From contig OY757026.1 in the NCBI GenBank assembly GCA_963580285.1, positions 50,443,143-50,507,142 of the forward strand: a DNA stretch of 64,000 nt. The letters are read 5' to 3'. The notes below the pieces were generated by a model. It was not told where the DNA came from, searched no databases, and was given only the letters and a program-made list of their open reading frames with translations. Positions 1-64,000 of the stretch are shown piece after piece. Every line of letters starts with the position of its first letter. Positions within the stretch are counted from its first letter, which is position 1. Source of the stretch: Lucinisca nassula (lineage: Eukaryota > Mollusca > Bivalvia > Lucinida > Lucinidae). Made by a program: the position numbers and the translations under genes.

Positions 1-58
1 TCTGCATGGAAGCATCATGCAGCCCAACCTATTCTCCAAGCCCCGATAGGCGGGGGCT
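1..58 (-). mobile_element. SINE-A head, cut by window edge
   Basis: Matches the 5' head of the SINE at 14686-14973 and 8761-9054 (AAGCATCATGCAGCCCA, then a CCCGAT..GG(C)GGGGC segment). The head lies at about position 58, so the element runs leftward out of the window on the minus strand. Confidence 0.6.
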
Positions 59-1152
59 AACTTTTTTTTAGTTAAACAATTCACTCAACACTATGTTAAG
101 GTCCTATCAAGCTGGTCCATTTATCTAAGCAAACCTTTCCTGAGCAGGCTCATACATCTAAGTGGTTAACCAGTACAGTGCACATTCTTTTGCCAGAAGC
201 TGACAACTGCCCTTCTTGAATCAGCGGAAGGGAGAGAATGACGACTGAAAAGATTTCATGATCAATGTCCATGACATAATGTAGCCGACCTGGCCATAAT
301 CAAGCCAGCAACATCCTGATTACAGTCAGATGTACATCTGAGATGCCGAGGCCGGCAGTGACTTTGGATGGATTGACAACCAGTCAACCCAAATAGATCC
401 AACAGAGATGCTTTGTTCCTGCTAATTGCATTCGTTTTATAATTTAGCAGAATGTGCACATTATATTGAAAAATGATCATTGAGTGTCACTTTACATTTC
501 AGTTTGGTATCCAAACAGAATAGGCGGTTCTTCTGTTGCGGTTTATTTTTGTTATGGTTTGTCTTTGAGTGTGTGTATCGCTTATATTATTTTGTTTTGG
601 ATAGCCAATTGGCCATTTTGTGGGAAAGTAACTGTCCTTTTGGCTTTCTGCTATTGATGTCTCCATTAGGGTTTAGCTGTTTTATGTTTGTGACTCTTTC
701 CCTTTGGTGTCTCTGATGGGAGCTGTGGGTTAATTGTATCGATTCCTGAACACTGCTTTCACTTCTATTTTTTAAAGATTATATCAAAGAAATACCATAC
801 TCTACATAATCATATCATACAGTTTAGTTTTCCTGCAAACTGGTTGTTAGAATAGAAGTTAGTTCCATGTGCAATTCAGTATATTTAAATCCTCAGTGCA
901 TGTACAGAAAAAACTACCTTAATGAGCCTTAGTGTTGGGGCAGGTAGGCCTAAGCAAACAGTGCAGAACCTGAAGGAGCAGTCTGAACCAGGTCTACACT
1001 GTTTGCCACTCTTTTGTGCACCTTGACTGACAAATTATTGTGTGCCTTGTTATTTTTTTTAATTCCATTTTTTAGATCATGAGGTTAACAACTACCCATT
1101 AAATTATTATCAATTTATCAAACTCCAAGGGACTGGGAAATTTGGTTTGAAA
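59..1152. other. unassigned intronic DNA with one decayed hairpin
   Basis: I see no exon here. In particular I looked for the next SLC15 exon (GTGGIKPC region) on the minus strand and did not find it. Positions 480-720 are T/G-rich with no recognisable protein. Positions 954-1006 hold a decayed copy of the GCAAACAGTG/CACTGTTTGC hairpin. Confidence 0.4.
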
Positions 1153-4100
1153 CCGGATGCTTTTAGCTTTATGAGTGTTACCATATATGGGTATGGCGGC
1201 CATTTTGGTCATGTGACCTGGACCTAAAACGGTTCCCCCAATAAATGCGCCTTATCGTAAGGAGCCAAAATATATCTTATACTTTAGTACTGTATTCAGA
1301 ATCGTTTGCAGGATAAAATGCATTCTCACTTTTCCAATACAAAAGCATATGTGTCAAAGTTTGACCTAGGCACAAAGAAGGTCAAGGTCAACCCAGGGTC
1401 ACCATTTTAGCAATTTATGATGGGCCTACGTCCCAGATGCTATTTAGCAAGTTTCGTGGAAATCTGCCCAGTGGTTCTGGAGAAGACTATTTTTGATGGG
1501 TTTTTACCATATATGGCTTGGTGGCCATTTTGGTCATGTGACCTGGACCCCATGAGCAAATTTTGGTTTCCCCCATCCCATAGAGGCTCCATATGAAATT
1601 TAACTTCAATCGGCCCAACTGTTTCAGAGGAGAAGCAGTTGGAAAATTTTCACATTTTTCGCCTCAGCGAGGCTATACTTAATGGAATGTAATATTTCGC
1701 AAGTTCATTGGTTAGATCTCATTGATATCTATCACAATGCCAAAAATTGTTTAAATATTACAAGCGGTTAAGTCACTATCACCAATTTTCACAAATGGGT
1801 TACGGACGGACAGGCAGACAGACCATATATGGCTTGGCGGCCAGTATGGTCATGTGACCTGGACCCCATGAGCAAATTTTGGTTTCCCCCATCCCATAGA
1901 GGCTCCATATGAAATTTGACTTTAATCGGCCCAACGGTTTCCGAGGAGAAGCAGTTCGAAAATTTTCACATTTTTCGCCTCGGCGCGGCTATACTAAATG
2001 AAATGTGATATTTCGCAAGTTCAGTGGTTAGATCTCATTGATATCTATCAGTATGCCAAAAATTGTTTAAATATTCCAAGCGGTTAAGTCACTATCACCA
2101 ATTTTCACAAACGGGTTACGGACGGACAGACAGACTGACAGAATGACAGACTGACAGAATGACACAGTGATTTTAGGGCACTCTCAGAAATCAACTGACT
2201 TCAGTCTGTCGCTTTTTCTGCGGGTCGTGCAATAACCTTAGTTTGAGATAAAAGGACTTGAAAACTAATGCACAAAAAGAAAAACTGAAACAAAAGTGGC
2301 CAAAATCTAGTTTCACTTAAGCAGTCGTTGCTGGATTGTGAAACAAATTTGTCAAAATTTTAGAATATGGCAAGTCCGTGAGGTGTCCAAATTCTTAGAT
2401 TTTTTTATGGTGCATTTAAGAACTGGGATGCAATGCTGTCTGTACTTCATAGGCTCATAGGATGTCACAGGATTATTTATTTAGCGATAAAAAAATAAAC
2501 CATGATTCTTACCAATGATTGGATAAAAACATCATTATGATGGCAACAACACTGTTTCCTTGTAAGAAAACTACATGCATTTTTTTTTCTGATGTTGTTT
2601 CAATTGCACGACCCGCAGAAAAAGCGACCGAATGAAGTCAGTTGATTTTCTAAGAGTGCCCTAAAATCACTGTGTCATTCTGTCAGTCTGTCTGTCCGTC
2701 CATAACCCATTTGTGAAAATTGGTGATAGTGACTTAACCGCTTGGAATATTGAAACAATTTTTGGCATACTGATAGATATCAATGAGATCTAACCAATGA
2801 ACTTGCGAAATATTACATTTTATTTAGTATAGCCTCGCTGAGGCGAAAAATGTGAAAATTTTCGAACTGCTTCTTTTCGGAAACCGTTGGGCCGATTGAA
2901 GTCAAATTTCATATGGAGCCTCTATGGGATGGGGGACCAAAATTTGCTCATGGGGTCCAGGTCACATGACCAAAATGGCTCCCAAGCCATATATGGTCTG
3001 TCTGTCTGTCTGTCCATCCGTAACCCGTTTGTGAAAATTGGTGATAGTGACTTAACTGCTTGGAATATTGAAACAATTTTTGGCATACTGATAGATAGCA
3101 ATGAGATCTAACCAATGAACTTGCGAAATATAACATTTCATTTAGTATAGCCTCGCTGAGGCGAAAAATGTGAACATTTTCGAACTGCTTCTTTTCAGAA
3201 ACCGTTCGGCCGATTGAAGTCAAATTTCATATGGAGCCTCTATGGGATGGGGGAAACCAAAATTTGCTCATGGGGTCCAGGTCACATGACCAAAGTGGCT
3301 GCCAAGCCATATATGGTCTGTCTGTCTGTCCGTCCGTAATCCGTTTGTGAAAATTGGTGATAGTGACTTAACCGCTTGGAATATTTAAACAATTTTTGGC
3401 ATACTGATATATAGCAATGAGATCTAACCAATGAACTTGCGAAATATAACATTTCATTTAGTATAGCCTCGCTGAGGCGAAAAATGTGAAAATTTTCGAA
3501 CTGCTTCTTTTTGGAAACCGTTTGGCCGATTGAAGTCAAATTTCATATGGAGCCTCTATGGGATGGGGGAAACCAAAATTTGCTCATGGGGTCCAGGTCA
3601 CATGACCAAAGTGGCTGCCAAGCCATATATGGTCTGTCTGTCTGTCCGTCCGTAACCCGTTTGTGAAAATTGGTGATAGTGACTTAACCGCTTGGAATAT
3701 TTAAACAATTTTTGGCATACTGCTAGATAGCACAGATCTAACCAATGAACTTGTGAAATATAACATTTCATTTAGTATAGCCTCGCTGAGGCGAAAAATG
3801 TGAAAATTTTCGAACTGCTTCTTTTCGGAAACCGTTTGGCCGATTGAAGTCAAATTTCATATGGAGCCTCTATGGGAAGGGGGAAACCAAAATTTGCTCA
3901 TGGGGTCCGAGTCACATGACCAAAGTGGCTGCCAAGCCATATATGGTCTGTCTGTCCGTCCGTAACCCGTTTGTGAAAATTGGTGATAGTGACTTAACCG
4001 CTTGGAATATTTAAACAATTTTTGGCATACTGATAGATAGCAATGAGATCTAACCAATGAACTTGCGAAATATAACATTTCATTTAGTATAGCCTCGCTG

Positions 4101-5249
4101 AGGCGAAAAATGTGAACATTTTCGAACTGCTTCTTTTCGGATACCGTTTGGCCGATTGAAGTGAAATTTCATATGGAGCCTCTATGGGATGGGGGAAACC
4201 AAAATTTGCTCATGGGGTCCAGGTCACATGACCAAAGTGGCTGCCAAGCCATATATGGTCTGTCTGTCCATCCGTAACCCGTTTGTGAAAATTGGTGATA
4301 GTGAATTAACTGCTTGGAATATTGAAACAATTTTTGGCATACTGATAGATAGCAATGAGATCTAACCAATGAACTTGCGAAATATAACATTTCATTTAGT
4401 ATAGCCTCGCTGAGGCGAAAAATGTGAAAATTTTCGAACTGCTTCTTTTCGGAAACCGTTTGGCCGATTGAAGTCAAATTTCATATGGAGCCTCTATGGG
4501 ATGGGGGAAACCAAAATTTGCTCATGGGGTCCAGGTCACATGACCAAAGTGGCTGCCAAGCCATATATGGTCTGTCTGTCTGTCCGTCCGTAACCCGTTT
4601 GTGAAAATTGGTGATAGTGACTTAACCGCTTGGAATATTTAAACAATTTTTGGCATACTGATAGATAGCAATGAGATCTAACCAATGAACTTGCGAAATA
4701 TAACATTTCATTTCGAATAGCCTCGCTGAGGCGAAAAATGTGAAAATTTTCGAACTGCTTCTTTTCGGAAACTGTTGGGCCTATTGAAGTGAAATTTCAT
4801 ATGGAGCCTCTATGGGATGGGGGAAACCAAAATTTGCTCATGGGGTCCAGGTCACATGACCAAAATGGCCACCAAGCTATATATGGTAAAAACCCTTCAA
4901 AAATAGTCTTCTCCAGAACCACTGGGCAGATTTCCACGAAACTTGATAAATAGCGTCTGGAACGTAGGCACATCATAAATTGCTAAAATGGTGACCCTTG
5001 GTTGACATTGACCTTCTTTGTACCTAGGTCAAACTTTTACACATGCTTTTGTATTGGAAAAGTGAGAATGCATTTTATCCTGCAAACGATTCAGAATACG
5101 GTACTAAAGTATAAGATATATTTTTGCTCCTTACGATAAGGCGCATTTATTGGGGGAACTGTTTTAGGTCCAGGTCACATGATCAAAATGGCCGCCATAC
5201 CCATATATGGTAACACTCATAAAGCTAAAAGCATCCGGTGGGTCGTGCA
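1153..5249. repeat. large foldback (inverted repeat) element
   Basis: The left arm (1153-2233) begins CCGGATGCTTTTAGC and ends GCGGGTCGTGCAAT. The right arm (2603-5238) is its reverse complement, ending GCTAAAAGCATCCGG. A 370-bp unpaired loop (2234-2602) separates them. The right arm is longer because its internal unit has expanded. The decamer TGCACGACCC occurs at 2605 and inverted at 5240-5249, so the right arm may be an element in its own right. It lies in a SLC15 intron. No coding capacity is recognised. Confidence 0.85.
2700..4890 (+). repeat. seven tandem copies of a 310-318-bp unit
   Basis: The phrase GTGAAAATTGGTGATAGTGA recurs at 2713, 3031, 3347, 3663, 3973, 4284 and 4601. Each unit carries CCTCGCTGAGGCGAAAAATG, a CATATGGAGCCTCTATGGGA block and a GTCTGTCTGTC run. 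About two inverted copies lie in the left arm at 1500-2130. Open frames of 73-102 codons in these units are repeat shadows. Confidence 0.9.
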
Positions 5250-5540
5250 CTTCAGCTGAAGCACTGGTTTAAGCCCTCAAATCAAACTTTTTCATCAAAC
5301 AATCAATGAGAAATAATACAAATATAAGAAAGATTATTTATTAAATGTTCAATAAGGTAGAAACAAAATTGGATTATGAGCGAAGTTGAGTATTAGCTTT
5401 CTTTGCTTGTGACCACACTGTTTGTCATTCAGTTTGTAATTTTTAACAAATACATAATATCAAGTAATTTGATTGGTCAATGACAGAAATGGGTGTGCAT
5501 AAATTTATTATTGCAGCGGGACAAGCATTAAACAACTTAC

Positions 5541-5618
5541 CATTCTGGTGGAGGTAGGGCTGTTGTTGAAACAATGAGATTTCCCGCAAAATAGATAATA
5601 GACAGCCATAATATTGTT
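5541..5618 (-). CDS. SLC15: SLC15/POT oligopeptide transporter, third visible exon
   Basis: This is a 78-bp internal exon. Reading leftward, the acceptor is TGTTTCAG just above 5618 and the donor GTAAGTTG lies just below 5541. Joined in phase to the exon at 8592-8733 (which supplies AA of a Lys codon), it encodes KTILWLSIIYFAGNL followed by IVSTTALPPPE. This fits the third transmembrane helix of proton-coupled peptide transporters, just after the D-x-x-x-G-R-Y/F-K loop. It ends in phase 2 (TG). The next exon should complete a Trp, Cys or stop-like codon and lead to the GTGGIKPC segment, which is absent from the window. The family moves di- and tripeptides with protons across membranes. Assignment rests on splice phase and residue pattern. 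Confidence 0.85.
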
Positions 5619-6750
5619 CTGAAACATTAGGGGAGAATTGATTGATTGATTGTTTTGCGTTTAACGACATGCAACCCATGTGGGTCATTTTTTGTCATCT
5701 CCCAGAGAAAGGGAGAAAAGAGATAGAAGAGATACAGAGGACCCTCATTATAACGACAGTATTTGTTCCCTATTATTGTGCCATTATAAAGAATTTGCCG
5801 TTATAAAGAATCCCAGTTAGGAGTATGATAGGTAATAAAAGGCCTTTTCCACATTATTACTCCAAGAAACAAATGTTATAGATATTTGTTACAATCTCCT
5901 CACCTAGACATTTGTTAGAATCGCCTTGGTGAAGGGATTCTAACAAATATCTATAACATTTGTTTCTTGGAGTATTAGATTACAAGACCCTTTTATGACT
6001 TTGGACTCGATTTGTGCATTTCCAATCCGAGGGAGCCGAGGCTAAGCCTTCGGCTAAATAGTCATCCCATTCAAATTGACATTATAATGAGCTTTGCCAT
6101 CAGTTTTGCCGTTATAACAAATGTCTGTATAAACAGGGTTGACTGTAGTAGAGGAGATGAAAATGAGGGACAGAGGAGATAGAGGAAAATGAATGGAAGT
6201 GTAGAAACAGGAGAAATAACAACATTACCCATCTACCCTTACCAGCGGCATTGTCCAACCGTAAGCCAATATCAGATGGACGCCCCAGTGACGCAAGATA
6301 CACATCACCTTTACCTCACCCAACCACCCCACAATTAGAAGAGAAATGTCTCCAAAATTGTGACTGGGGAAGTAACGTAAATTCCATAAGTATTTGGACA
6401 GACAGGCCTGAGAAAACCGTGCAGACCCAGATGAGATACTGCAGAATTCCAAGACTGCAGATAGAAATATATTGTAGAGTAATCAAAGGATGTTTTTTTA
6501 TTTATCTTGAAAATGTATGTTGTGTGTACCCATTAGAAACACCCCAAATTATTTTCAAGAAAATCAGGATCTACATTCTCATCAAGATCTACACTGTTTG
6601 CCACTCAGCCAGCAATATTCACACACAACAAGAGATAGTAAATGGCTTAAACCCTGATGGCTCGTTTACCATGGATGAGTCGAAACCATTCTTGAGTCTG
6701 CAGGGAATTCCTCAAAAAATATAGGGTGATTTTCTTCCTCTATCTTGCAA
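5619..6750. other. intronic DNA with palindromic repeats
   Basis: A hairpin pairs AAACAAATGTTATAGATA (about 5870) with TATCTATAACATTTGTTT (about 5946). Around it are repeated 'CCGTTATAA' phrases (5805-6130). Positions 6570-6610 hold a fragment ending CTACACTGTTTGCC, the shared hairpin arm. The 157-codon open frame at 6251-6724 shows no recognisable domain and crosses repeat fragments, so I do not call it a gene. Confidence 0.45.
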
Positions 6751-6751
6751 A

Positions 6752-6818
6752 TGTCTGCTGTGTGTACTCATTAGAATCTCCTTGATGAGGCAATTCTAAT
6801 GAGTACACACAACATATA
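6752..6818. repeat. hairpin of the 'TACTCATTAGAA' family
   Basis: TGTGTGTACTCATTAGAAT is followed by a short GATGAGG turn and then ATTCTAATGAGTACACACA. It is related to the hairpins at 7945-8012, 10389-10460, 23290-23342, 35160-35220, 35872-35934 and 36007-36075. Confidence 0.75.
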
Positions 6819-7440
6819 TTAGTCATTTATAATGTAGAACATCGAAAAGATATCCCACAATTATCTCCATTATGCCTCCTAGTATGGCACTAACAGTAAC
6901 CCTCCCAATGTCACGAACAATTTTCATGGTCCCAAAAGGGTATGAGCCATCGAAGTTGGGATGCATAATAACAGGTCTGGGGAATTGTAAAACACAATCA
7001 TAATTCACACATACAAAACAATATACATCCCCAACTCATAATAATCCATAAAGTTATCCCCATTCTTATGCAGTTTGTTCATTCTTTGGGTTCTTGGTTT
7101 TTTAACTGTAACCTTTGTACTGTAAAGGCAAACACTGTCAGCTGCCTACACTAAATGTTCTCCAGTAAAAAACACCACAAGGGGAGCTAAAATGTGGTTT
7201 AAACTTCTTAAGACATTACAACTGGAATTGTATTTGAATGAATCAAAATATTTTGCTAATAAAAGAGAATCCCCCAAAGTAAGTGAACAATTCATCTACA
7301 GTGAAGCTGTAAAAACTCAGCCATTATTGACTATTAATGTTATTTTTTGATGATACAAGTGAAATCCGCAAAATCATATTTTCACTGTTTGAAACAGTGA
7401 CAATTTAGATTTCAATTTCACTGAGAAATCTCTATATTTC
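6819..7440. other. intronic DNA, nothing recognised
   Basis: A 61-codon minus-strand frame (6823-7008) reads like hydrophobic protein. It has no splice context matching SLC15 and no motif I recognise. The rest is A/T-rich and featureless. Confidence 0.3.
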
Positions 7441-7449
7441 ATTGAAAAG

Positions 7450-7625
7450 CAGGTAAGAATATAAGAATCCTATATGGGTGTGAGGGGTGGATTGAAAAAT
7501 CCGTCCCGAGGGACACTGTCCGGCATCACGAGGCTTGCCGAGTGATGCCGGACAGTGATCCCGAGGGACGGATTTTTCTATCCACCCCTCACACCCATAT
7601 TGGATTCTTTTTCTTGCATACCTTC
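7450..7625. repeat. near-perfect 170-bp palindrome
   Basis: AGAATCCTATATGGGTGTGA is mirrored by CACACCCATATTGGATTCT. The arms continue through GGGGTGGAT, AAAATCCGTCCCGAGGGA and CACTGTCCGGCATCAC to a GCTTGCC turn. A more decayed copy lies at 9980-10135, beside an SLC15 exon. Confidence 0.85.
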
Positions 7626-7659
7626 CATTTCTATTGCGAATTTTTAATGCTGCTGTCAC

Positions 7660-7760
7660 TTCGGTTACCGACGTCCGCCATTTTGTGATGACACAACAGG
7701 AATGTTTAGTGACGTCACGCATGACGACGCCGCGCGTGAGGTTGTAATCAACCAGTGCAT
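7660..7760. promoter_or_regulatory. CpG-rich patch with CRE and YY1-like sites
   Basis: CCGCCATTTTG (YY1-like) at about 7675 is followed by TGACGTCA (full CRE palindrome) at about 7710 and a CpG-dense run (CGACGCCGCGCG). The combination resembles a small animal or transposon promoter. No transcript start or gene can be attached to it here. Confidence 0.3.
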
Positions 7761-7944
7761 TTATAAAACACGCGATTATATTCGATTTGGGGTCGGAACA
7801 CCAGGGTCAGAACATAAATTTCTATCCCAGGGTAAAATCACGGATTTCCTTGTCTGGTGGGCAAGAAAGTGCATTCTTTCATATCTCCAAAACAGTTCTT
7901 TTTCTCATGAAAATGTGTGGTATGTTTCTTAATTTTACTGCACA

Positions 7945-8012
7945 CATAGGTTGTGGGTGCTCATTTGAACCACCTCATTGAGGACGTTCTAATGAGTACC
8001 CACAACCTATGT
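7945..8012. repeat. hairpin 'CATAGGTTGTGGGT' family
   Basis: CATAGGTTGTGGGTGCTCAT is mirrored by ATGAGTACCCACAACCTATG around a CCTCATTGAGG turn. The downstream flank of the family (ATGTATACCCC...AAACCCCAG) is split here by the SINE that follows. Confidence 0.8.
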
Positions 8013-8057
8013 CTTGGAAGATATAAAAGAAAAATCATGTATCCTGTTGTTGTTGTT

Positions 8058-8215
8058 CTGTTTTGAGTTTTACGTCCCACCATCATGTAAGGTCATATGG
8101 AGAAGGGACCTTGGTTTGAAGACTGAACCGAAAGGCTGGAGAAGCCCGGAATTGAACCTGTGACCACTGGTTTATGACGTGAGTAGCTTTAGCACTTCAC
8201 CATGAAGGCTTCTCT
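8058..8215 (-). mobile_element. tRNA-derived SINE (SINE-B)
   Basis: On the minus strand the head near 8210 carries an A-box-like TGGTGAAGTGC and a B-box GGTTCAATTCC. A body with CTCCATATGACCTTA follows, then the tail GGTGGGACGTAAAAC and a CAAAACAGAACAACAAC end. A younger copy of the same family is at 22302-22462. Confidence 0.75.
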
Positions 8216-8383
8216 GAACAGCCATGTAAACCCCAGTTTTCCATGTATTAAGGAGTTTGGAAGGGTGTTCATTACACAGACTGTTTAACATGATGTAAAT
8301 GTAAGTTCAGTGAGAACTCCAGTAAGCCTGTATACCTACCGTTATGACCTTTAGTATTGGGACATCGGGACAGATAGGCCTAA

Positions 8384-8451
8384 GCAAACAGAGCAGACCC
8401 AGATCAGACTGCTCCTCAAGGAGCAGTCTGATTAGGGTCTACACTGTTTGC
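8384..8451. repeat. conserved-mismatch hairpin
   Basis: GCAAACAGAGCAGACCCAGA...AGGGTCTACACTGTTTGC, with an inner GATCAGACTGCTCC/GGAGCAGTCTGAT stem. The base next to the GATC core is an A-A mismatch. See the finding on this module. Confidence 0.85.
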
Positions 8452-8591
8452 CATTCTGTCTGCAATAAAGCTTGCTGGACTGTGAAAAAAATTCATTAAA
8501 ATTTTAGGAGAAATACAGCAAGTCCTCAGGGTGTACGAAAAACTGTGACATTATAAAATAAATGAATGTATTGTTGTAATATTGTACATAC

Positions 8592-8733
8592 TTGTATCTG
8601 CCTAGAAATCCATCGGCTAGAACAGCACCAAACACTGGCATGAGATAACATAGTAGAGAGAAGCCATGGAATATTGAGGTAGCTTGATCCTTCTCAAATT
8701 TCAACCATCTCGTCAAATATAGCACCAATATAG
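8592..8733 (-). CDS. SLC15: SLC15/POT oligopeptide transporter, second visible exon
   Basis: This is a 142-bp exon. The acceptor TTATTGTCAG sits just above 8733 and the donor GTATGT just below 8592. With one base from the previous exon it encodes AILVLYLTRWLKFEKDQATS, then IFHGFSLLCYLMPVFGAVLA and DGFLGRYK. These are the end of TM1, the following loop, TM2, and the conserved D-G-x-L-G-R/K-Y/F motif between TM2 and TM3 of proton-coupled peptide transporters. Phase 2 at the 3' end matches the exon at 5541-5618. The exon reads without stops, so this copy is probably functional. SLC15A1/A2-like is more likely than A3/A4 from the FSYYGMRAILVLYL context, but the subtype is inference. Confidence 0.93.
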
Positions 8734-8760
8734 CTGACAATAATGACAGTCAAAAATTCA

Positions 8761-9054
8761 ATAATATTTGTTTGTTTATGTTGAGGTTTTACATCCCTGT
8801 AAACACTATTTAGGTCATTTTGGAGACACTGCTTCAGATTTTGTGGGACTGTTACCCAACATTGAGATGAAATGACATCTCAAGCCTAACCACCCAAAAA
8901 AACGCAAGGATTAAAGGAGCAATTCGCAACACTTTTTAGCAGGCTTAGACCTTCTAAGCAATTTACCAGTACTCAAGTTAGGTCACGTGGGTTTCAGCTC
9001 TATGCGGAAGCACCATGTAGCTCAATTTCTCCAAGTCCTGATGGGCAGGGGTGC
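8761..9054 (-). mobile_element. SINE-A copy with target duplication
   Basis: A 294-bp element flanked by CAAAAATTCA at 8751-8760 and 9055-9064. On the minus strand: head GGCACCCCTGCCCATCAGGA, then GCTTCCGCATAGAGCTGAAA, the middle GAGATGTCATTTCATCTCAA, GTCTCCAAAATGACCTAAAT, and the tail CAGGGATGTAAAACCTCAAC ending in AAACAAACAAA. Confidence 0.85.
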
Positions 9055-9064
9055 CAAAAATTCA

Positions 9065-9690
9065 TTAAAGATGTTTGTGTATAGACACATCCAAACACTA
9101 CGTCATCACTCAATAGTACTATTTGCCGGGACTTACCGGTGGTTGGCAAAAAACGTCTTTGGCCGTTTATTGCCATTGTAAATGCGAGGTTATTTTCTCT
9201 AAACTTTTATTTTGTTTGGAATCGAAACAACAAAATTGACTTTTAATTTAGATATGTCTTAGCTAGTAATTATTGGTTTCTAGAAGATTTGAGGATGTTT
9301 TGATGATTAAATTACCTGTTAAACTTATGTAGGTAACGAGGCGGGACGGTCTTATTTATATGTAATAAAAATGCGCTAAACGAATTACTGAACGCGGAAG
9401 ATGCATGAATGAACTCTAAAATATATTTATCTACTCATTTAAAGTGTAATTTGATTGATTTTCTGTGACAGTCAACAAAAATATGATCCTATTTACAATC
9501 TGTTTATATGGAACCAGGGGCTTTTTGCCAACCACGAAAGTTCTATCAAACGGAAAAGTAATTTTGCGCATGCGCAATGACATGTAAACAAGGTCACATG
9601 TCAAAACATTGGATCCGTCTATATGAAATTAAACCCCCAAAATAGCTGTATTGTGTACAGCAGAACTTCAACGGCTTAAACACAGATGGC
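9065..9690. other. intronic DNA, nothing recognised
   Basis: The sequence is A/T-rich. It contains one NRF1-like palindrome, TGCGCATGCGCA (about 9574), with no gene attached. I see no splice sites with coding sequence between them. Confidence 0.35.
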
Positions 9691-9697
9691 TAGTTAA

Positions 9698-9906
9698 CCC
9701 TTATCCTGCTGAATATTCATTTTAGCCACACCCATTTCTCACTTTGAACCAATCAGATTAATTACTTGATGTAATTTATTCCTACAAATTCATAAACTGA
9801 ATGTCAAACAGTGTAGATCCTGATCAGATGGCTTCTGCAGAAGCCATCTGATCTGGATCTACACTGTTTGCAAAGATATGGGTTGTCGTGAACAGCAAGA
9901 CAAGGG
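9698..9906. mobile_element. TTAA-flanked MITE (piggyBac-like), copy A
   Basis: TTAA at 9694-9697 and 9907-9910 flanks inverted ends CCCTTATCCTGCTG and CAGCAAGACAAGGG. The internal part carries the conserved-mismatch hairpin (9804-9871). Sister copies are at 17236-17390 and 18231-18435. TTAA duplication with CCC ends is the piggyBac signature. There is no coding capacity. Confidence 0.9.
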
Positions 9907-9979
9907 TTAACCTTGGACAAGGTGTTCTAGGCCCAGTATTGAGTGAGCTAAAAAAAATTCACTCTTAGCAATATAAGGT

Positions 9980-10135
9980 GTGCAAGAAAAAGAATCTTGT
10001 ATGGGTGTGAGGTATAAACCATGGGAAACACTGTCCAGCACGACTCTCACTCTGAAAGCCCTGTGATGCCGGGCAATGATCCTCGGGATGGATTTTCCTA
10101 TCCACCCCTCACACCCATGTAAGATTCTTCTAATA
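9980..10135. repeat. decayed copy of the 7450-7625 palindrome
   Basis: GAATCTTGTATGGGTGTGAG on the left and CCACCCCTCACACCCATGTA on the right are inverted. The middle (CACTGTCCAGCAC / GATGCCGGGCAATG) is degraded. It ends 24 bp from the exon at 10160-10235. Confidence 0.8.
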
Positions 10136-10159
10136 CATGAATTGAAAGCCCAGTCTTAC

Positions 10160-10235
10160 CTCTCATACCATAGTAGGAAAACCTTTCACAAAACTCATTG
10201 GACAATATGAAGAAAACTGCATATGGGTACTTCTT
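10160..10235 (-). CDS. SLC15: SLC15/POT oligopeptide transporter, first visible exon
   Basis: This is a 76-bp exon. The acceptor is a pyrimidine-rich tract ending CTCATTTCAG just above 10235, and the donor GTAAGACT lies just below 10160. It encodes KKYPYAVFFILSN then EFCERFSYYGMR plus one base (G) that completes Ala in the next exon. The E-x-x-E-R-F-x-Y-Y-G motif is the proton/peptide-coupling signature at the N-terminal end of TM1 in the POT/PTR family. The true start codon must lie in an upstream exon (higher coordinate), which I could not identify. Neighbouring exons follow at 8592-8733 and 5541-5618 on the same strand. The reading frame is intact. Confidence 0.92.
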
Positions 10236-10388
10236 CTGAAATGAGTAGAAGAAAAAGATCTTATTCATCACGTCACTGTGATAACATATCCGTGTGACAA
10301 AGTGCATTCTTTTGTACTGGTTTTCCAAAAATGTTCCTTTTTGACAAAATTTGTGATATTATTCTAATTCATGCCCTAAATATTATAA

Positions 10389-10460
10389 AGTTGTGGGTGC
10401 TCGGTAAACTGCATCATATAGGGGCTTCTAATGAGTACCCACAAGGGCACAACCTATGTC
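10389..10460. repeat. hairpin 'TTGTGGGTGCTC' family
   Basis: AGTTGTGGGTGCTC is mirrored by GAGTACCCACAA with a decayed turn. The family's downstream flank ATGTATACCCCTGTGAACCC follows at about 10480. The remaining 10470-10750 holds nothing recognised. Confidence 0.7.
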
Positions 10461-10750
10461 TTGGAGAAGATATAATAGTAATGTATACCCCTGTGAACCC
10501 TATTTTTTTCTCAGTTATCATGGCTAAAACATTCATCAAACAATTTTTCTTCAGTTTGAAATAAATATTTATGCGAGTCTGGAAGAACCTTTTTAACCTA
10601 AATTTTTTTATTGAAAAACCTGTAAATAACGTATATTTTGAGTAAGAAAAACCTATATAAAAACCCGTATTTTCAAAATGGGTCACTAGGAGGCCTGCAT
10701 CACGTTAACAAGTACGTGTCATGAACATCCCTGTAAACCCCTATTCACAA

Positions 10751-12996
10751 CTAGAAATGTGTCCAGACGACACAGATGCCCCCGCCAAGGGCCCCGCCTC
10801 ACCCCGAAAATCCATGTTGCAACAAAATTTTCTAAATGTGTGACCTTGTTATCAGGAACATTTGTGAGAAGTTATATTGAAATTGGTAAAAACTAGAAAT
10901 GTGTCCAGACGACACAGATGCCCCCGCCAAGGGCCCCGCCTCACCCCGAAAATCCATGTTGCAACAAAATTTTCTAAGTGAGTGACCTTGTCATCAGGAA
11001 CATTTGTGAGAAGTTATATTGAAATTGGTGAAAAAATGTAAGCGCTAGAGCAATGACAAAGTTTTTCTAAAAATAGCCACAGTGACCTTGAAAGTCTAAC
11101 TCGCTCGAGGTATTGTCATAAGGAACTTTTGTGTGAAGTTATATTGAAATCAGTGAAAAAATGTAAACGCTAGAGCAATGACAAAGTTTTTCTAAAAATA
11201 GCCACAGTGACCTTGACCTTGAAAGTCGAAATCGCTCGAGATATTGTCATAAGGAACATTTGTGTGAAGTTATATTGAAATCGGTGAAGAAATGCAAGCG
11301 CTAGAGCGATGACAATGTTTTTCTAAAAATAGCCACAATGACCTTGACCTTGAAAGTGGAACTTGCTCGAGATATTGTCATAAGGAACATTTGTGTGAAG
11401 TAATATTGATATTGGTGAAAAAATGTAAGCGCTAGAGCAATGACATAGTTTTTCTAAAAATAGCAAAAGTGACCTTGACCTTTCCCTTGACCTTGAAAGT
11501 CAAACTCATTCGAGGTATTGTCATAAGGAACATTTGTGTGAAGTTATTTTGAAACCAGTGACGAAATGCAGGCGCTAGAGCGATGACAAAATTTTTCTAA
11601 AAATAGCCACAGTGACCTTGACCTTGAAAGTGGAACTCGCTAGAGATATTGTCATAAGGAACATTTGTGTGAAGTTATATTGAAATCGGTGAAGAAATGT
11701 AAGCGCTAGAGCGATGACAAAGTTTTTCTAAAAATAGCTACAGTGACCTTGACCTTGAGGTCATGACCTTGAAAGTTAAATTTGCTCGAGCTATTTTTAT
11801 AAGGAACATTTGTGTGAAGTTATATTGAAATTGGTGAAGAAATGTAGGCGCTAGAGCGATGACAAATTTGTTCTAAAAATAGCCACAATGACCTTGACCT
11901 TGAGGTCATGACCTTGAAAGACGAACTTGCTCGAGATATTGTCATAAGGAACATTTGTGTGAAGTTATATTGAAATCAGTGAAGAAATATACCGTAGATG
12001 CTAGAGCTATGTTATGCGAGGGGATAATTAAAATTTTTTAAGTCTGTGACCTTGACCTTGAGCTCATGGGCATGGGTGGGGGTATCGCTGAATAAAATGG
12101 ACAGGTATCTAACATCATACCAAATATCAACTCAATCCATCGCACGATTTGGAAAATATCAACTCTTAAAATATCTAATTAAAAATTTCTAAGTCTGTGA
12201 CCTTGACCTTGAAGCCATAGGCATGAGTGGGGGTATTGCCAAATAAACATTTGGACCTGTATCTATCATCGTAGCATACATGAGCCAAATCCATAATATA
12301 GTTTGGAAAATTTGAGCTCTTTAAAATCTTTCACATTAAAATTGTCTAAGTCTGTGACCTTGACCTTGAGGTCATAGGCATGGGTGGGGGTATTGCTGAA
12401 TAAAACATTGTACCTATATCTATTATCATATGAACCAAAGCCATCATAAAAGTTCAGGTTCTACCAGGTACAAATACCTTAACTGGAGTCTTTAACATGG
12501 AAAATTTCTAAGTCCATGACCTTGACCTTGAGGCCATGGGCATGGGTGGGGGTATCGCTGAATAAAACTTTGGACCTATATCTATAATCATACCAAATAT
12601 GAACCAATTTCATCAAATGGTTAGGAAAATATGAGTTCTAAAATGTTCAAGTCTACCTGTTACAAAAACCTTAACCTGAGTCTTTAACATTGAAAATTTC
12701 TAAGTCTGTGACCTTGGCCTTGAGGTCACAGGCATGGGTGGGGGTATTGCTTAATAAAACTTTGGACCTATATCTATCATCATACCAAAGATGAACCAGT
12801 TCCATCAAATGGTTAGGAAAATATGAGTTCTAAAAGTTCAGGCTCTACCTGTTACAAAAACTTTAACCTGAGGTTACAGGATCACGTACGTACGTACGTA
12901 CGTACACACACACGTACAGACGGATGTACGCACGTACGCACGTACGGAAAACCCAAAAACTATATGCCCCCGGCATCATATGATGCGGGGGCATAA
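10751..12996 (-). mobile_element. Helitron-like non-autonomous element with tandem arrays (copy 1)
   Basis: On the minus strand the 3' end is a GTGTC...GACAC hairpin, then ATTT and CTAG, followed by T. This terminus is duplicated in tandem (10751-10892, then from 10893). The body holds about eight 140-160-bp units (TGACCTTGACCTTGAAAGTC, GAACATTTGTGTGAAGT, GCGCTAGAGCGATGACAAAG) and then about five 170-bp units (GGCATGGGTGGGGGTAT). The other end is a (CGTA)n tract and a palindrome of the form GCCCCCGGCATCATATGATG. Helitron identity is inferred from end structure only, as no Rep/helicase is present. Confidence 0.6.
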
Positions 12997-14556
12997 AAAT
13001 GTAAGCGCTAGAGCAATGACAAAGTTTTTCTAAAAATAGCCACAGTGACCTTGACCTTGAAAGTCAAACTCGCTCGAGGTATTGTCATAAGGAACATTTG
13101 TGTGAAGTTATATTGAAATCAGTGAAGAAATGTAGTCGCTAGAGCGATGACAAAGTTTTTCTAAAAATAGCCACAGTGACCTTGACCTTGAAAGTCGAAA
13201 TGGCTCGAGATATTGTCATAAGGAACATTTGTGTGAAGTTATATTGAAATCGTTGAAGAAATGTAAGCGCTAGAGCGATGACAAAGTTTTTCTAAAAATA
13301 GCTACAGTGACCTTGACCTTGAAAGTGGAAATCGCTAGAGATATTGTCATAAGGAACATTTGTGTGAAGTTATATTGAAATCGGTGAAGAATGTAAGCGC
13401 TAGAGCAATGACAAAGTTTTTCTAAAAATAGCCACAGTGACCTTGACCTTGAGGTCATGACCTTGAAAGTGGAACTCGCTAGAGATATTGTCATAAGGAA
13501 CATTTTTGTGAACTTATATTGAAATCAGTGAAGAAATATAGACGCTAGAGCTATGTTGTGCGAGGGGATAATTAAAATTTTTTAAGTCTGTGACCTTGAC
13601 CTTGAGCTCATGGGCATGGGTGGGGGTATCGCTGAATAAAATGGACAGGTATCTAACATCATACCAAATATCAACTCAATCCATCGCATGATTTGGAAAA
13701 TATCAACTCTTAAAATATCTAATTAAAAATTTCTAAATCTGTGACCTTGACCTTGAAGCCATAGGCATGAGTGGGGGTATTGCCAAATAAACATTTGGAC
13801 CTGTATCTATCATCATAGGCTCATAGCATACATAAGCCAAATCCATAATATAGTTTGGAAAATTTGAGCTCTTTAAGATCTTTCACATTAAAATTGTCTG
13901 AGTCTGTGACCTTGACCTTGAGGTCATAGGCATGGGTGGGGGTATTGCTGAATAAAACATTGTACCTATATCTATCATCATATGAACCAAAGCTATCATA
14001 AAAGTTCAGGTTCTACCAGGTACAAATACCTTAACTGGAGTCTTTAACATGGAAAATTTCTAAGTCCATGACCTTGACCTTGAGGCCATGGGCATGGGTG
14101 GGGGTATCGCTGAATAAAACTTTGGACCTATATCTATAATCATACCAAATATGAACCAACTCCATCAAATGGTTTGGAAAATATGAGTTCTAAAATGTTC
14201 AAGTCTACCTGTTACAAAAACCTTAACCTGAGTCTTTAACATTGAAAATTTCTAAGTCTGTGACCTTGACCTTGGGGTCACAGGCATGGGTGGGGGTATT
14301 GCTTAGTAAAACTTTGGACCTATATCTATCATCATACAAAATATGAACCAGTTCCATCAAATGGTTAGGAAGATATGAGTTCTAAAAGTTCAGGCTCTAC
14401 CTGTTACAAAAACTTTAACCTGAGGTTACAGGATCACGTACGTACGTACATACACACACACATACAGATGGATGTACACATGTTACTATTGTACGCACGT
14501 ACGGAAAACCGAAAAACTATATGCCCCCGGCATCATATGATGAGGGGGCATAAAAA
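12997..14556 (-). mobile_element. second, tandem copy of the same element, 3'-truncated
   Basis: It starts inside the 150-bp array without the CTAG terminus, then repeats the same order of units as 11300-12996. This includes TATGTTGTGCGAGGGGATAA, five GGCATGGGTGGGGGTAT units, the (CGTA)n tract and the CCCCCGGCATCATATGATG palindrome ending GGGGGCATAAAAATG. The two copies are long direct repeats, differing by scattered substitutions and small indels. Confidence 0.75.
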
Positions 14557-14685
14557 TGACTCAGTACACCACTCCAGTCCAGATTTTACACTGTTTCTGG
14601 AAGCCCTTTAACCCCAAAATCCATCATACTAAGAAGGCTGACTAACAACTGAGTGGGTATGCAGGACATTGCAGGCTGATTGGTT

Positions 14686-14973
14686 GGGTTTAGGTTCAAC
14701 GTCCCCCTCAACACTGATTAGGTCATTTTGGAGACGTTTCTTCCAATTTTGTGGGACTTTTACCCGACATTGAGATGAAATGACATCTCAAGCCCTGTCG
14801 CCCAATGAAACCAATAGGGTTTATAAGCATGGATGGTCCGAATTACACCGCTTTGCCTGGACAGGCTTACATCCTCCAAGTGGTTTACCAGTACTTGTGT
14901 GTGGTCGGATTCAGCTCTGCGTGGAAGCATCATGCAGCCCATCTATTTCTTCAAGCCCGATGGGCAGGGGCCT
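14686..14973 (-). mobile_element. SINE-A, full-length copy
   Basis: On the minus strand: head GGCCCCTGCCCATCGGGCTT, GGCTGCATGATGCTTCCACG, body TTGGGCGACAGGGCTTGAGA, GTCTCCAAAATGACCTAATC, tail GAGGGGGACGTTGAACCTAA. Same family as 8761-9054 and 16144-16416. I see no convincing tRNA A/B boxes, so the head's origin is unclear. Confidence 0.85.
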
Positions 14974-15039
14974 CAGGCTGATTGGAATCTTTACTGAGAG
15001 CCCATGGTCCTGTTTTACCCTTAAGTTCCTATACTTTCA

Positions 15040-15190
15040 GCAAACAGTGTAGATCCTGATCAGATGCCACATTCTGCAGTGTATGATCTGGGTCTAACCT
15101 GTTTTACCCTTAAATTCCTATACTTTCAGCAAACAATGTGGATCCTGATCAGATGCCACATTCTGTGGTGTCTGATCTAGGCCTACCCTC
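15040..15190. repeat. two tandem conserved-mismatch hairpins
   Basis: Two copies (15040-15106 and 15129-15190) of GCAAACAGTGTAGATCCTGA...TGATCTGGGTCTA share the upstream phrase TTCCTATACTTTCA. This suggests a local tandem duplication. The loop arms are partly decayed (CACATTCTG). Confidence 0.7.
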
Positions 15191-15298
15191 AGAGACGATC
15201 GACCCACCAGTGCTGCCAGTACTTTCATTGCTTGTTATGGCATAATTATCGTTATCACTTCTCTTTATCTATTCATAGCTCCAATTAACCCATTTCAG

Positions 15299-15509
15299 AC
15301 CGGAAACCCCTAAATGGGTACCGTCGCAAACAGTGCAGGCCCAGATCAGACGCCGCATTCTGCGGCGTCTGATCAGGGCCTACACTGTTTGCGAAAAGTT
15401 CAGCTATTTTCCAAATAGATTTTGAAGAAAACATGACCTGTCACCCCTAAATTTTGAAATGGACTCCTGCTATATATAAGGAGGAAGATTCTATTTGGTA
15501 CAAAAAGGG
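15299..15509. mobile_element. TTAA-flanked MITE, second family
   Basis: TTAA at 15295-15298 and 15510-15513 flanks ends CCCATTTCAGACCGG and GGTACAAAAAGGG. The GCAAACAGTG hairpin (15326-15392, A-A mismatch) lies inside. A related copy is at 33282-33502. The terminal repeats differ from the 9698-9906 family, yet the hairpin is the same. Confidence 0.82.
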
Positions 15510-15513
15510 TTAA

Positions 15514-16100
15514 GGGAGAATGTTTCATATTTCTCCATTAACACCACAAAAGCCTATGTTGTGCATTACGAAAACATACCTATTCAAATACATCATACAT
15601 GTATATTGAAATTTTACCACAAAAAAAAAAAAAAAAAAAAACATTTGCAGATAAAAACTCTGATATTTTTTTTTACATGTTTCTGCACAAAATCTAGAGT
15701 GTAGGTACTCGTTAGAACTGCCTTGGTATCTGACCTTCCATTACAGAACTTGACACCTCACATGTGACCTGAGCAAGGCTCAAACCTCCAGCAAGCATAA
15801 TATCTAATACACAGTTATGTATTTTTGCAGAAAAAAAAAATGTGAGTAGCTTTTGCGTATAACAAATCTAGTAACATTTTTTTCAGCAAAACAGAGTGTA
15901 AATGCCATACACATGCATTTAATTATCAAAGTTTTTTTACTACATTTTAACAATGTTGCTTATTTTAAAACAACTGGCCCCAAATGTACAGGTGGTCTGT
16001 CTAAAAATTCAGACATCTTGAGAACTTGCTGTAATTCTCCAAAAAATTTAACAAATTTGTTTCACAATCCAGGAAGGTGTCCAAAAGTTGCATACAGAAA
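15514..16100. other. A/T-rich DNA, nothing recognised
   Basis: Contains an (A)20 tract near 15621 and a decayed 'GGTACTCGTTAGAACTGCC' hairpin arm near 15705. Short open frames here have no recognisable domain. Confidence 0.35.
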
Positions 16101-16454
16101 GACAAATGGTGTAGACCCTGATCAGACCGCTCCTTCAGGAGCGAGCGCCCATACCCATCGGGCCTGGAGAAATAGATTGGGCTGCACAGTGCTTCTGCGC
16201 AAAGCTGAAACTGACCAAACTTGAGTATTGGTAAACAGCTGAGGTCTAAGCCTGCCCAGGAAAAGTGCCGCTCCTTAAACCCTATGGGCAGTAGAGCTTG
16301 AGATGTCATTTCATCTTAATGTCGGGTAAAAGTCCCACAAAATCGGAAGCAATGTCTCCAAAATGACCTTAATAGTGTTGATGGAGTGGTAAAAAACTCA
16401 ACTCAAAACAAACAAATCCTTCAGGAGCGGTCTTATCTGGGTCTGCACTGTTTG
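16101..16454. repeat. conserved-mismatch hairpin split by a SINE
   Basis: The left half GTGTAGACCCTGATCAGACC ends at the turn CTCCTTCAGGAG. The right half GGTCTTATCTGGGTCTGCAC resumes at about 16428. Removing the SINE and one copy of its target duplication restores a continuous hairpin with a T-T mismatch. Confidence 0.88.
16144..16416 (+). mobile_element. SINE-A inserted at a hairpin tip
   Basis: A 273-bp SINE with head CCCATCGGGCCTGGAGAAAT, body GAGATGTCATTTCATCTTAA and tail ending ACTCAAAACAAACAAA. A perfect 13-bp target duplication TCCTTCAGGAGCG flanks it (16131-16143 and 16417-16429). The duplication spans the apex of the host hairpin. Confidence 0.93.
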
Positions 16455-16679
16455 ACAAGGCATGTCTGTCCCAATACTTAGGATCATTACAGTATTCTAT
16501 AATTCACAATTTTGCAAGATGCAACCCATACAGATTACAGAGCCTAAGATACCTTCTCCTTTATGGGGCTGCTAGGTTCTGATCCTGTTGTCAACAGCTG
16601 GTCATCATCTAAAAAAAACAAAGATAAAGAAAATGTGTTTGATGTCACAAATTATAAGCAAGCAACATGACCTAGGGGA

Positions 16680-17160
16680 AACAGTAACCATGGTTGACTA
16701 TGGTCATCATGATTTTTTATGGTCTACCATGTTTTTTCATGGTCAGCCATCAAATACTAAGAAAAAAAAAAGAATGTCTGTATTACATTTTTTCATGGTC
16801 AACCATGGTTACCTTGGTTGTCACCAAGGTCGACCATGGCTGTCAGTGATTTGAAAGAGGGTTAAGATAACTACTATGTTTGACCATGGTTTATCATGGT
16901 CAGTTGTCATAAATTTCCTACTAACCATCTTCTGTCCATATGGTGTCATTATGATCAGTAGAAATCAAGGACAAAATTACTACTATGGTTGACCATGGTC
17001 TATGATCATGGGCATGGACAATGGTGTTCATGGTCAACACCTGGGACCAAGCTATATGGTCATCAAATTGCATAGTGCCATTTAACAAAACATGGTCAAG
17101 CATGGTCCCAGGGCCATGGAATACCATGGAAAAATATGATACTTCATGGTAAATGATACA
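16680..17160. repeat. CCATGG-rich degenerate repeat block
   Basis: At least fifteen occurrences of CATGGT, ACCATG or CCATGG occur in under 500 bp, on both strands (for example AACCATGGTTGACTATGG, TCAACCATGGTTACCTTGG, GGGCCATGGAATACCATGG). It looks like a decayed set of short palindromes. The 68-codon minus frame at 16921-17127 is a by-product. Confidence 0.65.
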
Positions 17161-17235
17161 TCATTTTCTTCTGGGTAGCTATGTGATGAGAAAACATGTC
17201 CTTGTTACACCACAACCTCTTTATAACACTTTTAA

Positions 17236-17390
17236 CCCTTATCTTGCTGAATATTCATTTATGCCACACCAATTTCTGTCTATCAACCAATCAAATTACT
17301 TAATGTAATTTATTACTACAAATTCATAAACTGAATGTCAAACGCTGTAGATCCTGATCAGATGGTTTCTTCAGAACAGCAAGATAAGGG
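17236..17390. mobile_element. TTAA-flanked MITE, copy B (internally deleted)
   Basis: TTAA at 17232-17235 and 17391-17394. Ends CCCTTATCTTGCTG and CAGCAAGATAAGGG are perfect 14-bp inverted repeats. The right half of the internal hairpin is deleted. Confidence 0.9.
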
Positions 17391-17639
17391 TTAATGGGGT
17401 CCAAAGCAGAAACTGTGTTAGTTAAACAACCAGGTTATATCCAAACAAAAATGAGTAGACTACATGTACTTGTTACTTGCATGTAATTCTGACAATACCC
17501 TAGAGGATTGGGGATAAATACTTAAGTTTTTCAGGTAAAATTATCAATATAGATCTAATACATAGGCCTAAAATTCATTTTTAACATGTTCCTCTGCAAA
17601 ATACACCCCCAATTACAAAGTGCTTTTTAATATTTCTAT

Positions 17640-17860
17640 GTGTTCTCCGGTATTTTGGTTGCTTTCCGGTATTTTGGCGCTTTCGGATAATTCTAGGCAC
17701 CTCTTCTTTTTTTCATATGGGGCCGCCTCTCTCATTTTTATTTGGCAGTGGCTATACATCCAGTACCGGATGACCAGCCAACTGTACTGGACGGCTAGCC
17801 AGCCCAGGTAGGAATAGCTAGCCGTCCGGTAGTCTCTCATTTCATACAGGGTATGAATGC
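17640..17860. repeat. 'CCGGATGACCAGCC' inverted block
   Basis: CAGTACCGGATGACCAGCC, ACTGGACGGCTAGCCAGCC and GGCAATAGC-type halves (AGCTAGCCGTCCGGTA) form a small inverted structure. A related block lies at 22500-22620. The function is unknown and nothing else is seen between 17395 and 18226. Confidence 0.45.
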
Positions 17861-18230
17861 TGAATAGCACATGTATCATTTTCTGGTGCACTGGAAGCAA
17901 AATAGTTCCTACTTTGAGACTATGTAAATGTCACTGAGAGTCACCTCGTCGGTCATTTTAAAAATAAGGCAAATAAATGCAGGCGTATCGGTAATGCATA
18001 ATTGTCGTATTAATTATGCCTGTGATAATAAAAGCTGTAGTCATGTTTAATTATTTCCAATATTATTTCTTATGAGCAATTACCAGTCGGTAATATAACT
18101 TGATATTTTTTTGTAAGTTGATATACTTTATCTTTCCTTTCTTTATGTAATTGCTGCTTGAAGGTACTAAAACATTTGATCCAATCGTCGCGAAAAACAA
18201 CTAATCAAAAGCAACTTAGCAGTACCTTAA

Positions 18231-18435
18231 CCCTTCTCTTGCTGAATATTCATTTAAGCCACACCCATTTCTGTCTATCAACCAATCAAATTACTTGATG
18301 TAATTTATTGCTACAAATTCATAAACTGAATGGCAAACAGTGTAGATCCTGATCAGATGGCTTCTTCAGAAGCCATCTGATCTGGATTTACACTGTTTGC
18401 AAAGATAAGGGTTGTCGTGAACAGCAAGATAAGGG
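18231..18435. mobile_element. TTAA-flanked MITE, copy C (best preserved)
   Basis: TTAA at 18227-18230 and 18436-18439. Ends are CCCTTCTCTTGCTG and CAGCAAGATAAGGG. The internal hairpin at 18333-18400 is intact with a T-T mismatch (ATCCTGATCAGATGG / CCATCTGATCTGGAT). Confidence 0.92.
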
Positions 18436-18439
18436 TTAA

Positions 18440-19054
18440 AATCCTAAAACATTAGGAGCTTGATGACTTGCAGTTATTCTACTTAATTTTTCAAGAAATT
18501 TGTTTCACGATCCAGCAAAGAGTCCAAGAGGTGCAGATGGAATGATGAACAGTGTAGACCCTGCTTCAGGAGCAGTCTGATCTGGGACTGCCTTATTTGT
18601 TGAAGCCTGTCTGTCCCAATACATAGGATCCTTACGGCAATTGCTCTACTCATCGTGTTTCGGAAACATTGAAAGAACCGTTGCCTTTAAGTGTGCCCTG
18701 CTAACAAGATAATTACCCCCAATTGATATTTCTTTGTACATACCATGCTGAACTGATATGCTCAATAAATATGCTCGCCAAACTTAATGTTAATCTGTCA
18801 TAATTAATAACAAGCTCAACCATTGGACAACCGGTTGCAGATTTTAATAATAATAATAACAATAATAATAATAACTGTCACAGTGCCCGGACAAAGCTTT
18901 GAGTACAACAACTATTGCATCAGGGTCATTTAGAGTTATGTCCCCTTTGTGAAATTTGGTGAAAAAATGGCGACAAACAGGTGATAAGAATACAGTAAGA
19001 GTAAATAAGAATTATATTTTTTAAACCATAAAGTGGGAAATATTATTTGCAATG
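18440..19054. other. unassigned DNA with decayed hairpin and (AAT)n
   Basis: Positions 18535-18605 hold a hairpin of the shared family with its left arm deleted. Positions 18847-18873 are an AAT microsatellite. Nothing coding is seen. Confidence 0.4.
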
Positions 19055-20007
19055 CATATCCTATAGGCCGGGTATAAAAGCCAAGGTCGTGCCGGGCCGA
19101 GTCGCCGAGCCAAAGATTTTATATTTTGTCTCCTGTCACAATGAAGATATATATTGAAGTCAGTTTGGTATAAAATTACGATGAATAACATATTTGATAA
19201 CTGCACGAAGTTTCATCTCTCTACATTGTTTTATTTTCTTGTAATAACTATTTTTCCGAAATAGAGGGGTATAAAAGCCAAGGCCGGGAAAAATGGTAAT
19301 ATTTCTTAATTTCTTACAATCGTATCCATTAAAGTACTTCTTTTTGCCCCGATAATATTTAAATTTGATTATTTTTAACATGTGTGCATAGAAAATATAA
19401 TACACATATCAAAATCAACTTAAATGATCAAATTTCTTATTTTCCAATGATTTCTATTTTTAGAATAACTTTACAAAATGTACCCAAAAGGAAACAAAGT
19501 ATTGTCTACTGCTGGCTGGAATTAAAAAAAAAAAAAAAATTGATTGTTACATTTGTTAACATGTACGTGTATAATAAAATGAAAAAGAAAAAAATGGTAT
19601 TTTTTATTTTTCTTTAATTCCAGATGGCAGTAAACAGAACTTTTTTCCCTTTTGGTCATTTTGGTCGTTTTCTTTAAGGTCCCTTCTTTAATTAAGTCAA
19701 TCTAAAAATAGAAAAAGTTAGAAAATACACATGCTAATGAAATTGTTTATTAGTGAAAAAATGTTGAAGTGTTACAACAAAATTGATTATGTTCTACTAT
19801 TCAAATGGAATATTCCACTAATATTAAATAAACTGTGAACACTGGCCTCAGGCGTTATCGGTAAGCTGGCAAACAATGTGAGAAAATCAGGTCAAACAAT
19901 GCAGGACAGACGCAGATTTGTTTACACAAGTCATTAATTTATGGCTAACTATAGAACCGGTATTTGAATATAAAATTGGTTTTTCGCAAGGTGCATTTCT
20001 TGATCCA

Positions 20008-21260
20008 CATCAGTTGCTTGTTTAGCTTTCGGAAAAAAAAATGCCGTTTTTGTACCCGTTCAAAATGATAAAGAAATACGCTCCATTGAAACCAATAACA
20101 TAAAACGTGTGTGTTACCAGTCAGGTGCATAACCTGAACAAGTTAAAAAAATCAACTCATTTGTGTTATATTTGGTTTTTTGAGAATCGGTAAAAATCGG
20201 CCAAGTTTCTCTTCTTTTTTTAAATTTGCGGCGTTTTGCGTCATTATAACGTTATCGCGAGATTCCACGAGAAGCGCTCTTTCTAACAAGATGGTGGATT
20301 CGTCAAAACGATCGAGTTTTCATTCAGAAAAAATCGTTTTTGAGTGGATTTTGAGCGCCAAAACGGTAAAATTAATGGTTTTAAAACTTCAATTCCCACC
20401 TTATCGCAATTTTGCCGCATGTGGGAACAATTTTAAAATGGAAAGAAGACTTTAATTTGATGATTGAAATCGAAATTCTTTGTACGCATCGTCTAAAAAG
20501 TTGTACGCAAGTGTTTCAAACACAAGTGGGGTGACGAGAATATTAACCCATTCACGTTAATATTTTCGTATTTTTCAATTTAACATAATCCTAAAGAACT
20601 TGTGACATAACCTAAACAAGTTATTTTCTATAGCCTCACTTTGAAATTCAATGGCGGTATGTGACTTTATAACTGTAACAGGTTATAAAAAATAACTTGT
20701 ATATAGGTTATGCACCTCACTGGTTACGCCTTTGAATGAACTATTTTCCAATCATGTGGCTTCAATATCGGTCGTCAATTGTAAACAATGTGATTTGTTT
20801 CAGAATATAGCATGTATAGTAGACTTGTGTAGTCGTGAAATATTATGAATTTATATTCTTAATATTTCGCCATTACATGCATTTATATTTTTTAGAACTC
20901 GGTTCGGCCATATAAGATTTCTAGTTCGAACATGTTTTGGTTCGAGAGTAAAGAAATGTTGTTTTTTTTTAAACGGTTCAAAACGATTTCTTTATTTAAG
21001 AAATATGCTCATTTAAAATCAATGACATAAAACAGGTGTGCAATACGTCCTTGACTGCATTTATGTGTATTGTGTAAACGGAAACCATATGACGTCATTT
21101 TCCGACCACGTGGCTGCAATATCGGTCGCCATTTGTAAACAAAGCAATTAGGGCATTCAGGATACGGATAGTAGACTTATGTAATCGTGAAATAAGAGAA
21201 ATATTTAGATTCTAAACAACATGATTCGGCCATATAAGATTTTCAATGGCTCCAGTTTGA
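20008..21260. repeat. two paralogous direct segments inside the foldback
   Basis: Copy 1 (about 20040-20110 plus 20729-20940) and copy 2 (about 20965-21250) share CAATGACATAAAAC, TGTGGCTTCAATATCGGTCG, ATAGTAGACTTGTGTAGTCG and CGGCCATATAAGATTT. Copy 1 carries the MITE at 20120-20724. Copy 2 is the matching empty site. Confidence 0.7.
20120..20724. mobile_element. MITE with CAGT[C/G]AGGTGCATAACC ends
   Basis: Ends CAGTCAGGTGCATAACC and GGTTATGCACCTCACTG are inverted, and both are flanked by GTTAC. The paralogous segment at about 21030-21055 (GTGTGCAATACGTCC) lacks the insertion. This supports a target duplication of about 5 bp. A superfamily cannot be assigned from the ends alone. Confidence 0.8.
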
Positions 21261-21715
21261 CCATGTTATGGTTTGGGAGTAAAAACAATGTCTGAACCGT
21301 CGATCATTTTTTAGGTCGCTGAATGTTGGTGGAAGTATTTGGACACAGTGCGAATTTTAGAAAGGTAATTTCGGAAGTACATGTATTCAGACAGTGAAAA
21401 AAATAATTAATTTAAGGTGTCCGAATACATACGGTAGATCTAGTCTTATATGTTTGTTATATTTTTCTATTGACAAATTATGACAATAATCAAATTCAAA
21501 TATTTTCAGGACAAAAAGACGTACTTTAACCGATAAATTTGCAAAAATTTAAGTAATAATGTCATTTTTCCCGGCCTTGGCTTTTATACCCCTCGATTTC
21601 GGAAAAAACGGTTATTACAAGAAAATAAAACAATGTAGAGAGTAAACCATCGTACAGTTATCTAATATGTTCAAATAATTTGATGCTCAAGTGACTACAA
21701 AATATATCTTAATTA

Positions 21716-22214
21716 CAGACTTGCCTACCCCTCTATACAGAAAATAGTAAGATCCCATGAAAAAAATCGTAAGATTTCAATTTTATTCGTAAGGGTTTCA
21801 AGGTATTTGATGCATGGTCAAAATAAGTTAACATACAATTACGTTTATTGTTATACTTCAAACCGATGAAACATTTCTTTTTCCCCATGTGATTTTCCTT
21901 CGCAGAGGCATCCATCTTGCTGCTGATACCAAACATTATTTGTTAAATGAGCCGTGACTGGATGCCTTTCCTACTGTTAGCCAATGAAATTTAACTTTTC
22001 ATTTTGTTACGAGAGTAAGCCAAGTACGGTAACTCTTATATTGTTCCGGTATAAGAGCCTGCTGTACCGAACCGAACCACAAAAAATACGCTGAATTGCC
22101 GATTTTTTTAGAACACCGAAAATTGTACGAAATTCATCCACAATCGTAAGGTCGTAATTTAGATGTATAAAAATAGTAAGCCTTCCGACCAAATCGTAAG
22201 GGTAGGCAAGTCTG
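21716..22214. mobile_element. 499-bp MITE nested in the foldback's right arm
   Basis: CAGACTTGCCTACCC and GGGTAGGCAAGTCTG form perfect 15-bp terminal repeats, flanked by TAATTA (21710-21715 and 22215-22220). The foldback's other arm (about 19146) reads straight through the equivalent site (CAATGAAGATATATA on the plus strand), so it serves as the empty allele. Confidence 0.88.
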
Positions 22215-22301
22215 TAATTATAACAGGAGACGAAATATAAAATCTTCGGATGGGCATTTTGGGCCCGGCTGCTCGGCCTGGCCTTGGCTTTTATACCCGA
22301 G

Positions 22302-22462
22302 TGAGTGAGTTTTAGTTTTACGTCCCACCAACAGCTAAGGTCATATGGAGACGGTACCTCGGTTTAAAGACTCATCCGAAAGTCTGGAGAAGCCCGGGAT
22401 CGATCCTGCGATCCCTGGTTTACAAGGCGAGTAGCGTAACCACTGCACCACGGAGGCTTCTT
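22302..22462 (-). mobile_element. SINE-B, tRNA-derived, with 13-bp target duplication
   Basis: Flanked by TTTTATACCCGAG at 22289-22301 and 22463-22475. On the minus strand: head GCCTCCGTGGTGCAGTGGTT (A box TGGTGCAGTGG), B box GGATCGATCCC, CTCCATATGACCTTAGC, tail GGTGGGACGTAAAACTAAAA, then CTCACTCAC. It is inserted at the end of the foldback's right arm. Confidence 0.9.
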
Positions 22463-22479
22463 TTTTATACCCGAGATGC

Positions 22480-22990
22480 CCTATATAACATTAAGACTTA
22501 AATTTACTACCGGATGACTAGCCATTCCTACGTAGGTTGGCTGGTCGTCCGGTACGGGACAGGCAGACTCGTATGCTGGCCATCCAGTACCAGACGGCTA
22601 GCAACAGCCTTTCCATTTTCAAAGGTTCCGGGTCGTTTCGCGGGGTTGGTCGTTTCGCGGCAATTATATTTTAAGGGAGTGACAAACTGAATGGATGAGT
22701 AAATGTACAGATGGATGAATAAATAAATTAATAAATTGGTGAATGGGGCTGTGCATTGGTAGATGGACGGACGTACGGATGAACGGACGGCATTTTGAAT
22801 ATAATGAATGAATGAATGGAGAGTATTGGTAGATGGACAAACGGAAATGAATGAATGACTGAATGAATGAAGCTTGTGCAGATGGACGGACGAGCGGATC
22901 TGAATCTGAACTGTTCATGGTGACACGTCAAATGACACCTATGGGTACTACCCACAAAACACACAACGAATATGCATCACATTATTTTTC
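22480..22990. repeat. small inverted block and GAATGAAT-rich tract
   Basis: Positions 22500-22620 are related to 17640-17860 (CTACCGGATGACTAGCC, GGTCGTCCGGTA). Positions 22680-22900 form a degenerate GGATGAATGAATGA tract. The open frames rich in Ile, His and Ser on its minus strand are low-complexity shadows. Confidence 0.55.
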
Positions 22991-22999
22991 ATATTTCCG

Positions 23000-23400
23000 C
23001 CCCAAAATACACAGACCGTTGGTGACCGTTAGAACCACTTCGCCGAGACGTTTCTAACGAGCACCTGAGCAGAAATTTGAAAAACATAAGAATCTTTGAT
23101 CAGAACAATTTTGATATTTTTTTATTTGGTGGTAGAATTTTCCAGTATTTGAATAAGCATGTTTTCGTAATGCAAACTATTCAACAGACCAGTACGATAA
23201 CACAGCCGTGCGACATAGTGCAGGTTTTCACATCTCTAAAATGACTACTTTTATTATGAAAATTTGTGGTATTTTTTCTTATCTATACCGCAAACATAGG
23301 TTGAGGCGGTTCTAACGAGAACCCACAACCTTTGTCCTGTAGTGGAAATAGCAAAAATAATGTATACCCCAGTAAACCCCAGTTTTCTTCATATATGGTG
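23000..23400. repeat. two hairpins of the 'ACCCACAACCT' family
   Basis: Positions 23018-23068 (GACCGTTAGAACCACTTCG / CGAGACGTTTCTAACGAGCA) and 23290-23342 (CAAACATAGGTTGAGGCGGT...ACCCACAACCTTTGT). The second is followed by the family flank ATGTATACCCCAGTAAACCC. Confidence 0.6.
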
Positions 23401-24339
23401 GGGTTTAGGGGGTGTTCATTCCACGGACTTGTTCATGTGATGCTATGGTTTCAATGTTATGCTTTGTTATATATTTATAATATAAAATATGTATTTTGTT
23501 ATGCATAAATTTATGGGGAAAAAAATGAAAAGAAAGTGTAAAACGTTATGTTTCTATTCCTACCCAGGTTGAGCTACAGTAGAGTCTGTATAAAAGTAAA
23601 ACCAACATTTTACACATGGCACTTAATGTGTACTATTGAATATTACTCTTTAAGTGACATTTTTGTAAACTTTTATTCAGACACCACTGTTTAAAAATAT
23701 TTTGTTTCTTGGAATTGAGGTTAAACGTCCCCGTCAACACAACGTTATAATGTAACCAGTTATATCATGTCAGTATTTGTGCAGAAAGATGAGTAAATAA
23801 AACATCATGTTAGCAAGATATGCAATAACGTCCCCTCTAAACCCAACTTTATACAGTGAAAATTGGGTTTTCGCATACACTTTATTTTTCTTATTCTAGA
23901 ACATAGACAAATAGACGGTTCTAATCCAAAATCTATGTTTTGAGTAGAAAGAAAAATATGTCACATTTTTAAATATAAACAGTCATTTTGAAGCCATAAA
24001 TCCCATTTTATTGCAAAGACTTGTTAACCTTATGTGAGCTCAAATATCTTTCTCAAAAAGGTGGTAGCGCAGCTGCTCAAACCGTCAATAGGTCGTCCAG
24101 CTGCACCAAATGAGGGCAAAACCATGTTTTCCGGAACTCCCAATACCCCTATCAATCCCTTCACATACCAAAACAAACATTTTCTTTCTTTCTTTCTTCC
24201 GGTTTCGCTTTAACCCCGGTAGGGGACACAGACGGTGTATATCTCATACACTCCAGTAACCTCAATCAATAGGGCTTGAAAAAAATAAGGGCGAAACGAC
24301 CCACCTAATCAGGACGAAACACGACTCACGGGCGAAACA
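23401..24339. other. unassigned DNA with a SINE tail
   Basis: Positions 23705-23745 hold only the 3' tail of a SINE (minus strand, GACGGGGACGTTTAACCTCA). Positions 23893-23940 are a decayed hairpin arm (GACGGTTCTAATCC). Positions 24180-24200 are a (TTTC)n run. No genes are seen. Confidence 0.4.
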
Positions 24340-24366
24340 ACCGAGACCTGGGAAAGTATAAAACCC

Positions 24367-27171
24367 GGTGTAACAGGCCGGTTCTTCCCCCCAGTCAGTT
24401 TCTTCCCCGGGGAAGAATTGGGCCGGCCCGTTTCTTCCCCGGGGAAGAAACTGACTAGTCAGTTTCTTCCCCACCCAGTCAGTTTCTTCCCCACCTGGAA
24501 TTTTTTTAGAACCATAAAGAAAGAGTAATTTATGCCCCACAAATTGTTAAAAATTTAAAAAGAAACCATTCTGAATTAGTTTTGAGCCTTTACAGCTTGA
24601 ATGGCAAAATTTTCTCTATGCCATACAATATATGGAGACCCAAGGAAATTGTCATCCCAATTCCAGTATCTATGATTAATTTTCTTAGCTTTTTATGACA
24701 TTAATTGGTATTAACTAAACAGATATAATAAGCAACAACCCATTAGTGCTCCAATCTGAATATAATTTGGAAAATGGGGGTGGGGAAGAACTGGGCCGAC
24801 CCATTTCTTCCCCACCCCAGATTTTTCTGTTTACTAAAAATTCTTGTGATAAATGTTCTTCACTTTAAAAGACATAAATTGGTATTAACTACAGAGCTAT
24901 AATAAGCAACAAATGTTTGGCCCTTAAATTTCAATAGAATTCGGAGACTGGGGGTTGGGGAAGAACTGGGCCGGCCCAGTTCTTCCCCACCCAAGATGTT
25001 TCTGTTTACTAATAATTCTTGTGATAAATTTCCTTTGCTTTTTAGGATAAAAATTGGTATAAACTAAAAAGATATATAAGCAAAAAATGTTTGGAGCTTT
25101 ATTATCAAGAGAATTTGGAGGCTGGGGTGGGGAAGAACTGGGCCGGCCCAGTCCTTCCCCACCCCAGATGTTTCTGCTTACTACTAATTCTGGTGACAAA
25201 TTTCCTTTTCTTTTTAAGACATAAATTAGTATAAACTAAACAGATATAATATGCAACAAATGTTTGGAGCTCAAATCTTAATAGAATTTGGAGACTGGGG
25301 ATGGGGAAGAACTGGGCCAGCCCGTTTCTTCCCCACCCCAGATGTTTCTGTTTACTAAAAATTCTTCTGATAAATTTTCTTCACTTTTAAAGACATAAAT
25401 TGGTATTAACTAAACAGATATAATAAGCCACAAATTTTTGGCACTTAAATTTCAATAGAATTCGGAGACTCGGGTTGGGGAAGAACTGGGCCGGCCGGTT
25501 TCTTCCCCACCCTTGGGTAGTGTTGTACAGTTATGTCAGTTATATTGCTGAAGATGTCTTGGGTGGGGAAGAACTGGGCCAGTCCGTTTCTTTCCCACCC
25601 TTGATAAGTATTGTAATGTTAAGTCAATTATGACATTGAAGGTGTCGGGGTGGGGAAGAACTGGGCCGGCCCATTTCTTCCCCACCCCTTGGTAGTGTTG
25701 TACAGTTATGTCAGTTATATCGCTGAAGATGTCTGGGGTGGGGAAGAACTGGGGTGGCCCATTTCTTCCCCCACCCTTGGGTAGTGTTGTACAGTTATTT
25801 CAGTTATATTGCTGAAGATGTCTGGGGTGGGGAAGAACTGGGGTGGCCCATTTCTTCCCCCACCCTTGGGTAGTGTTGTACAGTTATTTCAGTTATATTG
25901 CTGAAGATGTCTTGGGTGGGGAAGGACTGGGCGGCCAGTTTCTTCCCCACCCTTGGTAAGTGTTGTACTGTTAAGTCAATTATGACGTTGAAGGTGTCTG
26001 GGGTGGGGAAGAACTGGGCCTGCCCGTTTCTTCCCCACCCTTGGCTAGTGTTGTACAGTTATATCAGAGGATGTCTGAGGCAGGGAAGAACTGGGGCGAC
26101 CTGTTTCTTCCCCACCCTTGTGTAGTGATGTACAATTAAATCAGTTATGATGTTTAAGTTGTCTGTGGTGGGGAAGAACTAGGCTGGCCCAGTCCTGCCC
26201 CACCCCCAATCTCAAAATTCTATTTAGATTTGAGCTCCAAACATTTTTTGCTTATTATGTCTTTTTAGTTTATTCCAATTTTTGTCTTAAAAAGCGAAGA
26301 AAATTTATCACAAGAATTTTTTGTAAACAGAAAAATCTGGGGTGGGGAAGAAACGGGCCGTCCCAGTTCTTCCCCACCCCCAGTCTCCAAACTGTATTTA
26401 GATTTGAGCTCCAAACATTTGTTGCTTATTATATCCTTTTAGTGTATACCAACTTTCGTCTTAAAAAGCAAAGAAAATTTATCACAAGACTTTTTTGCAA
26501 ACAGAAAAACCTGGGGTGCGGAAGAAACGGGCCGTCCCAGTTCTTCCCCACCCCCAGTCTCCAAATTCTATTTAGATTTGAGCTCCAAACATTTGTTGCT
26601 TATTATATCCTTTAAGTGTATACCAACTTTTGTCTTAAAAAGCGAAGATCATTTATCACAAGAATTTTTTGCAAACAGAAAAATCTGGGGTGGGGAAGAA
26701 ACGGGCCGGCCCAGTTCTTCCCCAGCCCAAGTCTTCAAATTCTATTTAGATCTGAGCGTCAAACATTTGTGGCTTATTATATCTGTTTAGTTAATACTAA
26801 TTTATGTCTTAAAAAGCAAAGAAAATTCATCAAAGATGCTTGAATTGGGATGCCTATTTTATTGCATCTCCATGAATGGTGTAGCATAGAGCAAATTTTG
26901 TCATTCACGCTAAAGGGACACAGAACTTATTCAGAATGGTCTCTTTTCTCATTTATAACAAATTGTGAGCTGAAAATTATTCATTGACTATGGTTCTGAA
27001 AAAAATTCAGGTGGGGAAGAAACTGACTGGGTGGGGAAGAAACTGACTAGTTAGTTTCTTCCCCCGGGGAAGAAACGGGCCGGCCCAGTTCTTCCCCCGG
27101 GGAATAAACGGGCCGGCCCAGTTCTTCCCCGGGGAAGACCCGGGCCGGGGGAAGAAACTGACCGTTACACC
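24367..27171. repeat. inner element made of GGGGAAGAA palindromes
   Basis: Ends GGTGTAAC and GTTACACC are inverted. About 18 copies of a 32-bp palindrome built from GGGGAAGAACTGGGCC and its reverse complement are spaced along it. Left half (24770-25510): 170-180-bp units with TTTCTGTTTACTAA and AACAAATGTTTGG. Centre (25510-26160): about eight 88-bp units with TAGTGTTGTACAGTTAT. Right half (26200-26850): the 175-bp units inverted. Outermost flanks 24500-24680 and 26860-27005 are also inverted. It carries no coding sequence. Confidence 0.88.
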
Positions 27172-27599
27172 GGGAGTAACAGCCGGCAGGCGGGAGTAAA
27201 ATCCGGGAGTAAATTTTGGCAATCGAATAAAGGTATTAAACATTAACATATCTGGATGAAATTTGGATGAAAAGTAGAATATAGACTCCTCTTTAAAATG
27301 CATATAAGTTTTATATTTATAATTGAGTACTTTTCAAGAAATGATCCGAAATATATGACCATGTCGCAAACTTTTCGCCCGGGAGTAGCTTTTTGCGGTA
27401 TTGACGATGTCAAGCATTTTGAAAAATATGTTCAGTCTGGGATTGCTACAAGAATAAGTTTGGGTATTATCAATTGAAAACATATCAAAGATTAGAAAAA
27501 TACAAAAATAAACTTATTTCATCGCTCCGTGAAGTAAGTAATTGACCCGGGAGTAGGCCGGGAGTAATTTCTGGGTTGAAATTGGTGTTTATTGGCGTT

Positions 27600-27950
27600 A
27601 TTGCCTATGTCACATACACTGTATTTATTAAACGTAGTCATACTACCCTGACAGCTAATAGCAACGGCACTGATCAGACTGCGGAGGTAATTGTGTCATC
27701 GTTTCTACATTATACGGCCATAAAACAAATAGCGCCAAATATAAATGTTCCCGGGTCACATACTCAAACGCCTCTTAAATCATAGGAGCAGGGCGTGAGT
27801 TGGATTGGGGGTTTGGATGTGTGTCGAGTCCCGATATGACAAGTAAATAAATACATGTACTACATGCTGAATCTCAGTTTTTCTTCCGACAGGTTTAAGA
27901 AATACAATGTATGTGATAGAAGCTTTATGGCCGAGAAAAAGGCAAATAAA
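27600..27950. other. loop of the outer foldback
   Basis: The unpaired 350 bp between the arms. Open frames of 60-69 codons on either strand show no domain. CTGATCAGACTGCGGAGG at about 27671 is a fragment of the shared hairpin. Confidence 0.4.
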
Positions 27951-28372
27951 AGCCGATTTCAACCCATAAATTACTCCCGGCCCACTCCCGGGTCAATTAT
28001 TTACTAGGCGGAGCGATGAAATAACTTTAATTTTGCATTTTTCTAATCTCTGATATGTTTTTAATTGATAATACATATAAAGTAATTCTTGTAGAAACCC
28101 CAGACTGAACATATTTTGCAAAATGCTTGACATCGTCAATACCGCGAAAGTTACTCCCGGGCAAAAAATTTGCGACGTGGTCGTATATTTCGGTTCATAT
28201 CTTGAAAAGTACATGATAATAATGATAACACTTGTATGCATTTTAAAGAAAAGTCTATATTCTACTTTTGGTTCAAATTTCATCCAGATATGTGAATGTT
28301 TAGTACCTTTTTTCGATTGTCAAAATTTACTCCCGGATTTTACTCCCGGGTTTTATACTTTCCCCCCCGAGA

Positions 28373-28982
28373 CCTTTCCAAAACTTAACTTGACGTCTAG
28401 TCGTGGAAATGATCGAACTGGGAAGGGCATCCCAATCTCTAATGTTCACCAAGTCTTTCAATTACCTAAGGTTTTTGACTCCATACTTCCCATCCTGGTG
28501 TTTTCTTGGTCCTGATTCGTCGACCCATAGTTCAGTTCATTTGATCTGAGGTCTGTGAAAGAGCCTACTTCCTCGGACATGATTTGATTTCTGGGGAAAA
28601 GTTGTTGTTGTGTTTATTTGCAAAAGATTTACATAAAAGGTTCAAAGTAAGCAAAATGATGAAATCAACAATGACATTTTTAACAAGGATATTAGCCCTA
28701 AAATGATCAAAATATGAAGTCTGTTTATCTTTTGGCAATTTTGACAGTTCTACATCACTGAACACTATTATCGCGCGTCTGTATAACCAGGAAGCTGGTG
28801 ACTTATGCGCTACGAACATGAATAATTTTTATGAAACGTTACCACTCGATTACAGTTTGAGATCACAACTGAAATCAGCATAGATGAGTTAATTTGTGGA
28901 CATACACAGACAATGGTATGGCGCTGTCTAGTTTTCACGGTTCTCAGATCTCTTTTGATAAATAAAGCTTTTAAGAGACCTA
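28373..28982. other. unassigned DNA
   Basis: The 84-codon minus frame at 28565-28819 has no motif I know. Positions 28863-28903 recur inverted at 34460-34500, fused there to another piece from 28.3 kb. Confidence 0.35.
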
Positions 28983-29245
28983 TAGGGTTCGCCGGCGTGA
29001 CGTCACTGCCCGTAGCAACCGATAGGCCGCCATTTTGGAGGTGAAAACAATAACATAGCGACCGGCAATCACCCTTTAGATCGCTATCAATTACATTGAA
29101 TAAAATCGTTTTTGCATGTTACTGTAAGTAAAAATGATAAAAAGTAAAGAATAACGAGGCGGGAAATTTCCATTTAGTGAAATAACAGCTGCCTGATAAC
29201 CGATGTCTACGGACTAGTGTCAAGTGTTGTGTATTTGGAGGTGTC

Positions 29246-29281
29246 ATGGACTCGGGAAATATACTCTATCCAAGTGTCAAG
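29246..29281 (+). CDS. possible short first exon (plus strand)
   Basis: ATG at 29246 opens 12 codons (MDSGNILYPSVK) ending at an excellent donor, AAG|GTAGGT. It lies about 200 bp downstream of the CRE/YY1-like promoter patch at the element's left end. No continuing exon was identified, and the call rests only on the start and donor context. The same sequence recurs 1578 bp to the right. Confidence 0.2.
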
Positions 29282-29599
29282 GTAGGTTTGACATTCTGTT
29301 TATTGTCAAAATAACACAGATCAGATTGATAAGAGGAGCTGTCTGATCTGAGTCCACACTGTTTGTCTGTAAAAAATCGTTGACTGCCGGTAGCTTTAAG
29401 TCATTTCTGCAAACAGTGTGGGCCCAGATCAGACTGCTCATCTGATCTGGGCCCATACTGTTTGCATGCCATATGTCATTTCTGCAAATAGTGTGAACCC
29501 AGATCCGAGGTTATGCCAAGGCTAGGGGGACAGGCTAGTTTGTTAGTTCATTTACAAGGCACACATTCTAAAGACCTTGTTGTTGTTTTGACCTTTAGA

Positions 29600-29925
29600 T
29601 CAGAGGCACAGGGGCCCGGCGCATTTTTTTTGTGATTTGGAAAATGTATAAAGAAAAAAAAAGGGAAATAGGCCCGGCGCATTTTTTTGTGATTTGGAAA
29701 ATGTATAAAGAAAAAAAATATTTTTTTTTTGTGATTTGGAAAATGTATAAAGAAAAAAAAAGGGAAATGATACTAAATATAGACCTTTTTGGAAAATGTA
29801 TAAAGAAAAAAAATGGGAAATTTTCCAAATCACAAAAAAAAATGCGCCGGGCCCCTTCATTTCCCATTTTTTTTCTTTATACATTTTCCAAATCACAAAA
29901 AAAATGCGCCGGGCCCCTGTGATCA
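29600..29925. repeat. inverted block of 'GGCCCGGCGCATTTTTTT' units
   Basis: Direct copies of GGCCCGGCGCATTTTTTT plus GATTTGGAAAATGTATAAAG (29611, 29671, 29735) face inverted copies (29815-29920, ending AAATGCGCCGGGCCCC). The frames of 90-110 codons here are low-complexity shadows. An identical block lies at 31178-31503. Confidence 0.85.
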
Positions 29926-30208
29926 GAGGCATTCATTTTAGGACCCCTGTTCATCTTCTTTAGCACACCCAGTAAGGAGTTTTTTTTCTACACTTTAAAG
30001 TTAATTAAAATCAATTTCTAAATTTAGTCACCCATCCAACACCTGTGGTGATGTTCCAAGGGATCGCCTCGGTAAGTGCAGAAATGTTGTTGAATGGGAG
30101 AAATACGAGCACTAGAGAGAAATCAACAGACAATTTTACCAATAGAAAGGACAATTTCAGTTCATTATCAACAAAGCATGGCCCAAAGAATAATGTATTG
30201 TGAATCAC

Positions 30209-30416
30209 CTGTTATAAAATGTTGACTGCACATGTAAACATATTTTGATGTAGGAATCCAGTCTGAACCATCAGCGTTCTGGCGACTGCAGGCCCTTATC
30301 CAGCGAGACCGTCTCTCTGGATGTTTTTCTCCATTTGGGAACTGATAGAACGATAGCTTTTTATCCAGTTGTAAATGATGATTTGTACAACCACCTGCAC
30401 TACAGATTTTTGGCAT
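30209..30416 (-). CDS. THAP zinc-finger exon, copy 1
   Basis: ATG at 30416 opens 69 codons of a THAP domain: MPKICSAGGCTNHH, then KKLSFYQFP, then RRSRWIRACSR, DWIPTSKYVYMCSQHF. The C2CH zinc ligands are Cys5, Cys10, and the Cys and His of MCSQHF. The invariant Trp (SRWIRA) and Pro (IPTS) are present. The frame reaches a donor ACAG|GTGATT at 30209. The AVPTIF box expected at the domain's C-terminus would be on the next exon, which was not found. THAP domains are DNA-binding modules of P-element transposases and derived host proteins. Because the exon lies 145 bp inside an inverted-repeat element, transposon origin is favoured. The codons are intact. Confidence 0.8.
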
Positions 30417-30560
30417 GTTTTATCAAAATTGTAAGAAATATGCTAGTGACTTGGGTTTTATTTACACTATTTGCTTATTCAAAATGGCGTTTGTATTCAC
30501 CTGCGTGCTCGTTGCTATCACGTGACAAACGAAAGTACCCGGATGACCGGCGAACCCTAT

Positions 30561-32138
30561 TAGGGTTCGCCGGCGTGACGTCACTGCCCGTAGCAACCGA
30601 TAGGCCGCCATTTTGGAGGTGAAAACAATAACATAGCGACCGGCAATCACCCTTTAGATCGCTATCAATTACATTGAATAAAATCGTTTTTGCATGTTAC
30701 TGTAAGTAAAAATGATAAAAAGTAAAGAATAACGAGGCGGGAAATTTCCATTTAGTGAAATAACAGCTGCCTGATAACCGATGTCTACGGACTAGTGTCA
30801 AGTGTTGTGTATTTGGAGGTGTCATGGACTCGGGAAATATACTCTATCCAAGTGTCAAGGTAGGTTTGACATTCTGTTTATTGTCAAAATAACACAGATC
30901 AGATTGATAAGAGGAGCTGTCTGATCTGAGTCCACACTGTTTGTCTGTAAAAAATCGTTGACTGCCGGTAGCTTTAAGTCATTTCTGCAAACAGTGTGGG
31001 CCCAGATCAGACTGCTCATCTGATCTGGGCCCATACTGTTTGCATGCCATATGTCATTTCTGCAAATAGTGTGAACCCAGATCCGAGGTTATGCCAAGGC
31101 TAGGGGGACAGGCTAGTTTGTTAGTTCATTTACAAGGCACACATTCTAAAGACCTTGTTGTTGTTTTGACCTTTAGATCAGAGGCACAGGGGCCCGGCGC
31201 ATTTTTTTTGTGATTTGGAAAATGTATAAAGAAAAAAAAAGGGAAATAGGCCCGGCGCATTTTTTTGTGATTTGGAAAATGTATAAAGAAAAAAAATATT
31301 TTTTTTTTGTGATTTGGAAAATGTATAAAGAAAAAAAAAGGGAAATGATACTAAATATAGACCTTTTTGGAAAATGTATAAAGAAAAAAAATGGGAAATT
31401 TTCCAAATCACAAAAAAAAATGCGCCGGGCCCCTTCATTTCCCATTTTTTTTCTTTATACATTTTCCAAATCACAAAAAAAATGCGCCGGGCCCCTGTGA
31501 TCAGAGGCATTCATTTTAGGACCCCTGTTCATCTTCTTTAGCACACCCAGTAAGGAGTTTTTTTTCTACACTTTAAAGTTAATTAAAATCAATTTCTAAA
31601 TTTAGTCACCCATCCAACACCTGTGGTGATGTTCCAAGGGATCGCCTCGGTAAGTGCAGAAATGTTGTTGAATGGGAGAAATACGAGCACTAGAGAGAAA
31701 TCAACAGACAATTTTACCAATAGAAAGGACAATTTCAGTTCATTATCAACAAAGCATGGCCCAAAGAATAATGTATTGTGAATCACCTGTTATAAAATGT
31801 TGACTGCACATGTAAACATATTTTGATGTAGGAATCCAGTCTGAACCATCAGCGTTCTGGCGACTGCAGGCCCTTATCCAGCGAGACCGTCTCTCTGGAT
31901 GTTTTTCTCCATTTGGGAACTGATAGAACGATAGCTTTTTATCCAGTTGTAAATGATGATTTGTACAACCACCTGCACTACAGATTTTTGGCATGTTTTA
32001 TCAAAATTGTAAGAAATATGCTAGTGACTTGGGTTTTATTTACACTATTTGCTTATTCAAAATGGCGTTTGTATTCACCTGCGTGCTCGTTGCTATCACG
32101 TGACAAACGAAAGTACCCGGATGACCGGCGAACCCTAT
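30561..32138. mobile_element. 1578-bp TIR element, tandem copy 2
   Basis: A head-to-tail repeat of 28983-30560. I noticed no base difference, and all predicted peptides in the two copies are the same. The junction reads CGAACCCTAT|TAGGGTTCG. The right flank ATTGCGC follows 32138. It is either a very recent duplication (dimer of the element) or an assembly duplication. Confidence 0.9.
31787..31994 (-). CDS. THAP zinc-finger exon, copy 2
   Basis: A duplicate, 1578 bp to the right, of the exon at 30209-30416. It has the same ATG, the same C2CH ligands (MPKICSAGGC ... MCSQHF), the same Trp and Pro, and the same ACAG|GTGATT donor. Nothing distinguishes it from copy 1, so it shares the same interpretation: a DNA-binding exon of a THAP-type transposase or a gene derived from one, with catalytic exons absent. 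Confidence 0.8.
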
Positions 32139-32545
32139 TGCGCTATATACTGGTACCGTTTTCTGCTATAGGAGGTTTTAGGAATTCCGTTTATGACGTC
32201 ATTCTTGCGCATGCGCAAAGTACTGGCCGTCAATTGAAACGGCCATCGCTATTCAAATGTATTGGCGGAACTTAAAATGCTAACAATATTCAGACATTTG
32301 AGAGATAATATACCCGTTTTCATTGAAATAATGCCTCGAGAAGGACAGACTGATATTTTACTTTCAACACCGAAATTCATTTATCCTAAATCCTTTTTTA
32401 ATTGACGAAAATCATTTCGTGAATGACCCATGTCAATGGCTTGAGATTTTTAATTGACGAAAATCTTTTCGTGAATGACCCATGTCAATATGGCTTGAGA
32501 TAGCGTTATTCACAAAATAAGTTTTTACGTAACTTTCGTTTTATT
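32139..32545. other. promoter-like patch and a short tandem duplication
   Basis: TGACGTCA at about 32193 and the NRF1-type palindrome TGCGCATGCGCA at about 32203 lie together. Positions 32398-32508 hold two copies of AATTGACGAAAATC...GTGAATGACCCATGTCAAT. No open gene follows. Confidence 0.4.
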
Positions 32546-32549
32546 CGCT

Positions 32550-32801
<252 letters not shown>

Positions 32802-32859
32802 CAGAAATCTGTCCAACGATCTGTCTATATGAGCAATTTAAATGTCTATACTGACAGTC

Positions 32860-32967
32860 GAAATAAACTAATGAGTGGACTAACGGAGGGGCTTTGAGTC
32901 AATGTTGGTTCGACGTCATGCCGTCGACACCCACTCCAACTCACTTCACTCTCACATGACCGTTGGC

Positions 32968-33018
<51 letters not shown>

Positions 33019-33270
33019 TTGACTGACAAACTACTGACAAACTGGCAGTAGACAGACAGACGACACACAGACCGACTGACTGAATGACTACTAACAGACG
33101 AACAGTCGGACTGTTAGACAGACAAATAAACATACTGACAGTCGAAAAAAACAACAACCAATGAGTGGACTTACAGACGGGCGTCGAATCAACGTTGGCT
33201 CGACGTCATGTCGTCGACAACCACTCCAACTCGCTTCAATGGCACGTGACCGTTGAGATGGTTTGACTGA
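32860..33270. repeat. two-copy direct repeat with (GA)n between
   Basis: ATGAGTGGACTAACGGAGGG...TTGGTTCGACGTCATGCCGT (32867-32968) recurs as ATGAGTGGACTTACAGACGG...TTGGCTCGACGTCATGTCGT (33157-33260). A (GA)24 tract at 32969-33016 lies between, plus GACAGACAGACGAC-rich spacers. Confidence 0.8.
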
Positions 33271-33281
33271 GAAGCCCATAA

Positions 33282-33502
33282 CCCTTTTTGTACCAAAATG
33301 GAATCTTCCTCCTTATATATAGCAGGAGTCATTTTCAAAATTTAGGGGTGTCAGGTTGTGTTTTCTTCAAAATTTATTTGGAAAATGGCCGAACTTTTTG
33401 CAAACAGTGTAGGCCCTGATCAGACGCAGCGTTCTGTGGCGTCTGATCTGGGCCTGCACTGTTTGTCACTTACCCCTTTTGTGGTTTCCGGTACCAAATG
33501 GG
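33282..33502. mobile_element. TTAA-type MITE, second family, older copy
   Basis: Ends CCCTTTTTGTACC and GGTACCAAATGGG. The flanks ATAA and TTAG look like decayed TTAA. The internal hairpin at 33400-33466 keeps the T-T mismatch (GCCCTGATCAGACGC / GCGTCTGATCTGGGC). It is inverted relative to 15299-15509. Confidence 0.78.
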
Positions 33503-33874
33503 TTAGTGTAGACCTAAGGGCTGGGCAGGTTGAACCAATCTACAAATCTACCAGATTTTACTGTAAAATCTTGCACTTGCGAAGGAGTGTTTAACATTCT
33601 TATGCTCTGAAAGGGTGTTCTACGTTTGTTTTGAATTTAATGTTCCAATCCCACTGAGTCTTGATTGGTCCGAGCATTTGACAAATGATATTTTATTAAG
33701 CAACGCCGTATTATCCAGCTCGTATTATCGCCAACAAAACGTTGTGACGTTTCATCGACGTTGCAATGTCAAATTCAATGCATCGCTTTGAAGTTGGTTT
33801 GATGTAGACACGACGTTGTTGACACGCTACATGTCGGTTGACGTAGCGTCATTTAACGACAAACTGTAATTTAC

Positions 33875-33953
<79 letters not shown>

Positions 33954-34138
33954 GTATGTACAATATATCATTTTCGTAATGCGAAATTTCACATCTGGCA
34001 GCATATCGGTGTTTCTCCCATTATCTTACATTAGAATTCCCCAAAAGTTTAAAAGAATTCCACTGTTTTATGCTGTAATTAACACTTTATCTGTCCCACT
34101 GCCTTTGAAGCAATACAACAGATGACGGCCAGGGATTT
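33503..34138. other. unassigned DNA with (GA)n
   Basis: (GA)37 at 33878-33951. A run of ACGTTG/CAACGT motifs (33730-33850). Nothing coding. Confidence 0.45.
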
Positions 34139-34400
34139 TCCCGTTCTATTTTTAGAACCGGAAGTACGTCACGAAAAAAGCTCCTATAAAAGCATGGGCT
34201 AATTTCCTTGACAAAAATGTCAAATACAGATTCCAAAAGTAATATATGGTGTTTTGGGGAGCTTCCATAAACATTTTTAATAGCAAATAGAACGGGGGGG
34301 GGGGGGGGGGGGGTGAAAAAAAAGTCCGTTCCGGTTATTGCAGGTCCGTTCCGGTTATTGGGTCCGTTCCGGTTAGTAAACGCACCCGAAAAAAAAAAAA
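34139..34400. repeat. small inverted-end element, (G)20 and CCGTTCCGGTTA repeats
   Basis: CCCGTTCTATTT (34140) faces AAATAGAACGGG (34286). A 20-G homopolymer follows (34294-34313), then three GTCCGTTCCGGTTA units (34323-34377). The poly-G run is a likely site of assembly length error. Confidence 0.55.
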
Positions 34401-34459
34401 AAACATAAATAAGTCATCAAAGACAATAAACAAGATAATTATCAACCTAATACAACATA

Positions 34460-34545
34460 TATGTCCACAAATTAACTCATCTATGCTGATTTCAGTTGTG
34501 AATGTTTAGTACCTTTTTTCGATTGTCAAAATTTACTCCCGGATT
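34460..34545. repeat. chimeric fragment joining two pieces of 28.3-28.9 kb
   Basis: Positions 34460-34500 match 28863-28903 in inverse orientation (TAACTCATCTATGCTGATTT). Positions 34499-34545 match 28294-28340 directly (TTTAGTACCTTTTTTCGATT). The two source pieces are over 500 bp apart and in opposite orientation. Confidence 0.85.
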
Positions 34546-35707
34546 GCTCTCGTATGTGAAGGAATAGTTGTTGTTTTTGATGTATTTCTCTCGTATATAA
34601 TGAAATGTGACATGAAGCGTGTACCGTTTCTCAATGTTGGGATGCCCGGCGGGGTAGGGGCGGTCATGTCATATTCCCTTATATGCCGGGGAAACACACG
34701 GTCTCCATGTTTATTACATGCTTTAATATTGTTTTTGAACTTTCTCAATTTATAGAATACTTTTATCTGCGGGGACTGTTTTGTAATAACACGACGTGAA
34801 GTAGATATAACTCGAAGATTATGGATTGGAGGTTGGGAATCGTCGGCGGTTTTGTGACCACGAACATTTTTCTGTGTTGATAAAATTGAAAACCACATTT
34901 ATTTGTCAATTCTGTCCTACATCCATACTGGCGCAGCGTATAAACTCTCAGCTAATTCTACAACAGTTAAATAGTCTATACCATTTTCAAGCTTTTATGC
35001 TTAATTTATACGACACTATTATACCTGCTGCGATATTAACTCTATCAATGGTATGATATGTCACATCATCACGAACACACGCCTATGTAGTTTTTACCCA
35101 CTTAAGCCCCACTTTTAAATAGTAAAACTGGGGATCGATATTTTTCTTATTTCTGTTTAAAATCATAGATTGCGAGTCCTCGCCGAGGCGGTTCTAACGA
35201 GTACCAACAATCTATGTTTTGACCAGAAAAAAAAAACGTCAGATTTTATATTCAGAAAAGTACCACTTTTGTCTTTTATTTGGTGGTATTTTTATTTATT
35301 TTTTTTTTTTTTCAATATAATTGAATAGGCGTGTTTTCATAATGCGGCGATACTCCTTTTGCGACAAGAATTGTAATTGATTGTATTTAAAAAGAACAGA
35401 ATTCATATTCTATCAATTTAATATTCCTTCTTTAACCAATCCTCTGTAATACATCAAAACCAGCACTGAACATAGAAATAATGAAGTTCGAGAAAGCACA
35501 TAATTGAGAAAGTTCAAAAACAATATTAAAGCATGTAATAAACATGGAGACCGTGTGTTTCCCCGGCATATAAGGGAATATGACATGACCGCCCCTACCC
35601 CGCCGGGCATCCCAACATTGAGAAACGGTACACGCTTCATGTCACATTTCATTATATACGAGAGAAATACATCAAAAACAACAACTATTCCTTCACATAC
35701 GAGAGCA
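34546..35707. repeat. inverted repeat with 205-bp near-identical arms
   Basis: The left arm 34546-34752 (GCTCTCGTATGTGAAGGAAT...AAGTTTCTCAATT-like end) is mirrored at 35500-35707 (AATTGAGAAAGTTC...CTTCACATACGAGAGC). I noticed no mismatch in the arms. The 750-bp loop holds a hairpin at 35160-35220. A third partial copy of the arm end follows at 35700-35775. Confidence 0.9.
35160..35220. repeat. hairpin of the 'GAGTACC' family in the loop
   Basis: ATAGATTGCGAGTCCTCGCC is mirrored by GGTTCTAACGAGTACCAACAATCTAT, with a GAGG turn. Confidence 0.6.
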
Positions 35708-35864
35708 ATACATCAAAAACAACACTAAAACACGTAATGAACACGGAGATAGTGTGTTTCCCCGGCATATAAACGAGTTCAACAATTTATGTCTGGAGAT
35801 CAATTAAGAATAATTATCACAAAGTGGGTTTTACGGGGGTATACATTCCTTTACTTATTTCTGC

Positions 35865-36080
35865 ACATTCACATAGGTTGTGGGTACCCGTTAAAACCGC
35901 CACAATGAGGCGGTTCTAACGAGCACAAGCTTATGTCTGGAGAACAAATAAGAAAAAAACATGGTTTTACGAGGGTATACAATCCTTTACTTATTTCTGC
36001 ACTAACACATAGGTTGTGGGTACCCGTTAAAACTGCCTCAATGAGGCGGTTCTAACGAGTACAACTATTTATGTCTGGAG
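35865..36080. repeat. two adjacent 'GGTTGTGGGTACCCGTTA' hairpins
   Basis: Positions 35872-35934 and 36007-36075 each have CATAGGTTGTGGGTACCCGT, a CAATGAGGCGG turn and TTCTAACGAG. They are separated by a repeated GAGGGTATACAATCC flank, so this is a tandem duplication of about 135 bp. Confidence 0.75.
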
Positions 36081-36144
36081 AATAAATGATAAAAAATATC
36101 ACATATTAACATCGGAAAAGTAGCGATTTTGGGGATATGTAAAA

Positions 36145-36757
36145 ACAAGAGGCTCAATGAGCCTAAACCTCTCACCTGAGGAACTTAAGTTTTAACAATT
36201 CACAGACTTGACTACTAAATCTGCTAATAGAATCCAGCCCATTGACCCTTACAGGATATAAGTCATCATTATTGCATTGCATTCCAAGTTTGAGACTTCT
36301 AGCTTCTATAGTTCCTGAGAAATCTTTGACGAAAATTTAACATTGGTCAAAATGGAGAGAAAGAAGAATGAAAGAACAGATGAACAAATAAGCTGAGAAA
36401 GCCCAATGTCTCTTACACAAAATAAGTCATCATTATTCTATTGAATACCAAATTTGATGCTTCTAGCTTTTATAGTTCCTGAGAAATCTTTGATTAAAAA
36501 TTTAACATTGGTCTATTATCTCTATATGGAGAGAAAGAAGAATGAAGGAACAAATGAACCAGACTAGCTCCAAAACCTAATGCAGCCTTTCCCCTTGCCC
36601 AATGGTGCTACACATAAAATTTAAACAAGATTGGTCGACTGCCTTCTGAGATATGCTTCATTGAAAGTGTGGACGACGGATGGACGGACGACAGACGACG
36701 GACTCCGGAGCCTTGGTATACTATCGGCTCATTGGAGCCTTTGGCTCAGGTGAGCTA
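36145..36757. mobile_element. hairpin-ended non-autonomous element
   Basis: It starts ACAAGAGGCTCAATGAGCCT and ends at a GGAGCCTTTGGCTC hairpin followed by AGGTGAGCTAAAAA. Two internal direct units share GCTTTTATAGTTCCTGAGAA. Similar ends occur at 39280-39320 and 63675-63728. Confidence 0.65.
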
Positions 36758-39320
36758 AAAATTCAAGTCGCTATTTCTGTCACAACATTTTCCCTACGTT
36801 AAGTCTATGGGCAAATTTTTTTGTCTCTCAAGGTCACGTAACTCCGAGGTCAATATTCCGATTCGGCCCAAAATCGAACTTAACCAAGATTTTATGCCTG
36901 TCCTCGTTACCTGCAAGTTTGAAGCTGATATGAATAAAAATAAAGTTGCTATCGTGGTCACAACGTATTTTTGTATGCTCAAGGGCAGGTAACTCCAAGG
37001 CAAATATTCCGATTCGGCCAAAAATCGAACTTAACCGAGATTTTATGTCTGTCCTCGTTACCTGCAAGTTTGAAGCTGATCTGAAAAAAAAAATCAAGTC
37101 GCTATCGTAGTCGCAACATTTTCCCTAATTAAGTCTATGGGCAAATTTTTTGTCGCTCAAGGTCACGTAACTCCGAGGTCAATATTCCGATTCGGCCCAA
37201 AATTGAACTTAACCGAGATTTTATGCCTGTCCTAGTTTCCTGCAAGTTTGAAGCTGATATGAATAAAAATAAAGTTGCTATCGTGGTCACAACGTATTTT
37301 TTTATGCTCAAGGACAGGTAACTCCAAGCCAAATAATCCGATTAGGCCCAAAATCGAACTTAACCGAGATTTTATGTCTGTCCTCGTTACCTGCAAGTTT
37401 GAAGCTGATCTGAAAAAAATTCAAGTCGCTATCGTAGTCACAACATTTTCCCTATGTAAAGTCTATGGGCAAATTTTTTGTCGCTCAAGGTCATGTAACT
37501 CCGAGGTCAATATTCCGATTCGAACTTAACTGAGATTTTATGCCTGTCCACGTTACCTGCAAGTTTGAAGCTGATCTGAATAAAAATAAAGTTGCTATCG
37601 TGGTCACAACGTATTTTTTTATGCTCAAGGGCAGGTAACTCCAAGGCAAATAATCCGATTCGGCCCAAAATCTAACTTAACCGAGATTTTATGTCTGTCC
37701 TCGTTACCTGCAAGTTTGAAGCTGATCTGAAAAAAATTCAAGTCGCTATCGTAGTCACAACATTTCCCTATGTTCAGTCTATGGGCAAATTTTTTGTCGC
37801 TCAAGGCCACGTAACTCCGAGGTCAATATCCCGATTCGGTCCAAAATCGAACTTAACCGGGACTTTATGCCTGTCCTCGTTACCTGCAAGTTTGAAGCTG
37901 ATCTGAATAAAAATAAAGTTGCTATCGTGGTCACAACGTATTTTTTCATGCTCAAGGGCAGGTAACTCCAAGGCAAATAATCCGATTCGGCCCAAAATCG
38001 AACTTAACCGTGATTTTATGTCTGTCCTCGTTATCTGCAAGTTTGAAGCTGATCTGAAAAAAATTCAAGTCGCTATCGTAGTCACAACATTTTCCCTATG
38101 CTAAGTCTATGGGCAAATTTTTTGTCGCTCAAGGTCATGTAACTCCGAGGTCAATATTCCGATTCTGCCCAAAATCGAACTTAACCGAGATTTTATGCCT
38201 GTCCTCGTTACTAGCTACAGTGATGACAACATTTTCCCCATGTTAAGTCGATAGGCAATTTTTCGGGCGCTCAAGGGGACGTAACTCTTGAGTGAATTAT
38301 CTGATTCGGCCCAAAATCGAACTTGACCGAGATTTTATGCCTGTACTGGTTATCTGCAAGAATGAAGTCGATCAGAAAAAAATTGACGGAGCTAGAGTGA
38401 TGACAAGCTTTTTCCTATGTGAAGTCTATGGGAGCTACATGTTGCCATGGCAACCAGAGTTCCACTCAGATCTGCCTGAAAACCTAATGAAGCCTTTCCA
38501 CTTGCCCAATAATGCGACACATGAAATTCGATCAAAGTTGGCCAAGTAGTCTTTAAGATATACATTTTTGAAATTCCCATTAACCCTAATGCAAAAACAC
38601 ACAAGGGCAGGTAACTCCTAAGTGAATGATTCGATTCTGCCAGTTATCGAACTTGACCGAGATTTCATGGCTGTGCTGGTTATCTGCAAGAATAAAGCCA
38701 ATCTGAAAATAATTGAAGCAGCTACGGTGATGACAACATTCTCCCCATGTTAAGTCAATAGGCAATTTTTTCAACGCTCAAGGGCACGTAACTCCTGAGT
38801 GAATAATCCGATTCAGCCCAAAATCGAACTTGATCGAGATTTCATGCCTGTCCTCGTTATCTGCAAGAATGAAGTCGATCAGAAAAAAATTGACGGAGCT
38901 AGAGTGATGACAAGCTTTTTCCTAACGCTCAAGGGCACGTAACTCCTGAGTGAATAATCCGATTCAGCCCAAAATCGAACTTGATCGAGATTTCATGCAT
39001 GTCCTCGTTATCTGCAAGAATGAAGTCGATCAGAAAAAAATTGACGGAGCTAGAGTGATGACAAACTTTTTCCTATGTTAAGTCTATGGGAGCTATTTGT
39101 TGCCATGGCAACCAGAGTTCCAATCCGATCTGCCCGAAAACAGTATGCAGCCTTTCCCCCTACCTGATAATGCTTCACATGAAATTTGATCAAGATTGGC
39201 CCACTGGTTCCGGAGATATACTTCTTTGAAAATGTGGACGACGGACGACGACGGACGACGAACGCCGGTTCGTGGTATACTAATACCTCACATGAGCCTT
39301 CGGCTCAGGTGAGCTAAAAA
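36758..39320. mobile_element. hairpin-ended element with 165/335-bp tandem array
   Basis: About eight half-units of CGATTCGGCCCAAAATCGAA, TTATGCCTGTCCTCGTTACC and TGCAAGTTTGAAGCTGAT alternate between two variants (TTCAAGTCGCTATCGTAG and AAATAAAGTTGCTATCGTGG), giving a higher-order period near 335 bp. Later, more diverged units fill 38200-39200. It ends GAGCCTTCGGCTCAGGTGAG. All 60-85-codon frames here are repeat shadows. Confidence 0.75.
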
Positions 39321-39660
39321 AAACTTAAAAAAAAAACGCACTACTTCATTTCATGTAAAAAGTGGGGATAATGGGGCTCGAAATTATACAGGCGTGTTTT
39401 CATGACACAAGTTTCTAAATTTTATATCATTTTTTTTTTTTTTTTTTTCAATATGTTATTATTTTATAGCATCTTTAAAATATCTTACTGAATTACAAAA
39501 AAAAATGTAATCCGGTTATTTGAGCAATTAATTCAGGTGTCAATAAAGAACAACAGTAATTAAGGAACGTGTCAAAACGCCAGCGTTTAATCTCATAATA
39601 CACACACTAGCTATATAGGTGCGATAAATGAATGCGGCGATAAAAGAAAGCAATGTAAAG
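39321..39660. other. A/T-rich DNA, nothing recognised
   Basis: Homopolymer A and T runs. No exon or repeat family identified. Confidence 0.4.
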
Positions 39661-39664
39661 ATAT

Positions 39665-39787
39665 TTCATTGGGCGGCAGGGCTTGAGATGTCATTTTATC
39701 CAAATTAAAGGTAAAAGTCCCACAAAATCGGAAGCAACGTCTCCAAAATGATCTAAATAGTGCTGACGGTAATCAAAAGGGCGACTA
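39665..39787 (+). mobile_element. SINE-A, 5'-truncated
   Basis: GGGCGGCAGGGCTTGAGATG, then GTCTCCAAAATGATCTAAAT and AGTGCTGACGGTAATCAAAA. It retains only the 3' 120 bp and abuts the LINE directly. Confidence 0.75.
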
Positions 39788-40236
39788 TGAAACTATGAGG
39801 AAGGATGCCCTAAAATTTGCAAGAGAGAAATACTTTAATGGTCATTCAGACGCTCAGTCTGTCCAGGAGAACTTTGATTTGATAAAGTCTTTCATTCAAG
39901 CTTCGTCCGAAAATCATATCCCCTCCAAAACTAGCAGGTCTGTATCTTCAATTCCTTGGATCACACCAGAAATAAGAAGAAAAATTCGGAGGAGAAATAA
40001 GATTCATGCTAAGGCAAAAAGTCGGGAAGTGGTAAACTCAGAGCAAAATTTGAAAACTTGAGACGAGAAATTAAAAATGACATCAAAAATCAGCATGATC
40101 AGTATGTAAATAACTTGGTAGGTGATGTAAAGGCGAATCCCAGAGACTTCTACAGATATATCAATAGCCAGAAGAAAGATAGGCAAGGTATCCCACCCCT
40201 TAATATAAGAGGAGGGAACGGGGTCGCTGAATCGGA

Positions 40237-40680
40237 CATCTTCTTTCTTATGAATGTTTTCATTGCTCTTAAAGGAACTCATTTTTTGATTTTTATTTGC
40301 CTTCACTGCAGCTGGTGTTGTGCCGTGTGGCGGCCGTAAAACGTCTCCCCGTACATCAACCATAGTGCAGTTTATATTTTACTTTTGGTCCTTTGAGATC
40401 AGCGTGAATATTCTGAGAAATCAGAAATAAATTATGGTTTAGACTCATATTCTAGACAGGTTTTTAATTATTTGGACCCCATTTTGATTTATATCAGTCT
40501 TTGAATCGACTGCCTATTCGAAATTCGTAAAATTGCAGTATGTTTCCTCTGGCTTTCTTTGCCGGATCATTACAGGGTCACTGATGAGGCTTTATTAGCC
40601 GAAACTACGTAGTATGACTCATCTTCTTTCTTATGAATGTTTTCATTGCTCTTAAAGGAACTCATTTTTTTATTTTTATC
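40237..40680 (+). mobile_element. retrozyme-like element (383-nt unit plus 61-nt partial repeat)
   Basis: CATCTTCTTTCTTATGAATG begins at 40237 and again at 40620, an offset of 383. The repeated part is about 61 bp (to 40298 and 40680). The hammerhead motif sits immediately before the second repeat. The element interrupts the LINE frame between GVAESD and ERAEEL without shifting it, since the insertion length is a multiple of three. One unit plus a partial copy starting near the cleavage site is what is expected of animal retrozymes or Penelope-derived elements. No protein is encoded. Confidence 0.8.
40575..40620 (+). ncRNA. type I hammerhead self-cleaving ribozyme
   Basis: The core CTGATGA (40581-40587) and GAAA (40601-40604) flank stem II: GGCT/AGCC (40588-40591 with 40597-40600) and a 5-nt loop. 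Stem III is minimal: C605-G612 and T606-A611 around ACGT. The cleavage triplet is G-T-A, with the cut predicted after 40614. Stem I: GGGTCA (40575-40580) pairs with TGACTC (40615-40620), one pair being G-U. All invariant core residues are present, so this copy should be cleavage-competent. A very short stem III is typical of the hammerheads in Penelope-like and animal retrozyme elements. Confidence 0.88.
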
Positions 40681-43041
40681 TGAAAGGGCAGAGGAATTGG
40701 TTGGTCAATTCAATGATGCATTTAATAAAACTGAGTTCAACGAGGTTCCATTGACTGGAAGATCGGCCCCTTTCATGGAAAATATTGTTGTATCCTCTGC
40801 GGGAGTGATCAAGTTACTTAAAGGCTTGAACCCTTCTAAAGCTTTAGGGCCTGATGAGCTTCATCCTAGAGTCCTGAAGGAACTAGCAAACGAGTTAGGT
40901 CCAGTTTTTGCTCATCTTTTCCAACAATCTCTCGATACAGGTGAAATTCCCAAAGAATGGCTCCTAGCGAACATCTGTCCACTTTCAAAAAAGGGGACAG
41001 GGCTCTTGCTCGTAATTATCGCCCGGTGTCACTGACCTGTGTTCTATGTAAATTACTTGAACACATAGTCTGCTCAAACATCATGGCCCACTTGGATGAA
41101 CATAAACTTTTGTCAGACAGACAACATGCATTTAGGAAAAGGCATAGTTGCGAAACTAAGTTGAGCACGGTTATTAATGATTGGGCAAAAATCCTGGACA
41201 AATGTGGGCAGGTGGACACATTTATTCTGGACTTTGAGAAGGCTTTTGACACCCCTCCTCATGAACTACTTAAATCCAAATTATTTGGTTATGGAATTGG
41301 TGGGAAGACTCTTAAATGGATAGATTCCTTCCTTTGCTACAGAAAACAGCGTGTTGTTGTTAATGGTGAATCTTCAGTATGGGCGCCAGTTTTGTCTGGA
41401 GTCCCACAAGGGACTGTTCTTGGTACTCTATTGTTCTCCCTGTACATCAATGATATTTCCACTGACATTGACTCAGAAATAAGACTGTTCGCAGATGACT
41501 GTGTTTGTTACCGGGAAATTAGAGATACAGATGACTCACTGAAACTTCAGGCTGACATAGATAGATTAGGACGTTGGGCCAGAAAATGGGGCATGAGATT
41601 TCAACCAGTTAAATGCGATATTATGCAGATAACAAGGAAGAGATCTAATAAAGTTGAGGCTTCTTACACCTTAGAGGGAACGGTCCTCGAAAATGTGAAT
41701 TCCATTAAATACCTTGGTGTGACAATCACTCACGATTTGAGATGGAATACACACATTAGCAATATGTGTACAAAGGCGAATAGAACACTTGGTTTCCTGA
41801 GGCGAAATCTTCATCAGTGTCCTCAGGATGTGAAAGAGACAGCATACAGGGGACTTGTTCGCCCAATCTTGGAATATGGTAGTTGCATCTGGGACCCAAG
41901 CGGAGTGGTCCTTAATGAAGAAATTTAAAAAGTTCAGAATAGAGCTGCTAGATTTGTAACTGGAAATTATTGCTTTGAAACTGGGAGCATGACTGGAATT
42001 CTAGGAAAATTAAGATGGGAGTCTCTCAAGAAAAGGAGAAGAGACAGTAGGCTCATACTCTTATACAAAGGTCTAAAGGGTGCTGCCAGCATTCCAACAG
42101 ATGACCTTGTTCCCCCGGCTAGGCACTGTAGAAAACACCACTCAATGACGTTTCAGACCCTTACTACAAGAACGGATATTTATAAAGAATCTTTTTTCCC
42201 CCCGAACCATTAGAGATTGGAATGCCCTTTCCGATTCTATTATTTTGACGGCTGAAGGTGCTGAGGATTGTGTAGCTAAGTTTACATCTTTGGTTAGAGC
42301 TAGGGACTAACTTCCCATATCACAGGTCCTGGTGTATGAATGTCATTTGACGTGTCACCAGTAACAATTCTGATTCTGATTCTGACGGGGATGTCTAACC
42401 TAAAATCAAACAAACAACAAATGAACATCAAAAGTAAATAGCTCGCAGGATAGACTACTGAATACAGCTATAATACTATTGTATTTCATTTAGGCAGTGG
42501 CTAGGGATACGGGCCCGTATCTCTAGCCCACAGGGAATCAAGACAGTTCCCCGACAAGACAGTTCCCCGACACGGTTTTTGGAGACAGTTCCCCGACATA
42601 TTTGAAGACAGTTCCCCGACACTTTTGAAGACAGTTCCCCGACACTATTGTTCAAAGTCAAATGACCTGTGACTGATCATAATTGATTATCATAATTGAT
42701 AGTTCTTCTGTGTTCATCAATATTTTGAAGACAATTCACCGACAGACGTTTAGAAAATTAAATTATGGGTTCGTCGAAATTTTTGAAGACAGTTCCCCGA
42801 CAGTCTTTTACATGTAAAAAATAAAAGCTTATACTTGATGCCATTATCGATAAAGGCATCCTATTCACCTGAATTTGGTAGTATTGAACTAGACAAAGAA
42901 CCAATCCCACTAAATGGCATAACATGCGTTGTCGGCAGACTGACGGCGATACATTTTTAGGCTTTAAAGCTGACCGAGCATTAAAGACATCTACATTTAA
43001 ATTGAATCTTGACGAATGCTGACTGATGAACAAATTCCACA

Positions 43042-43172
43042 TTACCTCTCCTCTGGCTTAGACTTCCAGACAGATCATCGTCAGAACAAATGTCGGCGAG
43101 CTGTCTTGAAATCAACGAGGAAATTTCAGGCAACTCATTAATATAGTTGTCAAAGCTAGAAACGTCCAAATT
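43042..43172 (-). CDS. possible orphan exon (low confidence)
   Basis: A minus-strand open segment reads LDVSSFDNYINELPEISSL then ISRQLADICSDDDLSGSLSQ and RR. A possible acceptor (GATATTTTAG) precedes it and a good donor (AGAG|GTAATG) follows. The acidic, serine-rich composition looks protein-like, but I recognise no family. It lies inside the foldback's left part, so it may be captured host sequence or chance. Confidence 0.22.
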
Positions 43173-43190
43173 ATAACTAAAATATCTTAA

Positions 43191-44240
43191 GGACTATGAA
43201 AATGTCTTCCTGGCACGTGGGCTAAAATTCATGGGTGTTTAGCATGTTGACATATTTCTAGAAAAACAACCAATGATGTTCCAAATTAAAAGAATAAATA
43301 TAAAACATGCATATTAAAAAATGTATTTTTGTTGTTGGAAGAAAAAAATAAATATTCACTTTGTAAGAAAATTACATTTAAAAATGGTCCATTTTTGAAC
43401 GTAAGTTTCTCCATTGTCCTTCATTAGAAACATACCATTTTTACACCAAAATATACTTTAGTGTGTGTACTAGCAACGACGAGACGTGATTTTTCCAAAA
43501 ACTGGCATTATAACATTATGTCCCTGCCGATAGAACCCCTATCAACATGTAGAGTTCACTATACATTGTCATCCATGTACACAGTATGACGCACGGATTA
43601 AATTTAGCACTGGGGTAAATAAGCGTAGCGATAATAAAAATTCTGTCAAATCGTTATTATGGCTTTTGGACAAATCAAACAATTTTCTCCTCTTGTATTT
43701 ATTTAATGCATAATAATATTCACCAACTTAACGGAAGAATAAAGGAAATCATGATCTAGGCACAAAAATATTTAGAATAAAATCTGTTGTGCAGGATATT
43801 TTTACCATCGGTTAGCATGTTTATACCCCTGTTTTACCTGGAGAATTTACCAACCATGTATACAGTAATGGCTGTCAAAATGACCGTTCGATGGGTGTTT
43901 AAAAGAATGGATATATTGTTATTGTGGAAGTTTTTGGAAAAACTACTTCTCGTGCTTGCTAGGACATGGAATATACTTTAGGTTAATGTAAAAACTGAAT
44001 GTTTCCGAGGAAGGACAATGGAGAAACCGATGTTCAAAAATTGACCATTTTGAAAGGTAATTTTCTAATAAAGTAATTTATTATTTTTTCTTCTAAAAAC
44101 AGAAATACACTTTTTGATAAGCATATTTTATGATTATTCATATAATTTGGAACATTATGAGTTGCTTTTCTAGAAACTTGTCGACATTATAAACAACCGT
44201 AAATTTTAGCTCACGTGTCTGGTTGACATTTGCATATACC
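43191..44240. mobile_element. TTAA-flanked MITE with long TIRs, copy 1
   Basis: 1050 bp, with TTAA at 43187-43190 and 44241-44244. Starts GGACTATGAAAATGTC and ends GACATTTGCATATACC. The inverted arms extend about 350-400 bp (for example TTTCTCCATTGTCCTTCATT near 43410 faces AAGGACAATGGAGAAAC near 44014). No transposase. The 64-codon frame at 43787-43981 recurs in copy 2 only because the DNA is copied. Confidence 0.88.
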
Positions 44241-44671
44241 TTAAGACAATTCCCCGACACAGAAATACATTGCCTCTCTAAATCACAGGTACACCTTATC
44301 TATTCACAATGATCACTTAGCCTTTATTATCCCCAATTATCCCTAATTACCAATTAGGTCATTAAGACTATGAACAATAGTGTCGGGGAATTGGATTCAA
44401 AAGTGTCTGGGAACTAATTGCCTATTATAATTATCAGTCACATGTCATTTAACTTTGAACTGTAGTGTCGGGGAACTGTCTTCAAAAGTGTCGGGGAACT
44501 GTCTTCAAATGTGTCGGGGAACTGTCTCCAAAAACCGTGTCGGGGAACTGTCTTGTCGGGGAACTGTCTTGTTCCCCTGTGTGGTAATGTTATACTGCAA
44601 CACCGACAGATGAACCGGTGTTCCATAAAGTTAAATATCAACATGCTTGGTAAATACCACACTTCTCTTAA

Positions 44672-45716
44672 GGTATATGCAAATGTCAACCAGACACGTG
44701 AGCTTAAATTTACGGTTGTTTATAATGTCGACAAGTTTCTAGAAAAGCAACTCATAATGTTCCAAATTATATGAATAAACATAAAATATGCTTATTAAAA
44801 AGTGTATTTCTGTTTTTAGAAGAAAAAATAATAAATTACTTTATTAGAAAATTACCTTTCAAAATGGTCAATTTTTGAACATCGGTTTCTCCATTGTCCT
44901 TCCTCGGAAACATTCAGTTTTTACATTAACCTAAAGTATATTCCATGTCCTAGCAAGCACGAGAAGTAGTTTTTCCAAAAACTTCCACAATAACAATATA
45001 TCCATTCTTTTAAACACCCATCGAACGGTCATTTTGACAGCCATTACTGTATACATGGTTGGTAAATTCTCCAGGTAAAACAGGGGTATAAACATGCTAA
45101 TCGTGGGTAAAAATATCCTGCACAACGGATTTTATTCTAACTATTTTTATGCCTAGATCATGATTTCCTTTATTCTTCCGTTAAGTTGGTAAATATTATT
45201 ATGCATTAAATAAATACAAGAGGGGAAAATTGTTTGATTTGTCCAAAAGCCATAATAACGATTTGACAGAATTTTTATTATCGCTACGCTTATTTACCCC
45301 AGTGCTAAATTTAATCCGTGCGTCATACTGTGTACATGGATGACAATGTGAACTCTACATGTTGATAGGGGTTCTATCGGCATGGATATAATGTTATAAT
45401 GCCAGTTTTTGGAAAAATCACGTCTCGTCGTTGCTAGTACACACACTAAAGTATATTTTGGTGTAAAAAAGGTATGTTTCTAATGAAGGACAATGGAGAA
45501 ACATACGTTCAAAAAAGGACCATTTTTAAATGTAATTTTCTTACAAAGTGAATATTTATTTTTTTCTTCCAACAACAAAAATACATTTTTTAATATGCAT
45601 GTTTTATATTTATTCTTTTAATTTGGAACATCATTGGTTGTTTTTCTAGAAATATGTCAACATGCTAAACACCCATGAATTTTAGCCCACGTGCCAGGAA
45701 GACATTTTCATAGTCC
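44672..45716. mobile_element. same MITE, copy 2, opposite orientation
   Basis: 1045 bp, with TTAA at 44668-44671 and 45717-45720. Starts GGTATATGCAAATGTC and ends GACATTTTCATAGTCC. It is a near-copy of 43191-44240 in inverse orientation, so the pair forms a palindrome of about 2.5 kb with a 430-bp spacer. Confidence 0.88.
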
Positions 45717-45820
45717 TTAAGGAAAAACGCGGACTATAGCTCCACCGATCCAAGACCAAGGATCAAGGGTGGACGTAAAAACTCACGCCGTTAAAACAAA
45801 AAATATATTACTGCCTAATT

Positions 45821-46985
45821 ATGGATCCCAGCACCACTGCTAAAATCCGCGTGTTACAGTGGAACGCCCGTAGTCTGTCTGGCAAGGAGAACGGAACAAA
45901 ACTCGGGGCCTTAGGCCATTATCTAGAAACTTTAGGCTACACACCGGAGGTAATAGCTATTCAAGAAACTTTCTCAAAAAAAGATAGTAAACCAACAAAA
46001 CTTCCAGGATATAAAACCCCGGTGAGTTTTTTTTTTCTCTCCTATTACTGCTACTCGCTCACATCTGAGCATTACGAGCAGGATTTCCTGGGTGGTAACC
46101 AGTACTTTCTGTTTTCTTTCTTTTTTTTAAGCAATGTGGATGAAGTGCCTTGCTCAAGGGCACAACACTTTGATCAGCGTGAGGCTCGAACCCGCAACCT
46201 CTTGATCACTAATCCGATGCGCTACCACTGCACCAAAGCGCCACCAAAGTTTCAGTAGGGAAAAGGGGAAACATGGGGGAGGACTAGCCACCTTTATCAA
46301 ATCAGGACTAGATTCGGAAGAAATCAAATTTAGACACACAAAAAAAGAAATAGAGGTGGTGATCGTCAGACTTTTTGGACAAAATGAAAACATAGACATC
46401 GTTAACTTTTATGCACCACCCCAAACAAATGTAACGTCTGACGATTATGATGAAATTTATAAACAAGTGGGGAAAAAATCAGTTTTCTTGGGGGATTTCA
46501 ATGCCAGACATGAACTATGGGAGACAAACCACAACCCCACATACGACAAACGGCGAGGCTTAGAACTGGTCGAGTTCATAAATAACACAGATTACGTAAT
46601 CTTAAACACGGGGAGTGGCACACGACTCAACGTCGAGCGCGGAAGCACGAGCGCCATAGACTTAACACTGGTCAGCGCATCACTATGCCGTTCTAGTGAG
46701 TGGCACGTGGGAGACGACACGATGGGAAGCGACCACTGCCCCATCCTGACGTCGCTCAACGTCACTCAAAAATGCGTAACGCAGCGGCCTGCCCGACGTT
46801 GGAAATTAGACAAAGCAGACTGGGACCTCTTTAGGCAGCAACTTAAATACATTAACATATCCCTCGAAGGCACAAATATCGATAAAAGCAATGATGATTT
46901 GGTTTCGGAAATACTGGCGGCATGTGAAAAATCAATACCGAAAACGCAACCAAAAAATAAGCATAACCCTGCCATGGTGGGATGA
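45821..46985 (+). pseudogene. LINE endonuclease domain, split by a SINE
   Basis: ATG at 45821 begins MDPSTTAKIRVLQWNARSLS (endonuclease start, with the catalytic Asn), then EVIAIQETF (catalytic Glu). After GYKTPVSF the frame is broken by the SINE at 46022-46245. It resumes with KGKHGGGLATFIKSGL and continues to VIVRLFGQ, NFYAPP, VFLGDFNARHELWE, SAIDLTLVSASL and GSDHCPIL, the conserved GDFNAH, SAID and SDH motifs. The frame ends at 46985 (KHNPAMVG) through a shift near 46965, where the sense frame goes on as ITLPWWDENCSEAVKKKN. Without the SINE and the shift the domain would be complete. Confidence 0.85.
46022..46245 (-). mobile_element. tRNA-derived SINE (SINE-C, V-type centre) inside the LINE
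   Basis: On the minus strand: head GGCGCTTTGGTGCAGTGGTA (A box TGGTGCAGTGG), B box GGTTCGAGCC, then GTGCCCTTGAGCAAGGCACT, a phrase typical of V-SINE central domains. A run of AAAAAAAAGAAAGAAAAC follows and the element ends near an AAAAAAAAA stretch. The target duplication is not clear. Confidence 0.85.
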
Positions 46986-46986
46986 A

Positions 46987-48084
46987 AATTGTAGCGAGGC
47001 AGTCAAAAAGAAAAATAAAATATACTATAAATATAAGAAAAACAAAACAGCCGCACTTTTAGAAGAATATAGACGCGTAAGGGAGGAAACAAAATACCTT
47101 TTAACACAAACAAAACAACAAGCCTGGAGGGATTTGTGTCTACTCTCACATATAAAACAAATTCTAAGAAAATTTGGGACACAATAAAAAGATTTAATGG
47201 AAAACCACAAAAACCGGTAGAAGTTTTAAAACAAGGAAACGCAAGATATCACGAAAACAATGAAAAAGCAGAAATCTTAGCACAACACTACCGGAAAGTC
47301 TGCAGTAACGAAAATTTAGACCCACATTTTAGGCGCATTAGGGAAACGCAGGACCCAATGATTGAGCAGGCCGTTCAAGACGCCGATCGCGCTGGCCAGT
47401 GCCGTGCATACAATGCGAACTTCTCCCATAGGGAGCTACAGAGCGCGCTTAATAAGAAAAAGAGCACCGCCCCCCCGGGGCAGACACCGTTCACTACGAC
47501 ATGTTAAAAAATCTACCAGAAAAGGGAAAAAATCAACTTCTCGCACTAATAAATAAATCTTGGGACGAGGGGACCCTCCCTACACAATGGAAGGAGAGCA
47601 CCATCGTCCCAATATTAAAACCAGACAAGTACCCCCACGAGCCGAAATCGTATAGGCCGATTTCACTCACATCAACCATATGTAAAATCATGGAAACCAT
47701 GGTAGCATCTAGATTAACAGTACACATTGAGAAAAACAACCTCTTAGCAAACGAACAATCAGGTTTTAGAAAACATAGATCTACCATTGATCAAATCACC
47801 AGACTGGAATCCGCCATCCGAAAGGCAAACCAAAGAAACACTCACTGGTAGCGATATTTTTGGATTTAGAAAAAGCTTTCGACCTACTATGGACTAGGGG
47901 GGGGGGGGTCCTCCTAAAACTAAACATATTCGGAATTCAAGGAAAAATGTTAACCTGGATCAGAGACTTTTTGACTGATAGAAAAATGAACGTAAAAATA
48001 GGTAGCGAGGTGTCCGGTTTTTATGAATCCGAGAACGGTTCCCCCAGGGGTCGGTGCTATCTCCTATCCTTTTCAACCTATTAA
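46987..48084 (+). pseudogene. LINE reverse transcriptase, multiple frameshifts
   Basis: The sense protein continues across five or six frame changes. ITLPWWDENCSE...KQQAWRDLC runs in one frame, then KIWDTIKRFNGKPQKPVEVL (47150-47480). A shift in the CCCCCCGGGG run near 47476 precedes HYDMLKNLPEKGKNQ. Then come PKSYRPISLTS, EQSGFRKHRSTIDQI (to 47851), IFLDLEKAFDLLW (47855-47890), a shift in the (G)10 run at 47899, FLTDRKMNVKIGS, and a shift at about 48050 inside the S-P-x-G motif. Several breaks fall in homopolymers, so sequencing or assembly error cannot be excluded for some of them. Confidence 0.85.
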
Positions 48085-49877
48085 TGAACACACTGCAGGA
48101 AACACTTAATGCATTACCGCTGGAAATATCCATGTTCGCAGATGACGGCTTAGTATGGAAAACCGCGAAAAAACCGAAAAGTGCCATTCCTGCATTACAA
48201 AAAGCGTTAAATGCCATACATGATTGGGCTACAAATTGGGGCTTCAAATTGTCAACTGAAAAAACAACAGTGGTAGTTTACAATAGAAATTTCGCAGATA
48301 CAAAGAGCATGCCCAGGCTGACGTATGACGGGCAGGAAATAAAGTACGCCAGTCATGCCAAATTCCTGGGAATGTACTTTGACAGCAATCTAACATGGAG
48401 ACTGCACATTGAAAACCTGGTGTCCAGGTCCCAGCGGGACCTAAATGTGCTAAGGGCGGTATCGGGGGCAAACTTTGGAGCGGACAAGAAAACCCTGATC
48501 AAAATGTACACAGCACTCATAAGAAGCAAAATTGATTATGGCTGCCAAGCATACGCGTCTGCGGCGCCCTCACACCTGAAAAAACTAGAAAGCATACAGG
48601 CCACAGCCCCCCGAATCGCTACTGGGGCATTCAGGGGAACGCGGAACCTGGACCTGGAGATTGAATGCAGAGTCATGCCTCTGCACCTGCGGAGGGATGA
48701 ACTGCAACTCAAGTACTGGGCTCGCTCAAGCAGTCTTAGGGAAAGTCTCCCCATAAACGAAATGATCGCCGACACGCCCAATCATGTTAAAAGAGATAGG
48801 TTAAGAGGAAAGATCCCCTATATTATCAAAGTCCAGGACCTAATTGAAAACCATGACCTCGAGCAGGTCAAAACTGCGGAACAAACATATCCGGAAGTTT
48901 TTAACTTAAGAAGCCTATGCGCAAAAACAACACTAACGGGTGTCATAAAGAAAAATGAAACATCACAGAAAAAATGCAATGAGATCGCAGAATCACACAT
49001 CAGTGAAAACTATAAGCAAGCGCTTAAAATTTTCACTGATGGAAGCAAAGATGCTGACAAAAAAGAAACGGGATGTGCTTTCACAATACCAGAATTAAAC
49101 TTCGACCAAAAATTCAAACTTAACCAGCACCTCACAGTCTACACTGCAGAACTTATAGCCATACAAAAAACTTTGGAATGGATACAGGAACAAAAACCCG
49201 ATAGTGTTGTTATACTAACAGACTCATTAAGCTCAATACAAAGCATAAACTCTGGGAATAGCACTACAAGACCAGATATACTGCAGGACATTCATATCCT
49301 AATACACAAAATTCTAAAACAAGGTATCACCCTGAACATAGATTGGATCCCCTACCACTGCAACGTGCAGGGGAATGAGCGCGCAGACACACTGGCCAAA
49401 GAAGCTCTGACCCGGGGAAAGGCACTTGACTACCTCCCCACCCCACAAGAAGTATACGCAATCATTAAGGCCAGCATCAAAAAGGAATGGGCGCGCATAT
49501 GGCAGGGACGACACGGCTTTAGACACTCGATCTGTCAGTCCTTGACCCCGAAATTGGTACAATATAGCGACAGCCGAAAGCTCGATCGCATATATACACG
49601 ACTAAGACTCGGGGTCAACGGACTAAATGCACACAACATCTTCTATAGCAAGGCCGATCCATTATGCGGGCACTGTGGCGGGGTGGAGTGTGTTCAACAC
49701 TACCTCGCAGAGTGCCCCGCACACGGCCCTGCCAGAAGGGAACTAAAGGGAGAACTTACAACATTAGGATACCAAGGGGAGATAAACGCGGTTTCTCTGC
49801 TCAATCTAAATTCACAGGAAATGAGGGACGCGGTCTTTAAATTCTTTGAGAAAACAAACTACCTGGACAAAATATAG
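48054..49877 (+). CDS. LINE RT C-terminal half, RNase H and CCHC finger (open frame)
   Basis: 607 open codons. The RT end has PILFNLLMNTL, the catalytic SMFADDGLVW near 48135, NWGFKLSTEKT and AKFLGMYFDSNLTW. Thumb-like helices follow (RSKIDYGCQAYASA). RNase H starts at IFTDGSKDAD (about 49030), with Asp, Glu (VYTAELIAIQ), Asp (ILTDSLSS), His (WIPYHCNV) and Asp (GNERADTLAKEA), so all catalytic residues are intact. The C-terminal finger CGHCGGVECVQHYLAEC is C-x2-C-x7-H-x4-C. In I-type elements RNase H removes RNA from the cDNA hybrid after target-primed reverse transcription. Intactness here contrasts with the frameshifted half upstream. Confidence 0.92.
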   Translation: MLSPILFNLLMNTLQETLNALPLEISMFADDGLVWKTAKKPKSAIPALQKALNAIHDWATNWGFKLSTEKTTVVVYNRNFADTKSMPRLTYDGQEIKYASHAKFLGMYFDSNLTWRLHIENLVSRSQRDLNVLRAVSGANFGADKKTLIKMYTALIRSKIDYGCQAYASAAPSHLKKLESIQATAPRIATGAFRGTRNLDLEIECRVMPLHLRRDELQLKYWARSSSLRESLPINEMIADTPNHVKRDRLRGKIPYIIKVQDLIENHDLEQVKTAEQTYPEVFNLRSLCAKTTLTGVIKKNETSQKKCNEIAESHISENYKQALKIFTDGSKDADKKETGCAFTIPELNFDQKFKLNQHLTVYTAELIAIQKTLEWIQEQKPDSVVILTDSLSSIQSINSGNSTTRPDILQDIHILIHKILKQGITLNIDWIPYHCNVQGNERADTLAKEALTRGKALDYLPTPQEVYAIIKASIKKEWARIWQGRHGFRHSICQSLTPKLVQYSDSRKLDRIYTRLRLGVNGLNAHNIFYSKADPLCGHCGGVECVQHYLAECPAHGPARRELKGELTTLGYQGEINAVSLLNLNSQEMRDAVFKFFEKTNYLDKI

Positions 49878-50039
49878 GGGAAAACTAAGGGCGCAGACTA
49901 AATTTAATCGCATTGTACCGTCAAACACACCCCGTACGAGAATACATACTTTAAACCAAAATCTCTAGAGACCCGAGTTCAGAACAGTAAAAATAAATAT
50001 TCGAACCGCACCTTAGACGCTACCAACCAAAAAGGGCCG

Positions 50040-50540
50040 TAGTGATCAAAGGGTGGCCGTCTCACAGCGAAAAGGGGAACAAAGTCAACGATAGGCGTTG
50101 TGGTTGCGGCCTCGGCTTTGCACTTAGGAGTGCCTATCGGCGACAGCGATCCCTGGATCTCTGTGAGAAGACCATAGCAGAACGGGGCATGGACTCACCA
50201 CAAGGAAAATCCATGGCCCGACCCACCCTCCAGAGGGGGTGTGGCAAGCGAGAAGTTAAGACAAGGTGTAGCGTTGTGGTTGCGGCCCACTGGCTTTGCA
50301 CTTATGAACGCTGCACCAAAGCCCTAGCTGATCGGGAGCCACACAGCCCGAAAGAGGACCACACGAAAGCACGCCGGGACTGGGCATGGACCCACCACAA
50401 GGAAAATCCGTCGCCCAGCCCCTCCTGAGGGGGTGAGGCAAACGGGAAGTCAGAACGAGACGTAGCGCTGTGGTTGCGGTCCTTGGACTTTGCACTTAGG
50501 AGCGTTGCGTCAAAAGCCTGGCTGATCGAGAGCCACACAA
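50040..50540 (+). repeat. three tandem units in the LINE 3' region
   Basis: GTTGTGGTTGCGGCC/GTTGCGGTCC...TTTGCACTTAGGAGCG recurs at about 50096, 50274 and 50468. CATGGACTCACCACAAGGAA/CATGGACCCACCACAAGGAA and GAGGGGGTG(T/A)GGCAA lie in each. The period is about 180-195 bp. The overlapping open frames on both strands are repeat shadows. Confidence 0.75.
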
Positions 50541-51260
50541 CCCAAAGGAGAACGGCACAACAGCACACTAGCAAACAAAGCCTCTCCTTCAGGAACGCAC
50601 ATAGAAAAGTGGGACAGAAATAAGAAACAAGACGCCTTGTCACATCTTTTTCCTTCTTTTTTCGCAACTTTCGCTTTCGAATAAAGGATGTACATTATAA
50701 GGTTACCCAAACGGAATGACCTGGGGGCCCTCAAAAGGGCCTTTTGCATACCACCACGACTGAAAAAAACGCACCTCGCCCGGTATATCATACAGCCCCC
50801 CGTACTGCCCTTGTCGCATAACATAAAAATCACCAAAAAACAGCAAATGCGCCATGACCGTAATAAAGACAGACGGTCAAGATGGCCACATATCAATACA
50901 GACAAGGGCAGTTAACTAACTAACTAGGGCATGACTTAGCGCGACCTGAAGGACACACACAACCACCCACGCGAAACTAAAACAACATACAACCACACTA
51001 GATAGGTAGATATAGCGATAGTTGTAGGATAGGAATACAGTAGAGAGGATAGTATAGAAAAGAGAGATCAAAAACCTGGTGTTAGAAGAAGAAGAAGAAG
51101 AGTTTTCACAAAAAGCGATTTCAAACATTTTTATTTGTGTAAATATGAAACATTAAAAACAAGATCGCATAGGAGCGCTCGACTGCGCACGTGTGCAGGC
51201 GGACGCTTGTATGCGACCTACATGATTATATAACAATTTGCACTAACCACTTTGACTAAA
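50541..51260 (+). other. LINE 3' region, non-repeated part
   Basis: A/C-rich on the plus strand, with GAAGAAGAAGAAGAAG at about 51090. No open frame with a recognisable domain. Confidence 0.35.
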
Positions 51261-51262
51261 GA

Positions 51263-52170
51263 GATTGGCAAACGTTGTCTCGGGTCCCCAAACGGCTAGG
51301 CAAGAATACCTTTTTTTTTCTTTTTTTCTACTTTGATGCCTTCCTACATGTAGGATGCGCTAGTGATATGCAAACATGGCGACACAAAATGACTCTCCTA
51401 CGGTCCCACAGAATACGACATCCTGCTTCGAGGAGGGCATCACCTTTTCTTAACTTCAAACGAAAAAGCATAAAAGGGGATTGACATACTTTCCACATCC
51501 TCCGCGATAGAGATCACCCACTAACTAAAATAAATACGAATTAGGGCCCGAGACGGCGGAAGCCAACACACCATGTTACTATGTTATATGTTGTATGTAC
51601 AGAATAAACAAGAACAAAACACAAATATAATCTTCAAGCACAACCTTGCAGGTACAAAAATTGTCCTTCCCAGCAACTGTGGGCGGATGGGCTTGTCCCA
51701 AAAAGGACAACAACACAAACGAGATCGGCAAACGTTGTCTCGGGCCTCCAAATGGCTAGGCAGGAATACACTTTCCTCCTATGGTGCCTCCCTTCACGTA
51801 GGATGCGTAAATGATATGCAAACATGGCGACTGACCCACTTATGGTCCCGCAGAGTGCGGCATCCTACCTCGAGGAAGGCATCACTTGTTCTTAACTTAA
51901 AACGGCAAATGCATAAAAAGGGATTGACCTACTTTGCACATCCTCCGCGATAGAAGTCACTCACTAACAAAATAAAAACGAATTCAAGCCCGAGACCGCG
52001 TAGGCCGGCACTTCATGTTATTATGTTATATATTGTATGTACAGATAAACAAAAAAAAAAAAAAAAAAAACACAAAATATAAACCACTAGTACAATCTTA
52101 CAGGTACAAAAACTGTCACCCCCAGCAACTGTGAGCGGGTGGGCTTGCCCAAAAACGGACAACACCACCT
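51263..52170 (+). repeat. two 450-bp tandem units in the LINE 3' region
   Basis: GGCAAACGTTGTCTCGGG (51269 and 51726), GATATGCAAACATGGCGAC (51365 and 51813), GAGGAGGGCATCAC/GAGGAAGGCATCAC, CACATCCTCCGCGATAGA (51495 and 51938) and CAGGTACAAAAA(T/C)TGTC (51649 and 52101). The period is near 450 bp. Confidence 0.85.
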
Positions 52171-52632
52171 TTAAGGCACAAGAAAAACAAACAAAACAGG
52201 TCCGTGGCGGGGTAAGCACATCCGCCCGCATATATATATACTTAAAAATAGACCACTCAACAAGCTGGGGAAACAGACCAAACAATGTAAAAATGTGCAT
52301 ACGTTACATAAATATACAAAAATCAAATAAAAAAATAAAAAACAAAAATACCAATATCAAAATTGACCCTTTCCTGCCCTGACACGGTTCGGCATATTGA
52401 CAAGCAAAAAATTATAACGTCGAGTAGAAGACAAAATGGACCGACTGCAGCGGACTTACGATAGACACGGACGGACGGGGCTGGAGCCGAGCGATGGTCT
52501 CCCCATTCACCGGCAACGTGGAATGGGGATACCACCGAACGGCTACGGTGTAGTGCCAGAATGGATTCGTTCCCTGGGACCCCACCAGCTGACGATCCGT
52601 GACACGGGGAAACTGGAAACAACAACAACAAA

Positions 52633-53040
52633 TACCACACTTAATTTTCTGGAAAAGATGGTTGAAAGAGCGTCATATACAATTTTTTTACAGTTAATAA
52701 ATAACCCCGTAAACTGTGACAATTCCATTTATTTGCTTGCCATTTCCGCCTCGGTTTCTTTAAACAAAATAACATAAGATTTTTTGCCAAATGAGATTAT
52801 TTTTCGGGCGTCACTAGTAGTCGCATCAAATACTTAACAAAAGAAATCTGCTGTATCACTTAGAACTGATGGTCAGTCATAAGACGGCTGCTTGGGAAGT
52901 GTCTCTCACACTGCCATGGAATACCATCGTTGCCCACAGAACCCCAAAGAAAGCAGCCTTTTATCTATCCACCATGGTTCAGATCATTTTCCAATCAGCG
53001 AGCAGGTCACGGAAACCATAGAGGGTGCCTTTGGGTGCAT
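52633..53040. other. unassigned DNA left of the hAT MITE
   Basis: Positions 52880-53040 look like ordinary (possibly once coding) sequence. They continue at 53986 after the MITE, but no frame reads cleanly across the repaired junction. Confidence 0.3.
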
Positions 53041-53048
53041 CTCTGTGC

Positions 53049-53977
53049 CAAGGTTGGGTGGCAATTTCCACCCCCGGTATTTACCAGTGGCATTTACCGG
53101 ACTGGAAAATACTCATCAAGTGGCAAATACTGGCAAATTGAATTTTTTTGCCTTAAAACACTGCAGTAATCTTGCAAAATTGACTTAAAAGTAGTATAAT
53201 CAAACTAAATGAGTTAAAAATGTTAAATTTTAATATTTATATAAGGTTATCAACCTACAGAATAAAATATTGCTCAATTTAAAATAAATATGTTGGACTA
53301 GCCAAAATGTGAATCTAAGACAAAAAGTTTTGAAATTATTAAACATCTTTTTGAATCAATGGTAGAAAAATACAAGTAGAAATTGCCTGTGCACCTGGTT
53401 ATGGTCACTTACCATAATGGTTCTTATTGATCAAGATAAGACTGAGCACTGTTAGCCAATCCATCTGCATCTTTTGAACACGCTTTGTATGGTAAAACCA
53501 TGTGCTCAAATTTTAGGATATTTGTAGCATTTTATTATTGTCCAACACTTTAGTTTAGAGTGAATTGCAAGGCTACTAAAACAACAACTCTTGACACATT
53601 GTTTATTTAAGAGAGCACAAGATGTCCAGGGACAAGGTTGGACAAAAGGATGTCATTAATTGCACCATTTTTTATGTGACTTTAAACAATCATTCTAGGT
53701 AAAAGTAACAGATGAGTACAGTGGCAGATACTAAATAGGCCTTTTTATTCTAACATTATATTAAATCAGATACTTAACAAATAAAATAATAACAGAGTTA
53801 AACTAAATTAGTATTATCAAATATTAAGTCCACTATTATTGAATTGATCCATATATCACTGCTGAGTGTAGGGGGTTTGTTTTAATTCCAGGGTGGTAAA
53901 TTCAATTTTCCAGTATTTACTGGTAAATGCCACCGGCATGGAAAATACTCATATTTGCCGGCATTTTGCCAACCTTG
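53049..53977. mobile_element. hAT-type MITE (929 bp) with 8-bp target duplication
   Basis: CTCTGTGC at 53041-53048 and 53978-53985 flanks ends CAAGGTTGG and CCAACCTTG. Inverted similarity continues for about 90 bp (ATTTACCAGTGGCATTTACC against GGTAAATGCCACCGGCAT). The interior is A/T-rich with no open frame. An 8-bp duplication with CA-starting ends is diagnostic for hAT. Confidence 0.93.
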
Positions 53978-53985
53978 CTCTGTGC

Positions 53986-54511
53986 CGAAATAACCACAAT
54001 TCACCACACTCCTCCCCCACTTTATTTGAGAAGCCGCTACCAAGCGGGTGAATTAACTGGATCTGGACTAGGTGTGCACGGGTGCTGGCATCTGGATTTC
54101 GCATTCGAGTATAACAATTGGGTTTTGGCTCAACTCCAAGCTCCAAGTATTAGACACCCAGAACTCAAAGAGTCAAGACCAACTGTACATCCATGTGTGT
54201 TCATCACCACAGAAACATCAGATGCTCATCATCAAGGGCTGTGCCCAGGAGCTGGTGAGCAGGTGTCATACACCCCCAAAATATCCGCTTTCTGTCTAGA
54301 CATCTGGAGGAAGCCTGTCCCCATACAGGCACTTGGTGTTGTCATTGGCTATGGCTAACAGCTGCTTCCATTGTTCACCTCGAGCTCTGGCAACAACATC
54401 GGCTACCATGCCAGTCAAAGCTGGGATGATGGTTTCCTACCGAAGAATTTGAAATACGAGGCATCTGTTTCCAACAGTAACCGGCATTTATTAACCTCCT
54501 TTAAGGCCTAT
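53986..54511. pseudogene. possible coding remnant, minus strand
   Basis: On the minus strand around 54320-54440 a protein-like run reads TIIPALTGMVADVVARARG then EQWKQLLAIANDNTKCLYGD and RLPPDV before a stop. Nearer 54000-54150 another frame is open. A 143-codon plus-strand frame overlaps (53927-54358) but starts inside the MITE, so it is not a natural gene. I recognise no family. The region could be a decayed transposon gene. Confidence 0.25.
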
Positions 54512-54639
54512 CTATCTTCATATACTGAGTCAGTCGTATTGGCCATTACCTCAGTTGGGTGGATGGCTAAATTTAGAATTTAGCTCAAAGAAAAAAGAGG
54601 AGAGGACGCCGGACGAGCCCTCAACACCACCCACAATCC

Positions 54640-55500
54640 GACCAACAGAGGTACATGGATGGTACTTGGTACAGTTGTATATGAGGTTAAGCGGGTGTGT
54701 CATGTGCAAGAACCATGACTTTGGGTGCCCTAGTTTTTTAATTATCTCCCCGCATAATATAACTTTGTGATGGCCATAACTCCAATACCCTTTGAGATCT
54801 ATGATGGGCCTTGGTACATGTACTTGGCACAATTGTGGACAAGGTGGAGACGGCGTGTCATGCCTAAGAACCACAACTCTGGGTGCTCGGGTATTTGAGT
54901 TATCTCCCCTTCCAATATAATAGTATGACCACCTTGTGATCACCATACCTCCAATACCCTTTGAGACATATTGATGGTACTTGGTGGAGATAATCATGAG
55001 GTTAGGAGGCGTGTCATGTGCAAGAATTACAACTTTGGGTGCCCTGGTTTTTTTAGTTATCTCCCCTGACAATATAACCTTGAGATGGCCATAACTCCAG
55101 TACCCTTTGAGATATATTGAAGGAATTTGGCACAATTGTATACAAGGTATAGAAGACATGTCATACACAAGAACCAAGTCTCTTGGTGGTGTGGTATTTG
55201 AGTTATTTCCCCTTTCAATATAACAGTATGACCACCTTGTGATCTCCATATCTCCAATACCATTTGAGACATATTGATTGTACTTGGTACAGGTATACAT
55301 GAGGTTAAGCAGGCATGTTGTGCACAAGAACCACAATTCTTAGTGCCCTGGTTAAAGAGAGTTATCTCCCCTGACAGTAAAATCTTGTGATGGCTATAAC
55401 ACCAATACCTTTGAGATATATTTCTGGTACTTGCCACAATTGTACATCTATATATACACGGTTGAAAAGAAATTTCATGTGCAAGATTCACAAAACAGTA
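54640..55500. repeat. tandem array, about 150-165-bp units
   Basis: ATAACTCCAATACC(C)TTTGAGA recurs at about 54777, 54945, 55090, 55252 and 55397, each followed by a TACTTGGTACA phrase, GTGTCATG(T)GCAAGAA and TTATCTCCCCT. Two unit types alternate. The 261- and 169-codon minus-strand frames run through these repeats and are artefacts. Confidence 0.85.
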
Positions 55501-55775
55501 TACCTGTAATATGTGCATCGGAAATCTTGGATCTTCATCATGTTGAGAAGTGATCCTTTGTATCATTAGGCAAAGATGGTCTCAATAAACATTACATATA
55601 CAAAATATACTATGGGCTTACCAGTGTGTTTTAATTCTGTTGTACTTTCTATATGTGAACAGTCTTCTGACGGCCATATTGGCTTTTGGTCGGGGGATTT
55701 GCCATCTCCTCTGATGGCTATTTTTTTCTCTGGTGAGCAAAATTACTTGGATGGTTCCATACACTGATACAGCGT

Positions 55776-56172
55776 CGTCTATAAATTGCTTTAAAAATCG
55801 TCTTGATAAATACATGGGGAATACAAAATACACAGTTGTTCCAGATAAAGGCTGGGTATAAAATCAGGAGGGGATTTTATGAGATTTCATCTCGCTGCCC
55901 TACAAGAAGTTGTAAGGAGTAAACTCTGGTTACCGGTACTCGAGTTCTCAGTACAGAAATGTAAAGTAATAGACTGTGGCTATGTATATCATGAAGATGA
56001 ATTTGACTATCAACTTATAGATAAAAATGGAAATATGCTACCATTATCAGCAGATGCTAAAGAAAAAGACCTTGGTATATGGTTTCAAAATACCGGTAAC
56101 CTGAAGTTTGACAAGGGTCAAGCATATAAACTACACGTATGTTGTAAATATCTATCTATCTTCATATACTGA
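55776..56172 (+). pseudogene. rearranged CR1-like LINE fragments
   Basis: INCFKNRLDKYMGNTKYTVV then PDKGWV and a stop (55776-55860) is the usual extreme C-terminus of a CR1/Jockey-type RT. Directly after it comes an RT palm-end segment (55879-56160): LEFSVQKCKVIDCGYV, LPLSADAKEKDLGIWF, NTGNLKFDK. In an intact LINE the second segment would precede the first, so two fragments are joined in the wrong order. Both differ in sequence from the LINE at 39.8 kb. Confidence 0.75.
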
Positions 56173-56452
56173 GTCGGTCATATTTGGCCATTACCTCAAT
56201 TGGGTGGGTGGCTAAATTTAGAATTAAGCTTGAAAAAAATGGGATGCTAGATGAGTCCTTGAAGGTCATTTATCACAAAAAATACATATTACTAGAATTA
56301 AAGATGCTGCTGAAAGATTACATAAAGAGGATCATTTTACTGAAAACCGCATGAAAAAAAAAATCCATTTGTTTCAAAGTTATGCTCATTTATATCTGAT
56401 ACGTACCTATTTTTCACTGAAGGGTAACCTCCCTTGAAGTTTTGTTGATTAT

Positions 56453-57310
56453 GCCCCCGCGTATTCGGAGAATACCGGAAGGGCATTAAGTTTTACCCCT
56501 GTCCATCCGTCCGTTCGTTCGTTCGTCTGGTGTCCGGGCCATAACTCCTAAACCGTATGGAATATATTCATGAAACTTCACAGTTGCATTCATCACACTG
56601 AAACGATGTGTCATGAACAAGGAAGACAACTCTTGCCTTTTGAATTATCTGCCCTTGACTTAGTACCATATAGTAAACCGTGTCGGGGCCACAACTCCTA
56701 AACCGTATGGAATATATTCATGAAACTTCACAGGTGTATTCATCACACTGAGACGACGTGTCATGAACAAGGAAGACAACTCCTGCTTGTTTAGTTTTTG
56801 AATTATCTGCCCTTGACTTACATCCATATATAGTAAAATGTTATGTCGTCTCCGGGCCATAACTCCTAAACCGTATGGAATGTAATCATGAAACTTCACA
56901 GGTGCATTCATCACACTTAGACGATGTGTCATGAACAAGGAAGACAACTCTTGCATTTTTGGTTTTTGAATTATCTGCCCTTGACTTAGTACCATATAGT
57001 AAACCGTGTCCGGGCCATAACTCCTAAACCGTATGGAATATATTCATGAAACCTCACAGGTGCATTCATCACACTGAGACGATGTGTCATGAACAAGGAA
57101 AACAACTCTTGCAGTTTTGGTTTTTGAATGATCTGCCCTTGACTTAGTACCAAATAGTAAACTGTGTCCGGGCCATAACTCCTAAACCGTATGGAATATA
57201 TTCATGAAACTTCACAGGTGCATTCATCACACGAGACGATGTGTCATGAACAAGGAAGACAACTCTTGCATTTTTGGTTTTTGAATTATCTGTCCTTGAT
57301 GCATATATTT
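56453..57310 (+). mobile_element. palindrome-started element with five 160-bp repeats
   Basis: It starts ATGCCCCCGCGTATTCGG / ATACCGGAAGGGCAT, then CCGTCCGTTCG repeats. Units of GTGTCCGGGCCATAACTCCT, AACCGTATGGAATATATTCA and CGATGTGTCATGAACAAGGA begin at about 56530, 56680, 56848, 57005 and 57167. No coding capacity. The 3' end is not clear. Confidence 0.7.
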
Positions 57311-57344
57311 TATGATTGATTTGAAGTACATTTGTAATATTTTT

Positions 57345-57515
57345 ATCCCCTCGCACAACATAGTTGTGAGGGGGGATATAGTATAACTTCACACAAATGT
57401 TCCAGGGCTCAAGCTAGAGGGCGACTCGGGCGAAGAAGTCGCCCTGTTGGGGCTCACTTCGACGACTTTGGCGATGAAAGTGACAAAAAATTTCGCCCTG
57501 AAATTTCGCCCGTTT
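57345..57515 (+). mobile_element. element start interrupted by a short insertion
   Basis: TTTATCCCCTCGCACAACAT/AGTTGTGAGGGGGGATATAG is the palindromic start of the family seen (inverted) at about 12016 and 13551. It breaks after ACAAATGTTCC. The next 110 bp (AGGGCTCAAGCTAGAGGGCG...GAAATTTCGCCCG) begin like the decayed piece at 62660-62690 (AGGGCCCAAGCTAG, inverted). Confidence 0.5.
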
Positions 57516-58902
57516 TTATGCCCCCGCATCGTATGATGCCGGGGACATATAGTTTTTTCGGTTTTCCGTACGTGCCTCCGTGGGTACGTGCGTACGGTTT
57601 CCGAATGTACATCCTTCTGTACGAAAGTGTGTACGTACGTACGTACGTACGTAATCCTGTTAGACTCAGGTTAATTTTGTACAAGGTAGAACTTGAGCTC
57701 ATATTTTCCAAACCATACAATAGATTTGGTTTATATTTAGTATGATGATAGATATAGGTCCAAAGTTTTAATCAGCAATAACCCCATCCATACCCATGAC
57801 CTCAAGGTCAAGGTCACGAACTTAGAAATTTCTAACGTTTAAGACACAGGTTAAGGTATTTTTACCACGTAGAACTTGAGATCATATTTTCAAAACCATA
57901 CAATGGATTTGGTTTATATTTAGTATGATGATAGATATAGGTCCAAAGTTTTATTCAGCAATACCCCACCCATACCCTAGACCTCAAGGTCAAGGTCGTG
58001 GACTTTGAAATATTTAATGTTTAAGACCCAGGTTAAGGTATTTGTACCAGGTAGAACTTGAGCTCATATTTTCCAAACCGTGTAATGAATTTGGTTCATA
58101 TTCGGTATGATGATACATATAGGTCCAATGGTTTATTCAGCAATACCCGCACCCATACCAATGACCTCAAGGTCAAGGTCACAGACTTAGAAAAATTTTA
58201 ATCTTTAAGACTTTGGTTAAGGTATTTGAACCACGTTGAACTTGAACTTTTATGATTAATTTAGTTCATATTTCGTTTGATGATAGATGCAGGTCCAAAG
58301 TTTTATTCAGTAATACCCCCACCCATGCCTATGACTTCAAGGTCAAGGTCGCAAACATAGAAATTTTCAAATTTAAGTATGTTAATAGCTTATATTTTCC
58401 AAACTTTATAATGGATTTGTTTCATATTTGGTATGACAATAGTTGCTGGTCCAAAGTTTGATTGAGCCATACCCCCCCCCCCACCCCTTACCTAAAGGTC
58501 AAGGTCACAGACATAGAAATTTTTTTATATTATATTTTTTGAGAGTCCATATTTCCTGAACCATGTGATGGATTTCCTACATATTTGGAATGATGATTGA
58601 TGCAGGTCAAAAGTTTCATTCAGCCATAACCCCGCCCCTGCCCATGACCTTAAGGTAAAGGTTGCAGACTTAGAAATGTTTAATGTTAACGTTTGAAAAG
58701 GCCTATATTTTCCAAACCATTTGATGGATTGAGTTCCTATTTGGTATGTTGATAGTTATTTTTTCAAGGTTTAATCAGCCATACACCAATCTATGCCAAT
58801 GACCTAAGGTCAGGTATTATTGTAATATGTCATTTTTTGGGCGGGGGAGCGGGAGGTAGGCCCCTGGGCGGGGGCATTTGTGTTGTATTGACACCTTTCT
58901 AG
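57516..58902 (+). mobile_element. Helitron-like element with complete ends
   Basis: The start palindrome TTTATGCCCCCGCATCGTA/TGATGCCGGGGACATATAG is followed by a (CGTA)n tract. Seven 150-170-bp units follow (AAGGTCAAGGTC, GATGATAGATATAGGTCCAA, ATTCAGCAATACCCC). The end is GCGGGGGCATTTGTG, hairpin GTGTtgtattGACAC-type, CTTT, CTAG|T. It is the inverse-strand relative of 10751-12996 and shows both termini. Confidence 0.65.
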
Positions 58903-59150
58903 TTTTTTTTTTGTGCCTTCCTTATGAACAGTAACGGTAAACTGACAAGGTGACGATAATCTTTCGATCCACTAGTGTCAGAAATCTCATTAATTGCACT
59001 GAACAAAGCTAACTGTTTATTCTGCACTTCGTCCCAGTTGCAGTTTGGTACTGTTATGTAATTTAATTCTAACCGTTAGCTCATGCAGCTCGAGCCACTT
59101 GCAACACGCTGTCATAAATATATCTCGGTTGATTGCACAAAGGTTTTATT
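58903..59150. other. unassigned DNA
   Basis: No repeat family or coding sequence recognised. Confidence 0.3.
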
Positions 59151-59294
59151 AGGGCCCCGCACTGAAAGTGTGGGTGCTCTATAGTAATCACTCTGTCCGT
59201 CCGTCTGTCTGTCTGTCCGTCTGTCCGTCCACAAATTTTCCTACTCCTCTGATAGCGCTGCCGGGGCCCTTGTCAGTTTCACTGACAGCTCTAG
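59150..59294 (+). mobile_element. minimal Helitron-like element (about 140 bp)
   Basis: It has a start like the family above (TTTTATTAGGGCCCCGCACT...GGTGCTCTATAG), a CTGTCCGTCCGTCTG tract, and an end with a strong hairpin TGTCAGTTTCACTGACA, GCT, CTAG|T. Both termini are therefore present with almost no body. Confidence 0.5.
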
Positions 59295-59929
59295 TTGCAT
59301 TAAGAGCCAATTAAGATTACACACGATTATGTAACTTAAACAGGTATATTTGTACCGTTAGCTCGTGCCAAAGTCCGGGTGCGGACGTACTTTGTTAAGT
59401 ACTGTTGTATACAGTAATAAGATTAAGCTGACCGGTAACATTGACACTGCATTAGGATTTAATAAATTTTAAATATACTGGTAAACAAACTAGGACTGGC
59501 AGTGACGTCAAATCAATAACAAAGCTAAAAATACAAAGGATTTTCCAGTACAGTAGTCGGAGGATAAGTTGATAGTGACGTTTAAGACTATACCACTATC
59601 GATAGGTAAGACAGGGTTTTACCGTTATTATCGATAAAATCTAGTAACCGTCCGATAAAGAGAGAAGAATTTGGATCATATACAGACCAAGTTGAAATGG
59701 CTGAAGAAGTTAGTGTTGGGGTTGTTTAAAATTCGAGAAGATGACCATTCGTCGGTCGATCGCCACCCCACCCCACAACTTTTTTTTTTTTATCGTGAAT
59801 AGAGTTCTCCCTTTTCTTTGATGTTCTTTTGAATTGAAACTTAAAATTTTTGACATGCATTTTTGTAGGTCACTGCTTTTATTATTTTTTTATGTAATAT
59901 AGTGTTTTTTTTATGATTTTATAATGACG

Positions 59930-60115
59930 ACGCAGGTTCGATTCGTGCCTCTTTCGTGGAGATTGATCTTGAAATCTTTTCTACGATCATTCTCCCCTTC
60001 CACTGATTCGAGAAGGTAAGTAGCTAGTTTCTGTACAGCTTAACCGCTTACGTATAAATTGACCGGCTCAAAATGACCTAAATATTGTTGACTGGGCCGT
60101 TAAACTCAATACAAA
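59930..60115 (+). mobile_element. tRNA-derived SINE sharing the SINE-A tail
   Basis: A B-box-like GCAGGTTCGATTCGTGCC near 59933, a GATTCGAGAAGGTAAGTAG body, CTCAAAATGACCTAAATA, then GTTGACTGGGCCGTTAAACT and CAATACAAACAAACA. The A-box half is lost or unrecognisable. Confidence 0.6.
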
Positions 60116-60176
60116 CAAACAGAATACAAAATATACATTCAGCACTAAAACAGACATCCCATCTGTTTTCACAAGT

Positions 60177-60950
60177 TTAACATTCTTCTGCAGATTCTGT
60201 GTCCGAAAAATCGGAGCACTCAGTTGCCGTGTCCGTATCTTCGTCACTGGAGGTCACCTCGATTAGAATCGTCTCTACCTCCTCTTCAACTGCAAAGTCT
60301 GCTTTCCAGTATACCTTCTCAATATCTTCTACATGTTTGCAGCACGAGAGCCACTCATCTCCCGTCACTGCTTACGCGAGCTTCATCACGTCAGCCATCT
60401 TGAAGGTTAGGTTATGCCTGACGATGTAGTCTTTCATCGTTGCCCAGATCAGTTCAACGGCGTAAAGGTCTGCATGGGAGGCTGGGAGTCTCAGGCAGTC
60501 ATGTCCATGTTCCTTTAATAGATTGTCTAGTACGAATGATGGGGCGGGTTTCTGCCGTTTGCATATCTGGAGCAGCTCTGCCTTTAACATTGTAGAATTA
60601 AAGTGTATCTTGTGCCGAGTCATCCAGGCCTGAATGTCTGCCTTTCTGGAAGCCTGTGTAGGGCACTTGTCTACCTGAAGGTTGTGGTACGGTGCATTAT
60701 CAATGATGATAACCGACTCTGCTGGAAAATGCGGAATACGCTTGTTTTTTACCCATTTGAAGAAGTTGTTCCCATTCATCTCGTCATGGTAGTCTCCAGT
60801 ACTTGTGTTGGCCTTCCAGGTTTCTTCTGACCCTTGATAAATCCAACCCTTGAGCCAGAATGCAAAACCATCAATCTCTCTCCTCTAGAGAATGGAACAG
60901 TCAGACTAATTTCTGAATACTGCCAGTTTCTCGACATTGCTCCGTGTTTC
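60177..60950 (-). pseudogene. DDE transposase, Tc1/mariner (IS630) superfamily, decayed
   Basis: The minus-strand protein starts in recognisable form at RNWQYSEISLTVPFSRGERL, MVLHSGSRVGFIKG. After a one-base frameshift near 60836 it continues EETWKANTSTGDYHDEMN. Then ESVIIIDNAPYHN carries the second catalytic Asp, and LPASHADLYAVELIWATMK the final acidic residue (Glu of VELIW). The usual Pro-Tyr and Asn-Pro context is altered to PASH and DLYAVE. A TAA at about 60372 interrupts KLA/AVTGDEWLSC. The acidic tail VEEEVETILIEVTSSDEDTD ends at 60177. The N-terminal DNA-binding part and first Asp are missing. It cannot encode an active transposase. Confidence 0.88.
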
Positions 60951-61052
60951 TTCTTCTTAACACACAAAAATAGAATTACTGATTTCAGCAGAAGAAAAAG
61001 GACATTGTAATATTTTAAAAAATGACAAGTATAATGTAATATTTTAATAACG

Positions 61053-61086
<34 letters not shown>

Positions 61087-61094
61087 AAGGAAAT

Positions 61095-61165
61095 AAAATT
61101 GTGGGGCTCGAACCCACAACTATAAAGTGCAAAATGTTTAACTGACTACTACTTTTTCCACTGTG
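61095..61165 (-). mobile_element. tRNA-like sequence 1
   Basis: On the minus strand: TTGGCACAGTGGAAAAAGTA (A-box-like) and a perfect T arm GTGGGTTCGAGCCCCAC. A T-rich tail then a long (T)n tract follow in the transcription direction (the plus-strand poly-A at 61053-61084). Probably a tRNA-derived retroelement head rather than a tRNA gene. Confidence 0.5.
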
Positions 61166-61364
61166 CCAAGTCGAATATCTACTGGGTGTTCAATAAAATC
61201 AAATTATATTGAAAATTACCGAAGCTTGTTTACCTTTTAACAACAGTGGACTATGCCCAATAACAAAAACATTCGCTGACGTCACTGCCAACTTATCCTC
61301 CGAGTACAGTATACATTTACGCTTGGGTTTATCGTATGAACAGGACACGCCCACCGATTATACA

Positions 61365-61450
61365 GCAGTCACAACGGCCCAGGGGATGTCTACGCTTCTT
61401 GTCATGCTGACGGTCCAAGTTCGAATCTCACTGATAGCGTTTTTTTTTTA
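61365..61450 (+). mobile_element. tRNA-like sequence 2
   Basis: GCCCAGGGGATGTCTACGC, an anticodon-like arm CTTCTTGTCATGCTG, B box AGTTCGAATCT, then a (T)9 run. It resembles a decayed tRNA-Asp-like head. Confidence 0.4.
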
Positions 61451-61784
61451 TTATATCTTTGTTTTATCTTTTTATAGTAAATTAAATGTTCATTGTTTCA
61501 TATTTTTATATTTTACTGGTAAATCTATTATAAATTTTGTATATATATTTTTTGTCTATTTCACTTTTTTCATCTTTATTTCCCAGAAACAAGTTTTATG
61601 CAGCTAAGTGTTATGTGCTTGAAAATGAACAAGAAATATGTTCTGTACACGTCGTAATTATCCACGTTTAACATGGCACACGGGTAAAGCAGAATTCACA
61701 TGTCGCGTGTGTGTGTGTGTGTGTATTACGGGGTCAAAAAAAAATTAAATAAATAAAAATAAATAAATAAAAAATAAAAAAAAA

Positions 61785-61855
61785 TCATTCGACATGTGGG
61801 TTTCGAACGAGCCACTTCTTAGTCTGTAGAACAACCCCTCTACTCTCTCGGCCAC
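61785..61855 (-). mobile_element. tRNA-like sequence 3
   Basis: On the minus strand: GTGGCCGAGAGAGTAGAGGG (A box TGGCCGAGAGAG), a TTCTACAGACTAAGAA arm, and TTCGAAACCCAC. A T-rich tail follows (plus-strand AAATAAATAAAAA at 61740-61783). Confidence 0.45.
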
Positions 61856-62330
61856 GAATTCCACAAAGCTTTGGCGGTATGTAAATAACCTTAATCCTAG
61901 GTTTCAAGTAAAGGCCAAATCATATGAATATTCGAGTAAACTAATTATGACGTAACTGCCAGGAATTCCTTGTCGGACTATAGATGGTTTTATTTGCCAT
62001 TGATTTGTTTGTACATTATATTTTGCATCCATCAATCGTTTTCATTTTTTTATGGACAACAACAAAAGTAGGTAGCAATTTTTTAGTTTGTAGGTGAAAA
62101 TAATTATTACTTGCTGGTAAATATTCAGTTACTCAGTAATTATCCAAATTCATAAAAAATAACAACTGATTTTCATCTAGCGAGGTTGTTCCCCCTTGTT
62201 TCAAATACAATTGTGACAGGTACTTAGTGAACTGATCTATTACATAGAAACCTCTTTACTTAACACCTTTCATTATAACATGGCTGGATATAACAAAAGT
62301 TACAGCTTGCCCAAATACAGTAAAATTATT
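61856..62330. other. A/T-rich DNA, nothing recognised
   Basis: No open frame, hairpin or known repeat. Confidence 0.4.
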
Positions 62331-62337
62331 ATATTAA

Positions 62338-62405
62338 GACCACCTTTGGGACAGTTCAAAAGTGGTCTTTAAGACCACTTTTGAACAGTCCCAAAAGTGG
62401 TCTCT
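62338..62405. repeat. near-perfect hairpin
   Basis: GGGACAGTTCAAAAGTGGTC, TTTAA turn, GACCACTTTTGAACAGTCCC. Outer CCACCTTT / AAAAGTGG pairs extend it imperfectly. Confidence 0.9.
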
Positions 62406-62584
62406 GATCAGCGGTCACTGTATGCAGAAAACAGAAAGAATAACTGCAGCCAACCAAATAAGCTTTTTAAAGCAGAATTAGTCTTCATTTCAGGTGGTCT
62501 CAATATTGGAATTGATTGATACCCCTATAAAACACACTCTCCAAATAGGGGTTTACAGGAGAACTCATTACATTGTTGTTGTTC

Positions 62585-62692
62585 GGCGTTAAGCCGCACC
62601 CACTTCTCCCTAGACCCAGCAAACTTCTCCCTATTTTCCCAGGAGGGAGAAGTCACTTCTCCCAAATTTTTTGGGCTAGCTTGGGCCCTGGT
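62585..62692. repeat. short 'ACTTCTCCC' inverted cluster
   Basis: CACTTCTCCCTAGACCC, ACTTCTCCCTATTTTCCC and GGGAGAAGTCACTTCTCCC lie close together, ending GGGCTAGCTTGGGCCCTGG. The terminal phrase is the inverse of 57405-57420. Confidence 0.55.
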
Positions 62693-63560
62693 TCCTTATA
62701 AAAAATCTCGAGCGAGTTCGACTTTCAAGATCATGACCTCAAGGTCAAGGTCACTGTGGCTATTTTTAGAAAAACTTTGTCATCGCTCTAGCGCCTACAT
62801 TTCTTCACCAATTTCATTATAACTTCACACAAATGTTCCTTATAAAAAAATCTCGAGGTGTTAGACTTTCAAGGTCATGACCTCAAGGTCAAGGTTACTG
62901 TGGCTATTTTTAGAAAAACTTTGTCGTCGCTCTAGCGCCTACATTTCTTCAACAATTTCAATATAACTTCACACAAATGTTCCTTATAAAAATCTCGAGC
63001 GTGTTCGACTTTCAAGGTCATGACCTCAGATCAAGGTCACTGTGGCTATTTTTAGAAAAACTTTGTCATCGCTCTAGCGCCTACATTTCTTCACTGATTT
63101 CAATATAACTTCACACAAATGTTTCTTATGACAATATCTCGAGCGAGTTCGACTTTCAAGGTCATGACCTCAAGGTCAAGGTCACTGTGGCTATTTTTAG
63201 AAAAACTTTGTCATCACTCTAGTGCCTAAATCTTAACTGATTTAATATAACTTCACACAAATGTTCCTTATGACAATATCTTGTGCGATTTCGACATTCA
63301 AGGTCACGGTCACTGTATCTATTTTTAGAAAAATTTTGTCATCCCTCTAGCGCCTATATTTCTTCACCAATTTCAATATAACTTCACACAAATGTTCCTT
63401 ATGACAATAATTCTAGCGAGTTCTACTTTCAAGGTCAAGGTCACTGTGGCTATTTTTAGAAAAACTTTGTCATCACTCTAGCGCTTACATTTCTTCACCG
63501 ATTTCAATATAACTTCACACAAATGTTCCTTATGACAATATCTCAGGCCATTTCGACTTT
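62693..63560 (-). repeat. array of 'TGACCTTGACC' 150-bp units
   Basis: About seven units (GACCTCAAGGTCAAGGTCAC, TGTGGCTATTTTTAGAAAAA, TCTAGCGCCTACATTTCTTC, ACTTCACACAAATGTTCCTT) lie at a period of 110-175 bp. They are inverse in orientation to the array at 10.9-13.5 kb. Confidence 0.9.
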
Positions 63561-63728
63561 CAAGGATGCCCCACCAGATGCATGCTACAGATGAGAAATG
63601 GTTGAGATCAGCCTGCAGGTTGCAGAGATATAACTGGTCAAAGTAGTGGACAGAAGACGGATGGACGAACAACGAACAACCCACTATACTATAAGCTCCC
63701 CTGGAGCCTTCGGCCCAGGTGAGCTAAA
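63561..63728. mobile_element. hairpin-ended terminus 'GGAGCCTTCGGCCCAGGTGA'
   Basis: After GATGCCCCACCAGATGCATG, this stretch ends GGAGCCTTCGGCCCAGGTGA, GCTAAAAA, like 36745-36757 and 39298-39320. It therefore provides the end of an element whose body is the array at 62693-63560. Confidence 0.6.
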
Positions 63729-64000
63729 AACAAAGAAACCCAAAACCTTTCCACCCACCTAGCCTTTGCAACAAGCTAAAGTCCCTCTTTCTTCTGCACA
63801 GTTTTCATCACATATTTATATCTTGCCAAAATAACCCTCGTTCTGCTGTTCAAACCCCACGGACGACCCACTATACTAAAAACAAAGAAACCCAAAACCT
63901 CCCCACCCACCTAGCCTTTGCAACATGCTAAAGTCCCTCTTTCCTCTGCACAATTTTCATCACATATTTGTATCTTGCCAAAATAACCCTCGTTCTGCTG
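63724..64000. repeat. 152-bp tandem duplication running out of the window
   Basis: CTAAAAACAAAGAAACCCAA begins at 63724 and again at 63876. CCCACCTAGCCTTTGCAACA and CTTGCCAAAATAACCCTCG recur in phase. Confidence 0.92.

What the first reader, a model, noticed from the sequence alone, without database searches (positions are those of the whole stretch)
40237..40680. Retrozyme-like element with an intact hammerhead ribozyme nested in a LINE
Seen: 40575-40620 has every invariant hammerhead residue (CTGATGA, GAAA, U-A at 15.1/16.1, cut after GTA), a 4-bp stem II, a minimal stem III and a 6-bp stem I. The ribozyme sits exactly at the end of a 383-nt unit, and a 61-nt partial copy of the unit's start follows its cleavage site. 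Known: hammerheads with tiny stem III and partial tandem organisation occur in Penelope-like elements and animal retrozymes, whose RNAs self-cleave and may circularise. Inferred: the left end begins at or within a few bases of the cleavage point, so the insertion probably derives from self-cleaved RNA. It entered the LINE reading frame without a frame change.
Basis: partly seen in the sequence, partly recalled or inferred. Interest (0 to 1): 0.87.

Follow-up and report, generated by a model that had tools for sequence, protein, structure and literature searches.

The report
Hammerhead-ribozyme retrozyme inside a LINE
This is a copy of a small protein-less jumping element that carries a self-cutting RNA and recurs across this genome; the way its copies begin and end suggests that they are reverse-transcribed from an RNA circle starting at one fixed point, which makes a long-open question about such elements testable.

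Summary
Window 40237-40682 is 1.16 copies of a 384-nt non-coding unit with an intact minimal type I hammerhead, nested in a broken LINE. The same genome (2.93 Gb) holds further copies, mostly 96-98% identical, often tandem; 79 of 89 hammerheads examined keep core and stems. A diverged second family keeps the ribozyme with changes in its helices. It is best filed as a metazoan non-LTR retrozyme, a known kind. It misses Rfam's gathering scores. What is new is the anatomy of insertion. Right ends are fixed 64-71 nt after the ribozyme cut (33 of 38; 22 of 22 in a second sample); left ends spread over the unit; lengths fall off exponentially up to 5.9 units; 20 of 22 copies read through the cut; 58 insertions show no target-site duplication beyond chance. 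A conserved ~100-nt core follows the start point. This resembles the internal-initiation 'tail' of Penelope-like elements and fits target-primed copying of a circular (or uncut tandem) RNA. The autonomous partner was not identified.

The parts
40237..40682 (+). whole retrozyme insertion: one unit (40237-40619) plus the first 60-63 nt of a second; right end 40679-40682 (a few bases uncertain)
   Evidence: direct repeat; alignment to genome copies
40575..40620 (+). minimal type I hammerhead ribozyme; cut expected after 40614
   Evidence: sequence; pattern 1 against 0.01 expected; 79 of 89 genome copies intact; family B counterpart
40605..40612 (+). palindrome CTACGTAG of stem III, could also pair between two hammerheads (dimeric form)
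   Evidence: sequence; replaced by another palindrome, CTAGCTAG, in family B
40615..40682 (+). 3' tail of the insertion, from the cut to the inferred reverse-transcription start
   Evidence: right ends 64-71 nt after the cut in 33 of 38 and 22 of 22 insertions
40295..40300 (+). same start site (AUUU) inside the full unit, where synthesis passed through
   Evidence: phase 59-64 of the unit
40302..40401 (+). core shared by families A and B, directly 3' of the start site; inferred recognition element
   Evidence: 78% identity over 105 columns with family B; related core in family C
39687..40236 (+). left part of the host LINE, with frame changes
   Evidence: open frames; no Pfam match for its longest piece
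40683..42213 (+). right part of the host LINE, reverse transcriptase domain at about 40990-41727
   Evidence: PF00078, E 3.7e-32; PDB matches include LINE-1 ORF2, E 6e-8

Best explanation
The insert is a copy of an animal-type non-LTR retrozyme. Shown here: an intact hammerhead; further young copies; right ends fixed 64-71 nt after the cut; left ends spread over the unit; exponential lengths from 66 nt to 5.9 units; units of one insertion more alike than units of different insertions; no target-site duplication; short microhomology at junctions. Inferred: transcripts are cut by the hammerhead and closed into circles; a reverse transcriptase of Penelope type recognises the conserved core, is primed by an A/T-rich nick in the genome, starts at the AUUU site just 5' of the core, runs round the circle until it falls off, and the 5' end is joined by microhomology. 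Because the core lies 3' of the start, a daughter can keep it only if synthesis passes a full turn, so a circle (or an uncut tandem RNA) is needed to make a copy able to move again. In a minority, perhaps including the window copy, synthesis stopped close to the hammerhead-cut 5' end.
For: Fixed right ends: 33 of 38, 12 of the 15 insertions of at least 830 nt (which do not depend on the query's shape, P 3e-18), and 22 of 22 in a sample chosen without regard to length. 63 left ends, KS against uniform P 0.22; lengths exponential, P 0.90 and 0.88; 20 of 22 read through the cut. Within-insertion differences 1.9% against 2.9% between insertions (16 of 22 under two units), 1.5% against 2.9% (14 of 15 longer). 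TSDs: 50 of 58 none, seven of 4 bp, one of 5 bp; re-paired controls expect 51.1, 4.8, 1.5. Nine empty sites. Core 3' of the start in two families. The Anolis PLE starts inside its RNA 85-92 nt after its hammerhead cut and needs RNA 3' of the start (PMC11167929). Predicted circle is stably folded, z -3.0 against mononucleotide shuffles.
Against: No RNA evidence. No partner PLE found: the PLEs read (L052-L054) show no hammerhead and no shared sequence. PLEs often make TSDs (8-10 bp in some rotifer copies, PMC3846280), and animal retrozymes are said to have TSDs 'when present' (PMC7229834). L018 and L020 end elsewhere (287, 55 nt); L020 has mixed full and shortened units, which a single-unit circle does not give. 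Six of 22 shorter insertions are not more alike within than between. In vitro the Anolis hammerhead was not needed for insertion. Rfam scores are low.
Confidence: 0.62

Rival explanations
1. Same element and same internal start, but the template is an uncut linear tandem transcript of an existing genomic array, not a circle.
For: Arrays exist in the genome. In the Anolis PLE, unprocessed RNA is the main substrate in vitro (PMC11167929). L020 has mixed units. A multi-unit copy starting 2 nt after a cut (L016, 4.2 units) fits a linear multimer cut only at its 5' end.
Against: Within-insertion likeness also in insertions under two units (16 of 22, six with no difference), although homogeneous source arrays could give this too; mussel retrozyme RNA is mostly circular (PMC7229834); no left-end piling at unit boundaries beyond 6 of 63.
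Confidence: 0.25
2. The mobilising enzyme is a LINE-type reverse transcriptase that happens to start at the T-rich site.
For: Fixed 3' end, 5' truncation and microhomology are also LINE features (general knowledge); LINEs are present; a T/A-rich start and A at the first base of the right flank in 32 of 60.
Against: The start is internal to a repeating RNA, with a conserved core 3' of it; no poly(A) or 3'-terminal repeat; no TSD in 58. The Anolis paper states that start inside the RNA at a site not homologous to the target had not been seen in other retrotransposons.
Confidence: 0.12
3. A DNA satellite or chance motif spread by recombination, without retrotransposition.
For: Tandem arrays exist; Rfam scores are below threshold.
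Against: Dispersed insertions of 66-826 nt with a fixed right end and clean empty sites in repeats; ribozyme kept in 79 of 89 copies and in a diverged family.
Confidence: 0.02

Closest known systems
Metazoan non-LTR retrozymes, in particular the Mytilus galloprovincialis retrozyme of ~350-390 bp (Cervera and de la Pena 2020, PMC7229834)
   Same: Type I hammerhead with short stem III, tandem units of the same size, low G+C (37.3% here), no protein coding, 98%-identical dispersed copies.
   Different: No target-site duplications found; fixed right end, exponential lengths and a core 3' of the start are described here and I did not see them in the parts read. I did not compare sequences with Mytilus. 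Expression and circles unknown here.
Penelope-like elements (PLEs), e.g. Poseidon of Anolis carolinensis (PMC11167929) and rotifer Penelopes (PMC3846280)
   Same: Tandem or partial tandem copies, 5' truncation, a 'tail' ending at an internal reverse-transcription start downstream of a hammerhead cut (85-92 nt there, 64-71 here), RNA needed 3' of the start, TSD-less microhomology joining in one rotifer case.
   Different: No reverse transcriptase or GIY-YIG gene in the element, so it is not a PLE; 384-nt unit instead of kilobases.
Plant LTR retrozymes (type III hammerhead; PMC7761336 passages)
   Same: Non-autonomous hammerhead retroelements proposed to move through circRNA.
   Different: According to the papers read: type III hammerheads, LTRs, primer-binding site, 4-bp TSDs. 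The hammerhead here is type I and no 4-bp TSD excess was seen.
Family B and C repeats of the same genome (L003; L026/L027)
   Same: B: hammerhead and core; C: core directly 3' of a T/A-rich end.
   Different: B: different tail; C: no recognisable hammerhead.

Membership tests
Metazoan non-LTR retrozyme | Type I hammerhead with intact catalytic core | tested here: met
   79 of 89 copies
Metazoan non-LTR retrozyme | Tandem repeats of 150-450 bp, dimers to multimers, many copies | tested here: met
   384-nt unit, up to 5.9 units, 63 matches from 40 of 1875 candidates
Metazoan non-LTR retrozyme | G+C below 50%, no protein-coding region | tested here: met
   37.3%; longest ORF wholly inside the insert 36 aa
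Metazoan non-LTR retrozyme | Target-site duplication, when present, longer than 4 bp | tested here: not met
   none beyond chance in 58 insertions; the source paper does not make it obligatory
Metazoan non-LTR retrozyme | Self-cleavage and expression as linear and circular RNA | not testable with these tools
   no RNA data
Rfam hammerhead families | Score at or above gathering threshold | tested here: not met
   RF00008 20.3 of 48.5; RF03152 15.0 of 56.3; none
Penelope-like element | Reverse transcriptase with GIY-YIG endonuclease | tested here: not met
   no ORF over 36 aa wholly inside the insert
Moved by a PLE (works like) | Tail: right ends at an internal start downstream of the hammerhead cut | tested here: met
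   33 of 38 and 22 of 22 at 64-71 nt
Moved by a PLE (works like) | Autonomous element of this genome sharing tail or core with the retrozyme | tested here: inconclusive
   20 PLE loci from the top (138 matches from 150 of 746 candidates scored) plus L051-L054 compared; only retrozyme fragments beside L037 and L039/L051; other PLEs not read
Plant LTR retrozyme | Type III hammerhead and 4-bp TSD | tested here: not met
   type I topology; seven 4-bp matches of 58 against 4.8 expected

The most novel reading that the evidence does not exclude
Animal retrozymes are moved by a Penelope-type reverse transcriptase that starts at one fixed internal point on a hammerhead-made RNA circle and runs round it. 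The recognition core lies just 3' of that start, so only an endless template can pass it on: circularity is then not a by-product but the condition of heredity for these elements.
Probability: 0.5. Interest if true: 0.8.

Novelty: new member of a known kind. Interest (0 to 1): 0.6.

Why it matters
[quoted passage not shown] A young family with a fixed start point, length statistics of an endless template, TSD-less junctions with natural empty sites and a conserved core makes this testable in one animal.

Tried and rejected
Rfam on the window and on the element: nothing above threshold; likewise three tandem PLEs and L051, family C in L026 and families A/B in L003. A plain fold of 61 nt around the ribozyme does not give the hammerhead as minimum (z -0.6). 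Hammerhead scans of PLE loci found none: L031-L050, L051-L054. I first took the family B fragment beside the L039/L051 PLE for a tail starting exactly at a ribozyme cut, and dropped this when its upstream part looked like family C. That L037 is a composite PLE/retrozyme insertion was dropped: the PLE copy there has (AT)n on both sides and the order of events cannot be told.

A first set of end positions used a 385-nt ruler with one C too many; ends, TSDs, lengths and within/between differences were recomputed with 384 nt and those are reported. Not recomputed, so still on the 385-nt ruler: private variants (38 in all copies of an insertion, 154 in only some), junction microhomology and right-flank bases.

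Rows dropped: one search kept 36 of 42 alignments (fragments, edges); one search uses 38 insertions in the first sample, one left end unmapped (L058), L020 left out of the within/between test; in the second sample 22 right ends and 26 left ends. Selection: one search scored 40 of 1875 candidates and favours insertions of about 440 nt or more; one search scored 40 of 666 candidates, all perfect 60-mers on contigs C1-C4; I fetched 29 stretches holding 31 of these 40 matches, the other nine lie in insertions already held (L004, L023, L064-L067).

Papers: PMC7229834, parts 1-4 of 6; PMC11167929, parts 1-3 of 4; PMC7761336, PMC8969392 and PMC3846280, passages; others only search listings. PMC4209133, PMC8557442 and PMC5785218 are not held.

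Full report
What is there. Window 40237-40682 holds one full unit and the first 60-63 nt of a second in direct repeat, inside a LINE with stops and frame changes. At the end of the full unit lies a minimal type I hammerhead with all core residues, a 4-bp stem II, a stem III that is an 8-nt palindrome and a 6-bp stem I. One such pattern is in the window against 0.01 in shuffles. Rfam does not call it: best models 20.3 and 15.0 bits against thresholds of 48.5 and 56.3.

It is a family. A search of the window's own 2.93-Gb genome gave 63 matches from the 40 candidates scored, of 1875; most are 96-98% identical and many stand in arrays at 382-384 spacing. Of 89 hammerheads in the first 45 retrozyme loci, 79 keep the core, a full stem II and at least 5 bp of stem I. 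A second family (B, two ribozymes in L003) has T-A to C-G in stem II, another palindrome in stem III and T-A to T-G in stem I; one of the two has a mismatch in stem II. Its tail does not align with that of family A, but a ~100-nt core is 78% identical. A family C (L026/L027) has a related core and no recognisable hammerhead.

How insertions end. Ends were mapped for 38 independent insertions (loci) and for 29 further stretches from a 60-mer search, against a 384-nt unit. First sample: right ends 64-71 nt past the cut in 33 of 38, the others at 55, 74, 75, 83 and 287. The first query itself ended there, so I looked apart at the 15 insertions of at least 830 nt, which hold the query whatever their end: 12 of 15, P 3e-18. 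Second sample: 22 of 22 mapped right ends at 66-71 (the 60-mer sets the lower bound, not the upper); eight of 29 stretches run into a further unit at the edge and give no right end. The 63 mapped left ends do not depart from uniform (KS P 0.22). Lengths run from 66 nt to 5.9 units and fit an exponential in both samples (P 0.90, 0.88). In 20 of 22 the copy reads through the cut next to the start; two short copies that stop near the cut were found (L077, L098). A template ending at that cut would have given mostly such short copies.

The left-end excess. Six of 63 left ends lie 0-5 nt past the cut (L077 exactly at it), P 0.0005 for that window, which I chose after looking; the next densest 6-nt window, at 355-360, holds five, so the excess is weak. 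It may mark copies made up to a cut 5' end. The window copy (5 nt) is one of the six.

Likeness of units. Units of one insertion are more alike than units of different insertions in 16 of 22 insertions under two units (pooled 1.9% against 2.9%, sign P 0.026) and 14 of 15 longer ones (1.5% against 2.9%, P 0.0005); six of the shorter have no difference in the overlap. L020, with full and shortened units mixed, was left out and does not fit a single-unit circle.

Junctions. No target-site duplication beyond re-paired controls in 58 insertions. For nine insertions another copy of the target repeat shows an empty site: no duplication, 0-9 target bases between the flanks, part of which can be read as microhomology; right-side microhomology 4,0,2,1,3,3,2,0,1 and left-side 2,0,0,2,3,0,0,5,0 nt. 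The right flank begins with A in 32 of 60 (A is 37% of the flanks further out). The window's own empty site was not found.

Mechanism. The Anolis PLE protein starts reverse transcription inside its RNA, 111-118 nt into an ORF whose hammerhead cut is at +26, needs RNA up to +172, and this start explains the genomic 'tail' (PMC11167929). The retrozyme has the same order: ribozyme, tail of 64-71 nt, start, conserved core. A rotifer PLE inserted without TSD by microhomology, while others there made TSDs of 8-10 bp (PMC3846280). I infer PLE-type internal initiation. Because the core lies 3' of the start, only copying past a full turn of a circle, or along an uncut tandem RNA, hands the core on. Mussel retrozymes of this size are abundant circRNAs (PMC7229834), which makes the circle the likelier template; uncut tandem RNA is the main rival, and in vitro the Anolis hammerhead was not needed.

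Partner. GIY-YIG gave 138 matches from 150 of 746 candidates. Three tandem PLEs were read: ORFs of 764, 820 and 801 aa with an ORF upstream, period 3.8-4.0 kb; the first two have RVT_1 and GIY-YIG by Pfam. The L053-type family ends at two alternative sites about 40 nt apart, as PLE tails do. No hammerhead and no retrozyme sequence was found in these three. The partner is not identified.

Novelty. The element is a new member of the metazoan retrozymes. In the searches made (open-licence papers only) and the parts read I saw no report of a fixed internal start, TSD-less empty sites or a core 3' of the start for animal retrozymes. Subscription papers and supplements were not searched.

Noticed in passing
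L052, L053, L054 (own genome): Tandem Penelope-like elements with an upstream ORF (389-492 aa, no Pfam match for the two scanned) and an RT/GIY-YIG ORF of 764-820 aa; periods 3808, 4027 and 3992.
   Followed up: partly
L031, L032, L034, L035, L037, L039: Copies of the L053-type PLE end at two alternative sites about 40 nt apart; the long form is followed by (AT)n in three of three.
   Followed up: partly
L037 (about 2658-2698 and 3199-3217): A ~61-nt tail of retrozyme A, split by a ~500-bp insert, lies beside (AT)n and a 5'-truncated PLE copy.
   Followed up: partly
L026 and L027, 182-469: Retrozyme-like family C: repeat of roughly 240 nt with the shared core but no CTGATGA; a 7-bp hairpin lies in place of the hammerhead.
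   Followed up: partly
L003, 1984-3252: Inverted arrangement of family B units and a chimera of A and B joined inside the hammerhead.
   Followed up: no
L016 and L069; also L088: Insertions with similar right flanks (..GGGAAAACCTTTAAAAATCTTCT), i.e. in one repeat at about the same place: possible target preference.
   Followed up: no
window 62313-62503: A hairpin repeat that serves as the empty site for the insertion in L061.
   Followed up: partly
left ends 354-360 nt after the cut: Seven of 63 left ends fall within the hammerhead's stem-loop II region, a possible pausing site for the reverse transcriptase.
   Followed up: no
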